Below, piece after piece: positions 1 through 64,000 of a stretch of DNA of 64,000 bases; the stretch's first letter is position 1; each line of letters begins with the position of its first letter. Both the position numbers and the translations under genes were made by a program. The notes beneath the pieces were generated by a model. It made no database searches. It saw nothing but the letters and a program-made list of their open reading frames with translations, and was not told the origin of the DNA. Source of the DNA: Umbilicaria muhlenbergii (taxonomy: Eukaryota; Ascomycota; Lecanoromycetes; Umbilicariales; Umbilicariaceae); contig KK106983.1 in NCBI GenBank assembly GCA_000611775.1, forward strand, positions 3,561,072 to 3,625,071, written 5' to 3'.

Positions 1-1585
1 AGGATCTGCACACCTGTGGGACCTCCATCGTACTCTATTACGATGTCTTCTTTCGGTCCTCCGCTGTCGTTCACAACGCTCACTAGACCTGCGGCCTGAT
101 ACTCCACGACACCAATACCGAAATGCTCATTCCACATTCCGTTGACGCCAACCCAACTCTTCCGTAGCCAATCAAGGATTTCGGGCCATGACGCATCGCA
201 GATGAACTCAACATCTTCTTTTATCTTCAGTTCGTGAGCCAGCAACCGAAGATCGTAGACCCTAGTCGCATCGTCGCTGTGCCTAACACTTCCGATGAGA
301 ACCAATCTCGCCCCCTTGACCGCTTCATCAGGAGCCCCGCCGTCGGGCGGATGCAACAACTGCGAAAAGGCGCGCAGAATGAGGGCGTGGTTCTTCTCGG
401 GCCGGAACTGCGCGATGTACAATATGATTCGCTCCCTTTTGCTTTCACTCTCCGTGCTAATCTCGATGGCTTGCTCCAGTTCCTCCACAGCCACGGGAGG
501 GAAGACGACCTCCACATCCGAAGACTTGTGCCGTTTCACGCGGTTTGGACCCCATAAGGAACGGATATGCGCCTGAGTCCATGACGAGTTCGTCATTACC
601 ACATCCACATTCCCCCCTACCCAGCTATACATCCATGCGAACAAGTGCCAGTACTTGCGCTTCATCGAGCCTTTCCACCCCTTGCCGGTACCTGCATTGA
701 GCCCCTGCCCAGTTTCTTGGTCGAGTGAAACAAGCATATCTGTTGATATGGTGGGATAATGTACGTAGGCGCCGGTTGGAACAGTAGCGAAGAAGAACTT
801 CGAAAGAGCGAGAGTGAAAGCATGGCCCATAGTATCTATAAAAATGTCCGGTACGAGGAGGGAGAAGGCATCATAAGCGAGTATGAGAGAGCCAAGAGAT
901 TGACCGAGGAGAGTGAAATGAGGGTAGGTGGAGCTCAGAACGTAGTGACGAGTTTGGAGATATAGGAAGACGATTGTCGGGGGGTGAAGGTGGATGTTGA
1001 AACGTTGCTATGAAATATAGCGTCAGCTTTTGCTCATGCCGGGGGTATTCAAGTCGAAACAGAGCCTACCTTGACTCGTTCAAGTATGGTGGCCTTGCTG
1101 GCGTCATGATCACCTGTATATACTACGCATACAGCTTTCGGCCAACGTTTCTGGGTAGCCCTAATAGCCGCCCAAAGCACTCGTTCCCCACCACCGCCAG
1201 CATTGCTTGAGCACATCAGCACATGTTCAGCACACGAAATCCATTAGACAACTCACCAGAACGGATGAAAGAAGCCCACCACCCCTTCCCAATCATCTTC
1301 TGCTATATCCCCGTTCTTCGCGGAGCCCGCCGCATAGCTTTCCACCTTTTCCCAGTCTTCATCATCAGACTTTGGCGATAGGCGCTTCTTCGCCCTGTAG
1401 TCTTTCTCTTCCGCTCTGACCTCAGAAAAGATGATCTTTCTACGCGCAGAGGTCTTTTGACGGAGGGACCACCCTATTGTCTGTCCAACGTATTTGGTGA
1501 GCCATCTGACAGCAGATATTGTCACGGCTATAGCAATGACGGTGGTGACAAGTTTGACATAGAAGGCCTGCATCTTGTAGACCAT
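1..1585 (-). CDS. ALG11: ALG11 alpha-1,2-mannosyltransferase, 3' end beyond window
   Basis: GDP-Man:Man3GlcNAc2-PP-dolichol alpha-1,2-mannosyltransferase of the cytosolic face of the ER; it adds the fourth and fifth mannoses of the N-glycan precursor. The predicted exons are 1585-1257, 1205-1070 and 1007-<1, with GT-AG introns of 51 and 62 bp that keep phase. An N-terminal membrane segment (about residues 8-26) is followed by the family signature [11 protein letters not shown], which is split by intron 1. Further on come [10 protein letters not shown], the GT4 donor-site region ([20 protein letters not shown]) and, at the window edge, [14 protein letters not shown] and [11 protein letters not shown]. 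About 490 codons are present; fungal ALG11 is usually around 550 residues, so only the extreme C-terminus is missing. It is divergent from COX18. An alternative start is Met5. Confidence 0.95.
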
Positions 1586-1856
1586 GGAACTACGCAGGAG
1601 ATGTCATTGCTAGGTCATGGTATTGAGTGCTTACATTGTGACCTTGTAAACGTCAGTGCAGTCAGATCCATCCACGCACACGCCACCGTCGCGTGGTGCA
1701 GACGCGAGCCTCCGGAGAATTAATAGTCCGCCGGCCAAACTTTGGGAGGGACTTAAGGTATGCTCTCAACCTTGTACTCTGGATTTTAATAGCATTTACC
1801 GACGTTTTGTTCAGCAGATGCTATCTAAGTAGTCCGTCGGTTCACCATCGGCAGTC
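1586..1856. promoter_or_regulatory. Divergent intergenic region, ALG11 / COX18
   Basis: These 271 bp separate the two divergent start codons and must hold both promoters or 5' leaders. I see no clear TATA box or other named site, so only the position supports the call. Confidence 0.4.
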
Positions 1857-2873
1857 ATGCTCGCTTCTAGGGGCTCTTTATCGCTCCCAAAACCCCTGTT
1901 GCGGCCTAGGGCTCTCCAACCTTGTCAAACCTCCATTGTCCGATCAAAATCTGGTCCTGTCTGTGAATCCCGATTCTTCCATACAACGCCGAGACCTCAA
2001 TTTCTGGTTGCCTGCGTTGACCAAGTTCAAAACCTCATTACAGGCCTCCACAGTATCTCAGGTCTGCCATGGGTGGCCACTCTACCATTGACGGCACTCA
2101 TTGTCCGTTCTGTCATAGTAGGGCCACTCTCGCTCGTCAGCCACGAGGCCGAACGGCGACGGCATGCTCTTCTGCCGCTTACCCACGCTTGGAAGCATGT
2201 CATCCGCCTGAAAGTCATGAAGAAGACTCCGAATCTGGGGCCAGTACAGGTTGATCGCATCACCGCGCGGGCATTGAGGAGCCAAATTCGGGGCATTTAT
2301 TCGAGACATAAATGTGGTTTATTGAGACTTTATCTGCCCCTTCTACAGCTACCCATTTTCTTGGTACTTATCGAGTCTATCCGAAGAATGTGTGGCACAC
2401 ACGAAGGGTTACTGGGATTGGTTATCAAACAGTTTAGAGATCCGATAGAGAAGCCCGGAGACGATAACCTGGAAGGAGTCAGCCAGACGGCATCTGCAAT
2501 TGAGCAGTCCTTGTCTCAAGAGGGAGCTCTCTGGTTCCCAGACCTGCTTGCCCCAGATCCATTACTGGTTTTGCCTTTTCTACTCTCGGGTTCAATGTTG
2601 GCAAACATCTACTATCAGAGCCGTGCAAGGCCCGGTCAGAAGCCCTCGAAATGGTCCCAGCGGCTCACGAGTACTATGAGTATCATGGCGCTTGCCATTG
2701 GGCCTGCCACTCTGCAGGTCCCGAGTGCTATACTTCTTTACTGGATTTCGAGTTCACTATTCGCATTGGGACAGCACGCCTTATTGAATTGGTATCATCC
2801 TCGTCAAGAACCGATTACACCATGCCAACCCAAAGGCAAACAAGCTTGGCCAGGTCCTCCTGCGAAGGGTTGA
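1857..2873 (+). CDS. COX18: COX18, mitochondrial Oxa1-family insertase
   Basis: Member of the YidC/Oxa1/Alb3 family. It acts in the mitochondrial inner membrane to export the C-terminal tail of Cox2 during cytochrome c oxidase assembly. It is an uninterrupted reading frame of 338 residues. The N-terminus is basic and Ser/Arg-rich with no acidic run, ending near FFHTTPRP, as expected of a targeting sequence. The first membrane segment carries WVATLPLTALIVRSVIVGPL (about residues 72-91), typical of Cox18. A charged loop follows, then membrane segments around LYLPLLQLPIFLVLIESI, the LLVLPFLLSG region and a C-terminal pair ending LLYWISSSLFALGQHALL. OXA1 itself is longer with a different C-tail, so COX18 is preferred. 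Confidence 0.9.
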   Translation: MLASRGSLSLPKPLLRPRALQPCQTSIVRSKSGPVCESRFFHTTPRPQFLVACVDQVQNLITGLHSISGLPWVATLPLTALIVRSVIVGPLSLVSHEAERRRHALLPLTHAWKHVIRLKVMKKTPNLGPVQVDRITARALRSQIRGIYSRHKCGLLRLYLPLLQLPIFLVLIESIRRMCGTHEGLLGLVIKQFRDPIEKPGDDNLEGVSQTASAIEQSLSQEGALWFPDLLAPDPLLVLPFLLSGSMLANIYYQSRARPGQKPSKWSQRLTSTMSIMALAIGPATLQVPSAILLYWISSSLFALGQHALLNWYHPRQEPITPCQPKGKQAWPGPPAKG

Positions 2874-3033
2874 GGCGCACCAGATATGCCGACAGGCAGG
2901 CGGCTTCCAAGGTCGAGGGAAGGACTCTAAGAGGCCGCTGACAAATGCATACAACCTTGAATGTGGTATTAAAGCGAAATAGCATGAAAACTCCTTCGCT
3001 GTCAATGGACTGCCCCCGGGTTTGAAGACCAAA

Positions 3034-5012
3034 TCATAACTTGGCCTTGACATCCGCGGCCGAAGCACTAGCCTCGGTATTTTGCACCACATTACCACTC
3101 TTATCCCCCTCCCCGAAGAAGATGACCTCGACAGTGAGATCGTCCCTACAATAGTTAGCGAAATCATACCACCGCAGCAGCTAAGACGTACCTGTACCGC
3201 CTTGAATAAGGACTTGGTAGCGTCAACAACGCACACACCATATCCCGATCTCTTCCTCCCAGTGCGTTCCTCACAAGATGCGTCGCCGCGTTCTTATCCT
3301 CAACCACAAAACGTTCATCGCTCGCACTGACCTGCCACTGCAGTTGCCGAACCGGGGCGCGTTGACCGTTGCTTTTACCGTTCTTCCCGTTCTTCTCGAC
3401 AGGCAGGGCCGTTCCGTTGGCGTTGCTGAACCAGCTCTTCAACCAAGAACTACCGGTGCCGTTGTTCCCGATGGAGCCCTTGGCTTGGGATTCGAGCCAC
3501 TGACCGACAAGGCCAACGACTTCTTCGTTCGTCAGCATTTCCCACAAGCCGTCCGTGGCCATAACTACGAAATCGCCTTTCTCTGGCTCGACCTTTGTGG
3601 TCGTGATGATGGGCTCGGCCGTCACGTAAGGTGGCGTCTTGAGCAGTGTTGAAGGTGTACGGCCGAAGAAATTCTTCTTGATTTGCTCTTGAACTTCTCG
3701 CGTCCACTTATAAGACGAGTCGCCAAATGCCCGGCTGGGTTCAAGACCGCCTAAGATGCGGCCGCTGCGGACTACATATTCTTCTCCGGGATGCTCGGCT
3801 CGCAGGCGTGCCATTTCTGACGGAGTTCCGCCCGTTTGGTCCTCGGACAGGGGGGTTGCGATCCATTTTCCGCTGGGACCACGTCGACCAAGGACGGCTC
3901 TGGAGTCACCTGTGCAAGCCACTCGGAGAAGCTTAGACTTGCTGTCGTAGAATGAAAGAAGAGCGCAGGATCCTGATAGGGCTGGAGCTAGGAGTTCGGC
4001 CGCTATACGCTTGGAGTTGGCTTTCATGACTTTTTCAACGCTCTCGTGGATGATCTCATTGTCTAGCCGCAGGAAGCCTTTTTTGATAGCTGTGTCAATG
4101 GATTCAGGGGTGGGGAATGTGAGCGTTGGGTCTGTGAGAGCGGATTTGTAGGTGGCATTTAGCTCTCGTGCGACGAAAGAGATGAGGACTTGACGAAGCT
4201 TTGCGGAAGTGGTCCAGCCACTGTAGTTGGGTGAGCTTAGGTCTGTGGGTAGTCTTTACAGTTGTAACCTACCTGTGACCGTCGAATACACCCCAGAACA
4301 TCCAGTCGCTACTTGACGTCCCATCTTCTGTTGCGGCAACAGTTTGCGGTACTTCAACTATCCTCTCTGCGTGATCGTCTTCGATAGGATTGTTACTTGG
4401 CAGCTGGACGACATCGTATCGTACCACTCCACGCCCGCGACCAACGAGATAGGACTCCTCATTTTTCCTGATTGTTTGCGTTGCTTGGTCTGGAGTCAAC
4501 ATCTCTAGAACCTTCCGTCCAGCGTAATCGGTATCTTTGGATAATGGAGCGTCTCCTACTAGTTCACCCGTGTAGAATTGGTCGTTATCCACCACTAGTG
4601 CTCGACGGGTAGACCCAGACGCTTGCTCCGCGCTGTTTGACTCTTTCGACGGTGAGGGTGCCGAAGCACTTGCAGATGCGAATGCGGATACCTGCTGTGC
4701 GGCAGTCGAGACTGATCCTTCAGGCGCTGTTGTCGTGCTGTTTACCAACCCTCCGGTAGCCGGTGTTGTCGTTCCTTTGTATGCATACCAACCCCCTGTC
4801 GCAACGAGTGTCGATACTAAGGCAAGAGAGAAGTTGCGGAAGTACATCGAAGACGAAGTGACAGGTCGGGCATCTCGTCTCGAAGAGGAAGAAGCTGAGC
4901 GTAGGCCAAGGGTCTGGTATGCGGCAGAAACAGGAAGACCTCTCAAGCCCAGTAGCTTGCGCACTGGGCTTCGCCGAGCAGTACGAAATGCTTGAATAGC
5001 TGCTCGACGCAT
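3034..5012 (-). CDS. PTC5: Mitochondrial PP2C phosphatase, PTC5 (pyruvate dehydrogenase phosphatase) type
   Basis: Mg/Mn-dependent Ser/Thr phosphatase whose yeast relative activates pyruvate dehydrogenase in the mitochondrial matrix. The predicted exons are 5012-4273, 4220-3192 and 3145-3034 (introns of 52 and 46 bp, phase kept), giving 626 residues. ATG at 5012 is used because the frame further upstream has no ATG. The N-terminus is rich in Arg and Ser (MRRAAIQAFRTARRSPVRK) and is followed by a hydrophobic segment (FSLALVSTLVATGGWYAY). PP2C motifs appear in order: VFDGHSGW (split by intron 1), ACTGDSRAVLG, EDQTGG, GGLEPSRAFGD, VMATDGLWEML and RDDLTVEVIFF (split by intron 2). The metal-binding aspartates in DGH, TDG and RDD are all present. 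The Ser/Gly-rich stretch between TDGLWE and the last motif is longer than in typical PP2C cores. Confidence 0.88.
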
Positions 5013-5338
5013 TGAAAGGGCCCGCGGCTCACAGGAGGATCTGACAGTAGAGAAGGAGAGGAGTAGGCCAGCACATGTGGAGTGATACAAAATGCTGAGA
5101 GCTTGTCGCGTGGGCCTGTGACGCGAAGGCTGCTCAGATGCTCGCCCATTCGTTCACTCATTTGTTCGGATGTTGCCGGTAGGGCTTAACGAGGACTGTT
5201 ATCGATAATGACGGTCATTTCGTCGTCATGCTTCTTAGCCGAATGTTTCATTCCCGCTGTGGCCATCGCCAGTACAACACATCTTTGGGATATATCCACT
5301 CCCTCCCCTCTACCTCTCACGACTTGCACGTCCATACT

Positions 5339-8030
5339 ATGTCTTCGAGGGCACTGAGAAAGTTACAGAGGGAGCAAGAACAAAAGCAACAGCTGGAAGC
5401 GCTACAGCAGGATGGTCCAGATGAGGAGCTTGAGCAGGAGAGCGAAGAATCAGAGGCAGAACTCCTGGCACCCAAAAAGTTGAATGCGTTCGACATCCTT
5501 AACCAAGGTATTGGCACTGAAGAGGCAGACTCAGATTCGGTGCACTCCAGTGAACCAGACGATGCTGAGCTCTCAAGCTCCGTCACAAAAGAGAACGCGC
5601 CTCCTGCAAATTCAACAAAAGCCAAGGGTAAATCAAAAGCACGGAAGAGGAAGAAAGGCAGGAAGAACAAGGAAGATACTCGTGATACAGGAAACCATGC
5701 TCAAAGAAGCGCGGTGGCACAAAATGGCTCCAAACTTGACGAGATCGATCTTGCATTGAGGTCGCTTTCTATGAATCCTGGTCAGAGCGCGGGGAACACG
5801 CAGGCAAGGAATTTAGATCATGGATATCAAGAGATGTGCCGCGTCCTCTCGGTAGACACCAAACATTTGAATGCTCTCAACGAAATGAAGAGGTTGTTCG
5901 GAAATGTGGTGCTGGATGGAGAAAACGAGGGTGCAGGAGCCCCAAATGCCGGTAGACGGCGGGCTAGAGGTCCCCAGCAACTTGATCTCGGCGGTGCTCT
6001 GGCCGGACGCAACAGTCCCGCCTCTCGCGGTCAAGGTTTGGCTGGACTAGCTCTTCGTCGTAACGTCTTCATGTTGGGCAAAGAAGAATGGCCTAAAGCT
6101 ACCGGTGGTGGGTTGGGAATGGAGGTTGAACACAGGGATGATCTCGGAACGATCACCTACCGCTTCGTCCATAATTCAATGTATCAGGATGTCCAGAGAC
6201 AATTTGATTCATGTGTCGAGTCGATGGACCCACAGAGAATGATTCAGCTACTGCAGTTCAATCGTAAGTAACACGTTCTGAAATGCGGTTTGCCCTACTA
6301 AGACGTAAACAGCGTACCATATCTCAACTTTGTTGCAAGTCTCCGAGATAGCAAAACAACAAGGCGACCACTCTGTCTCCGGTGATCTGCTTGAGCGTGC
6401 GTTGTTTTCCTTTGGTCGATCCGTACACTCATCGTTCTCGACCGCTCTCTCTGAGGGTAAAGCAAGGCTCGATTTCCGGCGCCCAGAGAATCGCGAGTTT
6501 TGGCTTGCCTCTTGGCGTTATATCAACAATCTAGGCCAGCGAGGCACGTGGCGAACGACCTACGAATGGGCGAAGCTACTGTTGAGTCTAGATCCGGAGG
6601 GCGACCCGTATTCTATTCGCTTGATACTGGATCAGCTGGCTTTACGAGGAGGTCAAGCCGAACATTTTCTCAGCCTTAGCAAGCGGTCGTCTCCCCATTG
6701 GATTGTCATGTGGAACATGTCTCCGAATGTACAGACTTCAACTGCTTTGGCTGAGTATAAGCTCAAGCATCCTCAGGCAACTCGTTCTTCTCTACGCAAC
6801 GCGATCACGAATTTTCCATGGCTTTTTGCTCGTCTCTTCCAGGAGTTGAATGTCGGCCATATCCCCAAAGCAATCTGGGGCAAGGTGGCTCGGAACGACC
6901 GTGAAAGATTCGAAAGTGAAACCTACGTCACCCGTGCCAAAGATCTTTGGAATACGCCTGAAGCGATATCCCTCCTCGTCGAAGTTGCAGAGTCTCTGGA
7001 CGATGCCCGTGGCGGGCCTTTGAGAGACAGTCCCATCACAGTAAACGAAGCTCGCCATGTCCTCCTTTCAGATGTCCCTTCTCTCATCGGCTTGCTACCT
7101 CGTCATTTTACCACAATGCAGACATCTGCTGCAGATCCTCTCCCACCACCAGACAACGAACCATCCTACAGCACAACCTCTCCGCCTACCAACACTCACC
7201 CCTTTTTCGAAGACGACCAATTTCCTCCGCGACAGGCAGGAGTACAAATCCTACCACCCGCTGCCACTGAAGTCGAGGTGCAAGAAGCACAAGAATACCG
7301 TGGCCTGCAAGCCTTCTTTGCCCGCATCATCCCATGGCTCGGCACCGGCGAAGCTCAAGCAGACCGGCCTCAAGAACCACACACGACCGAAGAAATCCTT
7401 GCCGCAATCGAACGTTCAGGTTTACCTCCAGACCAAGTCGAAGAGCGAGGCGCGCGCATGCTAGAATTGCAACAGCGTCTTATGCAGCACGGTGCAAACC
7501 AAGTCCCATTACCGGACCTGGAAAGCGCATACGAAGTCGAGGCCATGTTGACGCCCGCACAAGCTGAACTCGTGGCACGCCATCTGCGCCCGTTTCAGGA
7601 TAATCCCGGAATCGATCCCAACCCCATCGCAACATCGACGCAGGACGAAGACGTACTCGACGCCATAGCACTCGCGAACGACAGAGCGGCTCAACCCCCG
7701 CGCACCGAAACCCCCCGGCCCCCCTCCCCCTCCTCCGCCACCGACGCCGACGCCCCCTCCCCCGACGAGCGCAACCAGCGCTGGCTCGCCGGCACCGGCC
7801 TACTCTCCCTCCGCGATTTCGTCACCGAACACGGCGTCGACGAAGGCAACTGGGCAGAAGATGTGGACGATAGTCCCGTCAGGGAATATGCGCGCAGGAT
7901 GTTAGACGTGCAGAGGAGGGCGACGAGGGGGTTTTTGTTGGATTATGTTCTGCAGCAGGGGGCGGGGACGCAGGTGAAGGAGTTGGTGGAGAGGGTTATG
8001 GAGGGGGAGAGTAGGGGGCGGGAGGGGTAG
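5339..8030 (+). CDS. RQC1: RQC1 / TCF25 family, ribosome quality control subunit
   Basis: TCF25/Rqc1 family protein. In yeast it belongs to the ribosome quality control complex that handles stalled nascent chains on 60S subunits. The exons are 5339-6263 and 6313-8030, with a 49 bp GTAAGT...CAG intron joining NP and YHISTLLQVSEIAKQQGD in phase; the product is 880 residues. The N-terminus is charged (Glu/Gln coiled segment, then a Lys/Arg-rich patch RKRKKGRKNKED). The TCF25 domain spans about residues 185-600. An acidic/proline-rich C-terminal part follows. ATG at 5339 (MSSRALRKLQREQ) is preferred to an in-frame ATG at 5228 because family members begin SSRALRKL. Coding-strand composition changes sharply from C-rich to G-rich near 7870. 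The gene is convergent with the kinase downstream. Confidence 0.9.
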
Positions 8031-9105
8031 GGTGGAGGATGTGGGGGTGAGATGGAAAGAGAGAGGGAGATGGGAAAGTGAGAGGGTGGTGGGAGCGTGG
8101 AATGGAGTGGGATGGGTTGTTATAGGGTGTCCAGAAGAATAGCGTTGGTGTGGAAAGGAGCTGGTGGATTACCATGTCGGGAATGGTGGCGGAGCAGATG
8201 GATGGAAAGATATGATGCTGTCGGCGACGTCGCGTGTGTGCTATGTACGGGCTATGTCTCTCTATGCGCACGCTTGATGAGTTTCTAGACAGTCTAAGAG
8301 TTGATCCAAAGAGTTGTAGATGAACAACAGAAGGCTCTAAGATTCTACAAATTCCACAAATCCTAAGAGTATCAAGAGTGCTAAGAACTCTAAGGGATCT
8401 AAGTATTCCGAGCCTTCTGAGACTTTTACATGTATAAAAATATATTTCAAGAGTGCTGAGAGTATCAAGACTTCCACATACAACAATATTAATTTCAAGG
8501 TTACCGAGAGTTCCAAGACTTCTAAGAAACTCACACAGCTCATCCCTAGCTCATCCCTAACTCAAACCCTCTCCCCACACAAGGCAAATCAAGAAAGCAA
8601 CGAACAAAATGTATAAATTGTATTGTCTCCTCAAGCAAAACCCCCTTTCCCCCTCCCCAGAAAGAGCGAGCGGCGTATTATCTCCACCATATATACAAAC
8701 CATCAGACTAAAATATCCCTCCCCTCTCCCCCCTCTCCCCTCTCCACCAACCCGGCCCCCCCATCGCGCTGCCCAAAACCGTTTACTTTTAGCTGTGCGC
8801 CCCATCATCGCCGCAGCCCGTACGCAAAAACAAAAAAGAAATAAAGAAAAGCAAAATAGCCACCCAAGCCAAGCCAAGCCCAACCCAGGGGGCACCGCCC
8901 AAACAAAGTTTTCGGAAATCTATAAGAGTGAAGCCCAAAGGCCGAATTTTTTCCCGGCTCCTGCTTGCCCTCAAATCCATGCCGGGGCGCCATGCTGAAA
9001 CAGTACTTTGGATTGATCGAATCGTTATATCATGCAAAAAATCAGATTTCGTTTAAATACAATCCCGTCCGCTGCGTAATCTCATGTGCTTGGTTTGCCA
9101 GACAA
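8031..9105. other. Convergent intergenic region RQC1 / kinase
   Basis: This 1.1 kb stretch lies between two 3' ends. It holds a G-rich 3' flank (8031-8110), a degenerate short-unit repeat (8328-8530) and long C/T tracts around 8640-8765. I found no credible gene in it. Confidence 0.6.
8328..8530. repeat. Degenerate short tandem repeat (CTAAGAGT / TCAAGA type)
   Basis: Variants of words such as CTAAGA, TCAAGAGTGCT and GAGAGTTCCAAGACTTCTAA recur every 10-15 bases without a fixed period. Read on the minus strand the stretch gives a leucine-rich 68-codon frame, which I take as a by-product of the repeat. Confidence 0.5.
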
Positions 9106-12100
9106 CTAGGCCCTTGCTCGTGATTTTTTGCTTCCAAACATGATGCCTTCGTCCTCGCTTTCGTCGTCGTCGTCTTCGTCGTAGTTTGCCCCGTTGCCGT
9201 CGCCGTCGCCGTTGTAGCCGGCCTCGTCGTCATCCGTGGTACTTCTTCGTGGAGGCGCTTTTGTGAAGGCCATTGGAATGGCATTCTCCGGCCACGCGTA
9301 TCCAGAGAGCGGCGGGTCTACAGGCATGTCCTTCGTTTGATGGTATGCATCCGGAACGGTGGATAGAGAAGACGCACCACTGACAACGGACGGAATGCTT
9401 GGATGGGAATAGGACTCGCTTATGCAGGACGGGAACTGATCGTCTGATGATGAAGTGGCAGTTAGAGGTTGTGTTTCTTCGTGCAAGGGTCCGTGATGCT
9501 GCTGCTGTTGCTGTTGTTGCGCCTGATGTTTTGCGAAGAACATCTCGTCGTCAGGAGAGGGTGGACAATCATATGTAGGCGGAATAGCATTTCGGGGCCG
9601 AGATCGAGCGTCTCGCTCAGTTTCCAGGATGGAACGTCGGTAGTTTTGCTCCTGAGCACGTTGGAATGCCTCGGGGGTGGATTCGCTGGGCCACTGACGG
9701 TGCCGTGGCGAGGTAGGAGAACTGACTTCAACAGGCGAAGAACGTTCGCGAAGTACAGGCGGCTGATCTACGTGGCCTGCTGCGACAGTGCTCGAGAATG
9801 CGATACTTGGTGAGGCATGGCTGTCCTCCATGTGAGGCGAGCCTTCCACAGATGAAGAACGGCTCGATTGAGAAGTGCCATCCCTCACGGGTTCTCGACT
9901 TCGCATGCCTCTGACAAAACGCCGGCCAGCACCGCTGAATATTCCACTCAAGCCAGTCGACGCATTTACCTCGAACGCAGTCGTCGAGTTAGTGACGTCT
10001 TCAGATGGCGGTGGAGTGCCTTGCCAAACGTTGATAGGTGGAGGCGCTCTGATCGTCCTAACGGATTCGGCGGCAGACGTTGCACGCTCAGGGAGATATG
10101 GTAGCCTTGTGCGTGGACTGGCATTTATGCTCACCGAGCCCGTCATGGTATCGTCCGAGTTCGAAAATCCATCAGCAAAATAACAATGACCTTCTTTTAT
10201 TGCTGGGCTTGCAGCCACACTGTGCGCCAGCGGATGATCCGACGTTTCTCTCGATGCCTTCAGAGCTGTAAAGATCTGCTCGTCACCTCTGACGCTTGAC
10301 CTTCTCTCTTCCCTGCTATCTGTGTGTCCTTTGGCAGCTGCGGACAATGCAGGATCAGCTGCTTTTGCATTGCTCTCTGCACGCTTACGTTGATCCCGAC
10401 CTCGAACGACAGAGCTCAATCGCTTGATGCCAGACTTGATGCCAGACTTGATGTGGTCGACGAGCGTCAGACCGACCACGGCGTGTTGAATATCTTCGGT
10501 TGAAACTTCAATCTTCTTGCCTTGGCTCTGCATCGACGGATCCGTCTCATCGATCCATGCACCTGGGTCCGGTATTCCACGTAGCACCCATGGATGATGC
10601 TTCACTTCTTTCAAAGTGATCCGCTTTCCAGGTTGCTTGTGAAGTAAACGCTTGAGTAAATCGCGTAAGGCGTCATCGACTTCTTCATACACAACAACGT
10701 CATCGAGTCTCTTGTTGCTGTTCATCGACGCCGTGTCTGATGTTTCCACGCCCCGCAGCCGGGTACGTGGAATGAAGACTTCTTCTCGCGCGATTCTCTC
10801 GTACATGGCAAATTCGTTTACATCGACAAAGGGCAGGCGCCCATAAACCATGCCGTAAAGTGTGACACCAAGAGCCCAGACATCGATTTGTCCAGTGATT
10901 AGAGGGCGCTCCGGGTTCTTCTCTGTGTCGAAAAGTTCCGGATCACAAAGTTCTGGAGCGTAGAAGAATGGAGTCCCCACAGTTTTCGCCAATTCAATGG
11001 CTTCGTCGAGATTAGCAGCGTTAGCTTCATAATTCTCTTCGCCTTTCTCGTCCTCCCTTATTGGCCGCCCAAGATATGACACCCCAAAATCCGAGATCTT
11101 CACTCTATAGTCTGCAGTCCAGAGGAGGTTGGCTGGTTTTATATCTCGATGTATGATACCTTGATAGTGTAGATATTCTAGTCCGAGGACTGTGTCACGG
11201 AATGCCTCACGAGCTTGGCTTAGAGTCAGACATGGGACATGCATGAATTCTTCCTCTTCCGCGGTCCATTGATCTTGCTCGGCAATGATTCGATCCAGAT
11301 GGAGTTTGATGTCTGCCTCAGACCCACTATCATTGGGTTTTTCACATGCGTAAGGCCCATACATTGTCCCTTCGAGGTTCATCGGCGAGTTAGTGCGTGA
11401 CTCGACCTTGAAACTAGATCCTGGATATTCTGTTGAGCTAACTCCGTCACGGGTAAGACCGGGTTGTGCAGTGTGCTCTTCAGACTGGACTTGCTCTGGT
11501 TTCGTAAAGGATGGCGCTTGAGAAACCATGTTTGCGCTTTCGGGTATCTTAAGTTCCAGCCTCCCCACTGGAGCCCTGAACGGCGCCGGGTTTGCTATGT
11601 CCAGCTCGTTGTCGGATTCGCCACCGTACTCCAAACTCCAGTAGTATGCGTCTGATGCCGTTGACGATTCTTGCTCAGGTATCTGTCTTGACCCGTGCCC
11701 TCGTGTTTTCAGGCCTTTGTTGGCAGCATGGCGTGCTTCTGCTTGGCGACGCTGTTCTGCCAATATACGTGCCTTCGCTGCACGCCTGGCGGGTACACTG
11801 TCGTTGAATCGCTCGATCTCGGCCTCTTCAAAAGCTCGGTCAACGTCGCCAGCCTTCTCTCGTTTGAGGTGATTCATCTCGAAGAGAGCCACATCCTTGT
11901 CCGTTCGCTTCCGCCAGATGATTTCTCCTCTTTCAACGTACTCTAGAATGAGGTAGACCTTGTCATAATCTTTATCATCAATAACTTCGAACAAGCTGAC
12001 CACATGAGAATGACGAGCCTTCTTGAGGATAGCCACTTCTTTCTTGACTTCATCATCCGGGTCACCCGACTTTCCCAGTTTTAACTTCTTCGAAAAGCGC

Positions 12101-13339
12101 CGCACAATCTTAACAGCAACAAATGTGCCGTTCTCGAGATTCCGTCCACGTTTGACTGTGCCGTGCGCGCCACTGCCGAGCTTCTCCCAGAACTCATAGT
12201 TGTTGATGATCTTCCTCCCTGAGATAGGGTCCTCACCTCTCAGAACCTTGTGTGTCCTGGATGCTGTTAGCCAATGCGAGGATCAAGTTATGTATAGCAT
12301 TAAGTGATTAAAATATGTAAGTGAGATGAACGTAGTAAAAGGAATGGGGGAGGTAGAGGCAAGTACAAAACGGACAGTCCAACTCTACAAATGGGAAAGA
12401 GACTACTTACTCCTTTGGAGCTTGCATGTGCGCTGGGTGCAATAACGGAGTGCCAGCATGGCTTCGCTCAAATTCTCCCCCAGCAGAGCCCGAACGTTGA
12501 CCCGGTGTGAAAAGCCCTGGACTGTGGGCGGGCGTACTTCCAACTGTTTTTGCACCGGTAGGCACGCTTGACTGGTCTGGTTGCTGCTTCGATGAGCCCG
12601 ATGAATAAGAGGAGTGCTGCGGCGAATTTTGAGAGCTCCGCGACCGCAGAGCAAATGGTTGATAAGGTGGCGGATAGAATTGAGATTGTAGTGCAGCGAA
12701 CGATTGATTGGGATAGACAGGACCCTCACGGCGCTTGTTGGTCGTGATTTGTGTTGGAGTAAGAGGCGTTGCAGTAGGTGGTGTGTCGTTGTATTCAGGA
12801 GTTAGCGGAAATCCAATAATTGTCTGTGTGCTTGCCGTTGAGTCGTCTCTCGTAACACCTGGGCGTCCCCTAAAGGCCTCAAGAGCTTGATGGGTTCGAA
12901 TGAATTCGTGCTCGCCGTTGTGTGAGCTGCGCAGGGATGAAGATGAGGCGCAGGCGCTGGGCATGGACGAGGAGATGTCGGAAATCGAGGGGTGCCTTGA
13001 TTGAGGTTTGACGCCGGTATTTTCCAATACTCCAAGCGGTGGGAAATAGCTCTCCTGCACCAGAGACGTATGCGAACACGGCGTCGTCTCTGCGAATTCT
13101 ATTTCGGGTTCCGCTGCCCTTTGCACAGTGAACAATCCTTCCGTTCCTCGTCCAGTATGTCTTCTCTCCTGGTGGAACTGTAATGGATGCAAACCAAAGC
13201 CAGCGTTCATGGAGGCTGCGAACCCTGGATCTAGCCCATCCACAGACGACAGCGGCGAAGCTGGCGAATTCCTGCCTTCGAATGAGCCGACATACTCTGC
13301 ACGACCATCCTCCACTATGCCATCACCGGTACCAGCCAT
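9106..13339 (-). CDS. cmkC: CaMKK-type Ser/Thr kinase (Ssp1/CmkC/Elm1 family)
   Basis: Fungal kinase of the Ca2+/calmodulin-dependent kinase kinase family, members of which activate AMPK/Snf1 or CaMK. The exons are 13339-12411 and 12256-9106, joined across a 154 bp intron as PKE-THKVLRGEDP; the product is 1359 residues. ATG 13339 is the first ATG of the frame. A low-complexity N-terminus (about 320 residues) precedes the kinase domain: glycine loop LGSGAHGTV, AVKIV lysine near 359, HRDIKPANLLW near 679 and DFGVSYLG near 699. An insert of about 225 charged residues lies between the hinge (ILEYVERGEIIWRK) and helix E; inserts here are known in this fungal family. The C-terminal 500 residues are disordered with a Gln/His run and an acidic end (DEDDDDESEDEG). 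Confidence 0.9.
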
Positions 13340-16300
13340 CTTCCTTTTCACCTTTGAGCTTTGACTTCTATCCTGTTTTTTACCTACGAAGGTTAAAAAT
13401 GTGTCACTGCCACCGATTTCGTGCTACCACCAATGTTATCGAAGATCACACGCAACCAAAGCCCGCGCTGGGACCATTCTGGTACTCCAGGGTCTGCGGC
13501 GGAGTCTATTGATCAGAAAGCACGTGCTACAATCCCCAATAGTCCGAGAAGATAGCTGTTATCACCGATGGATGAATAGAGGGAAGTGAGGGTTTTTGTA
13601 GAACGGAATCGTGTTACGAGGTCGAGGATGGTTCCACTGAAGTAGAAGTGGGAAAGATGCGTTATAATGTGCGAGGCTCAGTCGGGTGAGGGTTGTGAAG
13701 GAGTGACAGTGTCTAAGACAGCCGCTGAACGACTCATGACGACAGTTAGCACATGCTAAATAACGCTTGGAATGAGGGACTGGAGGGGCGAATACGAACA
13801 AGGGGCTCCCAAAACAATGCCCTCGAGACAATGGCTTGCCAGAGGGCAGTGCAAATGAGTAAGAAGAATGAACGGGCTCGGTATCAAAATAACGACGGAC
13901 GTGTCAGGTATGACGATTCGAAGCAGATACAGCAGTTTGGTCAGGCAAGGCCGTTATCTGCAACTAGCGGGCCCCACTTTCACAGTCGTGCTCGTAAAAG
14001 ATCTTTCGGATACCTTCCACCGCGGTCGCAAACCCGCAGAGGCTGTTTGTTTGATAGTCGATACCTAACGACAAAAACACTACAGGCGCTTCCACGATCC
14101 GAGGCGGGTCTCAGTGAGGGTTCATGATTGAGGGTAGAGGTAGATGTACGAAGAAGAGGCTTGAGGAGGACAGGTATAAAGGTAATTTTAACCTAAGCCC
14201 GCCCGAAGCACAACAAAGCTGCCGGCATTCTTTGGGGGGGATAGGGAGCTACTGTAGGCGGGTTATGCCTAACTAGGAGTCCCTTGAGGCCAGCGTCGGC
14301 TTTACTGCAGACGATTGCATGGGGGTGATTTAACCAAAGCGAACTGTTGGCCATCTATGCATATCATCACTCCACTTGCGCCAATCACGCCCGCTCAACC
14401 AATTCACTAGCTCTGAAACTGCTCTGCTAGCGACTTGGAGGCAAGCGTCAGGACTCCGGCGTCGTTCGTTTGGTGTCCACTGTGTGTCGTGCGACTGCAG
14501 CCCAGTCCTTACCTACCAGCCTACCTTAGTCCTTGGTGACTGACGTTGTTCCCGTGCTGACCCTACGGAGTCCCTCGACAGCATCCCCCAACTTCTGCTC
14601 GACTGCCAAGCCTTGGCGTGAAGCCTATGGACGGGGCCCTGAAGCCCGAGTGCCCCAACGTGGAAATTCTCCTAGGGCATTATTCCTCAGCACCACTGTC
14701 TTGCAAGGGAGGATTCCTGTCTGTGCGTGGTTCCTGGGCAAATCCTGCGCAATCCAAGTGCACGATTCCAAGCCTCTTCACATCACGATAATGAATCTGA
14801 CTTGAAAGTATGGTCATAGCCATGGGATGTGTACATGGTACTTTTCATGCCCGCCTCGGGCAGAGAGGAAAGGGCAGGCTCTTGAAAACTAGTCTGCAAT
14901 CTACTAGGATTGAAGCTTTGCGAGAGCGGACCCCAGAGAACAAGAGACCAAGGGTTATCGCGCGCAAAATATCTGGATGATCACTCTCACTAGTACATAT
15001 GCAGATTCGTGTGCATCGCTTTTTCCTTCGAAGCCGCGATCAGCGCCTGACCTAAGGTATGTCGTTTCCCTTCGGTTTTTTGCCTCCGACCCCCAGCCAG
15101 CTTTTTAAGAGCTACCCCAGATTTCGGAGCGGGATCTGGATCGCCCTTGAAAGGCTCGTATTGGTCATAATTTTTGAACAAGAGGGTGGCCAGAGGACGA
15201 TCCAGATCTCCGCCACAGCTGGGATCTGGATACACCGGATATTCTGAGCACTCCATCATTCTTGAATCTTTGTCTCTGTACGAGTAGATTTCCTCGAATA
15301 AATCTGGAGGCCCTCCGGTGTCGAAGCCAGTGGCATCGGGTGGGGTTTAGCTACTGAATAGTATGACAGTAGACCCATACGGAGTACGGAGATATGGGGG
15401 TTAGGATTCCAAGGAAGAGGAGAAGAAGGGATTCATGACCTATCACATCAGGGGCGTCGCCAATAAGATAATGGGCATATTGCAACATGCATAGAAAAAA
15501 AGGCGGGCCAGACCCTGCGAACGGAGATAGTAAGAGAGAGGATTTATTGGACACCACTCCAAATCACCAGCGCCACGTCTTCCAAGCAAGTTGGAGTAGT
15601 CCGAGGACGGAGTAGCGGGCGACTTAGGAAGGATGCGAATTGCGAAGGATCTCTCACTTGCTTGACCCCATAACTTTATGGGCATGCTAACAATGTGGAT
15701 GTTAGATGATTAGTAGGAGCAAATACTCCGTAATGTCTCCTAGAGGCAGCCACAAGCTTAGTGCACGCTCCGAGCATCCGGAGAGTCGTCGAGGAGCGGG
15801 AAGCGGGCGAAGTGGTCAGCCAACATGAGGTGGTTACACGGATGAGCTTGTTACTAAAATTGAGATGGCTGAGTTTGAAGATTCGGTATGATCCCGTGGC
15901 AGTTGCATCATGACACCCGGCGCATTGGATACGCGCACCCGGATCAATTCACGACATGTACGAGTACGCTTTCAGGATGAATGTTGACTCACGGCTACGG
16001 AGCGACTCTGTACGAAATGCGGGCATCTTCGAGGACTTTAGCTCTTGAGTCTTTGACCGTGTCACATGTCCAGGCTGCGGGGGGATATCGCCCGTCATCC
16101 TGCTCTTATCGCTCGTTGGCTTTTCGCCCGCTGGCCAATCAGAAGCAACTTCTTTGCTTGTCGCCTAGCAACACACATGTTTACCATGATTTTGGCGTTT
16201 CTGCATTACTGCCCCGCCTTGCGAAACACCGGAGCACTGGAGACATGGCCACATTGGTCGCGAACTTCGCTCTCGTGTTGCTGTGTAGAGTACTCCGTAC

Positions 16301-16666
16301 CGTGGATGGGGCAGTATTTGTGATCCCAGATACCTACCCGTACACGCCGCAGCGCGTAAAAGTCAGCCCTGTTCCACGCCACACAATCAAGCCCAACCTC
16401 CTCCTGCGGGTGTGTTTACACTATCAGCCACCCCTCCCCCACGCTCTCACGTCCGCCTTTCTTCATACGATATTGGGGCTATTATCTGTAAACTCCATTC
16501 ACACTCTCCGCCCATTGTACTCGACACAGTTGGCGTGAATTCCAGTCCTCGAGTCGATGCCCCAAGTTTTCCAAAACCATGCGCTGGTGATTCCGCAGAA
16601 AATGCAGCAGAGACCGCCTGGTCTTCTGCTCTGAATCTCTTACTTAAACCGTCAAGCTCCTCCACA
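13340..16666. other. Long divergent intergenic region, kinase / kelch protein
   Basis: This 3.3 kb carries the promoters and leaders of two divergent genes. A TATA-like GTATAAAG lies near 14171, a CCAAT core at 16135, and TACGGAGTA-type palindromic words near 15378, 15727 and 16288. The frames present lack family signals and good starts, so I call no gene. Confidence 0.5.
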
Positions 16667-19603
16667 ATGCAAGTCAGCTACTTTCGTCTGCCTATCGGCC
16701 TGCTCGCACTACTTGCAGGGTCCGCGGTGGCCAGCTTACCTTACAACCCAACGAGGCTTCTCGCATCGCCTGAGGATGGGTCATACGTCTATGTCCTTCA
16801 ATCTACGGCTTCTTCATTGACCCAGCTACTGGCAATAGATGCAAGCTCCACACTTGACGGCACAAGCCTGCCTTATTCGACCCTCACGGCATCACTGCCG
16901 TTCCTGCAAGTTGGAGCCGGGGAGTCGTTCACACCGGTCATGGATGAGCAAGGCCAAATCACGGTGTACGCTGGGCTATGTACAAGTGCGGCGGAAGGAG
17001 CAAGCATTTGGAGGTTTACACCGAGCAAAGGAATGAAGGGCAATGGTACATGGGCAAAGCAAGTTGTTTCGACAAGTGGACTCGAAGGGGGCGGCCAAGG
17101 CCAACTGGACGGCGCGAACTACCTGGCTACCGGCATTGCCTTTTCCAGCGCAGTCAATTCAAGCTCAGACTTCTACATATTCGGGGGAATGTGCCCGAAC
17201 GCAACCACACTATCGTCTAGTGATTGGACGCAGTCAGCAAACTACTCAAACAATATGCTCACCCTAACGGCTCCATCATCATCGCCATCGGCTTCGCTCC
17301 CTTCAACATATGATCTAGGCATATCATCAAGCAGAGGACCGCCAATCCCAGAAGCTGGCTTCTCCATAACTCCTCTGACGCCAACCTTCTCGAATTCCTC
17401 AGGAGGCTATCAGAGTCAACAGCAGAATTTCGTTCTACTGGGAGGCCATACACAAGAAGCATTCATCAACATGTCTCAAGTTGCTTTGTTCTCCTTGCCC
17501 CAACAAAGCTGGAGCTTTTTACCAGTTGATTCGCCAACCGCCAATGACAAAACGGAGCTCGCCTTGCGAGACGCTACGAATGTTGACCCAAGATCTGGAC
17601 ACTCCGCAGTACTTACCCTAGATGGTAAGCGCGTAGTGGTCTTTGGCGGATGGGTTGGTAATGTCAGCACCCCAGCGAACCCTCAATTGGCCATTCTCGA
17701 GCTTGGTGAAGGCTATGGAGGTACTGGGGATTGGCAGTGGAACATACCCACCCAGACTGGTGTTGGTCTCGGTGATGGCAATGGGCTCTATGGCCATGGC
17801 GCAGTCATGCTTCCCGGCGATGTCATGATGGTGATCGGAGGATACTCTATCAGTGGATCGGGCAATGCCAACGCAAAAAGGGCCGACACAGCCCTAAGCA
17901 TGCAGCACTACTTTTACAACACTACCTCAGGCACTTGGTTGAACAGCTATTCTCGACCGAAGAACATCCCAGGTTCTTCGCATTCTACCGAAGGCGTTAT
18001 GAATGCATCGAAACGCGCGGGGCTTGGTGCAGGTCTTGCTCTAGGCTTTGCTGCCATTCTCGGTGTCATCATCCTCTACTTCTGGTACAGTCGCCGTCTC
18101 AGACTTCGCAGAGAAGCTCGAGAAAAAGAGTTGAATGATCTCGCATTCGACGCACAAGATCTCCCCTCGTCTGCTTTGGGCCATGGCGGTATTGATGGAC
18201 GTAGAGCAGAGAAGACCGCAGTAGAGCGGGCAGGCAGTCGACCGCTCACACCAAGCAGCGCCTATCCCTGGGCTTCAACACCTACCGGTAGACGTCCCGG
18301 TCGGCGCGTGAACGGTGCGACAGAAGCTGAGAGGACCGGCTTGCTGGTGGAGATACCAAGTCCGACACGGGGCTTGAGGAGATCTTTGCACTCGAAAGGA
18401 AATTACGTACCTGCGCCACGGTACGACGATCGACGCCGAAGTCGCGGCTCCGGCAACATCCATCCGATAGACGAGCGCGCAGAATATGAAGAAGACACCA
18501 TCGGGCGAGCACCTTCGGCAGAGCCGGAGATGCAGCATACAGATATCGATCTCCTTGCGACAGCCCCGGCTCTAGGACCCTCGAGAGGACTGTCAAGACC
18601 GCCATCCCCTCAATCACCAGCACGAGAGCGAGAACGGGAGGTCCAGAAGTGGGTCGATGACTGGACCGCAGCAGATGCCCGAATGCATCAGAATGCGGGC
18701 CACATATCTCCTGATAAGACAGACCGTACATCCTCGACTCTTAGCGATCGCTCAATGCGTTCTACAGTATCGGCTCTGTCCGTTCAGAAATCTGCAGGAA
18801 ACATTAGCAGGAGTATTTCCCAGCGCTCCGCCATGTTTTTTAGCTCTACCCCCTTTTCTACCGAATCCAACACCACCAATCCCACCCCGGCTTTCGACCA
18901 TCCAGGCGAACGTCGCCCTCCGCAAGACTACAGACCTGAATATCGACGTTCGCAATCATTGAAGCTTCTGCCGAAGCGGCCGCGCATCGATACATCTGAC
19001 ACTTTCACCACAGCTTCCACATCATTCCGCCAATTGCAGTCCGAGGGAGAGGCACTCCTTGGAGGATATCCTACTCCCGGAGAGGCATCGACCGTTGGGC
19101 ACCGCAGCCGTGCCAGGGGTTGGATGGGCAGCATGCGTCGAGTCTTCACCGGTAGTGACCGTGGATTATCGCCCTCTCCCGTGAGCGGCGATCGCAGCGC
19201 CTCGTCGTCACCTACAAAGTACCATCACACCGATGCAGACCTCCCCAGACGTGCTGCAAGTGCAGGAGCGATGCTCTGGCGACGCAGACAAGGGGCGAAA
19301 GACTGGGATGTGGAAGATAGCAACGCCGGGACGAGCAAGGCTGGGGGAGAGGAGGACGGGGAATGGGATGTGGAGTCTGCAGTCGAGAATCGGGTGGTGC
19401 AGCTGATGTTCACGGTGCCGAAGGGCAAGCTCCGGATTGTCAACGGGGCTCCGGATGGAGATGGGGCGAGCATCAAGAGTTTGGAGAAGGTGTCCAAAGA
19501 CGCGGATGAGGACAAGGGGAAGGGAAAGGACGAGGACAAGGGCAAGGGAGAAGACGAGGACAAGGACAGGGACAAGGGCAAGGGCAAGGGAAAGGAGCAA
19601 TGA
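16667..19603 (+). CDS. Single-pass membrane protein with kelch-type beta-propeller ectodomain
   Basis: A frame of 978 residues. ATG 16667 gives a good signal peptide (hydrophobic LPIGLLALLAGSAVAS), while the longer upstream frame does not look like protein. The ectodomain (about residues 25-445) has kelch/galactose-oxidase-like blades with YIFGGMCP, FVLLGGHTQ, VVVFGGWVG and MVIGGYSIS, and many N-x-S/T sites. One transmembrane helix lies at about 452-474 (GAGLALGFAAILGVIILYFWY) and is followed by basic RRLRLRREARE. The cytoplasmic tail of about 500 residues is disordered and rich in Ser/Pro/Arg. It ends in a Lys/Asp/Glu/Gly repeat. This architecture is common in filamentous fungi, where such proteins are often called cell-wall-anchored kelch proteins. 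The function is unknown to me. Confidence 0.8.
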   Translation: MQVSYFRLPIGLLALLAGSAVASLPYNPTRLLASPEDGSYVYVLQSTASSLTQLLAIDASSTLDGTSLPYSTLTASLPFLQVGAGESFTPVMDEQGQITVYAGLCTSAAEGASIWRFTPSKGMKGNGTWAKQVVSTSGLEGGGQGQLDGANYLATGIAFSSAVNSSSDFYIFGGMCPNATTLSSSDWTQSANYSNNMLTLTAPSSSPSASLPSTYDLGISSSRGPPIPEAGFSITPLTPTFSNSSGGYQSQQQNFVLLGGHTQEAFINMSQVALFSLPQQSWSFLPVDSPTANDKTELALRDATNVDPRSGHSAVLTLDGKRVVVFGGWVGNVSTPANPQLAILELGEGYGGTGDWQWNIPTQTGVGLGDGNGLYGHGAVMLPGDVMMVIGGYSISGSGNANAKRADTALSMQHYFYNTTSGTWLNSYSRPKNIPGSSHSTEGVMNASKRAGLGAGLALGFAAILGVIILYFWYSRRLRLRREAREKELNDLAFDAQDLPSSALGHGGIDGRRAEKTAVERAGSRPLTPSSAYPWASTPTGRRPGRRVNGATEAERTGLLVEIPSPTRGLRRSLHSKGNYVPAPRYDDRRRSRGSGNIHPIDERAEYEEDTIGRAPSAEPEMQHTDIDLLATAPALGPSRGLSRPPSPQSPAREREREVQKWVDDWTAADARMHQNAGHISPDKTDRTSSTLSDRSMRSTVSALSVQKSAGNISRSISQRSAMFFSSTPFSTESNTTNPTPAFDHPGERRPPQDYRPEYRRSQSLKLLPKRPRIDTSDTFTTASTSFRQLQSEGEALLGGYPTPGEASTVGHRSRARGWMGSMRRVFTGSDRGLSPSPVSGDRSASSSPTKYHHTDADLPRRAASAGAMLWRRRQGAKDWDVEDSNAGTSKAGGEEDGEWDVESAVENRVVQLMFTVPKGKLRIVNGAPDGDGASIKSLEKVSKDADEDKGKGKDEDKGKGEDEDKDRDKGKGKGKEQ
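19490..19602 (+). repeat. Coding low-complexity repeat (GAC-AAG-GGC type)
   Basis: Tandem variants of GACAAGGGCAAGG encode alternating DKGKG and DEDK units at the C-terminus of the kelch protein. The last 40 or so residues contain almost nothing else. Confidence 0.8.
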
Positions 19604-21412
19604 CAGCATGATTGAAAAGGGTCAATTTTCACGGTCTGGCTTATTGGATACGTTGTCTTCTTGTTTCTATGCTTAGACGGGCCTATAGGGGTGGATGCAC
19701 TGAGCGATTTGTGGGATACCTTTGGCCATTGTGGAGGTGTTTATAGCGACATTAGCCTGATTGGAATTGTCAGCCTTTTCAGTATGTATCCAATAATAGA
19801 CTGTTACACTGTCACACCTGATTCACGTGCACTCTCCGATTTGACATGTCCGTCCTGTCCAGTCGAAGAGATACGTGGTGTTCTTATTCCTTATGCACGA
19901 CAAGTGCCCTCTGCTTCCGTCAATAATGCACCATGCATTTATTATTCATTGACAAGTGACCAAAGAGGACATCAGTGATGATGAATGCCGAGCCCACGGT
20001 GAGGTCGATGCGGCTCGCGACCTTTAATCCTGGTGGATTCGTCTGCCTTGCACTTGAGCAGTCATCCTGTCCAAGGCGGCGGGCAGTGCAAAACGCTTGA
20101 ACCCAAAATACCAACGGCGTGGAAGGCACGAGTTCTTTTCGGGTCCTTTCCAGGGGTGTGGTCCACGCCTATCGGGAACATGTCGCTCTGAACGAGGGTG
20201 AGCTCCAGCCTGTGACAGTGCGATCAAACATCGATGCGGGCTTGATCCGTTTGATCCGTTTGATCCGTGTAGACCACCGACCTGATCTTGTCCGACCCGA
20301 CTCCCCCATGTGGTCAGCAGTCGGACCAGTCCCCAAACAGACTAGACCCCTCGATAAGCTTCGGGCACTGCAATCTGAACCCGTAAGGCTGGACGGTCAG
20401 CATGAAGCACGAGCATGGAGCATGAAGCGGCCGCACTGCACTGCACCCTGCTCTATCTTGGGCAACACGACCTGAGGCCGGACAGATCGGAGAATTTCAT
20501 ATAATAACAGGTGCGCTTCAGCGAAGACTTCCAAGCTTCACGCTCCTCTCGTTCTTCAGCTCCAAGCTTTTCGTGCGTGGTACCGTCTCCATCACGCCAA
20601 CACCTGCGCGACCACCTCGACGGCCAGCTTAGCGGCTACATTTCCAGGTACGGCACACCTCCCGCCCGGTGCTCTTCCCACGTCCCATACCCTGGAAGCA
20701 TTTGCGCAGCCTCCAGGCTTAGACCTCTCTGCAAACCCTGAAACGTCTTCTCTACTGACCGTACGTCATGGCTGAAGAGCAGTAGCCCACTGTTTGTCGA
20801 CCTGTCCGAGGACACCTCTCTAAGCGCCCGATTCTGGGCAAAGCTCAGCGCGGCGCCCGTGCCTGTAACTTCGCATTACGGCGCGGTGGTGGCAAATTAC
20901 CACGGAGTCTGTCCAAACAACCCCCTTCGAAAATCCACTTCGGAAGCTGCGTGATATGTTACAATAAGAGGGAATATCTCCTGTTGCAACGGCGTCCTCT
21001 GCAAGCCCTAGACTGCAAGGAGCAGGGCAGATAGCCAGTCCATCCACGACAAATAAGCGCTGCCGACCTTCTCGTAATCTGCACTGCCACAACCTTCCAC
21101 GCTCCGACTGTATCTGGTACGTCCTCCTAAACCCTGAAACCTCTGGCAGCGGTGGTGAGCGGCAATTGACTTTCTACCTGACTCTCCAGGCAGACACATG
21201 GGGCACTGCTCATCTCGTCACAGTTACCACGCTACCCACGAGGTACCTCGACAGTCACGTACACTGCCACCAAAAGCCATTGTCCTCCTGCCATCACACC
21301 GAGAAAACACTCAAGCTGCCTCACTGCGCTTTCCCTTAGGGTTGGTGACACAGCCTCAGCCCTAGTGGTCCAAGCTTCCTGCCCGATCTAAGAAAAGCAT
21401 CAGGCCTGATCC
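19604..21412. other. Intergenic region upstream of CRZ1
   Basis: This 1.8 kb stretch holds the kelch-gene 3' flank and the CRZ1 promoter and leader. A perfect 9-bp triplication (TTGATCCGT) lies at 20242-20268. The last 800 bp are rich in C/T, as in many fungal 5' leaders. No gene recognised. Confidence 0.5.
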
Positions 21413-23853
21413 ATGATGGAAGAGCATCAACAGCAGCACCGTGGAAGGTCGTCTTCGGCCGGACATCACTCAAACCACAATCACAATATAAGCCACTCAC
21501 GATCGCCCCAGCGCTATCCAGATCACGCCGCTGCCCTCCGTCTAGACCCTGCCGTCAACCCATCTGCTTTCACCACTGGCGCATTCAATACAACACCCTT
21601 GACCTCGTCCGCAACTACTGAATCGCAATACAGTTACTCCACAGCGACATACATCGAAGCTCCTTATCAGACTCTGCAGTACGAGCAGCTTGGCTTGCAG
21701 GGTAACGGTCTCCAGGACCACGACCTCGGACACACATACAAACTAGAGAACCTTTCCCCGAATTCCCAACACAACACTTCCAACCTCAACCTCGAACAGT
21801 CAAGTCAGCAATTGACCCCCAACTTCCTTGATCCGAATGCGCCAATCGAGTTTGGTGGATATACTCAGAAACTCGACCATCTCGGAGCGCAAGATCAATC
21901 GTTCAACAACAATCTCATGCTTGACCCCCAACTTCAAGGGACCAGCCAACCATCACACCATACCATGAATCCGGCCGACCTAATGAGCAGCAACATGTCT
22001 TCACCCCATCTAGCCACTCCCCCGAACCTACTGCAACCCGAATCTCAACTATCACCAGCGCAACAATCTCCGTCGTCCGGGCCGTTTTTTTCCCCAGGAC
22101 ACTCACGACAAGCCTCATTAGATCCAAGTGCAGCTTATAGCCACGGACAAGGGCCACCGGACTGGACAGGTATGCTTACAGGAGCCAACTTTCAGACGCA
22201 TCGAAGAGCACCGTCAGAACACTCGGACGTCTCATCTTCAGTTGCGCCGTCCCCATTCCTTCAGCAGTCAGATAGCTTCGACACTTTCGATGGGAATTCG
22301 CCGATGTTAAACGCTCAACAGGACAATACTCTGTATCAAGATGCGCTTGGCATTGAGCAGTTCAGCCTCTCGGAACCTCAGCAGCAACAGCAGCAGCAGC
22401 AACAGCAGCACCAACAACAACGGATAACTCCGGCGCATAGTCCATACGCATCCCCACGTATTCCTCCACATGATGGTCTTGGTATCTCACAACAGGAAAA
22501 TTCTTTTATTCTAACGGGTGGTATGAACAACCATTTCAATGGAGGTGCGAGGCAAGACATTTACGGGAATCATACCATTCAGAATATACCAGACTACCAT
22601 CAACGCAATGGATCCAGTGATATGGGCCAGGCAACGCAGATGGCGCCACCAGAGATAAACGTGGAGTTCGCTCCACCGTCTCGCCAGCAAGTATTCGACC
22701 ACCCTAACCCTAAGGCAGACGCCGATGCATTAAGTCCGCCGGAGAGAAGTAAGACACTGTTCAGCAGGCCTTTTGATCGCTTCTAATACCTTTGACAGGG
22801 GGCAGACGCGACCGTGCAAGATCCGACCCTTTTGGTGCAAGCATATCCCGGCCAAGGACACCCTCCGATCCGTCATCTACCCTCTCCGTCGACCCAAATC
22901 ACCGCAACCGGTCCCTCTCTCCACTTGATGGCCCCTATCATCCCGGCTCTCGTAGCACCTCGCCAGCCGCCAGAACGGTGCGGCGCTCCTCCACATCCTC
23001 AATTAATCCCGACCGCGAATACCTCCTCGATCTCGCCGATCCCGGTCGGGCCCCGCCCGACCAAGGAAACCCCCGACGCGTGCAGAAGCACCCCGCCACC
23101 TTCCAATGCAACCTCTGCCCCAAGCGCTTCACGCGCGCCTACAACCTCCGCTCCCACCTGCGCACCCACACGGACGAACGCCCCTTCGTCTGCACCGTCT
23201 GCGGCAAGGCCTTCGCGCGCCAACACGACCGCAAGCGCCACGAGGGCCTCCACAGCGGCGAGAAGAAATTTGTCTGCCGCGGCGAACTCGGCGCCGGCGG
23301 CTCTTGGGGCTGCGGCCGCCGTTTCGCTCGCGCCGATGCCCTCGGTCGCCATTTCAGAAGCGAGGCTGGCCGTATTTGTATCAAACCGCTTCTTGATGAG
23401 GAGGCTATGGAACGCCAACGCTTGTGGGAGGAGCAGATGATGAATGCGCAGGCGCAGGGTATGCAAATGCCTGGGAATGGCGTCGGCGGCATGCATATGG
23501 ACTTGGGCGCCGGGATTGGCGGTGCGGCAGGAGGCAATGGGGGCATGCAACAGAACAACAACGGGGGCGGGTTCAGCTGGCCGGCGGCGCTACTGGCGCA
23601 ACATCCGGCGTTGCAGACTATCCAGTGGGATCAGTTGGGAAATGGTCACGGCGGCGTCGGTGATGATGGAGGGGATTTGAGCGGTAAGAGTACTTTCGAT
23701 GCGGGCAGCGGAGGGGATTATTTCGAGGAGGATGAGGAGGCCGGGTATGTTAGTGGGCCGGGGACGGGGTTTGGGCAGCAGCATCAGCAGCAGGCGGGGT
23801 GGGGGGGTTTGGGGGATGCGCAGGAGTGGGCGAGTGACTATGAGGGGAGGTAA
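21413..23853 (+). CDS. CRZ1: CRZ1/CrzA calcineurin-responsive C2H2 transcription factor
   Basis: Zinc-finger activator of Ca2+, cation and cell-wall stress genes, moved into the nucleus after dephosphorylation by calcineurin. The exons are 21413-22748 and 22799-23853, with a 50 bp intron in phase; the product is 796 residues. The long N-terminus is Gln/Ser/Pro-rich with a polyglutamine run near residue 325 and SP-rich phosphorylation-type segments. PEINVE (413-418) fits the PxIx[IV]x calcineurin-docking pattern. Two classical fingers follow ([21 protein letters not shown] and [21 protein letters not shown] type). A third, atypical one ends [19 protein letters not shown] and is followed by [12 protein letters not shown], a Crz1 hallmark. 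The C-terminus is Gly-rich. It is convergent with MLH3. Confidence 0.93.
22377..22420 (+). repeat. CAG/CAA tract encoding polyglutamine in CRZ1
   Basis: Near-continuous CAG and CAA codons interrupted by one CAC encode about 14 glutamines and one histidine. Confidence 0.85.
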
Positions 23854-24291
23854 GGGTGGTTGTGGAGAAGGAAGGCTGGGGGGGGGGCGTGAAGAGGAGG
23901 TTCTTTTCTTGCATGGTTTACTTTCCTTTAGATAGGGGTTTGGGGCTGGGTTTTGGTTTGGGGTTTGACGAAGCTGCAGCTTAGGACTTGATTGGGTTTT
24001 TTTCTCTCTTACATACGATACCATTCCTGTTTGCCTTCTGGGATGCCGATGGATGGACGGTTGGTCCTGGAGCTGGAGCATTTTGCGGTTGCAGGAGTTT
24101 GGGGCGTTGTCGTTGCTTCTGCGTTAGATATTGACGTCGTTTTGGAATCATGTTCGTGCGAGTCTGATTGTGCTGTTGGGTGTGTGACTATAGTACACCC
24201 CCTCGATCTCCTCAATCTCCACGCATCCGTCTTGATGACCCCCTTCGATTTTCCCCTGCCCCTGCCTCCAAATCCTCAAGTTCACTACTTC
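23854..24291. other. CRZ1 3' flank
   Basis: This is a G-rich then T/G-rich 3' flank that continues the strand asymmetry of the CRZ1 C-terminal coding part. No gene seen. Confidence 0.5.
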
Positions 24292-25092
24292 TCGAATCAA
24301 TCTGAATTAATTCAAACTGATTCGCAGCGCACGACGTCCGACGATAGAGCTTCCCGTCCAGATCAGGGTCAAAGATTCCCAATTCGGTTGTCACGATAGG
24401 CATTCTGCGTTGGACGTCGTCGCAGCGAATCGATCTAAACTGATCCATATCAGTTCCACCAAATCCCAGTGACGACGTCCGACCGCCAACCAGCCCCTTC
24501 CCAATCGGGCCTGAAGATTCCCATCGGACGTCGTTGCAAAAGCAAATCGATAGAAATTGCTTCAAATCGAGGCCCTCGGTTCTCGGCGTCCAGCACGACG
24601 TCCGACGCTACTCCCACCCAATCCCAATCAGGCCTAAAGACTCCCATCGGACGTCGTTGCGAAAACGACTCGACTTTCATTGCTTCAAATCGAGGCTCTC
24701 GATGCTCAGCAATGATGCGACGTCCGACAACAAAGCTCTCAGCCCTAATTTGGCAGTCCAAAAGTCAGCATCGGCGTCGGACGTCGGTGCAACGAACTGA
24801 ACTGAATTGATTCATATTAGTTCTCCGATTCTCTGATTCTCGGCGTCCAACACGACGTCCGACCACAAATCCTCCCGTCCCAATCAGGCCTGAAGATTCC
24901 CATCGGACGTCGTTGCGAAAAACGAATTTGACTCGACTTGATTCAAAAACGAGGCCCTCGATTCTCAGCAACGACGTCCGACGACATACTATCCCATCCC
25001 GATTAGGGGTGAAGATTCTCAATGCGGTTGAGGGGAGTGTTCCGCGTTGGACGTCGTGGCACGAACCAATCTGAACCGATTCGAATCAATTC
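24292..25092. repeat. Degenerate tandem array, about 125 bp period, with paired inverted GACGTC motifs
   Basis: Six units. The motif ACGACGTCC (or GACGTCC) begins at about 24331, 24472, 24595, 24719, 24852 and 24971. Its inverse GGACGTCGT (one copy ends CGG) begins at about 24412, 24526, 24649, 24779, 24905 and 25049. Spacings within each series are 114-144 bp. Between them lie shared words such as GAAGATTCCCATC, CGAGGCCCTCG and TGATTC-rich spacers. Both edges carry TCGAATCAAT (24292-24301 and 25081-25090). It sits between the 3' ends of two convergent genes. Confidence 0.9.
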
Positions 25093-25280
25093 CTTCCCGG
25101 GTGGCTTGAGATGAGCATAGAGAACGTCAGTACCACATAGACATGGTCGGAATGAGAATAAGACAGGCTAGCTGTTCCGGCATTCGCTCTTAAAGAAAGA
25201 TATCATCATCCGTTGAAGCTAGCAAGAGATCCCCATTTGAATCTGAGAGCGAGATAGCCAGGATGCCTCGTCCAGCCTCC

Positions 25281-28200
25281 TCACTCAATACCACCACCAT
25301 CACCATCTTCCTCTTCTTGCTCCTCTTCTTCCTCCTCCCCCTTACACCCGTCCTCTCCCCTCCTCCGCCCATCCCACCTCCCCCAAGCCTCCACAAACCC
25401 CCTCTCTCCCTCTCCCTCTCTCCTTCCCTCTCTCTTCCCGTCAACCCTCCCAACTCCAAGCCCAGTCCCAAACCCAACCCCAGCCCCAACCACCCCATCC
25501 CACCCCTCAGCCGACCCCAACTCCACCAGCGGCACCATACTCGGTCTGCCATGCGCACACTGAAACGGAAACTTGCACTTCGCCAACTTCCCCACCAAGA
25601 CCCTGCAGTCGTCGAAACTCAGTTCGTCGTTGAACATGATGGCGCTTCTGCAAGAGCGCGAGTTGAGCATGTCGAGGATACCAGGGGGGCAGGTGCTGAT
25701 GCGGTGGAGCCAATTGTGGGGATCGTCGACGGTTGAAGCGGTATATGAGAGATTGGATGTCTCAGGCGCCGATATGCGCGTGGCGCCACGACCACCACCA
25801 CCGGCCTCCTCGCGCTTCCACACTTGTGCTCTCAAGAGTTGGATCAGTTGTTTCGGGTCCAATCGACATCGCTCCGCTATACCCGGGGGAAGAGTCCTGA
25901 TGGTCATCTTGCATGTGTCTGAAGCTTCCAACGATGGAGGGCCGGTGCCTGGAGGGTTGAGGTCGTACAGGATACCCCAATAGGCGAAATGGGCTGCGTG
26001 GTTCTTGAAGAGTGTGTACTCACGCGCTGGGATTTGAACGATGAGCGGTTTCGCGAGCACGGTGGTCGCGATGCCAGACTTATGGCCTAGAGAGGAGCGA
26101 GGGCTATTTGGAAAGATAGCGGGCGGTTGACACAAGTCGTGCAGCAGGCCTTCGACTCTTACCCGCTCATCAGCTGCATGCTGATCAATGAGAACGAGAA
26201 CGGTAGGCTCATTTGCTCCTGAAGACACTGTTTCGTGATCCATACGCATCTTGACCAAGATGAACTTCTTGTCGACCTGTGCAATCACTTCCGCACACTT
26301 CAAGCCGTCTTTCGAGAGCTTGGCGGAAAACGATGTCGATGATTCTCTGAAAGCGGTTACAATGTCCATATGTGAACATCGGTGATGTCTTCCATGTAGT
26401 ATAGTGAAGGCTTCCAGGGTCGGGCCCTCGAAAGAGACTTGCGGTATGCTTTCCTCGGCTGGGCGAAAGGTGGGATTCTCCCAACTTCTCAAACAGTCAC
26501 CAACCCAAGAGCCTTCTCTTGGTGTCGCAAATGGATCAGAGAGGCTTCGAGTAATCTTTGCTCGTTTCCTGGGCCATTTACCTTGACCTCCGCCTAGACT
26601 AGGGCTATCTGTCTCGGTTGAGGCAGAGGACGGCCGCTGTGAGGATCGAGGAACTACCAACCCAGTGCGAGTACTGATCAGGAGTCGTTCCTTTGAAATT
26701 GGATTTATCCAGGACACTGTTTCTTCGGTATTAATTCCCGTCTCGTAACCCCTCTCGAGACTATCAGGTGATTCTGCAGCGGTGGCATAATGGACAGAGC
26801 CGCCAACAGAGGAATCACCCTGGGCTGTGGTGGGATCCTCAACGAAAGGATCGAGATCATTTCCAGTGTTCGTGTTATGGTCACAAAGAGCAGACTCCGG
26901 GTGACGAGCCGCATCCCTCGGCGCAGAACCATCGTTTATGGCAGGAGTCAGTCCTTCTCCTTCCACGCTATGGATCGAGACCGGATTGGCACTTCGTGTC
27001 ACCGGTTTGTTTGGTTCAAGTTTGCCGCAAATTTCGTCTGAGGTATTCTTCTTCCCACTCTTGATTCGACTCCAGCCATCTAGGCCTTCACCTGAGTGGT
27101 AGCTTTTACGTTGCGAAAAGCTAGGTAATACGACGTTGTTGCCAAACGTATCAATACAAGACCGCGATTCTTTTCTCGGGTTTGAGTTATGTCGCTTGAC
27201 AGTACTTCCAGCCTCTGACTCTACAAAATGGACCGATGGGCGGGAGTGATGCTTAGAGATCGGCTCACTCCCCTCATCAGCATCGCGACTTGGTATGTTC
27301 GGATACGATGGTGATGGGTTTAAGGTGGCCCTCGATCTAAGACGACTTGAAGAACTATTGGAACCTTCGGATCTTGTTGAATGCTTCTTCAAACGCCGCG
27401 CTCGAGGCCGAAAATGATACTCTTTCAGAAACCCCGTGGTCATCGCACTGAGAACCTCAATCGTCGATGAGAGGATGCTTCCTCCCTCCAATAAACCTTC
27501 CTCGCTCCTGTATTGCAAGTGTGAGGCGTCCTGAAGCTCAATCCGAATGTAGAACATTGGCCACCTATCAACCCCTTTCCCACCGCCTTTGAGTTGCTTA
27601 TGCGTAAAGCCATCCTGCTTGTAGCGCCGATCTTTACTTCTCCGATCGTTCTCCCTCTCATCCTCATCAGATAAGTCTTCTAAAACGCCGAAACTTGAAG
27701 CAGAAAAGATGCGATTAATCTCATCATAGAGGATCTTACCACTATTCTCAGAATTTAGTGACCTGATACCAAAGGAAATGAACTGCACGTGCTTTGTCGG
27801 CGCCGGTACGAGTGAGAAGGCGCCACGGATCGTCATAAGTATTGTCCGGGCTGAGGCCTTGACCCATGTATCTTGGCTGGGAGGCTCAATATAGGCAGCT
27901 TGGCAGAGAATACTTCCAATTGCTCTGAGATCGAACGAGTTTGTTTTGCGGAAACCCCTTTTACCATTATCCATGGATTCTTGCACTGTGACTGCGCCAC
28001 GTAAGTGGAACTTTTTAGTAACTGCAACGTCTCTCATAGTGATTGCGGTTGCAGGATCCCAGGCTAGTAGAAGTCCCACAATGCACCTCTTGAGGACGTC
28101 CCACTCCTTTGTATCATCTCGTCCATCGCTGCGAACTATAGCTCGCTGCTTGACCCTGACCGGCATATTCCCAAACAGATCTTGCACGCTGACTCTCGTT

Positions 28201-28699
28201 CCATGATCGTGATTCGAGAGGTGATGATGCGGAGGCGCAGGAACAAGCCTTGCAGCTGCCCGAGAGTGATGAAGTATTAGAGTATTTTGGGAACGATGAC
28301 CCTGGTGATGAGACGTGATAGTCAAGATGGACAAGGCAGCTAGGGAAGACAGAAACGTTCCGTTACTCCCATGTGCCTTCGCTAGGCTACCACTTTTCGA
28401 CGTATCTGCCAAGGTAAGTCGAACAGCCTGCCTGCAATAATTTGTGTCTTACGGTATGGCTTCCCAAGACCTCCGTTCTCTCCAAACTCTGACGGGGTGA
28501 TCCCGTACCCATCATCTTCTACCACACAGGATCCCCGGCTAAAGTCCACGATGATATCAACTTTGCGAGCCCCAGCATCGAGCGAGTTGGCAAGAAGTCC
28601 TAGAATAGCGATGCTCAGTGAAGGGATTGCAGTCGACGAGTTGATCTGTGCTGCCACTTCTGCGGGCAGAGGCTTGATCGGCGCTGACGGTTCAGGCAT
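25281..28699 (-). CDS. MLH3: MLH3, MutL-homologue mismatch repair / meiotic crossover endonuclease subunit
   Basis: Partner of MLH1 in the MutL-gamma nuclease. The exons are 28699-28453 and 28405-25281, joined across a 47 bp intron as GLGKPY-HTSKSGSL in phase; the product is 1123 residues. The N-terminal GHKL ATPase has the NSLDAGA motif and EDDGYGI. The glutamate expected four residues before the motif Asn is a glycine (AILGLLANSLDA). The transducer region holds TRVSVQDLFGNMPVR. A long disordered linker follows. The C-terminal endonuclease domain has LIDQHAADERVRVE (metal motif intact), SCRSAIMFND and CKFPFQCAHGRPSMVPL. After FVEAWGRW the protein ends in a Gly/Arg then Glu-rich tail of about 35 residues, unusual for the family. 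Confidence 0.93.
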
Positions 28700-29362
28700 G
28701 CTTGGAGTCCAAGTAGCCAGGCAGTAGCACTCCTGAACGCACTAGATAGTAAAACGAATCGTGCATGCCCTTTCCTCTCTTTCGGCATGTATCATTCAGC
28801 CGCCATTATAGCAGCAGGCGTGACTTGCCTTTACGGCGGATGCCACTTCCCTCCGGAATAATTGTATATTAGCCGCGGCAGCATTTGCTCCTACTCTATA
28901 GACGTAAGAGCTATTTCGTAGATAGCGTTGTAGGGTAAAGCTCCTGCTAGCTACTTCTCCGCGAAGCCCGCTTGGAGCTGCTGTTCTGCCAAGTTGCATG
29001 GGATCCAAACCGAGTCAATGCTAAGGTACTCCGAGTAAGGTACTCAGGCTTGAGGACCCATGTCACACCATAAGGCTGAACCCGGGAACCAGTTTATCCG
29101 GCGGCTTTGAAGGTCAGCATCATGGGTAAGCTTGCTTCCAACTCACAAAGCTCCAGACATCGTCCGCATGCAAATAGTTATAATCAATACCTTGGCTCAT
29201 AGATTGAGTTTCTCCGGTCAAGCTATTCGATAGCTGTAGCGAGTTTGGTCAAATATAGAGATAGGTGAACCTTCACCTCACATCTTCAACTTACCCCTTA
29301 ATTGCACATCCAGCGCTTCTCAACGACCGTTACAAGACCCTTACAAGTGCTCTCACCTCAAC
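28700..29362. promoter_or_regulatory. Divergent intergenic region, MLH3 / serine-rich protein
   Basis: 663 bp between two divergent starts. A direct repeat GGTACTCCGAGTAAGGTACTC lies near 29024-29046. No gene or clear TATA box. Confidence 0.4.
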
Positions 29363-30774
29363 ATGGCGGCAGCTGAAGCACCAGTCCTACCACATGGTAA
29401 GTTGCAAGCTTTGGTCTATCCAGACTATCGGCTTTCGCCTCGTGCCATTTTGTACACCCTCTAGCTAACTCGGAGACAATGACAGACAGACACTCAAAAC
29501 GGCGGCCCTTCTCGAGCTGGATGAAGCGCCTTGCGAATCTCAAAAGCTCCTCATCTGACTCTAGCAATAACGGTTCCAGCAAACGGAGCAATACCTCTGG
29601 ATTCAAAAACAAGAAAGGCATCCCACTAAAGAACAACCCTTATCCGACTTCAGGAAAGGCCAATCAATCCGTACCTAGCAGCGGAAATGGTTATCTCTCA
29701 TTCTACACGCCTCCATCAGGACGTAGTCTTAGTGACGCTTCCCGGTCCCATAGCAAGATATCAGTTCAAGCTCCCAGTGTCGGCCAGAAGCCACCAACCT
29801 TGAGCAGCAAGTCTGCTGCACCGACAGTAGCAACAAATACAGACACCGTGCACTCAGATGCAGCACAGTCAAAAGCCATTTCTAGTGCTACAGCTGGCGG
29901 CGCAATGAGTTCGAGTGGGAGAACTGGTGGCGAAGACAGCACCTTTTCGTCCCCTGCGCCGTCAGTGCGCTCTCTGACCACCACACTGACCACAATCCAA
30001 TCTGCTGCACCTTCTGCTCTCATGCCAGCCGGAACCCACCAAGGTTCACAAACGTCTCCAGCTATTTCTCATTCTCATCACCATCACAGCCCAAGCCAAC
30101 AAGGCGCCCAATTTTCTCACCAATTTCCATCTTCACCACCGGCCTCCGCAATTCCATCGCATGTGATGGGCCCTCAAACCGGAGGTGGCCATCCTGCAAC
30201 ATACAGTACAGCAACAGCTAACAATCTTCTGACCGACAACGCATCCATCTTAACCCTCGCATCCTCATCAAAGCGAAGACGTCGGAATTCTTTAGATACC
30301 AACGCCTCTGTTCGTGCCTTGGCTCCCTCCTCTATATTTGGTGGTAGTCGGGAGAGTCTTCCTCTTAGTGTCCTCAGTGGTACCGTTAGCGATCAAGCCA
30401 GTGCTGCCGGTATGCATCAAGGTCGTACTGCAGTGGGTAGTGGCTTGCCGAACACAGAGAGAGCGAGTGTGTACTCCTCCTCGGGCATTGCACCGGCCCT
30501 GAGCAGTGAAAGAAACAGCTACTATGCAGGCAAGCAGGTCAATACGGGAGATGGGGCCAGTATGAGGAGCGGGCTAGCTGGACATGGAAGGAATGATAGT
30601 ATTACTGGGAGCATTGGCGGTATCGCAGCGACCAGCAGTCCATTAGCCAGTCCACGCGAAGCCAGTCCCCGAGAGCTCTCCATGTATGATCGTGTGAGCA
30701 GGCGAAATTCGGGATGGGAAGAAGTCGGTGAAGAAGACAGCGATGCGGAAAAGAACGAGGAAGTCAGAAAGTAG
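29363..30774 (+). CDS. Serine-rich conserved fungal protein of unknown function
   Basis: The exons are 29363-29396 and 29486-30774. The first codes MAAAEAPVLPH and the 89 bp intron has a GTAAGT donor and a CTAAC branch site. The join gives HD-RHSKRRPFSSWMKRLANLK in phase; the product is 440 residues. The basic, amphipathic RRPFSSWMKRLANLK block near residue 15 and the segment LLTDNASILTLASSSKRRRR with NSLDTNASVRALAPSSIFGG (about 245-290) look conserved-protein-like. The rest is low-complexity Ser/Thr/Gly with a run of histidines. No catalytic domain, signal peptide or membrane helix is visible. I recall similar proteins in filamentous fungi but no established function. Confidence 0.7.
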
Positions 30775-31296
30775 GCTGAAGACGAGGCAATCGCATGCTC
30801 GAGATGATATCTCGTTATTTCACGTTGGATCATGGTGGCTATTGGCACGGCGGGATTGCCGATGGAGCAGGAACTGGAGCAGCTGCTGGAGCAGCGACGG
30901 GGTTGTTCAGGTACTCTTTTTCGTTGGTCAACATTCTGGATGCTATACCCCGCCGACATGGCTTGCATGCTCTGATGACGGCGTTCAAAGGTCATATAGA
31001 TGTTGTTTCAAATCAAAGTCGTTCAACAGTTCCAATCCCTGCTTTTTCCGTGTCCTTCTAAGGGTCCAACTGTAAGGCCGGTTAAGAATAGCAACGGCGG
31101 GCCTTTTCCGCCCCCACAAGACGGCGACAAACCGCACTGTTTTTACAGGTAGGAAAGGTATATTTTATGTGTCCATCCCACACTCTGAAGCACACCGTCA
31201 CTCTCCGTCGCCAGCAACTCGACCCCATTTGCCTATCTCCGCCCATACCACTCCCACTCACCCACACACCACCGCACGCACAACCCGCCGCCAGCC
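30775..31296. promoter_or_regulatory. Intergenic region with deoC promoter
   Basis: 522 bp between two plus-strand genes. A TATA-like TATATTTT lies at 31159-31166, about 130 bp before the deoC ATG, and is followed by a C-rich leader. Confidence 0.4.
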
Positions 31297-32088
31297 ATGG
31301 CCCCCCTCAAAACAACCATCTCCCTCCCCCTCCTCGCCAAAATGCTCGACCACAGCCTCCTGCACCCCACCCTAACCGACCCCGCCATCGCCTCGGGCCT
31401 CGCCCTCTCCAAAAAATACAACGTCGCCGCCGCCTGCATAAAGCCGTATTCGATTCCCCTCGCGCGCTCCATCCTCGCCGGCAGCGACGTGAAAATCTGC
31501 GCCGTCATCGGCTTCCCCGCCGGCAACAGCACCACGAAAGTGAAGGTGTTTGAAGCGGTCGAGGCGGTCAAAGAGGGAGCGACGGAAATCGACATGGTGG
31601 TGAATGTGGGGAAGGTGCTGAGTGGCGAGTGGGGGTATGTGGAGGATGAGATTGCGGCGATCAACGAGGCCGTGGTGCGGGAGGGGGGGATCGTGAAAGT
31701 GATTTTCGAGACCGACTATCTCGGCGAGGGGGAGGTGGTGAGATTGTGCGAGATCTGCACGAGAGTGCGGGTGGCGTTTGTGAAGACGAGTACGGGGTAT
31801 GGGTTTGTTAAGGATGCGGAGACGGGCTTGTATAGTTATACGGGGGCGACGATTCCAAATCTGAAGCTTATGCGGGAGAGGTGTGGGCGGGAGGTGCAGA
31901 TTAAGGCGGCGGGGGGAGTGAGGAATTTGGATGAGTTGATTAGGTGTAGGGCGGTGGGGGTGGGGAGGGTCGGGGCGACGGCTACGGTGGAGATGTTGGA
32001 GGAGGCGAGGAGGAGGGGGATTGGGGAGGAGGAGGTTGAGGTTGAGGTTGAGGTTGAGAATGATATTGTGAGTAAGGGGGAATATTAA
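31297..32088 (+). CDS. deoC: Deoxyribose-phosphate aldolase
   Basis: Class I aldolase that splits 2-deoxy-D-ribose 5-phosphate into glyceraldehyde 3-phosphate and acetaldehyde. One exon of 263 residues, close to bacterial DeoC in length. Recognisable blocks are LDHSLLHPT, ICAVIGFPAGNS, EIDMVVNVGK, VIFETDYL, VAFVKTSTGYGF (Schiff-base lysine near 163) and QIKAAGGVR (second active-site lysine near 203). The last 20 residues, after the aldolase core, are an acidic EEEVEVEVEVEN tail made by a GAGGTT repeat. The first third of the coding strand is C-rich and the rest G-rich. It is intronless, and eukaryotic DeoC could reflect old bacterial transfer, but the base composition matches neighbouring genes. 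Confidence 0.95.
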   Translation: MAPLKTTISLPLLAKMLDHSLLHPTLTDPAIASGLALSKKYNVAAACIKPYSIPLARSILAGSDVKICAVIGFPAGNSTTKVKVFEAVEAVKEGATEIDMVVNVGKVLSGEWGYVEDEIAAINEAVVREGGIVKVIFETDYLGEGEVVRLCEICTRVRVAFVKTSTGYGFVKDAETGLYSYTGATIPNLKLMRERCGREVQIKAAGGVRNLDELIRCRAVGVGRVGATATVEMLEEARRRGIGEEEVEVEVEVENDIVSKGEY

Positions 32089-32797
32089 GGGGGGTTAGAG
32101 CGGATGATGGCTTTGAAGGACGTCGATGATGCTTGCTACGATAAGGACTTCTCAGCTGCTGGTGGGTACTCGCCCTAATTGATGAGAGGGCATGTTTGGA
32201 ATCTGGCCTTGGCTTGTGGATCGCTCAATGACTAAGTCTATAGCATCTTCTATGAGGCCTCGACCAGTCCAAAATGTTGCGGATCTTGCTGAGATCTGCC
32301 CGGGGCTTGTGTGGCCTGATCGGGCACATATAGAGCGAGTCCAGAAAGACAAGCAAGTCACAATGTCAAGTAGTTCATCTGGGTGTGAGAAGGTGATCGG
32401 AGAACTTGCATTCTTCAGCTATCTAGTCGTCATGCAGCCAAGCAGCTTTTGAAGAAGCTGTCCGAAGCAAAAGCTGCGCCTGTCCGCCAAATTGGCTGCC
32501 CGGGACTTTTTCCTGCGCCTTCCAGGACATGTCGTAATCTGAATTCCCCATTCGCCTCCATCTCATGCAGGCCCATGGAGTAACGATACAGGGACATAGT
32601 AGACAGATAAGCTTCCTAACCTCGTGAGACCATCGACAGTCGTGAAAACCCCTGCCTGCCAGACGCCGCCAGCAAGCCGCATAAAAAGTACGCCAGGTCC
32701 GCCAACCACGCTAAAAAGCAACAAATAAGTAAAGAGAAGTACAGGAGTAGTGTACACCAGTATTTTCACGTGAAGAGCATGTAGGACGGATTCGACC
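32089..32797. other. Convergent intergenic region deoC / CDC25
   Basis: 709 bp holding two 3' flanks. No gene recognised. Confidence 0.5.
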
Positions 32798-35700
32798 TCA
32801 GTGAAGAGCTTGCTTTTCTTTCGAGAGATGCGACCAACCGAACAGGTCGAATTTGTCTTTCGCACTTGCATCCTTGCCCGGAATATTAGAATCCTGCGTC
32901 TCAGCCATCGCCGGTCTTGATGGTTGTTCCCGAGGCTCAAGCAGCAACGAGCGTCTGTAGTACAACTGCACATTGCTCTGACCGGAGCACCGAACTCGAA
33001 CTAGCTGATCTTGTATCCAGGTCTGCAACTCCGGGACCTCTGTAAGTCGATACGGTATCTGGAAGCGCTGGAGCTCGCTGATTATCCGGGCAGTTTTCAT
33101 GTGCTTGTCAAAGTTGATTACAGACTTGCTCGGCCCGTTGCCATCTCCTGGAAGCTGACGGGTCGTTTGGTTGCCATGATCAACCATTGTCAGATCAGTG
33201 AGGTACATCCCAACGAATGGCAGACACGGAGGCACATGGTATTGTAGACGTCGGCGGAGATCAGCGTAGTTCCGCGAGATCTCGACGATGCCTTTAAGCT
33301 TTTCCAACTTGCTCTTCGTTTTGGCAGATATGATATCCCAGGTACGCTTTAGGCGAATGATGGTAGACGAGTTCAAAGAACAGATGATGGCTATCAACGA
33401 ATCGTAGTTGTTGAGCTCAAAGCACTTCTTGGCAATCTTAACCCATTGTTTGATGATAACAGCACGCTTCTTCGCGTCTTCCAGCTGCAAAATCGAGTCG
33501 GCCACTAGGTTCGAAAGGTCTGTTGACAGCGTTGACATTGCTCTGACGTTCACAGCCACGGAGCCAGACTTCTTCGTCCATTCTTGTGCGAGCAGTTCCT
33601 CTGGCAGTATTGAACAGAAAATCCTAGACTCCTTGATTGTGAACTGCCGAGCTAGCTCAAGCGGGTCGAAGTCGAGAATATGAACACTTGGGCCTCCACT
33701 CTTCCAGGTCCTCAAGGCAGCCAGCTGGTTTTTACTGATTATCGGCGCTGGTAAAGGGGTGTCTGGAGCCACATAATGCGCTATTGATGTGTTGGTTTTT
33801 CCAATCGAAGATATCAGCCGAGGTACCAAGGCGCCATTAGCAGAGGATACCCTGTCCGCCAGTTCCGCAAGTCGCTTGCCAGCTGTAGGAAGTACAGGCG
33901 ATAGCTGATGAGCCGCGAATGGAAGAATGAGTACCAGGGCTTGGCTGTCGCAGTCACTGCGCCAGTGGGACTCCAGCCAACCTTTGAAGACGTTGTAGAC
34001 GCGAAGCCGGACCGGACCAGCGATGTGAGGGCTTTCACCAACGTATTCGAACCGATCAATTAAAGCTTCAGCAAATTTGATAGGCGTCGCAAACAAGCGG
34101 AATGTAAGATAGAAAGTAGACACGAACAACGTGTCTGGTGTCGAATCGTGCGTTGTGAGGCGTTCAATCAAAGCTGGTAAAGTACCTCCTGTGATTTGGC
34201 CTTTTTCATTAAAGACCAATTCATGGGCGAAAGTCTTCTCAAGAATTTTGGCCTCACCATCCTCGCAGTCGTCATTGAGGGTGGTTTGGCTGCCAGAGAA
34301 GCTGTCACCCATTGAAGAGTATGCAGTGCGTTGTTGGTGCAAGTAATCCGCCGAGGTGGGACGAGTTGAAGCTTGCGAAACGTAGGAGCTGCTGCTAGCG
34401 GTGCTGGCTATATCCAAGCTACCGGCCCCGCACGACTGACGATTGGAAGCTGGGCTCTCACTGCTGCTGCTGCTGGAAAACGACGTTTGGGCTGAAGGAA
34501 CGTAGTCATCTGAGGGCATTAAAGGGGAGTTGAGTTGCGGTATGGGAGGTAACATTTTCCCCGCATACTCGAAGCCATGCAATTGTCCAGGTCGGTCTTC
34601 ATCCACCACGGATATCGGCAACGACTGTTCGCCAAATTTGCCCGGAAGGATTGATGTCTGGAAAAGAGATTGGGACTGCTCGTCAGGAAGACACATCGGA
34701 GGAGGGGGGGGGCTGCAGGTTGGTTGAGGTAGTACTGCAACCTCTGGTACAGTGACAACGGCCTCAGCGTTCTCGACATACTCAGGGGTGGATGTGGTTG
34801 CTGTTGGTATGTCGAGACGATCGAACGTGGAAATACCAAGTCCGAGAGGCTCGAACTCGAAGTCTCCTAGGCGTTCAATCACGAAACGCGCTGTTGCGAC
34901 ACACTCACCAGCTCCTCGGACGCACGTGGTGGCCGCGTCTACCAGGCGCTTGCCTTCGGCAGGTAAGAAAACATCCCCATCTCCGCCGTTACGCGCAGGA
35001 CGAAAGACGTCCTGAGCGGCTTCTACCAAGTCCGCGAGTCTGCCATACATGTTGTCCCGCGCTTCGTCAAGCGGCCCAGATCGTCGTAGATCACGTTCCC
35101 ACACCTCCTCCACGACAGCCAGAAGAGTGCGACATGTAGTGACTGCTTGCTGTGTTGTCAAGAGGATTTCAGAGGAAGATCGCGATTGCAAATGCAGACC
35201 AATGAAACATCCCAGAAATCCTAAAAATGCATCATGCGAGGCACCCAGCCTTTCGGACGCGAGATTGGAATTAAGCGACACGCTTGAGTTCAGTCTGCAG
35301 GAAATACGACGCGGATCTCTCTTGTTCTGCGGACATGTTTGTCGCGCTGACTGGGATGTTCCAAGTCGTATGTACGATTGTGACATGCGATTGTAGCGTG
35401 GTCGCTCGCTCGTGTGTTCCGCCAGAGTCACCCCTGCTTCTCCATTGTTTGCCGATGCAGTCTGATAGGTTTCACTCGATCCAGATTCGGAAGTTTGATG
35501 CATCGAATTTCTCTCCACAGAGCCAAAAAGGGTAATGTCGGCAGGTGGGGTTGGAGGGACAGCTGCATTTCCCTTGATACTGTCGAGCGCGGCAATAGAC
35601 GCGTCGATGCTTTGACTAAGAGCAAACTCCTCGTTCCAGATGTCCAAAAATTTGACACACCGAGTCACCATCTTGAATGCCTTGAGTATTACCTCCCCCA

Positions 35701-36546
35701 GGTCATTCTCAATAGCTTCTATAGCGAATGCTCCAGTTGCGACATCTTGCAGCCGCCTGCCTAATTTTACAACCGACGAAAGGTCCGAGAGTAGTGCCTT
35801 CCGGTTCCTCCGTAGTCCATAGTGGGCTTGCACTGGGGCGGACTCCCGGTTGAGGCAGTCGGATTTTTCCTACACCGTCGTCAGCCTCTGTCAAGCCATC
35901 GACACACGGGCTTGCAGCGTTTGGTGAAGCTGTTCGGTGACGCAGTCACTTACCAGAAGAATCCGAACGCCCGCTACAAGCGCATGGACATAGTCTATAT
36001 TGGTGAAAGCTTCCAGGTTGCCGCGGCTGCTTCCTCGAACCAGATCACAGAAGTTTGTTAATGCCTTGAGGAGAGTGCGGATGGGCTCATGATCATAGGC
36101 TTCGCAATAATTCGTTGGAAGCCATCCACGAGCTCCCGATGTCAGCAAGGTACCATCTGCCCATCCATTGGTGTGGACTGAATGTACAAGGACGACGTCT
36201 CCGTGGTTGAGAGGTAGTGTGACCGTCGAAGAACCGTTGTCGCAGTTCGGGTGGTATGGATAGAAGGCGCGGAGGTAGTTATGAAAAACTGGTGGAGGCC
36301 CTTCCGTGTGTGGACTCAAGTCTTCTTGTGATCGGACCGGAGTTAGAGGCGGTGTCATCTGCGCTTGGTGCATGAAGGTGACGTGCTTTGCTTGACGATT
36401 CCCCGAGGACGATGGAGAGTAACCTGGGTTGTTGTTGCGTGATTCTAACACGCTTTTGCTAATTTTTAATGGCGGTACGTATATGCTTGAATGCGATGAC
36501 TTTTCCATCTCTTTCAACATACTCTCAACGCGCTTAAGCGCTGAAG
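32798..36546 (-). CDS. CDC25: CDC25-type Ras guanine nucleotide exchange factor (5' end unresolved)
   Basis: Activator of Ras by GDP/GTP exchange, upstream of cAMP-PKA and morphogenesis. The exons are 36546(acceptor)-35954 and 35869-32798. The 84 bp intron between them joins VRILL and EKSDCLNRES in phase, a conserved Cdc25 segment. From ATG 36520 the product is 1212 residues. An SH3 domain spans about 75-145 (LRAFYPYHP, NGWADGTLL, GARGWLPTNYCEAY). GLRRNRKALLSDLSS follows, then a disordered middle. RasGEF_N lies near 730-860 and the catalytic RasGEF domain near 918-1155 (FDPLELARQFTI, CLPFVGMYLTDLTMVDHGN). The frame runs upstream of ATG 36520 as SALKRVES to a strong acceptor (CTAAC then CATTACAG, ending at 36547), so an upstream exon probably supplies the true start. 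Confidence 0.88.
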
Positions 36547-37860
36547 CTGTAATGGATGGTGTTAGATGCGCCGCATTGACTCTTTACGAGACGATTTGGC
36601 CAGTGGTGGTGCTTTCGGTCCCGGAGAGAAGCACACTCGTTGTTCTTGTCGTTGTCGTCGTTGCTTGCGTGAAGCATACAGTCGTTGTCTTCAGGAAAAC
36701 CTAGACTGACCGTCAACACGATTCATAAGCCAAGCAGGATGTTGTTTGTGTTGATGGACATGTTGTGAACAGGCGAAGAATGTGGCTTGACCAATGGCAT
36801 AGCGTGGGGATAGGAATGCTGGCCATCGGCCTCGAGTCTGGGTAGCTGCATACCAGCTGAACCATAACTCGCCCTTGACACACACTATCCGCCCTGTATG
36901 CAGCCTCCCGACAAGTCCTTTCCTCGCACAATTACGTAGTGGAGGTGGAGGCGGAGGTGGCGCCCTTCTCACGAAGGGGTTCTGTAGTGGGAGCCTGATG
37001 TCGGGCCACAGGGCGGCTAAAACAGGAGCACGATTGCCTTCGTCAAGAATCTGATCCTGATTCACTAAAGCCAACGAGGGGTAGCGAATGGTGTGAAGCG
37101 TCTGAACACACGGGGCTTGTCTTAGACTCGGGATCGGGCCGACGTCAGGGAGGAGCACGAACACAATTGGGAGATCGATGTGTCGACTGTCGACTGTCGT
37201 ATGCGGACTCGGTGCGTGGTCGAGCAGCGATTGAATCCGGAGTATATCGCCTGCGGTACTCCGACGCAATTCAGACTGTGGTGGTGATGAAACGCGGGTG
37301 GCAACGTCGGCCGTAGAGGTGTGACCCCTGCCTGAAGGGTGTGTCGTGGTCCAATCTAAGCAAGGGCGGAGCCGGCTGAGGAAGGAGAGAAGGGGAGGTA
37401 CAAAAGAATGTTGATCCGTCCTCTGTTTATCATGAGCGACAATTGCATTTGTGATCTTTCTCAGTGGAAGAGCGCGTGCGAAAAGCGCGATGGGGTGGGG
37501 GATTTCCAAGCTCCAAGTCGCGCTGTTTGCGTATGGACGGCAAGGTAAGGTAGGGTTTGACAAGATCGGATCAGGCGGGGATAGGAGGAGGGAATATGGA
37601 TCAACGACCACGCTACGAAAGAGGTAGGAGCTCGTACCTTATTGGTCTGGAGCTTGGGTAGGTCCCGCTCTTGCCACGCTTCGGCTTCTTCCTGTTGGAC
37701 GAAGAGATGGCTAACTTTGGAGGAAGAGGCGCAAAAAGGGTTTGGGACAAGAGAGACGCGAAAGATGGGACGAGGAAATGTTGTAAGATTACCTTGCTCC
37801 GGGCAGTGAAGCATCTATCTACTAAATACAAACCCCCCACCTCTTATAATGCCAAGGGGC
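36547..37860 (-). promoter_or_regulatory. Probable CDC25 leader, upstream exon(s) and promoter
   Basis: On the minus strand a TATAAG box lies at 37843-37848. It is followed by C/T-rich leader-like sequence with possible donors (GTAATC, GTACGA near 37640) and the acceptor at 36547. A frame of about 300 codons (37611-36691) has no usable ATG for most of its length. A shorter frame starting at ATG 37814 contains the protein-like QEEAEAWQERDLPKLQTNK just before a donor. I cannot settle the exon structure. Confidence 0.35.
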
Positions 37861-40800
37861 GCTTCATGCTTCAGTGCGGTTGGTTCAGTCCATGATGTAG
37901 AATATGTGAGCTGGCTGGCTCTCGTGTACGTTGTGATTTTCTTCCATTACGAGGCCGATCGACAATGATGTCGAACCACGGCTCGGGGACCGGTCTGGTG
38001 TCTACTCTTTTCGTCGTGTGCATGAGCTCTGAAGCTGCTCGCTGGGCCTGGAAGCCAATACGCTTTGCCTGACCCGTAGCCAAAGGCTTATACTTGCAGT
38101 GTGGTGGGCAAACTGGCCACCGACCGCATCAGGGCTCCATAGGCCAGCGGCCGCGAAGGGAAATGTATAACGTCGCTATGCCTCTAACGGTAACGGCAGC
38201 ACTCGCTACGCAAGCATACCTCGCCAGGTAAACTGTCCCTCAGACTGGATCCAGGGATTTCTATTCTACGGAGCCAACAATTGAACCAAGATCTGCCGCT
38301 GCCCCTGGTCTAAAGCAACCTTACTGTCTTCGTACTGGTCTACGAGAATTATTCCATCGCTTGTTCACGATCATCTGCACAGTGCACGCGGACCAGAGGC
38401 CGGCCACCTCAGACCCCAGACCCAAGCAGCGAGAACGTTGCGGCATCACATTCGTCAGTTCCATCTGTGTCATGCAGGTGCGTGCTGTCAATGCTGCAGC
38501 AATCGGCACCAGGGGAAACAGCCTTGGAGAAGTGGGGAGAACAGTGGACCACAATCGAACTAACTTCAGTCACGCACGCGTACCGTACTCTGGCATGGAA
38601 ATGGAAGTCTCCGACGCAAAAAAGAGTTCTGCTAGTGCACGATAACTTCTTCGTACGAGAAGACATCGTCAGCACTCGCAGGAACTTGGTGAGGCTGAAG
38701 GGAAAGGCCGACAGGGGAATAGCCACATACGGTCATAGCAAAGTCACCCCTTGGATATGGAATAATTGACCTGGACCTCTGGAGGTTGGGCAGCCGCCCG
38801 CCTCATCTTCGCTGCTGCAGCTCCAAAGCCCTCACTAATAGTCCGTATGTGGTCGAGCAATTCGAACCAGTCAGCTGTATTGGCGTTGTTGCTGGGATCG
38901 ATAGATCGCGATCGAGCGCTACTGTACCTTGTTGTTTTACATTCTCAAGTCCTGTAAGAGGTGCAGGATGTGAGCAGCTTGAACTCACCCAGAGCCATGG
39001 TCGCTCGAAGGATTGTTACGAGTACAATCTCCTATGCTATCATAAACCAGGGCAAGTTGAAACCCGGTCGGGGAGAACCGGGCGACGAGGAGACCGCCGG
39101 GTCACGAGCTCGGAAATACCCACCTCCGAATCTGAGCAAGGCTCTTGGCAGATCCCGAAGAGGACATTGAGGCTGCCCAGGCCTTGTCCATTGTTCGGAG
39201 CGCCATTGGAAGCTCTTCCGACATTCTGCTCTTCGCAGCTGCTTCAATCCTCTCCGTGGCTGGAAGGTTAAGTCTATTCCGTTACGCGGCAGGTCTCTGC
39301 GGTGGCAATGTCATTCGCTTGACATAGGTCTCTGGCTATAGCGAATCTCACATCTTTCACAGACCGGGGGCTGCAATACTTTGTTCCACGCCAAATAAAC
39401 ACCGGTCTATCAGAGGGACGGAGCCTAGGAACGCTCCCCAACTCCCGGTAGCCTGGCTTGCCAATAACGTTGTCTCGCGGTAACGGGCCAGGCACTTGGA
39501 CCTGATCCGTGTGATGTGGCTGCATAGTGCAGCAATGCTCAGCGGCCATAGGGTCTTGCAGAAAGCAGTCCTCCACGCTCAGGCACAACCGCGCAGGCCC
39601 CAGGTCATTGGAGTGCCACAACATCAGGCCCGCATGCAGTTTCCGTCATCGATTGTAGACGTCTGATGTATATGAGAGAGGCACACTGAAACCCAGAGTG
39701 ACATGTAACAGAAGCCAGCCCCACGATTTTGCTCAACATATCAACCGAAAGCCATACGAAGGACTTCTCATACTCTCCCTTGCTACGGCGAACAGACGGG
39801 TACCTTGTATCTCTAGTCTAGTATGGAATACCTTGGGAGCACGTTCCAGATCCTTCACGAGGTTGCAGCCTCACATTTCACAACTTCACAAGAAAGGCGA
39901 CCAAGAAGATGCAACATATGAGGCCCGCCTGCTCTGCGTCCTTTTCGGCGCCCACAGCCTTGGAAACGAACGGAAGCGAACATCGCCAAGGAAGCCTAAG
40001 ACTCGTTCGGGACTGCACATCCACATTAGGCTCCTCGGTGGCTGTCTCGAAGGTCGAGGTCGTCCAGCTGTGGCCGCCTACGCGCATGGTGGCAGTCAAA
40101 GTCAGTCTTCGGTGCACGAATCACGAGTCAATTGCCGCCCATTCCACTCCGTTGGAAACGGTCGACAGAGCGATATGCCACTGAGATCAGCTGTGCGTCG
40201 CTAGCCTCGCCGTTATCGCTTTGCTTTGCCGCTGCCGCTGCCCCGCCGATCATGCCCGGGTTACGTGTTTGCTTCGGCATCTGATACCAACCGGCACTCT
40301 TCGATATGATGCCTCCTAAGATTGTTAGATTGGACCTTTGAGGATCCTCGGACTTCTCCGCTCGCCCAAGTTCCCCATTATTGGCCAATGCTATCTCGAC
40401 AGACGACTGCAAGTGAGTTGGGGTCGGCAATATTGATGCGGCCGCCCCACGGGCCGGCGGACTCGCGGGGCCACTGGTCAGGGCCTCAGGGCCGTGCGAA
40501 AGAGTTCAAACCTGCTGCATGAACCGGCGTGGTCGTCCATGCATTTCTTTCCGCCCCGCGCCATTGGCATCGATCGTTGAACGTGCCGAAAATCGCACCT
40601 ACAGTAGGCCGCGATGGGGAGGCCGCCGTCGCTAGACTCGCTACGAGGCAGTAAATCTGAGCTCATCTCAACATCATCATCAATGGTCCCCACAATAATG
40701 ACAAGACGTTTCTCGTCGTTTTATTTTTTCACAAAAACAATGCATTATCGAGTTTGGGTTTCACTGTTTGCTGCTTCTCCTTGGCGTTTCCGCCACGATT

Positions 40801-41039
40801 GAATGCGGAGACGTGATTGTTGATCAGCCCGGAATTTTCTTTTGTTACACGGCTTACGCCAGGTGTTTTGGCCCCCACTGAGCGGGCCTGTTCATACGGA
40901 CGAATGGTACTCGTACATGAGCAATACACACGGGCTGGTGGTACACGAATTATGCACGGGGTAGCGAGGCTGCCGGTACTTGTACGCGCAATTGAAAGCC
41001 GCTCTACTCTCGAGGACCAAGAGGACTTCTTGCATGACC
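37861..41039. other. Gene-poor stretch
   Basis: 3.2 kb in which I recognise no gene family, RNA gene or mobile element. All frames are short and unlike known proteins. It is followed directly by a tandem array. Confidence 0.5.
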
Positions 41040-41950
41040 GCCGGTAATTCTAAGCGCCGTCGAGAAGATATTCGACACGTGAAGATCTGCACGCAATATT
41101 GAACACAATCTAGAGGTATAGCTTCACTGCTGGGAAAGGTCCAGTGCATTTCGTATCCACACGAGGGAGTATCACCTATCATTCCGTTTCCTAGAAACCA
41201 ACCTTGGCTTCAATGGACTGACTCTTCTTTTTCACTCTGAGTGTGGACGACAAAGCAGATCACTGATGCAGGTCCTTCTATGCACTGCTTGAAAAGCTCT
41301 GCATCCGTAGTATACTTCTAAAAGGGAGTATTACCTGTCATTCTGTTCCCAGAGACTCGTTTTGACTTCAATCGATCTTCTCTTTTTTTCAATCTGAGTA
41401 TGGAGGCGGAGCAGATCCCTGCCACAGGTGCTTCTATGCAATGCTGAAAGCTCTGCATCTGTACTGCATTCACAGGAAGGCTTATCATCTGTCCTCCCGT
41501 TCACAGGAACCAACCTTGGCGTCAACAATGTACGAACTCTTCTTTTGGTCGCGAGTGTGGATGATGGAGCAGATCCGTGGTGCAGGTGGTTTCTATGCAC
41601 TGTCAGGAACGCTCTGCATCTGTACTATATTTCACAGGAAGATTTATCATCTGTCCTTCCGTTCCAAGTACCACTTTGAACTTTAATGGACGAACTCTTC
41701 CTTTTCACTCTGCGTATGGACGCGGATCAGATCCCTGCTACAAGTGCTTCTATGCAGTGGCGCTGCTCGGAAAGATCAAATGCAGACATATGCACAGGAG
41801 GCATTAGAGAGGTCCTGCATGGTCCATGCGGAACCTCCCTATTATCATCTGGCCCTCCATTCCCAGAACCAGCCGTGGCTTCAGTACACCAACTTCTTTT
41901 CCTCCCTCCGAGTATGGACGACGAATGTCATCTGCTCTGGAAAGCAGATT
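41040..41950. repeat. Degenerate tandem array, about 155 bp period
   Basis: Five clear units begin near 41175, 41334, 41486, 41648 and 41846 (spacings 159, 152, 162 and 198; the fourth carries extra bases). A more degenerate copy precedes them from about 41040. Shared words in order are CAT(C/T)TGTCC-TTCC, AACCAACCTTGGCTTCAA, GAACTCTTCTTTT, GAGTATGGACG, GCAGATCC and CTTCTATGCA-TGC, then AAGCTCTGCATCTGTA. Some units are multiples of three, so overlapping frames stay open, but I see no gene. Confidence 0.85.
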
Positions 41951-42544
41951 CCTAACTGCATTGTCCGGTGCACCATTGTTATTGGAAGTACTGCACCCCG
42001 CCGATGAATATGGCGCTTGCGTCTACAATCCGTCATTCATCTTTCTCGCATCTCTTGAGGTTTCTCTTATCTTGCTGCAGTGACAGACGGAGATGTACTT
42101 TCATGCATGCCAGATTTGGGCGAGTGATCTCATGGAACTGCATTCGGCAATGTAGGAGATACTAATTGGGAAATCATACTATCTTCAAACTGCCAAAAGG
42201 ATTCACATCGCGTCATCCTAAACCAAGGGGCCTTAACTGATTTGGTCTAGGCCACTGCGCTGAGACCCGAATGAGCGAGTGCATGACCAAACTACTAGTT
42301 GAAGGATTTCCCCCACACGCCAGACACAGATGGAAAAAGTAGCCGTTCATACACCCACCGAGCTTCTGAGAAATAGTGAACACAACCATGGCCGTCGACG
42401 ACCGTGGAAATTTCCGGTTCTCCTTGACTCATCTCTTGTCTACACGTACATGTTTACTCGTATTGATAAATTTGCAACACACCTCTAATACAACCATGAC
42501 GACCCTCCCTCCCCTTCAGTCCCATCCCAGCGTATCCCCTGAAC
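41951..42544. other. Flank between array and RTT106
   Basis: About 0.6 kb with no recognised gene. Confidence 0.5.
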
Positions 42545-42565
42545 CCCCTAACCCCTAACCCCTAA
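42545..42565. repeat. Interstitial telomere-like repeat, (CCCCTAA)x3
   Basis: Three perfect 7-bp units lie 70 bp beyond the RTT106 stop codon. The usual ascomycete telomere unit is CCCTAA, so this could be chance in C-rich DNA. Confidence 0.5.
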
Positions 42566-42635
42566 CCGCAGCTCCAATATCCCAAATCACCGCTCAGCCC
42601 TCCAGAACACCAGCCCAACTCCCACTCCCATCTAC

Positions 42636-44225
42636 CTATTCCTCTCCATCCATATCCACCTCCTCGGCCTCACTCCCCAATTCCTCCCCCACCAAATCCC
42701 CCCTCTCATCCCCCTCCCCATCCCCATCCGCCTCCTCCTCTTCCTCCTCACTACTCCCACTCCCCTCACTCTCCCCCTCACTCCCCGGATCGAAATTCTC
42801 ATCCCCCTCCTCCTCATCCTCATCCTCCAACTCCTGCGCCTCCCTCGCCGCCTTTTCCAACTCGCCTACCCCGTCATCATCCGCACCCACACTGCCGTTG
42901 TCGGTGGTGCCATTTGGTTGTTTGACACCGTTGATGTTGAGTTTCTTAGCGCGGCGCTGCTCGGCCATACTGGCGTCTTGGAGGTTGTGTTGGCGGATGT
43001 AGGTGTCGATGGAGGCGAAGTCTGCTTGGTCGAGCATGGAGAATTCGAAATCTTGCGTCGTTGTTGGAGTTGTTTCGGTGGTGGCTGAAGAGGAAGAGGT
43101 GGAAGTGAAGGGGGAGGAAGAAGTGGTGGTAGTGATATTAAGGTTGAAAGTGCGTTGAAGCACGGACGTATAAGAGACAGAGTCGATGACGGAAAAGGGG
43201 AAGAAGAAGAGGGGTTTTTTGAAGGCCCAGAGGATGCCGGTCGGGAGGAAGAATAGGTAGCCTGTTGTTCAACCGTTCGTCAGCATTGACAATAACCACG
43301 CTTGTCGGCAATAGCAGCATAGAGAATCTCACCGTCTTTACTCCCCCTAAACCCCTTCACCCACTTCCTTCCCCCTTGCCCTCCAAACCCCCCTTCCTCC
43401 GCCTGCACAACCTCTCTCCCCCACCCCTCCCCTATCCACCGCACCAACATCCCCCTATACGTCTCCTCCTCTCCTCCTCCCCCACCTTCCCCCAAAACCC
43501 CCTCCTTCGGCACCCCCTCCGGAACCGTCCACACAATCGGGTCAGCCGTCGGTGCGCCGACTGCGCTCACCCCATCGCTGTGGCGCGGGAAGATGACAAA
43601 GTTCCACTGCGGCTGTGCCTTTTCAGGGAGAGGCACACAAAGCGCGTGTTCTGTCAACCCCCGGATATCAGCTCCACTCCACATAGTATCTACCCACCTG
43701 CTCACACGCCATGAAAAGACCCCCAGAGGTCGGGGTGGGGGAGGGGTGGGAAAAAGATCACATACGTATATCCCCCCACGCGACCCCAAACTCCACCACC
43801 CCCGTCCCCGCGTTCCTCGCCCGTAAGCCCTGCCCTTCTCCTCCGCCGCCCACTTCAAGCGTGAACTTCTTCCGCTGCGGCACCGAGAAACTCAACTCTT
43901 TTACGCTGTGGTAGGTTCCCTTTTCCCACTCCACGCGGATGTCGTCGTGCTCGCCATTCCTCACGTGATGGCTGCTCGGATGATCGTGCTCGAGTTTCCG
44001 CTTCTTAGTCGTGCGGTCGTCATCGACGTCGGCGCTGTCGCCGTTGCCGTTGTTGGTGAGGGTTTTCGACCCCGCAGAGCGCAGGTCGTGGATATAGCCG
44101 GCTATGTCGTTGAAGAGGCCGATGAGAGACGGGGTCTGGTTGATAGCGGCGTAGGTGCGCTTGCGGAGGTCGGGACGGTCGATGAATGCGAGGGCGACGC
44201 TATTGGAGTGTGCGGAGGGAGGCAT
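42636..44225 (-). CDS. RTT106: RTT106 histone H3-H4 chaperone
   Basis: Nucleosome assembly factor that deposits H3K56-acetylated H3-H4 behind forks and at silent or regulated chromatin. The exons are 44225-43766, 43650-43333 and 43261-42636. The introns are 115 and 71 bp and both joins are in phase: [18 protein letters not shown] and [20 protein letters not shown]. The product is 467 residues. The N-terminal dimerisation-like segment has [21 protein letters not shown]. The tandem PH-like domains hold [31 protein letters not shown] and [25 protein letters not shown] and [15 protein letters not shown] follow. The last 80 residues are almost all acidic ([19 protein letters not shown]). All of this matches Rtt106. 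Confidence 0.93.
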
Positions 44226-45103
44226 CGGGATGGATGGGGGAGCGGGGATGGAATGGTGAGGGTTTTGGAGATGGAAGTGAGCAGGAGGAGGCGATGGGGA
44301 TGTGGGTGGGGAGAAAAGTAGTGGCGACGGTGGAAGGGGGTGGGGAGGGGGGTTTAGCCAGGGTTGAGATGAAGTTTGGGAAGTTTCAGGAGGCAGGTTT
44401 TAGGATTTCTTTCTCTCGATTGACACGTCGAGTGACGGAGGTACGCGACGACATTTCGGCTTCCTCGGCCCCCCATTATGTACGAGTAGCCGCCACTGCA
44501 CTATCAGTGGCTGCGGTCCTACAAACTACGATTGTATGCCCCCGAATGTCTTCGGTCTACTATCTTGGTTTCATGGTCAGTCACTTCGAGAGCGCTCATA
44601 TCACGTCTTGCTCCAAGTCACGGATTAGGGCACTAAAATAAGTTGGATGTGATTTCTCATTTCAGAGTCTCGCTCTAGCTTCGCTACCTCCGACAAGGTA
44701 ATCTAGAGGACAAATCTCCTTCCTCTATTTTCCCGAAGACTGCGCCGTCCCAAGTTCCTTAGGAACAGGTACCGGCCGCCGATAGACGTGAGTCATGGAA
44801 GTATGCGTGAGCAAAGTCTTTCTTCTTCATGTGCGCCAGTATAAGCATCGCCAGGATGACCATACATGATGCTCGCTTGCCCCATATTTACAACGAAGGT
44901 CCTCTGCCAACCGCTTCCTCACACCATATATATGAACAAATGAGATAGATCCGTCGAGGAGACAATCATCTGAAGCAATGAAACTCGCCAAGGAGCGTAA
45001 GGAGTAAACCGTCCGGGGGATATCGAATCGTAAGTCGTAAGGGTAGAGGATCATGGTGACACACATAGGTATCCGAAAGCTACACCGACAATCGTAGAAG
45101 CGG
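44226..45103. other. Intergenic region upstream of RTT106
   Basis: 878 bp holding the RTT106 promoter and the 3' flank of the next minus-strand gene. Nothing recognised inside. Confidence 0.5.
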
Positions 45104-46813
45104 CTAGGGAGAATGAGTTCTGCCGAGAAAGTTTCCCGTCGGTAGCATGCTTTGGAGGAACTTGATGAAAGTCCTCTTCCGCGACGGTCGTCGCTGGGAC
45201 TGGGCCGCCACCTGCTCCATGGGGCCTACAATGTCCTCGTCCTCCAGCTTGGGGAACTTCCCCTCGCTGCGCGGACCATTTAGGCTCGGTAACTTCATTA
45301 GCGGCGCGGGTTCCACGGAGCTTTGATTCAGCGTCAACGCGTTCTCTTCACCAACAGCGTCAGCAGTTCGGGCGACGGTGAGCTCGCTGTTCTTCTTCCA
45401 CTGCGCGTCGATCTGGGACCATTTCTCTTCGGTGAGTTTGTAGGTTTTGCTGGTTGCGCCATAGTGCTCGCCGGTGCGCACGAGTTGCTTCATAAAGTTG
45501 CACCGAGCTTGGTCCCAATTGGCGCGAAGTTGCTTGCACGTGGACAGATCGAAGGTGTCGGGGAGGTAAGGTTCTGGGTGGATGTTAAAGTTGGCATGCC
45601 CGAGCTTGTTGGCCCATTCGTCATTCGGGTCGGACGCAATCATGATGGGAGGGATTTCTGAAGCCGGAAGTAGGCCGGCGGCTCGCTGTTTGTGGAAAGA
45701 TGATATGGAGGGCTTGGTTGAGAGAGGTGGTGATGGAAGCCCTGACAATTGAGACGCATCGACGGGACTGTTGATGACAGAGAAAGATTCGCGCTCGGCG
45801 ACAGACGGAGACTGCAGAGGGGATTGTACGTAATCATCATTAACATGAGATGGGTAGTCCACCATCAGGGGCGGAAGTAAAGGCGTCGAAGCAAAAGCTT
45901 CGTGGCCATCCTCCTCGGTGAAATTATTCGCCTTCTGTATGTCGATAGGCGCGACAGGGGAGTTTCCAGCCTCCCCGTCAAGGACACTCCTCGTTGGCGT
46001 GATCGGAAGCGGAAACTCCTGCCTTTCGAAGGATCCCCTCACAGAGCCGGCAGCTGAGGAGGCGCGTGTGGAGTTGGCGCGGGACCGCGAAGGCTCCTTG
46101 AGGGTTTCTGCGACAGATATGGTTTTCCCCCCTCCTCTGGTGCTCCACTTGCGTGAGAACGAAGGGAATCGCGTCCCGATCCGCGATGCCATCTCCGTGA
46201 TGCTGGAATCTGCTGCGCGCCGCCTTTTAGCGACTGGATTTGGCGCGAAGTCTCCGTCGCCATAGGTACTATCGGCCAGATCGTAATCACCAGGGGACGG
46301 CATTCCAATGAACATCGCACTCGACCTTTCCGTCCGGACCATCATCTGCTCAAAATCGTCGCCTGAGCAGTACGTTAGCCAGATGACCGTTGGCGACGTT
46401 GCAAATCCAACATCATCTCCCTCCATGCAACGACAGCTCCTCGCGTGGGCAAACTCACATTGACATCCTGAGTCGTTACTGAAGCTATTCACCATTTCGA
46501 ACCCCTCTTCCCTCTCAAGCGGCTCCTCCTTCACGTCGGTCAAAGGTCTCTTAGGAGTTCCAAAGCCATCCATTGAGTCGTGCAACACTGGCGAAGAGGC
46601 CAGTGACGACGTTGAGCTTGGATATCGGGTATGCCCACGTACGGAGGAAGTTGGCGTGACCGGCGAAGGCATGTCTGAAGAGATCGAAGATTGGGAATGG
46701 TGAAGGGCGTGGCCACTCGATGCCGACTTGGGAGACTCTATCATATTATCCTCCTCGCCCTTCCTCCTCGCCTCCACCAGCTGCGGTAGTCTCAAAGGTC
46801 TTAGTTCGCGCAT
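45104..46813 (-). CDS. Conserved fungal hypothetical protein, Ser/Pro-rich
   Basis: The exons are 46813-46459 and 46362-45104. The 96 bp intron has a GTGAGT donor, a GCTAAC branch site 13 bases before CTCAG, and joins GCQ-C-DDFEQMMVRTERSS; the product is 537 residues. It begins MRELRPLRLPQLVEARRKGE, a compact basic start. The N-terminal half is disordered (SP and TP sites, KRRRA nuclear-signal-like patch). The C-terminal part (about 400-500) looks folded and helical, with PEPYLPDTFDLSTCKQLR, WDQARCNFMKQLVRTGEH and LTEEKWSQIDAQWKKN. It ends with a basic SRKRTFIKFLQSMLP. No known domain recognised. Because the intron is open and a multiple of three, retention would insert 32 residues. Confidence 0.75.
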   Translation of the reverse strand: MRELRPLRLPQLVEARRKGEEDNMIESPKSASSGHALHHSQSSISSDMPSPVTPTSSVRGHTRYPSSTSSLASSPVLHDSMDGFGTPKRPLTDVKEEPLEREEGFEMVNSFSNDSGCQCEFAHARSCRCMEGDDVGFATSPTVIWLTYCSGDDFEQMMVRTERSSAMFIGMPSPGDYDLADSTYGDGDFAPNPVAKRRRAADSSITEMASRIGTRFPSFSRKWSTRGGGKTISVAETLKEPSRSRANSTRASSAAGSVRGSFERQEFPLPITPTRSVLDGEAGNSPVAPIDIQKANNFTEEDGHEAFASTPLLPPLMVDYPSHVNDDYVQSPLQSPSVAERESFSVINSPVDASQLSGLPSPPLSTKPSISSFHKQRAAGLLPASEIPPIMIASDPNDEWANKLGHANFNIHPEPYLPDTFDLSTCKQLRANWDQARCNFMKQLVRTGEHYGATSKTYKLTEEKWSQIDAQWKKNSELTVARTADAVGEENALTLNQSSVEPAPLMKLPSLNGPRSEGKFPKLEDEDIVGPMEQVAAQSQRRPSRKRTFIKFLQSMLPTGNFLGRTHSP

Positions 46814-49800
46814 GTTGATGCGGATGCTGTCAGTTCTGAATGGATGATGTTGTGTATCGTTGGGATGTGGTCATGCTTCATGTAGCTGGGAACGTGATGT
46901 GGTTTTGAGTCTTAAGGTGAGATGCGGTCATGGAGCAACGCGCAGAAGACGGCAGGATAGAGTGTCGTCCACGTATTCTGTGCTTTAGAACTTCCACGGT
47001 GCAGGGACCAATTCTCGCGAAAGCCAAGGTCCTATACGCCAGTCAACGTCTCGCGCGCCGAGAGGCAAATATGAAAACACTAGACAGCGAATCTAGCGTA
47101 TGAAGTTGCGGTGCATGGCAGGAAAGGGGTGGTCAAGCTTACTGAAGGAATGATTGAAAGAATGATTGATCGATTCCTGTGGGGGCGAAAGGACGGTGTG
47201 CGTTGGTCGACAAGTTGGGAACGAGACAGGATGAGGGAATGGCGGTATTTTGAGAGTTGCTTGGTGCTGGGGAGCCGGGCGCTGGGTGCTGGTGCTGGGT
47301 GCTGGGTTGCTGGGTGCTTGGATAAAGGCGAGAGAGGGTAGAAGCAGCACAGGCTCAGGCTCAGGCTCAGGCTCAGGCACAGACGAAAAAAGGTTACTTT
47401 TAGGTTGACACCTCTGTTCGGATAGCCATGCCTTCGTTGGCTCGTTTTGCCCTCCACAGGCTCGCCAGGCCCCAAAAGCCTTTCTCTCCCCCGTAACCTT
47501 GTAGCCTTTACTGCTCACACTAAGTCATTCACAGTTTAACGCCCACTCGCACACCACGAGAAAAGGAGGGAAAACGTCAACGGGCAGTCCCTGGGCCTGG
47601 GATTTGATGGAGCAGCCAGCGGGCCGCTATTGTGTGTGGCCCCCCTGTCAGAAGCGTAAACGCTACCTGGCCCCGTGTGCTAAAAGTTCGGAGCAACAGG
47701 GGTGCTCCGGCCGTGGTTGGTGCTGCTTGCTCGTTGGCTGGTGGGAGTTACTGGGAGTTGCAATGGTACTTGGTGTGCCGTCCGAAGCCACTGGCTAGTG
47801 CCTGTTCAACCATGCCAATGCGACGCTACGACCTTCCATGCGACCGGTTCGATTCCGCAGCAGAGTACGTAGTGCTACGTGCACCATGATCTGGATGCTG
47901 TCTGGGTGAGCGATGGAAATCTGGTTGGCCGTGTCTGATCCAGCATGGCAGCATCCATCGCAAAGGACAGAAAGGCATTTGTGTGACCAATGGGGCCTGT
48001 ACGGACGTCCAGCAAGCAGAGAGGGCAGATCAAAGCCAACCAGAAGCCTTCACGCAGGCCCTCACCCTCCCTGCTCTGCAGAGGTACATGCACCGCCATG
48101 TCACACACCTCCAAGTTTGACTCGTGTACTTGCAGCTCTCCAACCGCAAGTTTGTACTTGTACCTCCGAAACTTCCCCAAAAACAATATATGATAGTCCG
48201 ATGCTCCGACGAGCCAGGAGGATCCTCAGGGAACAAAAACGGGCGGTGCGCATCCCTTTGGCAAGGAGGCATGGCCGCGGTCGGCGTGAGTGCTTTGCCT
48301 GTCACCTGGATGATCTTCATGGAAATGGTGTCAACTGCTGTTCGCAAAATGCCATGGCCAAGGCCTGAGGAGCCCCACCGGAGGGGAGACGAGAGTGGTA
48401 ATTCCGTGCCGTAATTCGTCCCGTCATTCGTCGTCGAAAGTCTCTCATTCGTAAGGTAGTGGTAGAGCTGACAAAGACACAGAGCTTCGGCAAGCGCTGG
48501 GCGATCGTTTAGCCCGCCGGTGTCGGGCTCAGGCCACCGAGGCCAGTCGGGGAAGCGCAGAGGTGCCCGCCGCCGGGCTTCTCATTGGCCCACCCGGCTG
48601 CTGCTTAGTGTCGCCATTGGCAAAGCGACAATCCCAGGGGAGGAAGAAAGTCAGTCCGGCTCCCAACCACATGATGCAATAGGGTCCAGACATTGGCCAC
48701 CAGGTCCACCCACCGCGCGCTTGACTTTCGTCGACTTAGTCCGAAGTATGTGAGAATTGCCATGTGCTGCCAGAACACAGGCCGGAGTCAACTCCTTTCT
48801 TATCTCGAAACGTTAATGGAGTGCGCGGAGTAGTAACCTCGCACGGAAGTACAAGATGAGGTGAGTGACAGCTGACACCCATCTTGTGTTCCGTGGTGTT
48901 GGCTCTTTCCACACCGCTGTGCGAAACGAGCGTCACTCAATTCCGGGCCAAAACAGCCCAAGAATCTTTTCGATAAACCCGGGCCCAAGTAGCAAATAAT
49001 GGTTTCAACAAAGCCTCGGCCTGGAGTGGGTCTACAGGCTACAGCCTACAGGGACTCAGGGAGCGGCCTTGAAAAGTCTGATTTATCATACGGAGTACTT
49101 GAGACTTGAGAGCGTTGAGAGTTGAGACTCGTATTTCCTATGTATGGCATCTTCCGCGGTACTTGCTGCTTGCATCGAGAGCCGAACCAAAACCTGTGGG
49201 GAAATAACGTCTAATTGGCCCATTTGCCAGGCTATGGGAGAGTGGGAGGGATCGAAGTGTGGGGCGACGTAATGGCAAAGGGCCAAGGGCAAAGAAGAAA
49301 GTCAATGGCTGGCTCCAGGCTGTCGCTTTTCGAAAGTTCCATGCTGGCTGACTGATGCTGCAGGCAGAGTGCGGAGTGGGCCGACTTTGACCGACGGCTT
49401 GCAGGGCTGCAATAGGGGGAGATGTGCGTTTCCGTAGCACGTCAAGAAGGATTAACGACGACCACTCGTCGCGTCGCCCAAGAGGCAGGTCCTTTGGTCA
49501 GACGATAACGTAGTGCTGGGTCTGCTGGCTGTCGCAGAGCCACAGCCGGCGGGTAAGTGCATATTTTGACAGGTGGCGAGGAACGTCGGCTGGGAGTGTG
49601 CATTGCATATTACGCTAGCAGCAAGGGCATCAGATTGCCTTGCCAATCAACACTGCTCGACTGTGGAGCAACACATGGACTCCAGGGACTTACAATGCAA
49701 CGAGATTACCGAATGTCACACCATCCTGGAACAATGCAAAGCATCGTGTGATGGCGCTGCCATTTACACTATCTCCAAGTGTTGTTAAGAGAGGGTGTCC

Positions 49801-49822
49801 GGTCCTGCTTTGCTGGCATAAT
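46814..49822. other. Long intergenic region between two minus-strand genes
   Basis: 3 kb. It contains GCTGGGT-type repeats at about 47278-47321, a hexanucleotide microsatellite next to them, and a TACGGAGTA word near 49090. No frame resembles a known protein. Confidence 0.5.
47350..47379. repeat. Hexanucleotide microsatellite (CAGGCT)4-5
   Basis: Four perfect CAGGCT units followed by CAGGCA. Confidence 0.9.
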
Positions 49823-51700
49823 CTATATCCAATACCTGCTCCAGATTTTGCGCTGTTCCACCTCTCCGTGGAACTGATCCGGAAATAGTAGTTAGTCATC
49901 CACAAGTCGAGGCCTCTGTACGCGAATTCTCCATAGATAGCTAAATGTGAGAGTCACTGACCTGGAAATCAATGCGGACAATGTCTTGAAACCCCTCCGT
50001 GGCTTTGGGCTCACGGTATCGGGCCGCGAAGCTAGAGAACGCTGAGTGTGGTAGTATCGATCGCTTCTCAGGGTTCAGCGTGCCATCATTTAGGGCTCGT
50101 ACGGTGTCATTGTGCTCGCAGAGCTGGGAGGTGCTGTAAATAGAACGCATCTGACTGGTACGCCCATCTTTTTGCCCAATTGTATCCAGACGCTTCGGGT
50201 CTCTGGCTCCGCGTTGGTGTTATCTAGATGAGGGTGTCAGCTCCCTACAGGCCGAAGCAGGTCCAAATGTACAATGCGACAAGGGAACCTGCCTACGGCT
50301 ACGGACCGTCCCTCGGACAAATATCCGGACGCGACTTTGATACATCTCTCTCGCTAACATCAGTGTCAGTAATTGGGCACGTGGCCTTACTCAGGTCGCG
50401 CATAACAGCAGAACATACCGTTTTCAGATTATCTTGATTTACCCTTTCATAGCCGAGGGGCTTGAGATGGTCCCAGTAGAACGTTGATTTCCCAGCCCCC
50501 GGACTACCACAGAACAATACTAGGTCGAGTCTATTCTTTTTCTCAAATGAGATTGGGACTAGCAGACTGTCAGCGTTGGCCGCGCATCGCAGATCAGGCT
50601 TGCTGTACTTCTGTCTGCGGGGCTAGTCGCCGCAAGGCTAAGGTATGCCCCAGGACTAAAACCTCGAGAATACGGTTGTGGTGCTTGCTGGAGAAAATAC
50701 TCTTCAGGGGTCTTAAAGTCGATTCCTACATTGGCAGCAAAGTCCCTGTTCTGTAATCAGCGTTGTCTGTTGCACTGTAATTTCCCATGTGGTCGTAGAT
50801 TTATATATATAACAGACCTATCGGAACAAGAATGATCACCTTTGTCTCCCCTTGCGGCTTGTCGACCACCAGCGTCGCCTATGAAGAATGAACCCGCCAG
50901 ATCCGGGCCGTCCCCAACATCCAAGTCCAAGTCTTCGAGAAGCTCATGCCACATGCCTGTCCTGGGCTTCCTGTACTGATCACGGGCAGTAGCAGCGTAA
51001 ATTGCAATCGGGAAGTCCAGCTGGGCGAAGACTAACGACACTTTGGCCTTAAAATCCGAGAGTCGCTTCTGGTCGCTTTTGACCGTCTTTGGATCGCTTC
51101 TGAGACTGATACCGCCTTGGTTGCTAAGGATTACCATCAGGTAGCTATAGATGGGTGAGCGGCAGTGATGCCATCAATATTGGTGGGCCCTACGCACCCA
51201 TCAGAGTAAAGCTTTCTCAGTACGCCAGGCACGCTGCTGTGCCACCATCTCCAATCCGTAGGGCTTTTACCAAACACATTGCCAGAGGAAGTTTGTATAA
51301 GCGTGGAGTCCTGAATGTATCAAGATGTTAGTCTACTACGTAACCATAGTTTTTCAAAAAGGGCGAGACCGTACAAAGTCGAATGCCGCAATTTTCCTTC
51401 TCTTTAATGCGGGTACATCGTTCTTGGTACCTGTTGGCTCAGAGGAGGAAGTGCCAACAAGGAGGCTCTGCTTGACGACTCGCCACGTGATCTTTTCCGG
51501 CTCTTTCTTGGAAACGGGAGTGAAGAAACTTGCCACAGCTTTCTCTACAATACGGTGTCAGTGGTGTTCACAAACATTTTAGAGCAGCAGATTCGTCACT
51601 CACTCGTGGTTGTGGATTCGAGTTTCCGCTTCACGGGCGGAGGAGAGAGAGACCCCTCCCTGGCGCTGATACTCCTCTTCAACAAATTCTTGCCACTCAT
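49823..51700 (-). CDS. PNK1: PNK1 polynucleotide 5'-kinase / 3'-phosphatase, with two apparent frameshifts
   Basis: DNA end-healing enzyme for strand-break repair. Eight exons are inferred: 51700-51604, 51544-51375, 51310-51198, 51144-50818, 50745-50419, 50353-50293, 50223-49962 and 49873-49823. The HAD phosphatase has FDFDSTLIQTSSG (split by intron 2), MVILSNQGGIS, KPRTGMWHELL, FIGDAGGR and SDRDFAANVGIDFKTPEEY. The kinase has LFCGSPGAGKSTFYW (P-loop), ERVNQDNLKT, SVAVDNTNAEPETR and LCEHNDTVRALN, and ends EQRKIWSRYWI. Exon 5 (linker before the P-loop) and exon 7 (between CVLFTAPP and QLCEHND) are each one base short of phase, both next to C runs. Intron 6 needs a GC donor. It may be a young pseudogene or carry assembly errors. 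Confidence 0.85.
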
Positions 51701-53746
51701 TGCGACGATTCAACCATGCGTACCCCATATGAAAGCTTGGGCTATGCACATATGCCTTATGTCCGTGAGTACATAGCAGAAAGCAGTCGAGCTTGTTCTG
51801 TTCAACGAAACAGTAGTGTAGGTGAAATTGCTATACGGGATATAGTGAAGAGACAACAGTCACGGGTTCACTAGACTCTAACACAACAAACCTACATACA
51901 ACACAGACCAAATAACACCTTGTTATAAATTAAAGCTGTAAAGACAAGCGCAACTGGGATGAAGTAGTTCCCTACTCTGAACTGGACCTTTTCGGAAACA
52001 ACTACCACTAAGATCCTCTCTTGAGGACATATTTGTCACATCATTGTCAAGAAATGGCTTCTGTATTGCCAGGAAAATTGTTATAACTAGCAAAATCTAA
52101 TGACCATTGATTTTCCCCACCTTGCCTCGACTGCTTATCGCCGCATCTTCCACAGGTGTGGCCGATGGCGGCAATACCCTTTTCGGAATTGGTAGCAATT
52201 TTATTCCTTGCAGATTGTCTTGCCTCCTGCGCCGTCAATGCATCCATCACTACCAAAAGCAGCCATTGCTTGCATGATATAACGTGTGGAATCACGCAAG
52301 GGTCATGTCTTCCCTTTGCTTCCAAAACACCCTGTTCAGTATCATAAGTCGCTGTCTTTCGCACCTGACCGATTGTCGCAGGAGGACTGAAAAGGACACG
52401 AAAGTACATTGGCCCCCGAGTTTTTTGTCTTCGTTGTTATTCTGTTCGCCTGGACGATTTGCAGCAGCCGACTTAGCATCCGTCTTCGAAAAGGGTACTG
52501 CCGGAGACTGTATAAAAGCATTTCTATGAGAGATCCCGGTAGCTCGCAACTACCAACGCCGGATCCGATATTGAAATCTTTCGTTGCAGGTATGCTCAGT
52601 ATCGCATGTGCCAACATAGCCTCTAGTCAAATCAGGGCTCGGAAAGCCCTGTTGGTTTGTTTCTTATTTCACAAGTGACCGTCCCACCTATACTGTCCTC
52701 GCAATGACGGTGTCCGGTAATGATATCTGCCATTTCATTTAGAAGCCTCCTCGTTGGGACATCGAAGACGTAGGAAAGTATCAACTCCTGAGCGGACGAT
52801 GGTGCCGAGGAGCTCGAGAAAGGACGGGTTGGTGGAAAACGAAGGATGAATCGGGGTGGATGGGAATGAGTGCTCCGTTCCCAACGGATGAAACAATTGA
52901 GACTATTTCGACGCCATGTGCCAGGGCTAGATAGTTTTTTGCCGGCTGCAACTCAACCCTTGGTCTCCCTGGCACTATTCCTGCCCCCCCCGCCGCTACT
53001 AGTCCTAACTCCATTGAACTCCCACCATAGTCATCAAGTCTTTGGTGCCCATTCCTAACCATTAGAGCAATTCGTGTGCCCATTTCTATGCCAGAGTCGG
53101 TCCCAGACTGAATTGCACCAAATCTTATCATCTCTTAGGGTAGTCAGAGTAATCTAACCAGGATGCCTGCGGGTCATTCGGGGCTGTATGTCGTCTTTTG
53201 TAAGCTCCGTCCCAGGTGGACACCCATCCAATATACGTTCTACAGACAGACATGAAATTTTCCATAGCTGTGATTTCATGACCTTATCAGCTCAATCTGG
53301 GCCGATAATCTGGACGTTGATGACTTACGTAGTGCATCTAAAGTAGTCCCCGAAAGTTGACATGGAGCTGGCTTACGACGATGCTTCGGGGAGAGGATTC
53401 TGCTGGATATAACGAGCCGAAAGAGAAGACTAACAGATTCTGGCGGCGATGGTATACTTACATTCGTTATTTATCTTATATTAGACCTTTGGCCCTCGAT
53501 TTGAATGAACGTCAACTATACGAGGTACTCTGAGCTCACTTCAGAAAATGAGCCGACAATGTCGGGGCGGTGACGATTCTGCCGGTCATCAGGCTTAGCA
53601 TCGACGCTAACCCTTTCTGCCACCAGGGCACCCCTCGGCATAATTTTAGGCAAATCTTCAGCAACTCCATGCCTACCAAGGGGACATTGAAGTTGAGTCA
53701 CTTTGGCCTGTTCAAGCGCCGTCAATCCGTTGGTACTCTTGGTTTT
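51701..53746. other. Divergent intergenic region PNK1 / AIM22
   Basis: 2 kb with short frames only, none recognisable. The AT-rich part near 53460-53500 may hold the AIM22 promoter. Confidence 0.45.
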
Positions 53747-55242
53747 ATGAAAGCTTCATGTAGGCTTTACTCAGCTTTGTCTGCGTCGTCATTTGCAGCC
53801 CTCGCCACAAGAGCCACATCTAAGCATCAGATCTATATATCTCGCAGTCTTGATCCATTTGTTAATCTATCCATCGAGCATTTCCTGTTGCAGAATACTC
53901 CTGTAGATTCAACCGTCCTTTTTCTCTACGTCAACAGACCATGTGTGGTCATTGGGAGAAATCAAAATCCGTGGCTTGAGGTTGGACTACGACATCTTAG
54001 GCCTGCGCCATTTTCGCGGAATCCTGGGAATCGAAATGAACCAGCCGCAAATCCACAATCGACAGAGGTGAATTTGGTGCGGAGAAGGTCCGGCGGTGGT
54101 ACGGTGTTTCATGACGAAGGCAATGTCAATTACAGTGTCATTTGCCCTACCGCAGACTTCAATCGCGACAAACATGCAGAGATGGTTGTTCGGGCTATTA
54201 GGCAACACACTGATAGAGCAAGAGTAAATGAGAGGCACGATATTGTGCTTGATCAAGCTCCGATGCGATCCAAAGAGCACCTGCCAGATGCCAATGATAT
54301 GCACAAAACCGCATACACGGCTGCAACTAGCAACTTATCACCCTTGAAGGTCTCCGGGTCAGCTTACAAGTTGATGAGACTGAAGTCACTCCACCATGGC
54401 ACATGTCTACTTGCATCCCCTCATCTAAGCATTATTTCGAATTATTTACGCTCGCCTGCCACACCGTTCCTCAAAGCCAGAGGCATAGAAAGCGTTCGAT
54501 CGCCCGTTGGGAACATCTATCCCAATCTCGAAGCTTCTCAAAGAGTCAATTGCACATTCCAGCGTCACGTAATTGAGGCATTTGCAGACTTGCACAGACT
54601 GGAGAAAGAGGCAGTGACGGCATTCATAGATACCAATGCAGAGACATGTCTCCAGCATGATACTACCTGGGTGGTGGGGTACATTGATGATGCCATGGCA
54701 GACGTTCCAGAGATCAAGCGTGGTATAACAGAACTCAAGGTGAGGAAAAGCCTGTGATACAAACGTGATAAATTCTTGCTCATCACTGATGTAATACAAG
54801 TCCCCTGAATGGATCTATGAGCAGACACCGCAGTTCGTCCTTTCAAGTCATCCCACCGAAGAAGATGATAGGGCTAGACCCCCTCTACCGCAAGGCCTTC
54901 CCCCTGCAGTACGTAGAGACTCTATCCAACGATTCACTTCCGGTGGCCATCAGTGACCGATATGCCTCCTTCAGAAACAAAGACTCGCTAACAAACCCCT
55001 TACGACAGACTCGTGTATATCTGAAAGTCAGATCAGGGATCATCGCCTCCTCCATGATATCAATGTCAGCGGACAAAGAAGCTGCCAATGAGGAAGCGGC
55101 AAAGGTCCACTTGGTTTTGCAGGAAAGAAAACTCCATGAGATCTTCGATTGGCAAGAAGTTCTTGACAATGCGAAAGCTTTCGAAAACAGTCGTCAAACG
55201 CGGATTCTGGCTCGATGGTTGAATACTTTATTCGGATTCTAA
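53747..55242 (+). CDS. AIM22: Mitochondrial lipoate-protein ligase (LplA family)
   Basis: Attaches lipoyl groups to mitochondrial 2-oxoacid dehydrogenase and glycine-cleavage proteins (yeast Aim22/Lip3). The exons are 53747-54739, 54801-54908 and 55009-55242. The introns are 61 and 100 bp and both joins are in phase: ITELK-SPEWIYEQTPQF and LPPA-TRVYLKVRSG. The product is 444 residues. ATG 53747 gives a targeting-like MKASCRLYSALSASSFAALA; ATG 53669 is an alternative, and nothing in frame further upstream is an ATG. Motifs are FVNLSIEHFLLQ, VVIGRNQNPW, VRRRSGGGTVFHDEGNVNYS (lipoyl-AMP pocket) and LKVSGSAYKLMR with the expected lysine. The C-terminal accessory region is short. A Pro/Arg-rich insertion (about 85-105) lies between the conserved GRNQNPW and RRRSGGG blocks. 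Confidence 0.92.
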
Positions 55243-55297
55243 ACGTCCTCCACGTCCCCATCGAAACTGACCGTGTGAGCGATGCTGCTGGAGGTCT

Positions 55298-56743
55298 TCA
55301 CTTGAGCCGCGGTACTAGCACCTTCCACCAGTCGTCGTGTTGAGTAGTAGCGTAACCTTTATCGCCTTGTGCTGATTTGTCCCAAGCTTCTTCACACTGA
55401 CTCACCAGCTGTTCGACAGAGGGAAGAATGTCTTTCAGCTGGTCAAAGTGTGACTGCCAAGCCCTTTCCGCCTCTCCGTCATGTTGGGGAGATCGTTGCC
55501 AGTCTGATGGCTGCCAGCCCAGCCTTTCCTTCATTGCGGGTTCCAACTTCTCGAGAAGACCATGGTTGTGGAAATAATCGTATGCCTTTGACTCCTCTTG
55601 GCTCCAGACTAGATACAGTGCCAGGAACGAGCGACGAGTATACTCGTATTTTGCCGATACTGGGTTCTGATGTAGGGCGCTTTTGTTGCACTCCCAAAAT
55701 TCCTTGTCGACAGCCCTCCAGGCCGTCAGCGATTTGAGGAGAGTGTTTCGTTGGGCGATCACATCTGGCCTGACACTATCCATTTCGTCTAACAGGAAGA
55801 GTATGTCGGAAAGTGACTGGTGGATGTGTTTGGGAATATCCACTGTCACGCTCCGATTAAAGAAGACGGTCAAATCAGACAAGCAAGGCACCTTGTCTTC
55901 TTCCTCTTTCACGCTGTTGTTGATAGCTTGAACATCCTTCAGGAGCTGGACGATATTTCGATGGTATCCTGCCAGTAACGCCGTGAGATTTGACTTTCTC
56001 GGCGCCCTTTCTTTCTTGTCTCTCTTAGTGTCCTCAGCCGCTGGTCTTCTTAGATCATTGTCGATTTGCATGAGCGCGCCAGTAGGCTCCTGCTTGAGCT
56101 GTATGCCATGACGTGCAGCCTGGTCAATCCGGACTCGATTGTACCCGAATACGGTCCAGCAGAACATCTTCTGAACATTGAAAAGCTGTGTCATGCAAAG
56201 ACACAAGTCCACAGTCTCCATTCGGGCAGCTAACGTGAGTTTCATTTGGTGCATTCTCGCTTCCGCTCGGATTATAGATGGCTTTGTTGTGTCTTGATAT
56301 GTTGCTTTTATCGTGGCAATCTCTTCCCGTATGTTTTTGGCGTAGCTCTCCGTCAAACGAACAAACTCTTTGTAACACGAATCAAGTTCTTCATCGTATT
56401 GACCATATTGATCGTACTTTGCTGGGAGCAACGGCTTGTCCTCTGTCACCTGCGAATTCAGCTGCCGGAACAAGGCTCTTGCCCGCCTGATATTGTCAAG
56501 CTCAAGCTTATCCTCCTTCATGTCCTTTGACTCCAATGTCTGAGCTGACTGTTCTGCAACAGTCTGCACTAGCCTGCCTGCAAGATCTTGCTCTTCATGC
56601 GTTTCCCCGGGGGTCTCCGCTTCGCCGGCTGCTTGACTGAGTGCTCTCTGTGGAACCTGAGGCACATATCTGCCAATGAGAGCTTCGCCGAAGAATGCTT
56701 GCGTGTACAGTCTATCGCGGAACTTCTTCTTTGCCCTACCCAT
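55298..56743 (-). CDS. Unrecognised protein, mostly helical
   Basis: One exon of 481 residues from ATG 56743 (MGRAKKKFRDRLYTQAFFGE). The frame stays open upstream without an ATG to a possible acceptor (TTTGACAG) near 56795, so an earlier exon is conceivable. Composition is charged and helix-rich with Lys/Glu/Gln. Features include DNIRRARALFRQLNSQV, CYKEFVRLTESYAKNIREE, a Cys-containing METVDLCLCMTQLFNVQKMF, a Lys/Arg patch (KRDKKERAPRKS) and Trp-rich C-terminal segments (LGWQPSDWQ, HDDWWKVLVPRL). There is no signal peptide or membrane helix. I recognise no family. Its stop lies 55 bp from the AIM22 stop, tail to tail. The uninterrupted length and natural composition support a real gene. Confidence 0.65.
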   Translation of the reverse strand: MGRAKKKFRDRLYTQAFFGEALIGRYVPQVPQRALSQAAGEAETPGETHEEQDLAGRLVQTVAEQSAQTLESKDMKEDKLELDNIRRARALFRQLNSQVTEDKPLLPAKYDQYGQYDEELDSCYKEFVRLTESYAKNIREEIATIKATYQDTTKPSIIRAEARMHQMKLTLAARMETVDLCLCMTQLFNVQKMFCWTVFGYNRVRIDQAARHGIQLKQEPTGALMQIDNDLRRPAAEDTKRDKKERAPRKSNLTALLAGYHRNIVQLLKDVQAINNSVKEEEDKVPCLSDLTVFFNRSVTVDIPKHIHQSLSDILFLLDEMDSVRPDVIAQRNTLLKSLTAWRAVDKEFWECNKSALHQNPVSAKYEYTRRSFLALYLVWSQEESKAYDYFHNHGLLEKLEPAMKERLGWQPSDWQRSPQHDGEAERAWQSHFDQLKDILPSVEQLVSQCEEAWDKSAQGDKGYATTQHDDWWKVLVPRLK

Positions 56744-58947
56744 CTTGGTTGTCGAGCTGCGCAGCTGCACCTCACCAGGTCCTGGATGACGTCCTGTCAA
56801 ACTAAATGCGCCACGAGACTGTAGCAGCGGACAGCAACTTTGCAGACTTGGGAAAAGGTGCCGAGTCTAAGCAAGTATTTATGAGTAAAGTTGTCGTTGT
56901 ACCAGCTGATCGACACACAACGCGGTCGCCGAGATGTGAGGTGAGGTGTTGGTGGCTTGTGTTAATTGTAAGAGGCTCTATCACAACGCGTCTACTTTTA
57001 TTGTGGCCCACGCTAAGGGCATGGCCTCTTTCTTTCTGAGCAAAATAGAGATATCTAAATCTCTAAAGCCACAAGGGTGTATGGCCACAGCCTTCAAGGT
57101 TTCAATCTGGACATATGAGTGCAGTCATGTTATTCCAACGCCAGAGCGGCCTAGTTACTCCGTGGTTTATAATATCGCAACGCGTCCTCAAAGGGGCTGT
57201 GGCTGCTTTAGTGGATAGACGATGTTCCAATAAAGCACTTTCCATGATCACAGACGCCCGTGTACTACTACATTCCTCTTTCAATGTGGAATCATCGTCC
57301 ATGCAGCATAAATACTCTTTGATATTTGAGCTCAGGGGTCACTGCGCCAGGAGAGCTGACAAGCCTAGCATAAGAACGAAGCATCTCCAGTACCTACAAA
57401 GGCCTATGCATTGTCTGTCGGAGGGTGCAGTACGTCGCACTGCATGTGAATAATTGAGAGATTGCGTTCTATGCCATAATTTTCAAGGAACCCGATGTAA
57501 ATAATGCCATACTCTTGAACGTACTAAACGAAGGCAGTCTCAGGGACATTGACTCTGACATTTCGAAGCTGTAGCTTATCATCTCGCTGATGCTGCTTGC
57601 GGCTCGCTCATTAGAGTCTCGCATGTGATGACTCTGATCTGATATATGAAGTCATGGATTTGGCTCAGGAGCGAGAATACCGCAGAGGCGACTCAGCCGC
57701 AGAGCACTTCCAAATCCTATTTTTTTAAGCTTAGGCAAACGACTCTGAGCTTCGTTGCCCTTCGAGCTTTTATATATATATATGCATATGAAAGCCACAG
57801 ATCCAGGACATTCTGGACATACAGCCCCCGTTTATTGCCTATAGCTGTGTAAAAGCCATGATTATTCCCCAGCTGCTTGGTGGGTGATTAATCCTCGTCA
57901 AGCTTTGCTGATACGAGAGGCAATTGCCACTATTAGACTACATCAACTCCTGATTAGCTTACCGATCTCTAATCGTTGTCTAGACTGGCGACATGATAGT
58001 CGATATGAAGGTATTGACGATGTCGAAATGAAAAGACCCCGGATTCCCCCCACGCTCGCTTGGGCATGATCTGCATTAGCTGGTGAACAACGAACAGGGA
58101 TTCCAAGGAGTGCGTAAGGTAAGTACCGGGCACGATCTGCTTCTATCAGCATCCGAATGCAAGGCAGTCCTCCGCGTATGTAAGGTAGGGCAACTCCACG
58201 CCGCACGGACTAATATCGGAAAATTCAACTCTCCCTCCCCACTCTGCCACCATCTCGGCCAACATGCTCTACGCTCTCTGCCATAGGTTACGTGGCTGAG
58301 TCCGAAACTTGCAGGAATGCATGCCTGGACTTGAAAAGGCTTGGCTGTAGATCATCTACAGAGAAGCTGTTGCTTGCCCACCGCGGACTGCCCATTGGCT
58401 CGATGAAGCACGGGCGGCAGAGGGACGGCAACGGGCCACACGGCTAGGACGTTATGTCACCAACGTGGACGAGTCACTGTGCAAAGCTTGAGACGTCTTG
58501 ATCGTTGCACGCCTTCGCATTGGCGGATAAATGATGGCGACGAGGCTCTCAGTCAGGACCCTGCAACGGCGCATGGATTAATCTTTTCCGCCGAGCTACT
58601 GCACGATCGATTTCCCCACGACCCCGACTAGAGGGTCTGCGGGACCTGTCCAGCGCATTATGATGCACTTCAGCCCGAGTTTGTATCGTTTGGCATCCCG
58701 AATGACTATCAAGAGACACCCGCTCTCTATCTGGAGCCTTTGGCGAAAGCTAGTTCCGTGCATCTCCGACCCGTCCATCACCATCCGCGTGGATTACGGA
58801 AACACCTGTAGGAGTGACCATTGTGCGCCGCTGGGCTGAATCACACTATCTCCCGCAACGCTCTCCGCCAGCAATGTTGAGAACGGCGGCAGCTCCACTA
58901 CCTTTCTTTCCTTTTTGCAACGCCGTCTTGCAATTGAACAAGCGCTC
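56744..58947. other. Divergent intergenic region, unknown gene / qutR-like gene
   Basis: 2.2 kb. An AT run (TATATATATATATGCATATG) lies near 57771-57790, and a C/T-rich tract (58899-58915) just precedes the downstream start. No gene recognised. Confidence 0.45.
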
Positions 58948-61035
58948 ATGAGCCTGAGAGCCCCTCAGCCCCCAATGACGATGCTCACCAACACGTTCGC
59001 ATCGATGGCCACCAGAAACGCCTCGAACGGCTCGACTCCCACATCCAGTATCTCTACTCCTTCGTTAAATGGCACCAAGCATCACCACGGACCGCGGATT
59101 GGCGATAGAAGGACTGTGGTTGTCGCCTTCAACCCGGAGCGGGAGAACATCGTATATACAGTGGCAGACATATTGGGAAAACCATGGCGGATGGCGCGCT
59201 GCTTCGCCGACGTTGCGGAAGGGGAAATCGCTGTCATAGGCATCCGAGCCCAGGATGCAAAGGAAGATCTGAATCATCACTTCACTGCCCATATGGTGAT
59301 CATCTCAACACATTGTATGGACAGGGGTATTCCACCGGATTCTGCCTTGTCAAGCGGATGCCACTATGAGTTTCTTTATACCCAAGAGCCCTTTTATCGT
59401 CGAGACTTGGCGCGCTTCCTCTCCATTATTCTTGGACAGAGCACTTTCCATGAGGATGTGATCCGAAGGGATAGGTCGTATCACATATCGACGACTTTCG
59501 CTGACGTTCGGACTGGCCTCTCTAACCTTGATATCCTTACCGTGGGCGCTGACGCGGTTGAGTTCAGGGTCGACCTACTCAAGGAACCCCGACTGGATGG
59601 ATCACACAACGCCGTGCCGAGCCTCAAATACGTTGGAGAGCAAATCATGGTCTTACGGCAAAGGACGGAACTCCCTATTATCTTCACAATCAGATGCACT
59701 AACGAAAACGGAAAATTTCCTATGGATGATCCGAACCTAAATTATGAATACCTGTATCGTGCCATACAGTGGGGTGTGGAGTACATCGATGTGGAGCTCT
59801 GGCTGCCTGAAGATATCCGCAGTCAGCTGGCCCAGAAGAAGGGAAACAGCAAGATCATCTCAGCTTTCCACGACTTTTCAGGGAACTGGAAATGGCCATC
59901 GCCGGAAGCGCAAGCAGTGTTCGAACGAAGCGTCGAGTACGCGGACATTGTGAAGATGATTGTCATGATCCAAACCATGGCTGAGAATTATCAACTCGAG
60001 TACTTCAGGTCGACTATCAAAGCTGCCTATCCGGTGCCGCCCTTGCTGGCAGTCAATATGGGCCCCATGGGCCGTCTTTCACGCGCTCTTAACACGCTTC
60101 TGTCGCCCATCACTCATCCTCTGTTACCCATGATTGCTGCGCCTGGTCAAGTTAGCATGGCCGAGATCAACGAAACATTGCACACCATAGACCAGTTGCC
60201 CAAGCGGGATATATATGCCATTGGAACTTCCAGATCTTCAGCGCAAGCTGTGTTCTTTGAGAAGTGTTTCAACGAACTCGGTCTGCCGCACCACTTTGCG
60301 TGTATTGAATCTAGTCCCTCAGTCGAAGGGCTAATCATGCAGCCAAAGTTTGGTGGTGCATATTTGAGCCCACCACTGCCCACCCCGCAGTGCTCCTTCC
60401 TACCTTCTCTGACAGATGCTGCCCAAGCAATTGGCAGTATTGACACCATTGTTGTTCGTCATGAAGGCGATCAACATGACTTTGTTGGGGACAATGCTAC
60501 TTGGAAGGGGATCCGAGCTACGCTGACCCGTGATTTCGTTCCGTCGGCTTACCACGGTCGACCCGCGTTAGTGCTGTCAAACACAGAGGTTGAAGCTGCG
60601 CCAGCGATTTACGCCCTGAGGGACCTCAATATTGGCACAATCCATACAGTCGGTTTCAAGGCGCATGGACCGCTTGCGGCGGGGCTTGTGCCATTCACCA
60701 CGATGGACTGTGTGAAGAAGGTGGAGCAGCCATTAGTGATTATTTCCGTTCTCCCACCAGACAAGTCGCTGCTTGTGTCGCCTCTCCTGCGTCACTATGG
60801 CGCAGTTGGAGTCAACGGCAGAATAGCATCCAAGAGCGGCGGGAAGGTATTCCTCGACATGGCCCATGGTTGTCGGAAGGGGGACCCCATAGCGGTCGCG
60901 GCGAACTCGGGGTGGAGGGCATATAGCACTGCAGATGTGTGCGCCTGGACCACTGTCGAAACACTTCGACTGCTGGTCGGTCAGAATGTTCCGTTTGATT
61001 TCGTAAGCATGGCGTCGGGGAAGGGCCTTTGTTGA
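58948..61035 (+). CDS. qutR: QutR-like repressor related to the C-terminal half of AROM
   Basis: 695 residues with three AROM-related regions. A shikimate-kinase-like part (about 54-170) has no GxxGxGK[ST] P-loop. A type I dehydroquinase-like part (about 190-405) has EFRVD, HDF (308-310), YADIVK lysine near 336, MGRLSR and AAPGQ, so the active-site residues look intact. A shikimate-dehydrogenase-like part (about 420-690) has degraded motifs: GTSRSSAQ for GSPISHS, FGGAYLSPP without the catalytic lysine, GDNATWKGI where the catalytic Asp of NTD is lost, and no glycine-rich nucleotide loop. This pattern fits the quinate-pathway repressor QutR/QA-1S, which binds the activator QutA, rather than an enzyme. 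ATG 58948 is the first in-frame ATG. The gene is intronless. Confidence 0.8.
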   Translation: MSLRAPQPPMTMLTNTFASMATRNASNGSTPTSSISTPSLNGTKHHHGPRIGDRRTVVVAFNPERENIVYTVADILGKPWRMARCFADVAEGEIAVIGIRAQDAKEDLNHHFTAHMVIISTHCMDRGIPPDSALSSGCHYEFLYTQEPFYRRDLARFLSIILGQSTFHEDVIRRDRSYHISTTFADVRTGLSNLDILTVGADAVEFRVDLLKEPRLDGSHNAVPSLKYVGEQIMVLRQRTELPIIFTIRCTNENGKFPMDDPNLNYEYLYRAIQWGVEYIDVELWLPEDIRSQLAQKKGNSKIISAFHDFSGNWKWPSPEAQAVFERSVEYADIVKMIVMIQTMAENYQLEYFRSTIKAAYPVPPLLAVNMGPMGRLSRALNTLLSPITHPLLPMIAAPGQVSMAEINETLHTIDQLPKRDIYAIGTSRSSAQAVFFEKCFNELGLPHHFACIESSPSVEGLIMQPKFGGAYLSPPLPTPQCSFLPSLTDAAQAIGSIDTIVVRHEGDQHDFVGDNATWKGIRATLTRDFVPSAYHGRPALVLSNTEVEAAPAIYALRDLNIGTIHTVGFKAHGPLAAGLVPFTTMDCVKKVEQPLVIISVLPPDKSLLVSPLLRHYGAVGVNGRIASKSGGKVFLDMAHGCRKGDPIAVAANSGWRAYSTADVCAWTTVETLRLLVGQNVPFDFVSMASGKGLC

Positions 61036-62401
61036 TGGCATGGTTAGGCTACATCATCATACAACATGCATGGACGGACTACTGGGGTTGGTGTGATGGC
61101 GTATACGATGGCGTTGGTCGAATCGGAACTGGACCTGCTCAGCATGTCAGAATTCCTGACAATACCGAGCGGCAGGGTGCGAGGAGGCCTCGACAGTCTC
61201 GTCATCCCCCTCTAGCTCTAGGCAGGTCTGAGCATGGCACTCTAACGTGTCCAGGATGCGTAAAATGTACATAATGCAATGATACCACACAATCTCATGT
61301 TGCTTTCCATTTTCGTCAACGGCCCACGCGTCAAGGCGAGTCAGAATCGCAACTGATGAGAATTACCGCCAAGGCCTGCTCCGATGCCAACACGCCTGAC
61401 CTTCTCCTGGAGATCGGGGGCTTCGTGAACTGTGATCAGCGCTCGCTCTTCGCAGTTTCGTCCGCCGATCTCTTCCCCTCCGAGTACCTTCGCAGGTCTG
61501 TATAAGCACACTGACTTTTCGTCATCTGCCGCAGGCACGTGGCAGAGCATTCAGATGGTTGGCATTTGTGGAGTTTTCCACGTGTACGGCGGCTACCTTA
61601 CTCTGAGCGCATTCGGCCGTAACGTATCCATCGTACGAGTTGACAGTAGTGTGGAGAATAGCTTAGTCGTACTGTGTAAGAGTGTCGAATATGAATCGTG
61701 AGTAGAGGGAAAACAGCCAGCAGGCGTGTGGGGGAAAAAGTGAGACAGTCGTCAGCTGGGCGTCCCCTCAACCACTTAAGCATCCAAGACAAACTTGGAG
61801 GACCGGTTAAGGAAGAGAGAGTAGAACCGTGGATCCCTACAACATTCACTTCAGAAATGTAGATATATCGCTTTTGCTGTAGTACTATTGAGAGTGGCCC
61901 TAGCTGGAGACTGCCACTTATTTGGTCCGCGCACATGTTGGCTGTTTTCTCTGTATTCATGATTTACCTTATGTCCGATGCTCTTACGTATCTGCCTTTT
62001 GGGACCGGTGGGTGCTTCCAGGACCGAGACCCAAGCGGCGGTGGAATCTCGTAACTGTAGGAATTGATTGGCCTTTCCCAAACGACAATTCGCTTCCCAG
62101 TCAGCAGTCCATGGAGCAGAGTAACTGAAGTGATGATCAGAGTGATTAAGCCAGCCTTTGGCTCCTCGTTCCCCATTATCATTACTTCTCGAGCTTCTAG
62201 CTTAACGCTCTAACGTTGCATCCCGCAACTGATCGAGCTACTGTACCCCAGGCCCAGACCCCGTACTCCTTAGACCATCACAGACTCCGCGTGCCAAAAC
62301 CCGCAATCCTTTACCATCCCGCGAAACCACCGATGACATGTTGAGTCGCTTTCGCGCTTCGACGGCGATGCGTAGCCCTTGTGGCTAGCTGAGACGACGC
62401 A
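61036..62401. promoter_or_regulatory. Intergenic region between qutR-like gene and Zn2Cys6 gene
   Basis: 1.4 kb between two plus-strand genes, holding a 3' flank and the promoter of the transcription factor. No gene recognised. Confidence 0.4.
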
Positions 62402-64000
62402 ATGTCGAGCCTTCAGTCACGTCCGCAGATTGGTATCGAGCGCATTGCGCAACGGCGGAGGAGCTCTGAACCAAGAGAGTCGATGAATTGCAAGTCGTGT
62501 AGGAAACGAAAGGTACCGTTCTGCTCGACCGCCAAGGCGAATGCCGGTCGCTGACATGGAAATAGATCAAATGCAACCGTCTCAAACCAACTTGCGAAGC
62601 CTGCAACGTCTTTCAGTGTCCCTGCATATATGGTCAGTGCCCTGTTACACGGCTTCTTGCGTGAAAGTATTGAGAGGGAGCAGATGCGATACCGAAGAAG
62701 CGCGGACCGAAGACCGATGTCCTCGAAGCTTTGGTCAAGAGGGTGGATGGGTTGGAGAAGCAGCTACGACATGAACAAGACGATGAGCAAACAGTGTCAC
62801 CTATTGAGAAGGAAGAACCGACAAGCTCCCCCGACATCCAACTGGACTCAGGCCCACCTGTGAAGAGACAGCGGGTGGAGACATCGGGCCTCAATGAGTC
62901 CGCGGCTTTCTCCTCATCTCCTCGAGGGTACTACCGACATAGTCCCTTTGCTTTTGACAGCGCGTAATAACAAGGCACAGCAAATCAGCGTCTACGGTAC
63001 GCCCGGATGTCCTCCTAGATACGTACTTCTTTAGAGTACATGACAAACCGTACCACATTTTAGATGAAACGACAACCCGACAACAGTATCGTCAGAAGCA
63101 GATTCCGTCATGTCTTCTGATGGCTATCTTCGCTGTGAGCTCTCGGTATGTCTAATGGTGTTTCTCGAAATGTTCACGACTGATTCTTGCAGCTATGCAC
63201 TCCATCCCGATGGCTACCATGCAGCAACGCGGTCGAGTCAAGATTATGCAGAACAAGCTAGAAGCGAGCTCACCATCGACGAACCAAGCATTGAGAACCT
63301 GCAAACTCTCCTCCTACTCTCATTGGTTTTCTTTGCTATGGGTAAGGGGAGGAGAGCATACATGATGCTATGTAAGATAAGCCTACACTCTGAACACTGC
63401 TGTGCTAACGATCCCCAGCAAGTGGGATCGGAATGGCTCTTGCCCAGGAACTTCATCGCGAATGCCCCCATACTGCCAACATAGCATATGCTGAAAGAGA
63501 GACCAGGCGGCGAATATTCTGGACGTGTTATCTTATGGACCAGTTTGCAGCCTGCGGTTCTAGAAGGCCGTCTCTTGTCGCCGACGACTCGATTTTCTTG
63601 CGCCTGCCGAATTGGCCATCACAAACCCACGGTATACTCAACGAAGGAGAACGATTCATCAATGGATCGAATCTGCAATATTCCATGGGTGCCGGAAGAC
63701 CGAGCCAAGGAAGCATGGGCATGCTCATTGACATTGTACGATTGCTAGGGGTCACAAACCGGTACCTGGCCGCTGGAGGTGCGAAGACCGATTCACGTTT
63801 CCCTTGGCATACATCCTCGAGTCTCTCGAAAATAAAACAGGAGCTCGATGTATGGGCCTCCGGAACTCAGGAGATATTCGCCTCCGTGGAGACGCTCTTC
63901 GGGCAAGCTGATAGCACGACTTTGATTCTCAGTAAAATGGTGTATCACCTCATTCACTGCTTAATATATCGTCCATTCCTTCCAGTGGATCTGTCCGAGC
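62402..64000 (+). CDS. Zn(II)2Cys6 transcription factor, 3' end beyond window
   Basis: Six exons inferred: 62402-62512, 62566-62632, 62684-62927, 62981-63145, 63193-63371 and 63419->64000. Introns are 47-53 bp and all phases agree. The binuclear cluster is [21 protein letters not shown] followed by NVFQCPC, split by intron 1. Next come [18 protein letters not shown] and the coiled linker [13 protein letters not shown] disordered Ser/Pro/Glu segment leads to the fungal-specific regulator domain (PF04082 type): [67 protein letters not shown] and [18 protein letters not shown]. At least 449 codons are present. The short exons make the gene easy to miss. Neighbourhood suggests, but does not prove, a link to the QutR-like repressor. 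Confidence 0.9.

What the first reader, a model, noticed from the sequence alone, without database searches (positions are those of the whole stretch)
24292..25092. Array of alternating inverted GACGTC motifs between CRZ1 and MLH3
Twelve copies of a GACGTC core lie in about 0.73 kb, where one per 4 kb is expected by chance. They alternate strictly as ACGACGTCC and GGACGTCGT, giving six units of about 125 bp that could each fold as a hairpin. GACGTC is the core of CRE/ATF-type bZIP sites. The array sits between two 3' ends, so it is not an ordinary promoter. It could be a minisatellite, a nest of small inverted-repeat elements, or a binding platform or insulator. I know no described family that matches.
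Basis: partly seen in the sequence, partly recalled or inferred. Interest (0 to 1): 0.75.

Follow-up and report, generated by a model that had tools for sequence, protein, structure and literature searches.

The report
Genome-wide fungal composite DNA-site arrays
The repeated motif between two fungal genes is one member of a genome-wide family of clustered, two-part DNA sites, one part resembling a MADS-box (MCM1) site and the other unknown, that lie mostly at gene ends and may be landing pads for an undescribed chromosome-organising complex.

Summary
In detail: twelve GACGTC cores in 723 bp, strictly alternating, in six units between the stops of CRZ1 and MLH3. The CRE/bZIP reading fails: no TGACGTCA in the window, and the conserved block is asymmetric and longer (Box1, ACGACGTYCRAYG). 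A palindromic second block (Box2, CCNRATYNGGA) lies downstream, commonly 25-29 nt from the Box1 start. In all six window units two Box1 face inward on one shared Box2.

The array is not isolated. The genome has 99 Box1 matches against 12 for the reversed pattern, at about 58 loci; 47 of 58 pieces share no match of 40 bp or more. Box2 follows Box1 in 55 of 86 sites (4 of 86 upstream) and in 17 of 31 loci fetched later (1 upstream; 12 of 26 without relatives of training loci). Box2 fits the published Mcm1 consensus. Neighbouring genes point their 3' ends at the sites on 22 of 27 sides (control 118 of 281).

Best reading: a composite binding platform for a MADS-box dimer plus an unknown partner; its role (boundary, terminator, origin) is inference. 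No description was found in the papers searched.

The parts
24331..24420 (.). Unit 1: Box1(+) 24331-24343, shared Box2 24377-24388, Box1(-) 24408-24420
24472..24534 (.). Unit 2: Box1(+) 24472-24484, shared Box2 24499-24510, Box1(-) 24522-24534
24595..24657 (.). Unit 3: Box1(+) 24595-24607, shared Box2 24622-24633, Box1(-) 24645-24657
24717..24787 (.). Unit 4: Box1(+) 24717-24729 (two letters off) and Box1(-) 24775-24787 (one letter off), shared Box2 24743-24754
24852..24913 (.). Unit 5: Box1(+) 24852-24864, shared Box2 24878-24889, Box1(-) 24901-24913
24971..25057 (.). Unit 6: Box1(+) 24971-24983, shared Box2 24997-25008, Box1(-) 25045-25057
24293..24324 (.). Palindromic flank beside unit 1; such flanks are not a general feature of the family
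   Evidence: I8; family check
21410..23853 (+). 3' part of the CRZ1-type zinc-finger gene (open frame 21410-22783 and a last exon with C2H2 fingers), stop 23851-23853; exon limits not determined
   Evidence: name by recall
25281..28448 (-). MLH3 gene (MutL_C, HATPase_c_3), stop at 25281-25283

Best explanation
The array is six composite protein-binding sites. Each has a central palindromic Box2, read as the site of an MCM1/SRF-type MADS-box dimer, flanked on both sides by an inward-facing asymmetric Box1, read as the site of a partner protein. It belongs to a genome-wide family in which the composite (one or two Box1 per Box2) is multiplied by local tandem duplication, mostly in intergenic DNA at gene 3' ends. 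Shown: the two boxes, their spacing, the single shared Box2 of convergent pairs, the genome-wide excess of the degenerate 13-mer, the 3'-end bias. Partly shown: that Box1 is kept while units diverge (sites were chosen by Box1). Inferred: that proteins bind, that Box2 is a MADS site, and that the platform acts on chromosome organisation (transcription boundary or terminator, loop anchor, or replication start) rather than as an ordinary promoter switch.
For: Box1 excess: 99 against 12 for the reversed pattern; 30 exact 13-mers. Box2 found without prior by EM; score 192.9 against at most 43.4 in 12 shuffles, one site per locus (27) 56.7 against at most 34.7 in 12 shuffles, the shuffles with fewer starts. 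PWM >= 8 bits: 55 of 86 downstream, 4 of 86 upstream, 21 of 27 loci with at least one; loci fetched later 17 of 31 against 1 of 31, and 12 of 26 against 1 of 26 when five relatives of training loci are left out. Box2 palindromic (correlation 0.95, reached by 0.2% of column permutations); one shared Box2 in 10 of 10 convergent pairs, at >= 8 bits in 8, 6 of 6 in the window. Mcm1 consensus CCYWWWNNRG (passage in PMC11449735): 44 of 125 stretches downstream, 3 of 125 upstream. MCM1-like MADS exons at C1:10.16 Mb. 3'-end bias 22 of 27 sides against 118 of 281. Box1 identity within 15 arrays 0.81-1.00 in 14, 0.59 in one.
Against: No binding data. Sites were picked by Box1, so its conservation is partly built in. 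With one mismatch allowed the exact word is barely in excess (139 against 110 reversed). Within arrays Box2 is better kept than both flanks in only 9 of 15. The upstream stretches also yield a weaker motif above the shuffles (score 64.9). Positions 4 and 7 of Box2 are G and C about half the time, which a strict CC(A/T)6GG site does not show. MADS sites classically work in promoters (recalled). 11 of 58 pieces fall into three groups of similar dispersed copies, which suggests copying of the element itself. No site of 8 bits at L012, L018, L031, L040, L044, L048 nor in 14 of 31 later loci. Sharing of Box2 in close convergent pairs is partly forced, since both scans cover the same DNA. The orientation control comes from one 64-kb window.
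Confidence: 0.5

Rival explanations
1. A very short non-autonomous mobile element: Box1-Box2 is the recognition site of a transposase or other DNA-moving enzyme, and old copies keep only the boxes because these alone are needed for movement.
For: Three groups of dispersed similar copies, one with six loci on C1, C2 and C6; loci cluster along chromosomes (17 gaps under 100 kb against 8.7 expected, p about 0.0003, loci grouped by eye); Box1 strand relative to neighbouring genes is mixed (my tally).
Against: 47 of 58 pieces share nothing of 40 bp or more; no general flanking inverted repeat; singletons keep the boxes in unrelated sequence; Box2 resembles a host MADS site. Target-site duplications were not tested.
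Confidence: 0.22
2. Ordinary old minisatellites that happen to carry the same motif, without function.
For: Tandem units, divergence between copies, position in 3' intergenic DNA where insertion costs little.
Against: Same two boxes at many loci, Box1 99 against 12; drop of identity outside Box1 (partly by choice of sites); Box2 in loci fetched later, many of them singletons.
Confidence: 0.09
3. An RNA element (hairpin terminator, structured non-coding RNA or ribozyme-like repeat).
For: Window units can fold back on themselves; position at 3' ends.
Against: No common fold in 43 sites on either strand; in 20 loci (63 kb) one Rfam hit only, tRNA below its gathering score, E 0.21; by my tally Box1 lies mainly on the strand of the 3'-facing gene at 9 loci and on the other at 5 (loci with two such genes or evenly mixed arrays left out).
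Confidence: 0.06
4. A CRE/ATF bZIP binding platform, as first read.
For: GACGTC core in 12 of 12.
Against: No TGACGTCA in the window; the variant ACGACGTTCGACG breaks the core, yet is common in the family.
Confidence: 0.04

Closest known systems
Mcm1 composite operators of yeast (Mcm1 with MAT alpha2, alpha1, Fkh2, Yox1; recalled, not read here)
   Same: Palindromic CC..GG MADS site with asymmetric partner sites on one or both sides.
   Different: Partner site ACGACGTYCRAYG is unlike any partner site I can recall; longer and variable spacing; tandem arrays; at 3' ends rather than promoters.
CTCF-type boundary sites (PMC10246852, passages)
   Same: Oriented asymmetric motif; convergent genes are proposed to mark loop boundaries in yeasts.
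   Different: By that review CTCF is absent from fungi; no Hi-C or cohesin data here; different motif.
C. elegans pairing-centre motif arrays bound by ZIM/HIM-8 (recalled; only a search listing seen)
   Same: Short motif in dispersed arrays whose remaining sequence differs.
   Different: There, by recall, concentrated in one region per chromosome; here spread over seven contigs.
Bacterial BIME/REP elements (start of abstract of PMC2817692)
   Same: Regularly spaced short elements in alternating orientation, extragenic.
   Different: Bacterial; here alternation is largely special to the window's array, and no link to a RAYT-like enzyme was tested.
CRE/ATF sites (recalled)
   Same: GACGTC core.
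   Different: No TGACGTCA; conserved block asymmetric and bipartite.

Membership tests
Mcm1/MADS-box site (Box2) | Palindromic CC-N6-GG with A/T centre, consensus CCYWWWNNRG | tested here: met
   44 of 125 stretches downstream against 3 of 125 upstream, repeated copies and shared boxes counted; PWM palindromic, central A 0.82 and T 0.89; positions 4 and 7 only about half A/T
Mcm1/MADS-box site (Box2) | An SRF-type MADS protein in the genome | tested here: met
   PF00319 at C1:10159637-10159886, translation of MCM1 type (type judged by recall)
Mcm1/MADS-box site (Box2) | Bound by Mcm1 in vivo | not testable with these tools
   no binding data
Mcm1 composite operator | Partner site beside the MADS site on one or both sides | tested here: met
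   Box1 upstream of Box2 in 55 of 86 sites, on both sides in 10 of 10 convergent pairs, two of them with a weak Box2
Mcm1 composite operator | Lies in promoters | tested here: not met
   22 of 27 neighbouring coding sides have their 3' end toward the site
CRE/ATF bZIP site | TGACGTCA | tested here: not met
   none in the window; degenerate half-sites not scored
Minisatellite | Head-to-tail units recognisable as one tandem array | tested here: inconclusive
   TRF finds none at 125 bp in the window; 78-80% repeats found
MITE or other dispersed element | Shared sequence and ends between copies | tested here: inconclusive
   47 of 58 pieces share no match of 40 bp, 11 fall in three groups; target-site duplications not tested
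Structured RNA family | Conserved fold or Rfam match | tested here: not met
   20 loci; 43 sites
RIP-degraded repeat | TpA excess with CpA/TpG depletion | tested here: not met
   pooled TpA/ApT 0.67 (window 0.65); CpA+TpG ratio 1.02 against 1.16 in flanks and 1.25 in the window; three of 19 arrays (L023, L046, L047) cross both usual thresholds, which are recalled
rDNA terminator (Reb1/TTF-I type) | Same motif downstream of the 28S gene | not testable with these tools
   LSU search gave no answer; no 5.8S match in the assembly

The most novel reading that the evidence does not exclude
A fungal counterpart of insulator sites: oriented arrays of a MADS-dimer site plus an unknown partner site, placed at gene 3' ends across all seven contigs, that fix transcription or loop boundaries (or replication starts) in a lineage without CTCF.
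Probability: 0.2. Interest if true: 0.9.

Novelty: new variant of a known kind. Interest (0 to 1): 0.68.

Why it matters
A 2023 review states that CTCF is restricted to metazoans and that the precise nature of fungal boundary or insulator regions remains to be examined (PMC10246852, passages). A bipartite motif clustered at gene 3' ends over a whole fungal genome is a concrete candidate that can be tested by pull-down, ChIP and Hi-C. If it is instead a mobile-element recognition site, it is a very small one that keeps little beyond its boxes.

Tried and rejected
CRE/ATF platform: rejected on motif shape. Hairpin or RNA element: no common fold, no Rfam family. RIP relic: indices normal in the pool, although listed transposon matches in this genome mostly hold stops (one search scored 150 of 877 candidates). 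Transposase and reverse-transcriptase matches were listed genome-wide; no distance test to the arrays was made. Helical phasing of the Box1-Box2 distance: none (mean vector 0.29-0.30 at each of six periods from 9 to 12, 38 values). Flanking inverted repeats as a general rule: the strongest come from the window array (mostly its own opposed Box1) and L047. rDNA terminator link: not testable. An order-4 coding model over-fitted and was dropped for codon usage. The first EM run timed out before its shuffles and was repeated smaller. The clustering test was first run with guessed C5 and C7 lengths and repeated with the true ones (6 gaps under 20 kb against 1.9, 9 under 50 kb against 4.5, 17 under 100 kb against 8.7); two loci pairs only 3.5 and 7 kb apart were counted apart, which helps the result. 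Sister species: no fungal collection is held, so conservation between species is untested. Two PDB searches of other window proteins found nothing and a third only lipoate ligases; the species stayed unknown.

Papers: all ten searches used. The 13-mer and variants occur in two papers, by title unrelated (listing); the 9-mer ACGACGTCC in 203, of which 20 were listed and none is by title about such arrays; topic searches listed none whose title or abstract start describes them. Read in passages only: PMC10246852 (12 of 18 places), PMC1779545, PMC11449735.

Full report
Observation. The window (G000:C3:3561072-3625071 of a 34.8-Mb, seven-contig genome) has 30 GACGTC, 12 of them at 24333-25055, where shuffles predict about one per 3.9 kb. 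They alternate strictly. The interval 23854-25280 lies between the stop of a CRZ1-type zinc-finger gene (plus strand) and the stop of MLH3 (minus strand). That this is a filamentous ascomycete is inference from gene content, genome size and RIP-like transposon relics; the species is unknown to me.

Not a lone array. The search with the 806-bp array returned only itself, but its 13-letter word ACGACGTCCGACG occurs 30 times exactly, and the degenerate form ACGACGTYCRAYG 99 times against 12 for the reversed pattern. With one mismatch to the exact word the excess nearly vanishes (139 against 110), and the 9-mer GGACGTCGT is not in excess (286 against 645 reversed), so the allowed changes are specific. 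I grouped the 99 by eye into 58 loci on all seven contigs; they cluster along the chromosomes (17 neighbour gaps under 100 kb against 8.7 expected). Some are arrays, such as L012 (6 copies, most 196-200 bp apart), L029 (8), L030 (7), L045 and L046; others are singletons.

What is conserved. Alignment on Box1 shows the 13-mer, an A at +16 in 90% of 73 sites (20 of 31 in the later loci), and a second block. Expectation-maximisation on 86 downstream stretches (of 95 sites, those alike over 60% dropped) recovers CCCGATCGGGA, that is CCNRATYNGGA. It reaches 8 bits downstream in 55 of 86 sites and upstream in 4 of 86, and in at least one site of 21 of 27 loci; with one site per locus it exceeds all 12 shuffles, which had fewer starts. 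Upstream stretches give a weaker motif (score 64.9 against 192.9). In 31 loci fetched afterwards Box2 appears in 17, against 1 upstream. Five of these loci resemble training loci (L056, L059, L075, L077, L081); without them it is 12 of 26 against 1 of 26. About 12 chance Box1 hits are expected among the 99. The Box2 start is commonly 25-29 nt from the Box1 start, with further values at 18, 32-41 and 47-56 and no helical period.

Anatomy of the window. A sequence model of the two boxes (33 sites, 4 of them from this array) finds 12 elements in the window at E up to 1, all in this array. In each of the six units the plus and the minus Box1 pick the same central Box2, so a unit reads Box1> Box2 <Box1. 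The same holds in the other four convergent pairs seen (L011 twice, L030, L040), though Box2 is weak in L030 and L040. Because both scans cover the same short stretch, this means in effect that there is one good Box2 per pair. Elsewhere neighbours are mostly head-to-tail: 50 of 68 neighbour pairs in 27 loci have the same orientation.

Not one repeat family in the usual sense. Among 58 pieces compared, 47 share no match of 40 bp or more (blastn, E up to 1e-4) with another; three groups do: L013/L014/L027/L075/L077/L081, L030/L056/L059 and L065/L073. Within 15 arrays Box1 identity is 0.81-1.00 in 14 and 0.59 in L045, flank identity 0.24-0.91 and lowest in many-copy arrays; Box2 identity exceeds both flanks in 9 of 15. 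Because sites were chosen by Box1, its contrast is partly built in; the Box2 result is not.

Where the sites lie. With a codon-usage scan of 26 loci and the window, 20 of 27 sources gave a neighbouring coding segment and 7 gave none (L020, L036, L045, L046, L048, L049, L050, several of them short pieces). Of 27 sides called, 22 have the gene's 3' end toward the site and 5 the 5' end (one side each of L011, L018, L027, L043, L044); without the window 20 of 25. One segment overlapping the L041 array was left out. Random intergenic points of the window (275) give 118 of 281 sides. The control is one window only.

What Box2 may be. It is palindromic and matches the yeast Mcm1 consensus CCYWWWNNRG (passage in PMC11449735) in 44 of 125 downstream stretches against 3 of 125 upstream, repeated copies included; a table in PMC1779545 gives TTTCCTAATTAGGAAA and TTNCCNNNTNNGGAAA for Mcm1. 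The genome has an MCM1-like MADS gene at C1:10.16 Mb and another that looks RLM1/MEF2-like by recall. Positions 4 and 7 deviate from a strict MADS box. That Mcm1 acts with partner proteins whose sites flank its own, as with alpha2, is recalled knowledge; Box1 would be the site of such a partner, and I can name no protein for it.

Mechanism. I commit to a composite MADS-plus-partner binding platform (0.5). Its position at gene 3' ends suggests a boundary, terminator, loop-anchor or origin role; none of this is shown. The strongest rival is a minimal mobile element with enzyme-recognition boxes (0.22), for which the dispersed groups speak.

Novelty. None of the listings of my searches describes this motif or such arrays (open-access library only, listings capped). 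The kind, clustered sites for a sequence-specific protein, is known; this motif pair, its genome-wide arrangement and its location are new to me.

Noticed in passing
window 41164-41756: Tandem repeat of period 156-158 bp in two overlapping calls, about 2 copies each, 75-78% matches.
   Followed up: no
G000 genome-wide: Most listed DDE_1 and reverse-transcriptase matches hold TGA/TAA stops, as expected after RIP, while the pooled site arrays are not RIP-mutated.
   Followed up: partly
L047 572-750: Units flanked by a 13-14 bp inverted repeat (CAGCTAGACAACC / GGTTGTCTAGCTG) around Box1-Box2; could be the ends of a small mobile form.
   Followed up: partly
L013, L014, L027, L075, L077, L081: Six-locus dispersed subfamily of roughly 120-bp units on three contigs, the best place to look for target-site duplications.
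   Followed up: partly
L012 2598-2707: 11-bp head-to-tail repeat (AGAGGGATAGC) just beyond the array.
   Followed up: no
L012, L020, L030, L036, L049: A third word, TAGCTCA or close to it, often follows Box2; not tested statistically.
   Followed up: no
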